A stretch of 20,048 nucleotides of DNA, from contig DFIB01000157.1 in NCBI GenBank assembly GCA_002371375.1, forward strand, positions 1-20,048, in the 5' to 3' direction. The notes under the pieces are model-generated. The model saw nothing but the letters and a program-made list of their open reading frames with translations, was not told the DNA's origin and did not search any database. This document shows, piece after piece, positions 1 through 20,048 of this stretch (position 1 is its first letter; each line of letters starts with the position of its first letter). This stretch comes from Mageeibacillus sp. UBA3708 (GTDB taxonomy: Bacteria; Bacillota; Clostridia; Saccharofermentanales; Saccharofermentanaceae). Made by a program: the position numbers and the translations under genes.

Positions 1-2
1 TG

Positions 3-38
3 GGTGTTCTTTTGGCCCGATTAGCATAAAAGGACACC
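3..38. terminator. Inverted repeat downstream of the EFR1 gene, possible terminator
   Basis: Arms at 3-13 (GGTGTTCTTTT) and 28-38 (AAAAGGACACC) pair over 11 bp with a single G/T mismatch and a 14-nt loop. The repeat lies about 30 bp beyond the stop codon of the last gene of the minus-strand operon, where a terminator would be expected. No T-tract can be judged because the window ends there, so the terminator reading is an inference. It could equally be an unrelated intergenic palindrome. Confidence 0.35.
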
Positions 39-67
39 GGCTTGCTGCCTATAACTGATACGACAAC

Positions 68-853
68 CTACATTTTCCTTAAGCCGTCAAGGTATTCTTT
101 GTGATACTTTATGTGATACTTTCCCTTCTGCGATGTGACGTCGCCATACTCGATCGCATCCATGGGACAGTTGCTCACGCACGCCATGCAGTGGGTACAG
201 TTATTGCCCCATACAGGCTTCTTATCGGCAAGTGTGATATTAACCAGCGGGCAGACGCGTTCACACAGACCGCATCCGACGCAGTTGCCGTTGACCTTAA
301 AATCGTCAGCTTTGAACTTGAGCCTGCACCATACCGGATTGAAAGGCAGCGTTATCGCCTTCTCAAACAGGAAAACATATCTGTGATTTAACTTATCCCC
401 GTTCCTGATCGATGATGCGATCCCGTCAAGCAGTCCGTACGCTTTGGCAAGCCTGGCTCTGGCATCCTCGTCGCTCAGGAGCTTGTATAGTTTACTCACG
501 GGATAATTACGCGGCAGTGACAGGTCTGTATAACCCTTAACGGTTATACCCTTCCTGCGCATTATTCCCTTTGCAAGCGATCCCGATATTCCCGAGTATC
601 CTCCGCTGGAGAAGATAAAATATGCTTCACGGCTTCCTTCAAGCCTGACATTGCGAAGGAATTCCGCAAAGAATCTCGGCATCTCACATACATATACCGG
701 AACACAGATTACCCACGGCTTATCACTCCTGATCGCGGAATAGTCCTTCTCCCTTATCCTGGTCAGCAGGTTAAGACAATCGTCATCGAGCCTTGAGGCG
801 ATCTCCTTTGCAATGAATTCTGTGTTGCCTGTCCCGGTGAAATACAAGATCAT
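68..853 (-). CDS. EFR1 family flavodoxin-ferredoxin protein
   Basis: This 261-residue cytoplasmic redox protein joins a flavodoxin-like N-terminus to a C-terminal 2x[4Fe-4S] ferredoxin. It probably moves electrons between a flavin and low-potential carriers; the partner is unknown. The N-terminal FTGTGNTEFIAKEI (residues 5-18) matches the FMN phosphate-binding loop of flavodoxins. A glycine-rich FSSGGYSG segment follows at about 81-88. Two CxxCxxCxxxCP clusters lie at C191/C194/C197/C201 and C219/C222/C225/C229. This layout and length fit the EFR1 family found widely in anaerobic Firmicutes. The start is supported by GAGGTG about 5 nt upstream, and the ATG overlaps the TGA of the upstream acetyltransferase gene (ATGA), which implies translational coupling. 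It is the last gene of a three-gene operon whose first gene also encodes an Fe-S protein. The family assignment is firm; the physiological role is unknown. Confidence 0.9.
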   Translation of the reverse strand: MILYFTGTGNTEFIAKEIASRLDDDCLNLLTRIREKDYSAIRSDKPWVICVPVYVCEMPRFFAEFLRNVRLEGSREAYFIFSSGGYSGISGSLAKGIMRRKGITVKGYTDLSLPRNYPVSKLYKLLSDEDARARLAKAYGLLDGIASSIRNGDKLNHRYVFLFEKAITLPFNPVWCRLKFKADDFKVNGNCVGCGLCERVCPLVNITLADKKPVWGNNCTHCMACVSNCPMDAIEYGDVTSQKGKYHIKYHKEYLDGLRKM

Positions 854-1350
854 GCTGTCACCTCAAGTTCCATGCATTCCCATTCTTCACCCATGCATCT
901 GTACTTCTCGATAACTCCGGTATCCTTGAATCCTGCAGACAGATAACAGTTCAATGCGGCAGGATTATTCTTAAACACTCCTATCGTTACCTTCTTAGCT
1001 CCCATGAATTCAAAGGCATAATCGAGCGCCATGCTGATCATCCTCTTCCCGAGTCCCTGACCGCGTCTGGCATCATCTACGATAACATAACCAAGCCTCA
1101 CCGTATCTATATCATTCCTGTCGGGGAACCTTATATTGAAGTGCCCGATGATACCTTCCTCGTCATAGGCAACAAAATGGAAGATATCATCATTGTCTGC
1201 CAGCCCGTCATACTGCGCGTTGAGATCTGCGCCGCTTATAGGGTAGCTCTCGAACCTGTCGGCACACCAGTACCGGAATATCCTCTCGCTCTTGATCCAG
1301 CTGACCACCGTGTCAGCATCACATTTCTTGAATGGTCTTAATCTCAACAT
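850..1350 (-). CDS. GNAT family N-acetyltransferase
   Basis: This 166-residue protein is a single GNAT domain that would transfer an acetyl group from acetyl-CoA to an amine; the substrate cannot be told. The acetyl-CoA pyrophosphate-binding motif is visible as RRGQGLGKRM at about residues 95-104. It is followed by the typical C-terminal segment NNPAALNCYLSAGF, found in Rim-like and other small-molecule GNATs. Start choice: the ATG at 1356 sits directly on the GGAG Shine-Dalgarno sequence, with no spacer. The second ATG, at 1350, has a 6-nt spacer and gives the usual GNAT opening MLRLRPF, so I prefer it. The gene follows the aldo/keto reductase by about 11 bp and overlaps the EFR1 gene by 4 bp, so it belongs to the same operon. 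The family call is secure and the function is not. Confidence 0.9.
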   Translation of the reverse strand: MLRLRPFKKCDADTVVSWIKSERIFRYWCADRFESYPISGADLNAQYDGLADNDDIFHFVAYDEEGIIGHFNIRFPDRNDIDTVRLGYVIVDDARRGQGLGKRMISMALDYAFEFMGAKKVTIGVFKNNPAALNCYLSAGFKDTGVIEKYRCMGEEWECMELEVTA

Positions 1351-1361
1351 GTTCATCTCCG

Positions 1362-2480
1362 TTATTTATCAAGCATATCTGATGCTTCCTTGAGCAGCTC
1401 GATTATCGGCAGATGCTGCGGACACACACTCTCACACTGGCCGCATCCGATGCAGTCCCCTGCCCTGCCGCTTCTCTCCACGAGCCCGCCGTAGAAATTG
1501 CGCGGTCTGAACTCATCATTATACAGCCTCATCGTATTCACAACCCTGAATACATCGGGTATCGATATCTGCATGGAACAGCCTTCAGTACAATATCTGC
1601 AGGACGTGCACGCGATCGTAGGCGTATCGAGCATTATCCTTGTAACCTCATCAACGAGCTTCTTCTCTTTTTCGCTGAGCGGCTCGAAACAGGTGAATGT
1701 ACCGATGTTGTCCGCCATCTGTTCAGGCGAGGACATACCGGAGAGTATAGTCATTACGCCGGGGAGCGATCCCACAAAACGGAGCGCCCACGATGCCGCA
1801 GATGCATCAGGCCTTACTGCTTTATACATCGCCTCCAGCTCGGGTTTGAGGTTCGCAAGACTTCCTCCCTTAACAGGCTCCATGACGATTATCGGAACAC
1901 CTCGTCTGGCAAGTATCTCATAAAGATCGCCTGATTTGACAACGGGATTGTTCCAGTCAGCGTAATTAAGCTGTATCTGCACAAATTCAACTTCGGGATG
2001 AAGATCCAGCACCTTCTCCAGCAGTTCCGGACTTCCGTGAAATGAGAATCCGAAATGCTTTATCTTCCCTTCGGCCTTCTTCTTAAGTCCCCAGCTGAAG
2101 CAATCGTACTTCTCGTACTTCTCGTAATTGTTGCCGTCCTCGAGAGAGTGGAGCAGATAGAAATCGAAGTAATCGACTCCTGCCCTCGCGCACTGCTCAT
2201 TGAAGATCCGGTCGATATCCTCTTCCTTGCTGATGCACCATGCGGGGAGCTTGGTAGCCAAATAGAAGGAATCACGCGGATATCTCTTCACGATCGCCTC
2301 GCGCGCGGCCTCTTCCGACTTGCCGCCATGATAGACGTACGCAGTATCGAAATAATTAAGTCCCGCTTTCATATAGAGATCGACCATATTCTTCACCGTC
2401 TCTATGTCAACGGCACCGTTATTCTCAGGGAGTCTCATCAAGCCGAAACCGAGTTTGGGCATATTATTCAGATCTATCAT
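1362..2480 (-). CDS. Aldo/keto reductase with C-terminal 4Fe-4S domain
   Basis: This 372-residue cytoplasmic oxidoreductase should reduce an aldehyde or ketone using a nicotinamide cofactor; the substrate is unknown. The N-terminal 280 residues form the AKR barrel: opening LGFGLMRLPE (10-19), candidate tetrad D45 (NYFDTA), Y50, K77 (ATKLP) and H111 (LLHSL), and the GFSFHG strand near 144-149. The C-terminus carries cysteine motifs C291/C294/C297/C301 and C343/C346/C349/C353. These fit two [4Fe-4S] sites, as in the Fe-S-containing AKR subgroup common in anaerobes. The start has GGGAGG six nt upstream, and an extended -10 promoter lies just before it. As first gene of an operon with a GNAT enzyme and an EFR1 flavodoxin-ferredoxin, it may exchange electrons with the latter; that link is inferred from context only. 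Confidence 0.93.
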   Translation of the reverse strand: MIDLNNMPKLGFGLMRLPENNGAVDIETVKNMVDLYMKAGLNYFDTAYVYHGGKSEEAAREAIVKRYPRDSFYLATKLPAWCISKEEDIDRIFNEQCARAGVDYFDFYLLHSLEDGNNYEKYEKYDCFSWGLKKKAEGKIKHFGFSFHGSPELLEKVLDLHPEVEFVQIQLNYADWNNPVVKSGDLYEILARRGVPIIVMEPVKGGSLANLKPELEAMYKAVRPDASAASWALRFVGSLPGVMTILSGMSSPEQMADNIGTFTCFEPLSEKEKKLVDEVTRIMLDTPTIACTSCRYCTEGCSMQISIPDVFRVVNTMRLYNDEFRPRNFYGGLVERSGRAGDCIGCGQCESVCPQHLPIIELLKEASDMLDK

Positions 2481-2513
2481 GTAAGGCCTCCCGTCGTTAA
2501 AGAATCTTGATTA

Positions 2514-2543
2514 ATTATACCAACAGATAGCATGTTAAAACAA
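2514..2543 (-). promoter_or_regulatory. Promoter of the aldo/keto reductase operon
   Basis: On the minus strand a -35-like TTGTTT (2538-2543) is followed after 18 bp by a perfect TATAAT (2514-2519). TGG precedes the hexamer, giving an extended -10. The expected start site is about 25-30 nt upstream of the ATG at 2480. The elements match the housekeeping sigma-A consensus well. Confidence 0.6.
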
Positions 2544-2609
2544 CGGGATGGATTCGTTATTTGTTTATTATATATGTGTAAAGTTAGTGTTAATATCCGC
2601 TCCGGCAAA

Positions 2610-2638
2610 TTGAACCGCATGAACCGGCAATGTAAAAT
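2610..2638 (+). promoter_or_regulatory. Promoter of the cell-surface protein gene
   Basis: On the plus strand TTGAAC (2610-2615) is followed after exactly 17 bp by TAAAAT (2633-2638), a good sigma-A-type pair. It predicts a short leader before the strong ribosome binding site GGAGGTGG at 2658-2665 and the ATG at 2669. The rest of the 188-bp divergent region is AT-rich, with no other clear operator. Confidence 0.55.
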
Positions 2639-2668
2639 AAAGGAATATTGATATGACGGAGGTGGACT

Positions 2669-5600
2669 ATGCACAGATCATTAATCCGGAAAATCTTAAG
2701 CAGCATTTTGACCATGTCTATGGCAAGCAGCTGTCTTGCGGGTCTGCCGGTCTCGGTTCTCGCCGGTGAGACAGATGAGATCAATGAGACGGAACAGATA
2801 CCGGACGCTTCAGAGACGGCAGAGACGGAAGAGCCGGAAGAACCGGAAGAGCCGACAGATCCGGCAGAGACGACGGAACAGACGGAGGAATCAGAACTGG
2901 ACGCAGCTGCTGATACGCAGAACGAGCCTGCAGATACAGGCAAGTATCCCGATGCCGAACCTCTTACGAAGAAAGTTGAGGCGGATAAGGTTTACCGTAT
3001 CATGCCTGAGAATCTCAATGATGGTGAAGCCTCAGCATCATTCACACCTGCCAAGACCGGATACTACTCTTTCCGCGGCGATACGGTCAATGATCACTGG
3101 TTCGGGATAGATACAGACGGAAGCTATACATACCTTAAGCTGTTCAAAGAATTCGATGATACCGGTGATTTCACCGAGTCATGGTATGTTTATCTTGAAG
3201 GCGGAACAAAGTACAGCTTCTATTATTCTTTCTACGACCTCGATGAGAAGCCGTTCGGCGAGACCTATATCAGTGTGCATGCGGTACAGGATTACGTTTA
3301 TCTGTGTCCTCAGTTCGAGACAATACTTGCCGAGAAAGATAAACAATTCACTGTGCCTTTCGAGCTGGACAGCACAGTGGAATGCACCGCAGCGAAATAT
3401 ACATGGAAGGTCTATGATAAAGAATATACGACAAATGTACCGGTACTGACCAAAAACAGCAACGATGTATTTGATTTTGATTCCGATCCTGACAACAGGT
3501 ACGAGCTCTGTTTGGATGCTGAACTGACGATCAACGGCAAGAAAGTATACCTCAACAACGAGTTTTCGGTCAGAACTTACGTTAATCCCTACCCTGACGC
3601 AGATAAGATCCCTTCCGTCATTAAGGCAGATACTGTCTACCACTTTGACGAAGACAGCTTCACTGATATGACCGAAGATGACGAACCTGCGATCAAAGTA
3701 TCGTTCACACCTGATAAGACTGCCTGGTATTGCATGGAATGGTGTGAACAGGGATTATACACCACGGCATATGGAAGTGATTCTGAGGAGATACCGTTCA
3801 TAGAATCATGTTATCATTGGAATTCTGATCTTGACCATGACCTCAGACTCCTCAGACTTGAGAAGGGCCGGACATATACTCTGATCATGTCTCGCAGCGG
3901 ATACTATGACGAAGATGAGGGAGACTTCACCGAAGCATTCTGCAGAATGACAACAGTTAGCAGTTATTGCTTTGCCGAGCCTGAGAATGAACCGGTCAAT
4001 GCGATCAAAGACAAGACTTTCACACTCACATTGGATATGGATTATTCTGCCGATATTACTCCTGTCTCATATTCATGGTACCTGTACGGGGAAGAAGAGC
4101 CGTTTACCGTGACTACGACTCCGTCCATAACACTCAATTCAAACGATTACTTTGAATTTGACGGCAAAGAGAAGCAAATAGTATTAGAATGTGAAACGGA
4201 ATTAGACACCGGTGATGAAATAGATACTAGATTCTATGTGGATTTCACGGTTGTACCCTACATTTCGGAATTTGATTCCGAGGTCAAGGCAGAGTATGTC
4301 GGTGATACCGAGTATCACTGCGATCCTATGGGAGTCTATTATGAGAACGTAATATACAAAGCCGGGGAGAACATTTCTTTCGAAGTGCTTGGAACGGGAC
4401 CTGAAGGATGTACTGTCACATATCAGTGGTATGATGTCAAACCCGGCGGTGCAACTCTCACAAAGATTGACGGTGCAACAGCTCCTGAGTTCAAGTTCAA
4501 TTCCAACGACTATGATCCCGACAGGTGGGAAGTATCAAAAGACTGGGGCGACGGCTCTGACGATCCCGGGTTCATCGAAATAAGCCACAGGATCAGCTGC
4601 GTAGTTACGGTCACCAAAGGCAAGGAGACTGTAACACGCGAAATGCCTTTCGTTGTGGAATACGGGCCCGACTTTGATGAGGATTATCCGGATAGTATCA
4701 TCGTTGCCAGTTATGGTGATTCCGTCAACATAAGCGGCATTGATCTCGATTATGTGGACGGGCTTGATATAGAGTATCAATGGGAAGATTCGTACTCTGA
4801 CAATCCTCTGGGAACAGGTAAGAACATAACGATCGATACTTCAGAACTTGTGACCAATGATTATTCCGAGGGCGTGAAGAGCTGCATCTTACTCAGGGTA
4901 ATGATCAAGGATAAAGCTTCCGGACTTTACATGACTTCAAGCGGCAACTGCTACTGGATTGATGTCTACTATTCCGATACCATCACACCAGACGGCATCG
5001 AGATAAACGGGACTAATTTCCCCGACACGGAATTCAGGAAATACATCGCAACCATTGACTGTGACGGCAGCGGATATCTCAGTGACGATGAGATATCTCC
5101 GACATGGACCATAGAAGTGCCTAACCTCGGAATAAAAGACCTCAAGGGCATAGAGTACTTCGACGAGATGACATACCTCGACTGCAGCGGCAACAGTATA
5201 TCTTCTCTTGATCTGTCATCAAACGGAAGTCTGTCGGAGCTTAACTGCAGCAATAATAAACTGACATCTCTTAATCTGACCGGCTGCAGTGAACTTGTTG
5301 CCGCAGATATAAGTCACAACAATATTAGCAGTATTGATCTGAGCACTTGTGATTCCCTGCTTGACATCTATACTAACGGTCCGAGATACCGTTTTGATAA
5401 TAATGTCAGCGTGTATGGTGACTATATCATTTCCGAAGGCGGAGAGCTTGACGCAACCGGCTGTCCTTCTCTCCTGATCGACGACAAGACAACTGTAAAG
5501 AACGCAACTCCGGCAGTTCCCGAGAATCAGGAGGTCACATATTCCTGGAAGATGATCAACAAGAAGTGGTACTATGCCGGAAGTGACGGAAGCTACACTA

Positions 5601-6217
5601 CGGGATTGACTGAGATCGACGGCAGTTCATACTTCTTCGGTAATGACGGTGCCATGAAGACCGGGTGGATCAACGATGACGGCAATTACTTATATGCCAA
5701 CAAGTCAGGTGCTCTTCTCACCGGCTGGCAGAAGATCAGCAAAGTCTGGTATTACCTTGATCCCGAATCATTCGTTATGGTAACCGGCCTCTGTGAGATC
5801 GACGGCACGCTCTACTGGTTCAAGTCATCCGGAGCCCTTGCATCCGGATGGTACAAGAATGAAGACGGCAGTTATTATTACTTCACGACAAACGGCGCAG
5901 TAACAGGCTGGAAGCTGATCAGCAAAGTGTGGTACTACTTTGATAAAGACAATATGCTGATGGTGACAGGCGTACGGGAGATCGACGGCGCAATTTACCT
6001 GTTCTCTTCGGGCGGAGCCATGCAGAAGTCAGGCTGGAAGCAGTCAGGCAGTGACTGGTACTATCTGACCAAGAGCGGCAGTGCTTATGTAAGCAAGTGG
6101 CTCAAGAGCGGCAAGAAGTGGTACTACTTCAAGGAAGACGGCAGAATGGCTGCTAACGAATCTCTTGAGATCGACGGCAAAGTCTACGAGTTCGACGGTT
6201 CCGGCGCCATGAAGTAA
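2669..6217 (+). CDS. Secreted multidomain cell-wall-binding repeat protein
   Basis: This 1182-residue protein is predicted to be exported and held non-covalently on the cell wall. A signal peptide covers residues 1-32 (basic start, hydrophobic core, cleavage after VLA). An acidic Glu/Thr/Pro-rich linker follows (about 34-96). Residues 100-770 hold repeated beta-rich units: two copies start with an ADKVY/ADTVY segment (about 105 and 320) with FTP.KT motifs, and at least four Ig-like modules carry a YxW strand (245, 468, 585, 703) and mostly an NSND motif. Residues 771-935 hold an NFPDTEFRKY segment, an EF-hand-like loop (D797/D799/S801/E808) and short leucine-rich repeats. Residues 956-1182 are WYY-type choline/glucan-binding repeats (CW_binding_1 type) that should bind wall polymers. 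There is no LPXTG and no catalytic domain. I infer an adhesin or surface-structural role; the ligand is unknown. The start has a strong ribosome binding site. Confidence 0.9.
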   Translation: MHRSLIRKILSSILTMSMASSCLAGLPVSVLAGETDEINETEQIPDASETAETEEPEEPEEPTDPAETTEQTEESELDAAADTQNEPADTGKYPDAEPLTKKVEADKVYRIMPENLNDGEASASFTPAKTGYYSFRGDTVNDHWFGIDTDGSYTYLKLFKEFDDTGDFTESWYVYLEGGTKYSFYYSFYDLDEKPFGETYISVHAVQDYVYLCPQFETILAEKDKQFTVPFELDSTVECTAAKYTWKVYDKEYTTNVPVLTKNSNDVFDFDSDPDNRYELCLDAELTINGKKVYLNNEFSVRTYVNPYPDADKIPSVIKADTVYHFDEDSFTDMTEDDEPAIKVSFTPDKTAWYCMEWCEQGLYTTAYGSDSEEIPFIESCYHWNSDLDHDLRLLRLEKGRTYTLIMSRSGYYDEDEGDFTEAFCRMTTVSSYCFAEPENEPVNAIKDKTFTLTLDMDYSADITPVSYSWYLYGEEEPFTVTTTPSITLNSNDYFEFDGKEKQIVLECETELDTGDEIDTRFYVDFTVVPYISEFDSEVKAEYVGDTEYHCDPMGVYYENVIYKAGENISFEVLGTGPEGCTVTYQWYDVKPGGATLTKIDGATAPEFKFNSNDYDPDRWEVSKDWGDGSDDPGFIEISHRISCVVTVTKGKETVTREMPFVVEYGPDFDEDYPDSIIVASYGDSVNISGIDLDYVDGLDIEYQWEDSYSDNPLGTGKNITIDTSELVTNDYSEGVKSCILLRVMIKDKASGLYMTSSGNCYWIDVYYSDTITPDGIEINGTNFPDTEFRKYIATIDCDGSGYLSDDEISPTWTIEVPNLGIKDLKGIEYFDEMTYLDCSGNSISSLDLSSNGSLSELNCSNNKLTSLNLTGCSELVAADISHNNISSIDLSTCDSLLDIYTNGPRYRFDNNVSVYGDYIISEGGELDATGCPSLLIDDKTTVKNATPAVPENQEVTYSWKMINKKWYYAGSDGSYTTGLTEIDGSSYFFGNDGAMKTGWINDDGNYLYANKSGALLTGWQKISKVWYYLDPESFVMVTGLCEIDGTLYWFKSSGALASGWYKNEDGSYYYFTTNGAVTGWKLISKVWYYFDKDNMLMVTGVREIDGAIYLFSSGGAMQKSGWKQSGSDWYYLTKSGSAYVSKWLKSGKKWYYFKEDGRMAANESLEIDGKVYEFDGSGAMK
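2768..2956 (+). repeat. Low-complexity acidic linker coding region
   Basis: Residues 34-96 of the surface protein are almost only Glu, Thr, Pro, Asp, Ala and Gln. The DNA has near-repeats of gagacggcagagacgg and gccggaagaaccggaa type around 2813-2885. It probably acts as a flexible spacer between the signal peptide and the folded modules. Such tracts are prone to length change by slippage. Confidence 0.6.
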
Positions 6218-6251
6218 GGCTGATCAAACGTCATGGTTTATATGCAAATCG

Positions 6252-6288
6252 AGCAGGGCGTCCCGTGATATATGCGGGGCGCCCTGCT
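6252..6288. terminator. GC-rich hairpin after the surface protein gene
   Basis: Arms 6252-6265 and 6275-6288 (outer nine pairs AGCAGGGCG/CGCCCTGCT, then TCCCG with CGGGG including one G-T) form a 14-bp stem with a 9-nt loop. It starts 35 bp after the stop codon at 6217. The U-tract is poor on both strands, so it is a probable but non-canonical terminator. It could serve the surface protein gene from the left, and possibly metH from the right. Confidence 0.6.
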
Positions 6289-6370
6289 ATTACAAGAGCG
6301 ACTCACATCCCCTAACGGAATCTGTGGGAATATTTGCTTATGCTATTTGTCAGGCCTCCGAACCTGTCTC

Positions 6371-6437
6371 TGTTTCCGTAAGATTTTAAGATCTTTCCGT
6401 AATATTACGGAAGGAGTGCCTGTTTTCTACGGAAACG
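6371..6437. repeat. Concentric nested palindrome between convergent genes
   Basis: An 18-bp perfect palindrome, TTCCGTAATATTACGGAA (6395-6412), sits inside an outer inverted repeat GTTTCCGTA (6372-6380) and TACGGAAAC (6428-6436). Both dyads centre on about 6404, so the octamer TTTCCGTA or its complement occurs four times symmetrically. It lies in the 257-bp gap between two convergent genes (6218-6474). It could be a multimeric protein-binding site, or a transcribed hairpin ending the metH transcript. The rest of this gap holds only the GC-rich hairpin at 6252-6288 and no credible gene. Confidence 0.6.
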
Positions 6438-6474
6438 ATGCTCAAAGCCCATTTCAGAAATGTGTTTGTAAAGC

Positions 6475-8874
6475 TTATACAACACTCATGGCGTATCTCA
6501 CCGTTGCCATCGCATCTTTCCCGTAGAAATCCGCACCGATCATATCCGCATATTCCTGTGTCAGCACCGCGCCTCCGACGCACACCTTGCACCAAGGAGC
6601 ATCCTTGCGCAGGAGCTTTATCGTCTCTTCCATCGCGGGCACCGTCGTCGTCATGAGTGCAGACAATCCGCACAGGGGTGCATGGTTCGCAACAACTGCT
6701 TCAACCACGGTCTCCGGAGGAACATCCCTGCCAAGATCGATAACATCGAAGCCGTAATTCTCGAGAATGAGTTTCACGATGTTCTTGCCGATGTCGTGAA
6801 TGTCACCTTTGACTGTTGCTATGACAAACTTTCCACGTGAAGGACCTGATGATCCTGCCTCCGCCATCTTCTTTTTGATCTGCTCGAAAGCAAACTGCGA
6901 CGCCTCCGCACTCATAAGAAGCTGCGGCAGGTACATTGTCTTCTCCTCAAAGCCCTTACCGACTATATCAAGCGCCGGGATGATCTGCTCAGACACTATG
7001 TCGAGCGGCTCCGTGGACTCAAGAAGACCTGCTGTGAGCTTAGCGGCCTGCTCCTTCATTCCCTTAACAATAGCACGCTGAAGATCAGTCAGACCGTCAT
7101 CATTAACAGTGGCGGAAGCCGGCGTTCCTGCAGTAAGTGTCGATACTGCGTATTTATCTATATTGGCTATATAATCACCGCAATTAGCATCAATCCCGGA
7201 CAGTACCTTGAAAGAATACCACACCTTCATCATCTCGTTTGAATTGGGATTCATTATTGCCGCGGACAGTCCCCGTGTCATCGCCATAAGGAAGAAGGAA
7301 GATGTAATGATCTCCCTCTGCGGCAATCCGAAAGACACGTTTGACACACCGAGAGAAGTGTTACATCCCAATTTGTGTCTGATATGATCAAGTGCATCAA
7401 GTGTGGCAAGCGCTGCCCTGTCGTCTGCACTGACTGTCATGGCGAGCGTATCGAATATAAGATCCTTCTTAGGTATGCCGTATTCCTCCGCGCGCGCGAT
7501 AATCTTCTCGGCAATCTCTATCCTCTCGTCGGCATTGTCAGGAATACCGCGCTCATCAAGCGTAAGACAGACGAGGAGTCCCCCGTACTTTTTAACCAAA
7601 GGGAATACCGCCTCCATAACTTCTTCCTTGCCGTTTACCGAATTGATCATCGGCTTGCCGTTATAAGTGCGGAGCGCGCGTTCCATGGCAACGGTATCAG
7701 TAGTATCTATCTGAAGAGGCAGATCGATTATCGCCTGAAGCTCATATACGACTTCAGTCAGCAGAGAAGGCTCATCTATCTCGGGAATTCCGACGTTGAC
7801 ATCCAGTACCTGTGCTCCCCTGTCAACCTGCGCCAGACCTACACTCAGGATATGTTCTATGTCATGTTCACGAAGAGCTTCCTTGAACTTCTTCTTACCC
7901 GTCGGATTGATCCTCTCGCCTATCAGTACCGGGGACACGCCGAATTCAACTGTTTTAGAATAAGAACTGATCACGGATCTGTTCTTATCAGTCAACGGAA
8001 CCGGGGTGATATCCTTGCTCTTATTTACTGTCTCTCTGATGTAATCAGGCGTCGTTCCACAGCAGCCGCCTGCGATCCTCACACCCTCCCCAATAAACTC
8101 TGCCATAAGATCAGAGAATTCATCGGGATAGACATCATAGACTGTCCTGCCGTTCTCGGTTCTCGGAAGTCCCGCGTTCGGCTTCAGAAGAACCGGAATG
8201 GATGAATAACGCAGATAGTCCTCCACCACTCCCCTTAACTGGGCAGGTCCAAGCGAACAATTCGCGCCTATTGCATCAACTCCCAGACCTTCCAGCATCG
8301 CTGTCATCACGGCGGGTGTAGCGCCTGTCATTAGCTTACCGTCTTCACTGTATGCATTGGATACAAATACGGGAAGGTCGGAATTCTCCTTTGCCGCCAG
8401 CACGGCCGCCTTTGTATCATAACTGTCGTTCATCGTCTCGATGAATATAAGATCAACGCCGCATTTTACACCTATTCTCACCGTATCGGCATATACCGAT
8501 ACCGCATCCTCGAAATCATAATCGCCATACGGCTTAAGAAGCTTGCCTATTGGTCCTATATCAAGTGCCACGAACTTCTGCTGCGTTCCCTTGCTCAGTG
8601 TCTGCGCTCTCTTAACATTCTCAACTGCCGCCCTTACCAGGCTCTCAAGTTCTTCAAGGTCGAACTTCAGCGAATTCGCGCCGAAAGTATTAGTCGACAC
8701 GACATTCGAACCTGCATCATAATATGCTCTGTGGATATCTGTAACAACATCCGGATTGGATACATTCCATCTCTCCGGAAGCTCTCCCGGCTTAAGGCCC
8801 CGGTCCTGAAGGAGTGTTCCCATACCTCCATCAAGATAAAGCAGATTGTCATTCATATATTCAAGAACTGTCAT
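6475..8874 (-). CDS. metH: Cobalamin-dependent methionine synthase lacking the reactivation domain
   Basis: This 799-residue cytoplasmic enzyme transfers the methyl group of 5-methyltetrahydrofolate through cobalamin to homocysteine, making methionine. The homocysteine domain (about 1-290) has LDGGMGT (14-20) and the zinc cysteines C206 (GANCSLGP) and C271/C272 (GGCCGTTP). The pterin-binding domain (about 310-575) starts at LIGERINPTG. A helical cap (about 590-670) leads to the B12 domain with DIHDIGKNI (691-699), where H693 is the cobalt ligand, and SALMTTT near 738-744. The C-terminal adenosylmethionine-binding reactivation domain of E. coli MetH (about 1227 residues) is absent. It is supplied in trans by the next gene upstream. 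A GGAGG lies 10 nt before the ATG. It is the last gene of the operon with metF and the ECF/DUF4430 pair. Methionine synthesis here should depend on B12. Confidence 0.96.
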   Translation of the reverse strand: MTVLEYMNDNLLYLDGGMGTLLQDRGLKPGELPERWNVSNPDVVTDIHRAYYDAGSNVVSTNTFGANSLKFDLEELESLVRAAVENVKRAQTLSKGTQQKFVALDIGPIGKLLKPYGDYDFEDAVSVYADTVRIGVKCGVDLIFIETMNDSYDTKAAVLAAKENSDLPVFVSNAYSEDGKLMTGATPAVMTAMLEGLGVDAIGANCSLGPAQLRGVVEDYLRYSSIPVLLKPNAGLPRTENGRTVYDVYPDEFSDLMAEFIGEGVRIAGGCCGTTPDYIRETVNKSKDITPVPLTDKNRSVISSYSKTVEFGVSPVLIGERINPTGKKKFKEALREHDIEHILSVGLAQVDRGAQVLDVNVGIPEIDEPSLLTEVVYELQAIIDLPLQIDTTDTVAMERALRTYNGKPMINSVNGKEEVMEAVFPLVKKYGGLLVCLTLDERGIPDNADERIEIAEKIIARAEEYGIPKKDLIFDTLAMTVSADDRAALATLDALDHIRHKLGCNTSLGVSNVSFGLPQREIITSSFFLMAMTRGLSAAIMNPNSNEMMKVWYSFKVLSGIDANCGDYIANIDKYAVSTLTAGTPASATVNDDGLTDLQRAIVKGMKEQAAKLTAGLLESTEPLDIVSEQIIPALDIVGKGFEEKTMYLPQLLMSAEASQFAFEQIKKKMAEAGSSGPSRGKFVIATVKGDIHDIGKNIVKLILENYGFDVIDLGRDVPPETVVEAVVANHAPLCGLSALMTTTVPAMEETIKLLRKDAPWCKVCVGGAVLTQEYADMIGADFYGKDAMATVRYAMSVV

Positions 8875-8903
8875 CGTTCACTAACCTCCGCACAGATAGA
8901 GAA

Positions 8904-8909
8904 AGTATA
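8904..8909 (-). promoter_or_regulatory. Possible internal promoter before metH
   Basis: The 54-bp gap before metH holds TATACT (8904-8909, minus strand) preceded by TGC, an extended -10 form. A poor -35 (TTAGAT) lies 16 bp upstream. This is the only gap larger than a few bases inside the operon. It might give metH extra transcription, but the match is weak. Confidence 0.25.
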
Positions 8910-8928
8910 GCATATTTTTGCTGTTAAT

Positions 8929-9573
8929 CTAAGGCTGCTCCCGCCTCATTGAACATCCCGTAAGTCCGCACATGCTGCAATCGTGTCCGTCAGCACTCAC
9001 AGAACCTTCACGGATCCCGAATATCGCCGTTACGGACTTTGACGGGGTCATGAGCAGACTCTCATTAAGAGATATCCCGATCTTCGATTCGCACTGAAGC
9101 AGCTCGAAAACATCCTTCTGCGACTCCAGGGGCATGTCGCCGTAGCCCGGGGAATACCTTGCCGTACGCCCATTAAAGCCTGAACAGAACAGGTCACAGA
9201 GAGCCTCAACGCGTTCCGCACCGAGAGCCTGCATTATAAGTGCTTTGGACGGGGATGAACGCTTGAACCGTCCGATGATCCTGTCAAATTCGTAGCCAAC
9301 CGTTGCAGCAAAGACTATAACCTCGCTGCTGCCGGCTATTACTTTCGCCAGGCCTTTGGAATCAGATCTGAAAGGAAGATGCGGGGCTCTCACAAAACAC
9401 ACCTTGCCTCGTGCTATGCCGCCGTATTCCGACAGCATCTCATCCATCAGATCGGCGAGGGGGCCTCCGGAAGGTACCTGCCTCGAACCCGTGTACCTCC
9501 AGACCTCCTTGAGATCTATCGGAGGCAGATCGGATGCACTGTATTGACGGACTTCAATGTTGTAATTGCTCAT
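8929..9573 (-). CDS. Free-standing methionine synthase reactivation-domain protein
   Basis: This 214-residue protein corresponds to the adenosylmethionine-dependent activation domain of methionine synthase (Met_synt_B12 family). That domain remethylates cob(II)alamin after accidental oxidation of the cofactor. The adenosylmethionine-binding signature RYSPGYGD is at residues 139-146, followed by the conserved LNESLLMTPSKSVTAIFGI segment (169-187). The C-terminus ends in a cysteine cluster (C199, C202, C207). This is typical of the stand-alone Firmicutes form and absent from E. coli MetH; it may hold a metal or Fe-S centre, which is an inference. The ATG overlaps the metF stop (ATGA), and metH, which lacks this domain, follows after 54 bp. 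Together the two proteins should equal one full-length MetH. The reductant for reactivation is not visible here. Confidence 0.9.
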   Translation of the reverse strand: MSNYNIEVRQYSASDLPPIDLKEVWRYTGSRQVPSGGPLADLMDEMLSEYGGIARGKVCFVRAPHLPFRSDSKGLAKVIAGSSEVIVFAATVGYEFDRIIGRFKRSSPSKALIMQALGAERVEALCDLFCSGFNGRTARYSPGYGDMPLESQKDVFELLQCESKIGISLNESLLMTPSKSVTAIFGIREGSVSADGHDCSMCGLTGCSMRREQP

Positions 9574-10457
9574 GCGAATTCGCGGCCGAGGATTGATGAC
9601 AGGCTCTCCTTGATGCCCCTTGCAACTTCCGGCTTATTCATCGAATACACGTGTACGTTCGTGATCCCGTTGGCATACAGATCAATGATCTGATCTGTGG
9701 CATAGATTATCCCTGCCTGCGTCATCGCGGAATCGTCCGGTCCGAACCTGTCAACGATGGAACGGAACCTGACGGGCATGTAGGCTCCTGACAGTTTGAC
9801 GGCACGCTCAACCTGAACCGCCTTTGTGATCGGCATTATGCCCGGCAGCACCGGCACCGTGACGCCCATATCGCGGAGCTTGTAAAGGAAATTGAAGAAC
9901 AGGTTGTTGTCGAATATCATCTGCGTCGTAAGGAAATCAACTCCTGCATCGACTTTGGCCTTGAGGTGCATAAGGTCATCTCTCTGATTTTTGCTCTCCG
10001 GATGGATCTCGGGATAGCATGCGGCACCTATGCAGCACTCGGGATATATGCTCTTTATCTCCTGTATGAGTTCTATGGCGTAATGATAATCCCAGCTGCT
10101 CCTGTCGGAATCGGCCATGTCAGACGGAATATCGCCCCGCAGTGCCATGATGTTCTTTATCCCTGCATCCTTCAGTTCCGTTATCCTTCTTCTGACAGTC
10201 TCCCTGTCAGATGACACGCATGTAAGATGTGCAAGGATCGGGACATTATACTTATGCTCCAGCTCGCTGCTCAGGCGGAGCGTATATTCACTCGTTCCCC
10301 CGCCTGCGCCATATGTTACGCTCATGAATGAAGGCTTAAGTGCGGCTATCTCACCGGCCGCCTCCAGCACGCTCTCAAGAGAAGTCTCTTTCTTCGGAGG
10401 AAAAACCTCATAAGACAGCGACATCTCACCCCTGTTCAGTATATCTGTTATTCTCAT
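9570..10457 (-). CDS. metF: Methylenetetrahydrofolate reductase
   Basis: This 295-residue cytoplasmic flavoenzyme reduces 5,10-methylenetetrahydrofolate to 5-methyltetrahydrofolate, the methyl donor for MetH. Length matches the bacterial family. SYEVFPPK (15-22) contains the catalytic Glu (E17, equivalent to E. coli E28). SVTYGAGG (46-53) follows, ALRGD with D109 corresponds to the flavin/folate aspartate, and TTQMIFD (177-183) and PGIMPI (205-210) are conserved. The start overlaps the upstream ECF gene by 32 bp. It has GGGAGGG just upstream, and an internal ATG at M12 is less likely because it would remove the usual N-terminal helix. It overlaps the reactivation gene by 4 bp. Operon placement links folate methyl supply directly to the B12-dependent methyltransferase. 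Confidence 0.96.
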   Translation of the reverse strand: MRITDILNRGEMSLSYEVFPPKKETSLESVLEAAGEIAALKPSFMSVTYGAGGGTSEYTLRLSSELEHKYNVPILAHLTCVSSDRETVRRRITELKDAGIKNIMALRGDIPSDMADSDRSSWDYHYAIELIQEIKSIYPECCIGAACYPEIHPESKNQRDDLMHLKAKVDAGVDFLTTQMIFDNNLFFNFLYKLRDMGVTVPVLPGIMPITKAVQVERAVKLSGAYMPVRFRSIVDRFGPDDSAMTQAGIIYATDQIIDLYANGITNVHVYSMNKPEVARGIKESLSSILGREFA

Positions 10458-10977
10458 CTTGCCCTCCCTTGTACGGCGATCCGATTATCATTGTCATAGC
10501 CTTGCGAAGCGGCTTAAACAGTACCAGTGCAATGACTGTGTTACTTATGCAGTGCATAATATCAAACGGTATACCGGCAATCCACCATGCAACTGCAACT
10601 TTAAGTCCTCCGAAGAAGAGGTATGGTATTGCACATATCATACCAAAAAACAGTCCGTAAAAACCACCCAGGAATACAAAGCACCAGTCAGGCAGCTTGC
10701 GCTTCCCCATGATGTATGCGGTAATGATCAAAAGAGGCCATATATACAGGTACATCAGCACCCATATATGCGGCCCCCAGATAAGAGTCTCAACTCCCGT
10801 AAAGATAAGAGCAACAATACAGCTCTTAAGCCCGTATGTTACGGCGAATACCATAAAGAGCAGCGTGACCATCTCGACGTTCGGTATGCTCTGAAGTGCC
10901 CATTTGACAGCCTCTGTCAGGGCAACCATAACGCCAATGGTCGCGATGTCCTTAATGGTAAATATCGCCTTGCTCAC
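10426..10977 (-). CDS. ECF transporter S component, substrate probably cobalamin
   Basis: This 183-residue membrane protein is about five to six hydrophobic helices (about 8-30, 35-66, 70-90, 98-123, 127-155) with few charges. That is the size and layout of the substrate-binding S subunit of energy-coupling-factor vitamin importers. Such S units capture a vitamin and dock on a shared EcfA/A'/T module, which is not in this window. The start is GTG, with AGAGGG just upstream; it overlaps the stop of the DUF4430 gene (GTGA), giving tight coupling. The S family alone does not tell the substrate. Context (a transcobalamin-like DUF4430 protein upstream, B12-dependent methionine synthase and its reactivator downstream) makes cobalamin the best guess. 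Folate is the main alternative because metF follows immediately. The transporter call is good; the substrate is inferred. Confidence 0.82.
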   Translation of the reverse strand: MSKAIFTIKDIATIGVMVALTEAVKWALQSIPNVEMVTLLFMVFAVTYGLKSCIVALIFTGVETLIWGPHIWVLMYLYIWPLLIITAYIMGKRKLPDWCFVFLGGFYGLFFGMICAIPYLFFGGLKVAVAWWIAGIPFDIMHCISNTVIALVLFKPLRKAMTMIIGSPYKGGQDENNRYTEQG

Positions 10978-11474
10978 TGTCCCTCTGATGTCTCGTAAAC
11001 GAACTTGAAGGAATCACCGTCGTTAACAGGCTGCTCAGAGATGCCATAACTGCCATACTCGCCGTTAACATAGATAGCCCAGTAAGAAGCATCCGTATTA
11101 AAGTCTGCCTTAACTCCGTTGATCGTCGTAACGAACAGACCGTACTGGCCTTCTTCGCCTACATAAGTGAAGTCGCCGTTCTTTGTCATGTCATCCATGA
11201 GATCCTTAAGGTATGCGGCATCTGTTCTGCCTGCGTAATCCTTGGATGATCCGTCCTTGCCCACAACCGTAAAGGTATATGCCTTGGCGCCCTGCTGTGC
11301 CTGTGATACATCACTTCCGTTTGCATCAGATGAGACAGCCGCATCTTTTGCCGTCTCATCCGGCTTGGGTTTATTAAGGAAATAAACTAATGCAAATACG
11401 CCTGCTGCAACGATCAAAGCAGCTGCTGTAATGATTATCGGCAGTTTACTGCCGCCCCTCTTGTTTGTCTTCAT
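10974..11474 (-). CDS. Membrane-anchored DUF4430 (transcobalamin C-terminal-like) protein
   Basis: This 166-residue protein has a basic N-terminus, one transmembrane helix (about 12-34) and no lipobox Cys. A low-complexity linker rich in Ala, Asp, Ser and Gln (about 36-64) leads to an extracellular DUF4430 domain (about 65-166). The domain shows the family's end pattern: YWAIYVNGEYGSYGISEQ, then DGDSFKFVYE. DUF4430 (Pfam PF14478) is the bacterial relative of the C-terminal domain of vertebrate transcobalamin and intrinsic factor. An in-frame TTG two codons upstream (11480) exists, but the ATG at 11474 has better spacing (8 nt) from GAGG. The stop overlaps the ECF S start, so the pair should be made together. 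I infer a surface cobalamin-capturing partner of the ECF importer. No binding residue can be confirmed from sequence. Confidence 0.85.
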   Translation of the reverse strand: MKTNKRGGSKLPIIITAAALIVAAGVFALVYFLNKPKPDETAKDAAVSSDANGSDVSQAQQGAKAYTFTVVGKDGSSKDYAGRTDAAYLKDLMDDMTKNGDFTYVGEEGQYGLFVTTINGVKADFNTDASYWAIYVNGEYGSYGISEQPVNDGDSFKFVYETSEGQ

Positions 11475-11506
11475 GTTCAAAACCTCTTTTCTTTTAGATC
11501 ACGCAA

Positions 11507-11535
11507 AATATACCACATTGGTAGGCTTTTGTTAA
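11507..11535 (-). promoter_or_regulatory. Promoter of the DUF4430-ECF-metF-metH operon
   Basis: On the minus strand TTAACA (11530-11535), a 17-bp spacer and TATATT (11507-11512) form a good sigma-A-type promoter with a TGG extended -10. It sits in the 76-bp gap after sua5. The predicted leader is only about 25 nt, which leaves no room for a cobalamin or SAM riboswitch. Confidence 0.6.
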
Positions 11536-11550
11536 TAACCTAACGGCAGA

Positions 11551-13344
11551 TCAGCATCTCTCGATCCCGAGATCTTTCAAAACATAGGGAAAGATCAACT
11601 CCAGCCATGCTTTGAGTGCCGATGCCGTATGAAGGTATGTTGCCTTATTCTCCCCTCTCGGATCCGGAATGGATATTGACGCCACGCGCCCGTCCTCACT
11701 CTTGAAAACAAGACCTTTGTCTGCACAGTAGGATGATAACGAGAACACCTTTCCCTCAAGTTCGGGAAAAGACTTAAGTATCTCATATGCCTGTTCGTCC
11801 CTCATCGTAAAGATAAGGTCGTTGGCATCGTAGACCGAAGGCTCTGTCCTCCTCGTACGGTAAGATGATATGTTTACACCGCACGACTCCATTACAGCAT
11901 CAGTCATATCCTGATCGAGCTGCTCATCCTGATATGCCCTTATACCGGCGGATTCCGCATAAAGCTCGCAGCCCACCTTCCTGTCATCTCTCAGCCTGAA
12001 CGGTGCTTTTCTCCTTATCAGATCAGTAAATATCCCTTCGCACGCGGGCGACAGCCTCTTGTTGTCGTCACATACAAAAAGCACTGACGCTGTATATGTT
12101 CCCTCAAATGACTCAAGATCAGCATATCGTGAAGCCTCCTCATATGCCGCCCCTTCAGGCACATCGCCTGTTCTCCCGCTCGCTTTGCCCAGCCTGTTCA
12201 TGTAAGCCTTGGACAGACCGCTGCCGCCGAATCCCTGTGCCAGTATTATACCGACATCCTGTAAATCAAGATGCCTCATCCCGTCGAAAAGGAAGTGACT
12301 TGCACGAGCCACATCCAGAGATCTTCCATATGCATATGTCTCTGTATGTGCGGATATTATCTTATCGCCCAGCTTATCTATCAGGGCACAGACCTCATCG
12401 CCTGCATATATACCGATCCTGGCGGCTGGAGAATCCTTCAAAATCTCTCTGATCCTGAATACAAACGGTGCCGCGATATCGACAAGATCCTGCTTTGCAT
12501 CATCATCGAGCTTCTTGAAATCAAGGTGTGACTTGTCATCACTTGCATCATATGAATCATCCTGAAGTTCATCATTTATGATCACGGCTTTTGCCGGGAG
12601 ATTCATAATCTCCACCGTTGCTTTGGGTGCATAGTGCCTGTATTTCATCCCCGGGGCTTTGGGTATCTCTCCGTCCTTAAGGACATCGGCAAGCTTTACA
12701 TCTCCGCATACTTCCTTGACAGCATTCGGTGTTATCGCCCCCGGTCTGAGTATTACAGGAATATCTCCTGTCGCATCAACTACCGTAGACTCGAGTCCGA
12801 ACAGACATTCACCGCCGTCAATTATCCCGTAGATGTAGCCGTCCATGTCATTCATCACGTGTTCTGCCCTTGTAGGTGAAGGGCTGCCTGACAGGTTAGC
12901 TGAAGGAGCTGCCACAGGAACGCCGCAGGCTTTGAGAAAATCATGTGCTGCCTGATTGGAGGGCATCCTCACACCCACAGTATCGAGGCCTGCAGTTACC
13001 TCATCAGGGATAACATCACTCTTCTTCATGATCACAGTTATCGGACCGGGCATAAATGCATCTATCAACTTATGTGCAACAGGTGTTATATCTTTCACGA
13101 TATCGCCGATCTGCTCTTTGTCAGCGATATGGCAGATCAGAGGATTATCTGACGGTCTGCCCTTGGCTTCGAATATCCTTACCACAGCATCCTTGTTGGT
13201 TGCATCTGCTCCGAGTCCGTATACGGTCTCCGTCGGGAAGCCTATGACTTCCCCATCCCTGAGGCGCTTTGCCAGGTCCTCTACCCCTTTATCATCTCCG
13301 GCACTTATCAGATAGGTTTTTGAATATCTTTTTGTACGTTCCAT
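11551..13344 (-). CDS. Threonylcarbamoyl-AMP synthase fused to a degenerate LMW phosphatase-like domain
   Basis: Residues 1-375 are a complete Sua5/TsaC-type L-threonylcarbamoyladenylate synthase. It uses threonine, bicarbonate and ATP to make the precursor of the t6A modification at tRNA position 37. Seen are FPTETVYGLGADA (36-48), the KGRPSDNPL ATP-binding motif (61-69), SANLSG (148-153) and the PGMKYRHYAPKA linker (231-242) that leads into the Sua5-specific domain. Residues 418-597 resemble low-molecular-weight tyrosine/arginine phosphatases: VLFVCDDNKRLSP (421-433), YDANDLIFTMRDE (505-517) and an IPDPRG acid loop with D561. The catalytic CX5R is broken: after C425 the Arg position is Leu431. 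The reading frame is intact, so this is not a frameshift. Sua5-family proteins are about 200-350 residues, so the extension is real. The gene ends the prfA operon, 24 bp after prfA. Confidence 0.92.
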   Translation of the reverse strand: MERTKRYSKTYLISAGDDKGVEDLAKRLRDGEVIGFPTETVYGLGADATNKDAVVRIFEAKGRPSDNPLICHIADKEQIGDIVKDITPVAHKLIDAFMPGPITVIMKKSDVIPDEVTAGLDTVGVRMPSNQAAHDFLKACGVPVAAPSANLSGSPSPTRAEHVMNDMDGYIYGIIDGGECLFGLESTVVDATGDIPVILRPGAITPNAVKEVCGDVKLADVLKDGEIPKAPGMKYRHYAPKATVEIMNLPAKAVIINDELQDDSYDASDDKSHLDFKKLDDDAKQDLVDIAAPFVFRIREILKDSPAARIGIYAGDEVCALIDKLGDKIISAHTETYAYGRSLDVARASHFLFDGMRHLDLQDVGIILAQGFGGSGLSKAYMNRLGKASGRTGDVPEGAAYEEASRYADLESFEGTYTASVLFVCDDNKRLSPACEGIFTDLIRRKAPFRLRDDRKVGCELYAESAGIRAYQDEQLDQDMTDAVMESCGVNISSYRTRRTEPSVYDANDLIFTMRDEQAYEILKSFPELEGKVFSLSSYCADKGLVFKSEDGRVASISIPDPRGENKATYLHTASALKAWLELIFPYVLKDLGIERC

Positions 13345-13368
13345 AGCTCTGTCATCTCCTGATATTAA

Positions 13369-14457
13369 TCAATCCTCGTCATCTGCTCCGCTGCCGAGCC
13401 CGTCTGCTGCCGCGGCAACTGTCAATGCATCTATTATCTCATCGAGCGAACCGTTAAGTATCTCCTCGAGCTTATACAAAGTCAATCCGATCCTGTGATC
13501 TGTCACACGACCCTGATGGTAATTATATGTCCTGATCCTCTCAGACCTGTCACCTGTTCCCACCTGGGAGCGGCGGTCACTGTCTATCGCATCCTTCTCC
13601 TGTCTTCTGGTCATCTCCCACAAGCGGCTCTGAAGAACAGCCATAGCTTTGTCTTTGTTTTTGATCTGGCTCCGCTCATCCTGACACTGTACAACAAGTC
13701 CTGTCGGAATGTGTGTAATCCTGATGGCCGAATCAGTTTTATTAATATGCTGACCGCCTGCACCCGATGCCCTGTAACGGTCGATCTTAAGGTCGGACGG
13801 ATTGATGACCACATCAGCTGCATCTGCTTCGGGAAGAACTGCCACGGTGCACGTTGAAGTATGTATCCTGCCGCCGGATTCCGTCACAGGAACACGCTGT
13901 ACACGGTGAACACCGCTCTCGAACTTGAGACGTGAGTAAGCACCGTAACCTTCTATCTCCATGACTATCTCTTTGAAGCCTCCGAGTTCGGTTCTGTTCT
14001 CATCGACTGTCTTGACCGTGAAGCCTCTTACTGCGGCATATCCCGTATACATTTTGACTAATGTCGCAGCAAACAATGCCGCTTCCTCGCCGCCGGCTCC
14101 GGCCCTTATCTCCATGATTACGGAGCGTTCATCACGAATATCACGGGGTGCCAGGATTATCTTGATCTCTTTCTCCAGCGCTTCCGCCTCGCTCCTGCTC
14201 TGCTCATATTCCTCGGAAGCCATCTCCCTGAGTTCCGGATCTGACTCGTTATCCATTATCTCCAGAGCCTCTTCCATGCTCTTGATCGCAGCTTCATACC
14301 GGCGTATCGTCTCCGCCTTTGGCGTGAGGTCGGCAAGCTCCTTGCTCAGGCGCATATATTCCTTCATGTCTGATGCGACGGAAGGATCCGACAGCGCAGT
14401 AGTGATCTCGTCAACCCTTGCTGTGATCTGTGTTGTTTTCGATAAATCTATCGCCAT
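13369..14457 (-). CDS. prfA: Peptide chain release factor 1
   Basis: This 362-residue ribosomal factor ends translation at UAA and UAG. Residues 190-192 are PVT, the tripeptide anticodon form typical of RF1 (RF2 has SPF). The GGQ that triggers peptidyl-tRNA hydrolysis is at 234-236 ([14 protein letters not shown]). [16 protein letters not shown] (115-130) is the conserved PCRF signature. Length is normal (about 355-360). The start has GGAG four nt upstream, although the ATG lies 47 bp inside the preceding gene. It is followed by the Sua5 fusion gene. The glutamine methyltransferase gene prmC, which often follows prfA, is not in this window. Confidence 0.97.
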
Positions 14458-15067
14458 GCTTCTCCATATCTCCCAATAAATATGTAATTATTTCACTGTA
14501 GTCCGTACAATCCTTGATAATGTAGCTTGCAGCTCCTTCATCCATGCTGAAAGCCATTGAATCGTTCTCCTTGTATTCCATCGGAATGAGGATAAGGAAA
14601 TTCCTGAACGCATTTACCGCATCTCTGCCGAATACCAGCGCCCTTACCCCGTTGTCCCTGATACAGTCTCTGATAACACTGTATTCATCTTCCGTCAGCA
14701 CCCTTTTGTTGATTATGATGTACAAATGCTCAGTGTATTCGACAGGGATCAGTTCCTTAACTATATTGCCATCAGGATCCCTCTCGACGATATGTGTGCC
14801 CGGACTCACCATCGGCATCGTCTCCTCCGTTATCACTTCGGGGAAAACGCATTTCGATCTGACGGATGAGAGCTGCTGCGGAAAATCGCCGATCCAGTAG
14901 ATGGTGACATCACATTCGTTAAGCTTTGAACACAGCTCCGCGTAGGCCTGTTCATCCCGCTCGGTCTTTTTCTGATCACCGATCTTCTTGGACATCAGAG
15001 CCACTCCCACCACGGCAAAGAGCAGGAGCAGCAATATGATAACGACTGCCAGATATCTGTCCTTCAT
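14411..15067 (-). CDS. Uncharacterised membrane-anchored protein
   Basis: I do not recognise this 218-residue protein. One N-terminal transmembrane helix (about 7-25) with a short basic cytoplasmic start is followed by a soluble, mostly polar domain, probably outside the cell. It is rich in acidic residues, with hydrophobic strands such as [19 protein letters not shown] and [10 protein letters not shown] that suggest an alpha/beta fold. No catalytic motif or lipobox was seen. The AGAGGA ribosome site is about 10 nt from the ATG. It begins 14 bp after the SseB-like gene and overlaps prfA by 47 bp, so the three are probably co-transcribed and the overlap may couple translation. The coding call rests on operon packing, a ribosome site and sensible composition. 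Function is unknown. Confidence 0.78.
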
Positions 15068-15081
15068 CCGTGATAATTCCT

Positions 15082-15819
15082 CTAATCTCTTGTTATGTAA
15101 GGATCCACACCTTCTATTACTTTGGAAGCAAATTCATCTGCGGAAGATGCACACATCAGATCAAGTCCGTCAAGGTACTGTCTGATGTAATTCCTGAATG
15201 TATCATGCACGTAGTCTTTCTTCTCTGCATAACCTTCATTGTCACCTTCGAGAATAAAAAGCCACCTGAGTTCTCCGCTCTTGTTGACCTTCATGAGGCG
15301 CACCCATATCTTATTAACGGAAGGTTCAACTTTGAGAAATTCAGCCAGCATTCCGTGAAGCTTTGCCGGATAGTGATCGGGCTCTCCCACCTTGGCAGTA
15401 TCATCGCCGCCGTGCATCGTATCAGCGATCATTGACAGCATGTCCTTACCGAAAATAACCTCCTCAAATCCGGGGTTTATGACAAATCCTTCAACAGCTG
15501 CATTGCCCAGGCAAACCTCTATGAGTTCCTCGAATTTTGAAGTAACTCCGTACATCGGTTCACCGCCGCATTTGATCTTATAACTCTTTGTATCCGCAAA
15601 GACGACCATATACTGTTTGCCCTGTGAATTGTTCATACCCTGGATGCAGGCTTTGCCGTCATCCGATATGCTTAACGGAACAATAAAAGTTGACACGGCC
15701 GCTTCCTTGAGCAATTCCACCATGTTCTCCTCGGACGGATCCTGGCGGACATCGTTCATCAGTGCGTTAAGTCTTTTGTTGTCTATTGTCTCCTGAAGAA
15801 TGTATTTACTCTTATCCAT
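15082..15819 (-). CDS. SseB family protein
   Basis: This 245-residue soluble protein resembles the enhanced-serine-sensitivity SseB family. The N-terminal part (about 30-130) shows the pattern FIVPLSISDDG followed by YMVVFADTKSY and a hydrophobic GFVINPGFEEVIF strand, as in SseB N-domains. The C-terminal part (about 155-240) starts with LKVEPSVNKIWVRLMKVNKSG and fits the SseB C-terminal domain. The family's biochemical function is unknown; the name comes from an E. coli serine-sensitivity phenotype. GGAG lies 9 nt upstream of the ATG. It is 15 bp downstream of the AEC transporter gene and 14 bp upstream of an unknown membrane-anchored protein, and so is part of the long malQ-prfA unit. Confidence in the family is good; no role can be assigned. 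Confidence 0.8.
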   Translation of the reverse strand: MDKSKYILQETIDNKRLNALMNDVRQDPSEENMVELLKEAAVSTFIVPLSISDDGKACIQGMNNSQGKQYMVVFADTKSYKIKCGGEPMYGVTSKFEELIEVCLGNAAVEGFVINPGFEEVIFGKDMLSMIADTMHGGDDTAKVGEPDHYPAKLHGMLAEFLKVEPSVNKIWVRLMKVNKSGELRWLFILEGDNEGYAEKKDYVHDTFRNYIRQYLDGLDLMCASSADEFASKVIEGVDPYITRD

Positions 15820-15834
15820 CTCAAATCACTCCGG

Positions 15835-16761
15835 TCAGAAAAATCTATGGCACAGATATACGAAGACCGGCAGAGTTATCATCATGAAGACAAATGACAT
15901 AATGATAGTTCTTGCCGCGAATTTGGGCGCCCTGTTCTCTTTCTCTGCTACAAGCACATTGATAACACCGCAGGGCAGAGCTGTCATGAGTATGATTACC
16001 GAGGCTGTCTGCTGTGATATCGGAATGATCTTACCGATCGAGAAAACAAACAAGAACATTACGGCAGGAATTACGACAAGCCTCAGCAAAGACACGACAA
16101 ATGCCTTGCCGTCCACAAAAAATTTCTTCAGATCGACAGTAGTAAGGATCGACCCCATAACCATCATCGACAGAGGTATCATCATGTTGCCGACGAGATT
16201 GACCGTATCGGTAATAAACGCCGGGACCCTCCAGGGGATAATGAACAGGATTACAGCAATGACTGAAGATGCAGTTACGGGATTAAGGAATAATTCGCTG
16301 ATCTTGAACCTCTTGCCGGACAGTATGTGAATTCCGAATGTGTAGAAGAATATGTTGAACAGGATGTTATAGACGGCGGCCAGAAGGAGTCCGGACTCTC
16401 CGAATAACGAATCCATTATAGGCAGTCCCAGGAATCCCGTATTGGCAAAGACGATCGTCGATATCATTACCCTCGCTTCATCATTGGATACCCTCGTCTT
16501 GCGCATTATTATCCTCATGATGAGGAGCGTGACGCAGTAATAAAGAGTCGAAGCTATGGCAACTGCGATAAGACCATTGAACAGTTCTTCCGAATACCGG
16601 TACTGGCTTGATGCGATTATTGAGAAAGGCAATACTGCCTGAAGCAGTATCTCCGTAAGTGTCTTCTCCGAACGCTCGTTGATTACCCTGTTCTTGCGGA
16701 GTATGAATCCGAGCGCCATGCAAATGACCAATTGAAAAAGTGCCGTATATATATCCTTCAT
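15835..16761 (-). CDS. AEC family permease (auxin efflux carrier-type)
   Basis: This 308-residue membrane protein has about ten hydrophobic segments in two sets of five, the layout of the AEC/Membrane_trans (PF03547) family. The first half includes VFANTGFLGLPIMDSLFGE (about 104-122), the conserved N-x-G-x-x-G-x-P motif that marks the family. The second half has MIPLSMMVMGSIL (about 192-204) and ALPCGVINVLVAE (about 264-276), the matching segments. Bacterial members move organic acids such as malate or malonate; the substrate here is not evident. The ATG overlaps the stop of glpK (ATGA), implying coupling. The ribosome site is weak and distant, which also suggests re-initiation from glpK. Confidence 0.92.
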   Translation of the reverse strand: MKDIYTALFQLVICMALGFILRKNRVINERSEKTLTEILLQAVLPFSIIASSQYRYSEELFNGLIAVAIASTLYYCVTLLIMRIIMRKTRVSNDEARVMISTIVFANTGFLGLPIMDSLFGESGLLLAAVYNILFNIFFYTFGIHILSGKRFKISELFLNPVTASSVIAVILFIIPWRVPAFITDTVNLVGNMMIPLSMMVMGSILTTVDLKKFFVDGKAFVVSLLRLVVIPAVMFLFVFSIGKIIPISQQTASVIILMTALPCGVINVLVAEKENRAPKFAARTIIMSFVFMMITLPVFVYLCHRFF

Positions 16762-18275
16762 GTCGATAATGCCGTCCTTACCGCTGCTTTATATCCGTTC
16801 ATCTTAGTCGATACTTCATATGCCGACATGTGCGGCTGATAATGCGTCCTGGCTTCATATAATCCGCTTACGGTATCAAGCGAATCATAGAACCCGCAGC
16901 CGAGCCCTGCCATGAGACCTGCGCCCATGGCTGTCATCTCATCAGATCTGGCTCTCGTTATTCCGATCCCCAGAAGATCTGACTGGAACTGCATAAGGAA
17001 ATCGCAGGCACACACGCCTCCGTCAACCTTCATATTCTTTGCCGGTATGGCTGTATCGTCAGTCATCAGATTAACTAATTCCGTCACCTGATATGCGATC
17101 GATTCAACGCTTGCCCTGACTATCTGAGCCCTTCCGGAACCCCTCGTAAGGCCTGTAAGGATCCCCCTCACATCGGCGTTCCAGTAAGGCGCACCGAGGC
17201 CGGTGAAAGCAGGGACGAGATATACTCCGTCAGTGCTGTCTATCGACTTGCAGATCACGTCACAATCGGAGGGCTTGTCGATCATCCTCATCTCATCCTT
17301 GAGCCAGCTTATGACCGATCCGCCCTGAAATACACTTCCTTCCAGTGCATAAAATGTCTCTCCGTTAATCGACCATGCAGCCGATGTCAGAAGGCCGTTC
17401 TTCGAGAACACCGGCTTTGTGCCAACATTCATGAGCGTAAAACACCCCGTGCCGTATGTGGTCTTGCAGTCACCCTCGCTTAGTGCATTCTGTCCGAACA
17501 GTGCCGCCGGCTGGTCGCCTGCAACACCGGTAATATGAACGCCGTTAAGAGTCATCAGGAGCTCGATCTCTTTTTTGTCGAGATCAAATGAGCCCAGTTC
17601 CTCCCTCGTGAATTCAACCTCACCATAATCAGCGCATGAAGGTTTTGGCTGAGCAAGTTTATCTCTCCTGATTCTGAATAATCCCAGAAGATCATCATCG
17701 TAATCGAGCTTATTGATATCGAACATCATTGTCCTCGAACAGTTTGAATAGTCTGATGCAAAACTCTTCCCGTTCGTTAATCTGTATACGAGATATCCGT
17801 CAACGGTCGCAAGGAGCATATCCTCCGTCGACGGCACATTCTCGTGCAGCCACAGCATCTTAGTGGCAGAGAAATAAGGATCGACCTTCAGTCCGGTCTT
17901 GGAGCATATCTCCTGCTCACGCGACTTAATCTCGCCCCGCCTGCAGATCTCTGCGGTTCTTCTGCACTGCCATACAATGGCATTGTAAGGACTCTCCTTC
18001 GTATTCCTGTCGAAAGCGATGGTCGTCTCTCGCTGATTAGTTATCCCGATCCCGTCAATGTCCCTGACCGCGAAAGGATTCTCCGATATCACATTGGCTA
18101 TCGCCTTGAGAACCGAATAGTAAATCTCCCGCGGATCGTGCTCCACGAATCCGGGCTCGGGATAGATCTGTGTGATCGGCACTGAAGTACCGGCCGTAAG
18201 GATTCCCTTACGGTCAAGAAGAAAAGCTTTCGTTGAGGTAGTGCCCTGATCGATGCAAAGAATAAAGCTTCCCAT
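16758..18275 (-). CDS. glpK: Glycerol kinase
   Basis: This 505-residue cytoplasmic FGGY-family enzyme phosphorylates glycerol to glycerol 3-phosphate with ATP. Seen are CIDQGTTSTKAF (7-18, phosphate loop) and the glycerol contacts R82/E83 (NQRETT), W102, Y134 and D254/Q255 (GVAGDQPAALFG). TYGTGCF (273-279) and VDGGVCACDFLMQFQSDLLG (417-436, second FGGY signature) follow. Length is normal. Compared with E. coli GlpK, about ten extra residues lie between Y134 and D254. The YHFYG-type loop carrying the HPr-phosphorylated His of low-GC Gram-positive GlpK is not visible; the region around 210-247 is different. The ATG shares one base with the malQ stop (TAATG). No glycerol facilitator or glycerol-3-phosphate dehydrogenase gene is near. 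Confidence 0.96.
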   Translation of the reverse strand: MGSFILCIDQGTTSTKAFLLDRKGILTAGTSVPITQIYPEPGFVEHDPREIYYSVLKAIANVISENPFAVRDIDGIGITNQRETTIAFDRNTKESPYNAIVWQCRRTAEICRRGEIKSREQEICSKTGLKVDPYFSATKMLWLHENVPSTEDMLLATVDGYLVYRLTNGKSFASDYSNCSRTMMFDINKLDYDDDLLGLFRIRRDKLAQPKPSCADYGEVEFTREELGSFDLDKKEIELLMTLNGVHITGVAGDQPAALFGQNALSEGDCKTTYGTGCFTLMNVGTKPVFSKNGLLTSAAWSINGETFYALEGSVFQGGSVISWLKDEMRMIDKPSDCDVICKSIDSTDGVYLVPAFTGLGAPYWNADVRGILTGLTRGSGRAQIVRASVESIAYQVTELVNLMTDDTAIPAKNMKVDGGVCACDFLMQFQSDLLGIGITRARSDEMTAMGAGLMAGLGCGFYDSLDTVSGLYEARTHYQPHMSAYEVSTKMNGYKAAVRTALST

Positions 18276-19879
18276 TATCTGAAATATACCCTGTTAAGTT
18301 TTGTGTACCAGTCATTGTCGATGCCGTCGAGGTCTTCTTTGGTGAATCTCACACGCCAGTTGCCGTTGGCGGTTCCGGGCGTATTCATCCTTGTGTCGGC
18401 ACCATATCCGAGCATGTCCTGGATAGGTATGATAACAACATCGGCATGACTCATCCAGAGCGTCTTGATGATTGAACGGCAGGACTTGCTGCGCGTTCCT
18501 CCGTCACCCCAGTTGTCGCCTTCAAATCCGCAGTACTCAAGGCAGCAGTTCCTCACCTGCTCTGAGCTGTCCCACAGCCATCCGAGCAGCGTATTGTTAT
18601 CGTGTGTTCCTGTATAGGCAACACAATTCTTTGTAAAGTTATGAGGCATGAATGCGCTGTCATCACCGGGATTGAACGCGAATTCCATTACACGCATTCC
18701 GGGGATGTTGACTTTGCTCATAAATTCAGCCAGGTCAGGTGTCTGTTCACCGAGATCCTCTGCGATAAGACGCGATCTGTCTCCGAAAGTCTCATCTATC
18801 TTCTTGAAGAAATCAAGACCCGGTCCCTGCTTCCACTCGCCCTCTCTGGCGGTCTTCGCATTGGCCTCAATCTCCCAGTATGAAGAGAATGCGCGGAAAT
18901 GGTCGATCCTCAGATAATCGTAGAGCTTATAGCTCTCCTCGATCCTGCTCATCCACCATTTATATCCGTCCTTCCTGTGCTTGTCCCAATCGTAGATGGG
19001 ATTGCCCCACAGCTGTCCGTCAACACTGAAATAATCAGGCGGAACTCCCGCAACCTTGTCAAAGATCAATGCATCCTGCTTGACCTTCCTGACATCTTCG
19101 GCAGCATGTTCACCGCCTTCCTTCTCAGCAGCCTTCACTTTCTTCTCATACTCGGCGATAAGCTTGGCCACTTTCCTGGGATCTGCCATCTTGAACTGCT
19201 CTCTTGCACCCCAGACATCAGCCGAATCCCCCGAGACGTATATAGGCATATCCCCGATGATCGCGATTCCGCAGTTGTTGATCTCCTTCTTGACCTCAGT
19301 CCACTCCGTCAGGAACAGATACTGCACGAAAGCATGATACTTATAATTATCCGTCTGCCTCATCTTATCGACAGCCTCAGGGACGCAGTTCTTCAGGTCC
19401 TCATCAGCCCAGTCCCACCATGCATTCTGATAATTGTCATCTTTGATCGCCTGATATACCGCAACATCATCTGCCCACTTATTCGCCTTCACGAAAGCAT
19501 CAACTTCCTTCATCAGATCAGCCGAAGCCCTCGAGTACGCCTTCCTCAGCAGCTCATCTCTTTGTCCCCTCAGATAATCATAATCAACGCGCCACTTATT
19601 CACATTATATTCGCTTGCAACAACTTCATCCGCCGTAAGAAGCCCCCTCTTCATTAGCCTCCTCGGATCGATGAACAACCAATTCCCGGCGAAAGCCGAG
19701 AAACTCTGGTAAGGTGAATCCCCCATCCCGGGATATGTAAAAGGCAGCACCTGCCAATATCTCATGCCCTGCTTCTGCAGCTGCTTGGCAAAACTGATGG
19801 CCTCCTCTCCAATTACTCCGATACCAAAAGGTCCGGGCAACGATGAAATATGCATCAAAACGCCGCCGCCTCTTCTCAT
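18275..19879 (-). CDS. malQ: 4-alpha-glucanotransferase (amylomaltase)
   Basis: This 534-residue cytoplasmic GH77 enzyme transfers alpha-1,4-glucan segments between maltodextrins and releases glucose. It works in maltose/starch or glycogen use. The three catalytic acids are visible: nucleophile D326 (LRIDHFRAF), acid/base E374 (LIAEDLG) and D427 (TGTHDNNT). The N-terminal GVLMHISSLPGPFGIG (6-21) and SPYQSFSAFAGN (55-66) are family signatures. VAGVPPDYFSVDGQLWGNP lies at 276-294. A charged Lys/Glu/Ala-rich stretch (about 233-270) appears inserted just before this last motif and explains the extra length against about 500 residues for the usual enzyme. The start has GGGAGGA seven nt upstream. 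It is the first gene of a seven-gene unit and shares one base with glpK. Confidence 0.96.
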   Translation of the reverse strand: MRRGGGVLMHISSLPGPFGIGVIGEEAISFAKQLQKQGMRYWQVLPFTYPGMGDSPYQSFSAFAGNWLFIDPRRLMKRGLLTADEVVASEYNVNKWRVDYDYLRGQRDELLRKAYSRASADLMKEVDAFVKANKWADDVAVYQAIKDDNYQNAWWDWADEDLKNCVPEAVDKMRQTDNYKYHAFVQYLFLTEWTEVKKEINNCGIAIIGDMPIYVSGDSADVWGAREQFKMADPRKVAKLIAEYEKKVKAAEKEGGEHAAEDVRKVKQDALIFDKVAGVPPDYFSVDGQLWGNPIYDWDKHRKDGYKWWMSRIEESYKLYDYLRIDHFRAFSSYWEIEANAKTAREGEWKQGPGLDFFKKIDETFGDRSRLIAEDLGEQTPDLAEFMSKVNIPGMRVMEFAFNPGDDSAFMPHNFTKNCVAYTGTHDNNTLLGWLWDSSEQVRNCCLEYCGFEGDNWGDGGTRSKSCRSIIKTLWMSHADVVIIPIQDMLGYGADTRMNTPGTANGNWRVRFTKEDLDGIDNDWYTKLNRVYFR

Positions 19880-19920
19880 TAATACGTCCTCCCAATTATT
19901 ATAATATGGTCAACCTTGGT

Positions 19921-19926
19921 ATTATA
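19921..19926 (-). promoter_or_regulatory. Extended -10 promoter of malQ
   Basis: TATAAT (minus strand, 19921-19926) is preceded by TGT, giving the extended -10 TGTTATAAT, about 35 nt before a good start site for the ATG at 19879. No convincing -35 is seen. A second TATAAT at 19898-19903 is too close to the ribosome binding site (19886-19892). The hexamer overlaps the outer arm of the adjacent palindromic repeat. Confidence 0.45.
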
Positions 19927-20048
19927 ACACACTAGCGAGCAACTTGCTTGCAAGGGTTGCGAGCGCCATGTGTTATATCGGAGCGCAGCGAAGATATAAC
20001 TAGCGAGCAACTTGCTTGCAAGGGTTGCGAGCGCCGTGTGTTATATCG
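19923..20048. repeat. Tandem pair of palindromic intergenic repeats
   Basis: A 50-bp unit occurs at 19931-19980 and again at 19999-20048, with one mismatch (A/G at 19968/20036) and a 68-bp period. Each unit has a core hairpin CTTGCTTGCAAG (19943-19954 in the first copy) extended by GCAA/TTGC. The first copy is bounded by TATAACACA (19923-19931) and TGTGTTATA (19969-19977). The second is enclosed by GATATAAC (19993-20000) and GTTATATC (20040-20047). Between copies, GTTATATC (19972-19979) also pairs with GATATAAC (19993-20000). The array is cut by the window end and may hold more copies. It resembles REP/MITE-like intergenic elements; no transposase is visible. Confidence 0.8.

What the first reader, a model, noticed from the sequence alone, without database searches (positions are those of the whole stretch)
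8929..11474. DUF4430 protein plus ECF S component as a B12 capture-and-import pair in a methionine synthase operon
Seen: a membrane-anchored DUF4430 protein and an ECF S component overlap by 4 bp and are co-directional with metF, a B12-enzyme reactivator and metH, behind their own promoter. Known: DUF4430 is related to the C-terminal domain of animal transcobalamin/intrinsic factor, and ECF S units import vitamins including cobalamin. Inferred: the DUF4430 protein is a bacterial surface B12-binding partner that passes cobalamin to the S component, a simple parallel of the animal B12-carrier route, linked to the enzyme that needs the vitamin.
Basis: partly seen in the sequence, partly recalled or inferred. 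Interest (0 to 1): 0.72.

Follow-up and report, generated by a model that had tools for sequence, protein, structure and literature searches.

The report
Bacterial vitamin B12 catcher and importer
A bacterium related to rumen species carries, beside its vitamin-B12-dependent methionine synthase, a two-gene B12 import set: a known type of membrane importer and a small surface protein built like one domain of the animal B12 carriers, which probably catches the vitamin for it.

The parts
10974..11474 (-). DUF4430 gene: membrane-anchored transcobalamin-beta-like protein (ATG start; TTG at 11480 also in frame)
   Evidence: PF14478 E 4.6e-12; fold match to transcobalamin/haptocorrin/intrinsic factor beta domains
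11376..11444 (-). N-terminal transmembrane anchor helix of the DUF4430 protein (residues 13-35 of the 168-aa reading)
   Evidence: helix in AF2 model; a hydrophobic N-terminus is seen in 74 of 77 paired DUF4430 proteins
10983..11288 (-). extracellular beta-grasp (DUF4430) domain, residues 65-166
10426..10977 (-). CbrT-like ECF S component (GTG start, GTGA overlap with DUF4430)
   Evidence: PDB hit 6fnp_A, E 1.1e-9 alone and 5.9e-20 as profile, no other PDB sequence at E<=10; 6FNP is ECF-CbrT; S-component fold
9570..10457 (-). metF, 5,10-methylenetetrahydrofolate reductase
   Evidence: PF02219 E 3.5e-79
8929..9573 (-). separate methionine synthase reactivation domain protein
   Evidence: PF02965 E 9.5e-11 over residues 136-185
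6475..8874 (-). metH, B12-dependent methionine synthase without its own activation domain
   Evidence: S-methyl_trans, Pterin_bind, both B12-binding domains
11507..11535 (-). sigma-70-like promoter match in front of the DUF4430 gene (consensus only)
   Evidence: TTAACA-17-TATATT, 10 of 12

Best explanation
The two genes form a cobalamin uptake unit. Shown by sequence: the S component belongs with CbrT, and the genome holds an EcfT with an ATPase frame before it, a module the S component could dock to. Inferred from the CbrT work: the S component binds cobalamin (and probably cobinamide) from outside, topples and releases it inside, powered by the shared module. Inferred from fold and context: the DUF4430 protein, held on the outer face by its N-terminal helix, uses its beta-grasp domain to catch cobalamin in the cell wall and keep it next to the S component, as the beta domain of transcobalamin does with the alpha domain. 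The imported vitamin serves MetH, encoded in the same gene string. In this lineage the unit takes the job that BtuFCD does in most relatives.
Against: No binding data for any bacterial DUF4430 protein were found. ECF-CbrT, as described, imports B12 in E. coli and in liposomes as ECF module plus CbrT alone (PMC5997447, passages), and in two E. faecalis plasmid records (L172, L175) no DUF4430 was found in the 8.4 kb around CbrT (the profile is weak in Lactobacillales), so the partner does not seem essential. The protein lacks the alpha/alpha toroid that gives animal carriers much of their grip. G056 has DUF4430 in a different ECF operon with a PF07155-type S component, so the domain need not always mean B12. 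G029 has metH but neither MetE, BtuC nor the pair, and G066, G070, G083 and G094 have metH and MetE but neither BtuC nor the pair, so B12 import is unexplained there. 45 of the 73 loci have no riboswitch directly before the pair. The nine genomes stand for about three lineages, so the p-values overstate independence; within the genus the riboswitch contrast is not significant (0 of 9 against 19 of 76, 0.20).
Confidence: 0.72

Rival explanations
1. The S component imports cobalamin, but DUF4430 does not itself catch it: it is a lid, stabiliser or docking aid that keeps the S component facing outward, or helps change the upper ligand.
For: ECF-CbrT works without it (PMC5997447, passages); the beta domain alone has lower affinity than whole transcobalamin (PMC5599065: expressing the domains apart lowered affinity); strict pairing in 77 of 80 loci fits a direct contact with S as well as capture.
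Against: The fold is specifically that of the cobalamin-binding beta domain, with the hairpin insert, and the isolated human domain crystallises with cobalamin.
Confidence: 0.2
2. The unit is tuned to incomplete or other corrinoids (cobinamide, pseudo-B12) made by neighbours in the rumen, more than to cobalamin.
For: CbrT also carries cobinamide (PMC5997447, passages); isolated transcobalamin beta binds cobinamide (PMC5599065); cbiC is in 0 of 115 family genomes, so corrinoids probably all come from outside.
Against: The MetH link needs a complete corrinoid, and nucleotide-loop salvage genes were not looked for.
Confidence: 0.06
3. The S component carries folate or a methionine precursor, and the neighbourhood reflects the methionine pathway, not B12.
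For: Neighbours metF and metH use folate; the S component has no Pfam or NCBIfam match.
Against: The profile finds the CbrT chain only and no FolT at E<=10; cobalamin riboswitches stand before the pair in 28 of 73 loci, and no folate or SAM riboswitch was reported in the 53 loci scanned directly; BtuC was not found where the pair occurs.
Confidence: 0.02

Closest known systems
ECF-CbrT of Lactobacillus delbrueckii (6FNP; PMC5997447) with its neighbour cbrS
   Same: S component of the same sequence family; operon with a B12-dependent enzyme; in L. intestinalis the same order (nrdJ, x, S, adenosyltransferase) has DUF4430 as x, so cbrS is probably a DUF4430 protein.
   Different: Here the operon is metF-reactivation-metH, not nrdJ-pduO; the window S component is a distant homologue (single-sequence match E 1.1e-9); cbrS is named once in that paper and no test of it appears in the passages I read.
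[quoted passage not shown]
   Same: Fold, hairpin insert, secreted or anchored domain in Gram-positives; predicted in 2007 to scavenge B12 with CbiO/CbiQ-like transporters.
   Different: The 2007 paper links it to CbiO/CbiQ operons; the passages and section I read name no S component, riboswitch or methionine synthase operon. 3u7z is labelled a putative metal binding protein.
Animal transcobalamin, haptocorrin, intrinsic factor
   Different: No alpha/alpha toroid, membrane-anchored not soluble, and the partner is an S component instead of an endocytic receptor.
BtuFCD
   Same: Same job: external capture protein plus ATP-driven importer; lies near metH in many relatives.
   Different: Unrelated proteins.

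Membership tests
CbrT-type ECF S component | sequence match to CbrT above other S-component families | tested here: met
   profile finds 6fnp_A at 5.9e-20 and no other PDB sequence at E<=10; 6FNP is ECF-CbrT; the chain is labelled only 'Membrane protein', that it is CbrT is my reading
CbrT-type ECF S component | S-component fold | tested here: met
CbrT-type ECF S component | shared EcfA-EcfA'-EcfT module in the genome | tested here: met
   CbiQ/EcfT at G000:C122:4166-4816, E 2.7e-40, preceded by an open frame that reads as two ABC ATPases by eye
CbrT-type ECF S component | genomic link to B12 and absence of BtuFCD | tested here: met
   riboswitch in 28 of 73 loci; BtuC homologue (E<=1e-30) in 0 of 9 family genomes with the pair
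CbrT-type ECF S component | high-affinity cobalamin binding and ATP-driven uptake | not testable with these tools
   needs protein
Transcobalamin-like clade of SLBB domains (DUF4430, PF14478) | PF14478 match over the curated cut-off | tested here: met
   46.7 bits against 23.8
[quoted passage not shown]
   model strands 106-111 and 114-120 follow helix 91-100; match to 5np4 and 2bb6
Transcobalamin-like clade of SLBB domains (DUF4430, PF14478) | binds cobalamin | not testable with these tools
   no bacterial member with measured binding was found in my searches
Two-domain animal B12 carriers | N-terminal alpha/alpha toroid plus C-terminal beta domain in one protein | tested here: not met
   only an anchor helix and the beta domain, 166 aa
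BtuFCD importer | PF01497 binding protein, PF01032 permease, ATPase | tested here: not met
   none in the operon; no BtuC homologue at E<=1e-30 in the 86%-complete genome

The most novel reading that the evidence does not exclude
The S component stands in for the toroid of the animal carriers: cobalamin is first held by the tethered beta domain and then sandwiched between it and the outward-facing S component, so the bacterial pair is a split, membrane-bound form of the transcobalamin grip. It is a widespread Gram-positive B12 import system that replaces BtuFCD, and perhaps close to the source of the animal B12-carrier domain.
Probability: 0.3. Interest if true: 0.8.

Novelty: new variant of a known kind. 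Interest (0 to 1): 0.62.

Why it matters
B12 is contested in gut and rumen communities (general knowledge), and a 2019 gut survey that I read in passages calls the identification of transporters for B12 and its precursors an open problem (PMC6593275). A DUF4430-CbrT unit gives a simple marker for one import route, explains how the window's lineage can depend on MetH without BtuFCD, and gives DUF4430 a testable function. It also puts the animal B12-carrier fold next to a bacterial B12 importer, which makes the 2007 proposal of a bacterial origin of that domain directly testable.

Tried and rejected
Folate or methionine-precursor S component: rejected on the PDB profile and riboswitches. A cobalamin riboswitch before the window's own operon: none. 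A DUF4430-S fusion: of the six longer or odd proteins fetched, P0158 and P0168 only have odd N-terminal extensions and P0052 has one extra C-terminal helix, so no clear fusion. For the S model, 6fnp is not among the 50 rows printed of 119 Foldseek matches nor in the VIA table; that is inconclusive, and the sequence match carries the point. Other B12 genes in the 80 loci: the recurrent recognised neighbours are MetH (14), the reactivation gene (12) and MetF (10), and the five close relatives of the window, L087-L091, are in each count; a generic ABC ATPase cluster recurs in 12 loci, and the other clusters printed, most not named by me, recur in at most 6. The greedy ORF caller missed some S and DUF genes (DUF4430 in only 54 loci); one search scanned all six frames instead. 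L139: coordinates mapped from the genome scan lay 250 bp before S, but the direct scan found no riboswitch, so it is not counted. One genome-scan hit below cut-off (G139:C21) was left out. Three of the 39 directly scanned loci (L093, L148, L149) have under 950 bp before S and could hardly show a riboswitch; they stay in the denominator. Other riboswitches met in the scans were glmS (L152), c-di-GMP-I (L102, opposite strand) and fluoride (L100); none stands on the pair's strand in front of it. The N-terminal lipobox count (6 of 77) is a rough pattern. Four-base overlap is not general: possible in 8 of 77 pairs. L. delbrueckii itself could not be fetched, so cbrS as DUF4430 rests on L. intestinalis and on the note that LGG_02295 of L. 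rhamnosus, a DUF4430 protein, lies next to rtpR (PMC9963975, passage). Papers on DUF4430, PF14478 and RUMGNA_00854 were searched (6, 0 and 0 papers); of the 6, two were opened at the one passage that names DUF4430 and four seen in the listing only; no functional study among what I saw. CbrT, cbrS and transcobalamin with ECF or riboswitch terms: (listings). Rodionov 2009 was not opened and is known only as cited. The models were not docked with cobalamin; the tools do not fold complexes.

Full report
What is there. On the - strand the window holds, in transcription order, a gene for a 166-aa DUF4430 protein (11474-10974), an ECF S component (10977-10426), metF (10457-9570), a separate methionine synthase reactivation gene (9573-8929) and metH (8874-6475). 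DUF4430 and S overlap by GTGA, S and metF by 32 bp. A sigma-70-like match stands in the short gap before DUF4430; it is a consensus match only. No riboswitch was found in the window.

The two belong together. From 487 genome loci with an S relative the best 80 were kept. DUF4430 lies directly upstream on the same strand in 77; two loci are cut by the contig end; one (L130) has none. By record title most of the loci are Lachnospiraceae, with some Erysipelotrichia and other Clostridia.

The two belong to B12. Direct Rfam scans of 39 of the 80 loci found the cobalamin riboswitch (RF00174) in 16, each time just before DUF4430 (74-321 bp from riboswitch to the domain). A genome scan of 50 of the 80 hosts found one in 32 genomes, in 21 of them just before the pair and in the other 11 elsewhere. 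Together 28 of 73 loci have it; the 12 first known from the genome scan were confirmed directly. A Subdoligranulum plasmid has an AdoCbl riboswitch before its pair. No other riboswitch class was found in front of the pair on its strand. Recognised recurrent neighbours are MetH in 14, the reactivation gene in 12 and MetF in 10 of 80 loci, from the window's relatives and from other groups.

Displacement in the window's own family. Of 115 genomes, 9 have the S component and 10 have DUF4430; the pair is adjacent in all 9. Eight of the 9 pairs lie beside metF/metH, in two gene orders: DUF-S-metF-act then metH in six (with two genes before metH in G010), and metF then metH-DUF-S in two; the ninth (G050) lies elsewhere. 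cbiC was found in 0 of 115, so none is expected to make B12 itself. MetH is in 103 of 115, including all 9. A BtuC homologue at E<=1e-30 is in 99 of 115 and in none of the 9; 7 others also lack it. The chance value is 1.6e-9 over all, and 3e-6 among the 62 good genomes, but the nine genomes are only about three lineages. MetE is in 2 of the 9 and 79 of the other 106. Cobalamin riboswitches occur in 47 of 115 and 0 of the 9; of these 11 were looked at, and in all 11 a BtuC homologue lies within about 3.3 kb downstream (coordinates; genes; seven proteins from four of these loci checked by Pfam). In the same genus, 38 of 43 genomes with the divergent BtuC form have it 2.7-10.6 kb from metH, and in 8 of the 17 metH regions fetched, which were picked by hand, BtuF and BtuC genes lie within a few genes of metF. 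So the place beside metH is often filled by one B12 importer or the other.

The older link. L. delbrueckii cbrT lies in nrdJ-cbrS-cbrT-pduO (PMC5997447). Of 38 plasmid records that match the printed CbrT fragment 8 were opened. L. intestinalis has nrdJ, DUF4430, S, adenosyltransferase in that order; L. plantarum nrdJ, adenosyltransferase, DUF4430, S; E. raffinosus and L. reuteri have DUF4430 before S, E. gallinarum on the other side of the B12-dependent reductase, and the Subdoligranulum record has the pair. In two E. faecalis records none was found; in one of these the S gene is annotated as cobalamin ECF transporter and lies by the B12-dependent reductase. So cbrS is probably this DUF4430 protein, and S can probably work without it. 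The 2007 SLBB paper (outline, passages and section 7 part 1 read) already predicted that such domains scavenge B12 with CbiO/CbiQ-like transporters.

Verdict. That the pair imports B12 is nearly certain (about 0.95). That DUF4430 binds cobalamin and passes it on is the best reading (about 0.7) but unmeasured. The system is a variant of ECF-CbrT, not a new category. New in the literature I could search are the near-constant pairing, the riboswitch in front of it, and its exchange with BtuFCD beside metH.

Noticed in passing
L058:5256-9263 (G056): A second kind of DUF4430 operon: CbiQ-like T component, double ATPase, PF07155-type S component and DUF4430 after surface proteins with Big_2 and PQQ-like domains, in a genome that also has BtuFCD-like genes near metH. 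Its ligand may differ.
   Followed up: partly
L051:11074-11610, L052:7050-7577, L073:7149-7685: A ~178-aa membrane protein without Pfam match (checked for L051) follows an EamA-like transporter just before DUF4430-S in two genomes; in G066, where neither BtuC nor the pair was found, it sits directly before metH. It may be another S-like transporter.
   Followed up: no
L070 (G029): metH, but no MetE, BtuC or DUF4430-S pair found in a 94%-complete genome: its B12 source is unexplained.
   Followed up: partly
L053:11232-13367; L054:10913-12949: A ~700-aa protein upstream of the pair (one gene away in L053) in two relatives, no Pfam match for the L053 copy.
   Followed up: no
window 2669-6217, + strand: A 1182-aa protein with leucine-rich and choline-binding-type repeats and a signal-like start, the only long gene on the + strand.
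   Followed up: no
PDB 3u7z: The R. gnavus structure deposited as a putative metal binding protein is, over a fragment, about 32-46% identical to the paired DUF4430 proteins in the rows printed, so its label probably needs revising.
   Followed up: partly
window 11551-13344: Threonylcarbamoyl-AMP synthase fused to a low-molecular-weight phosphatase domain.
   Followed up: no
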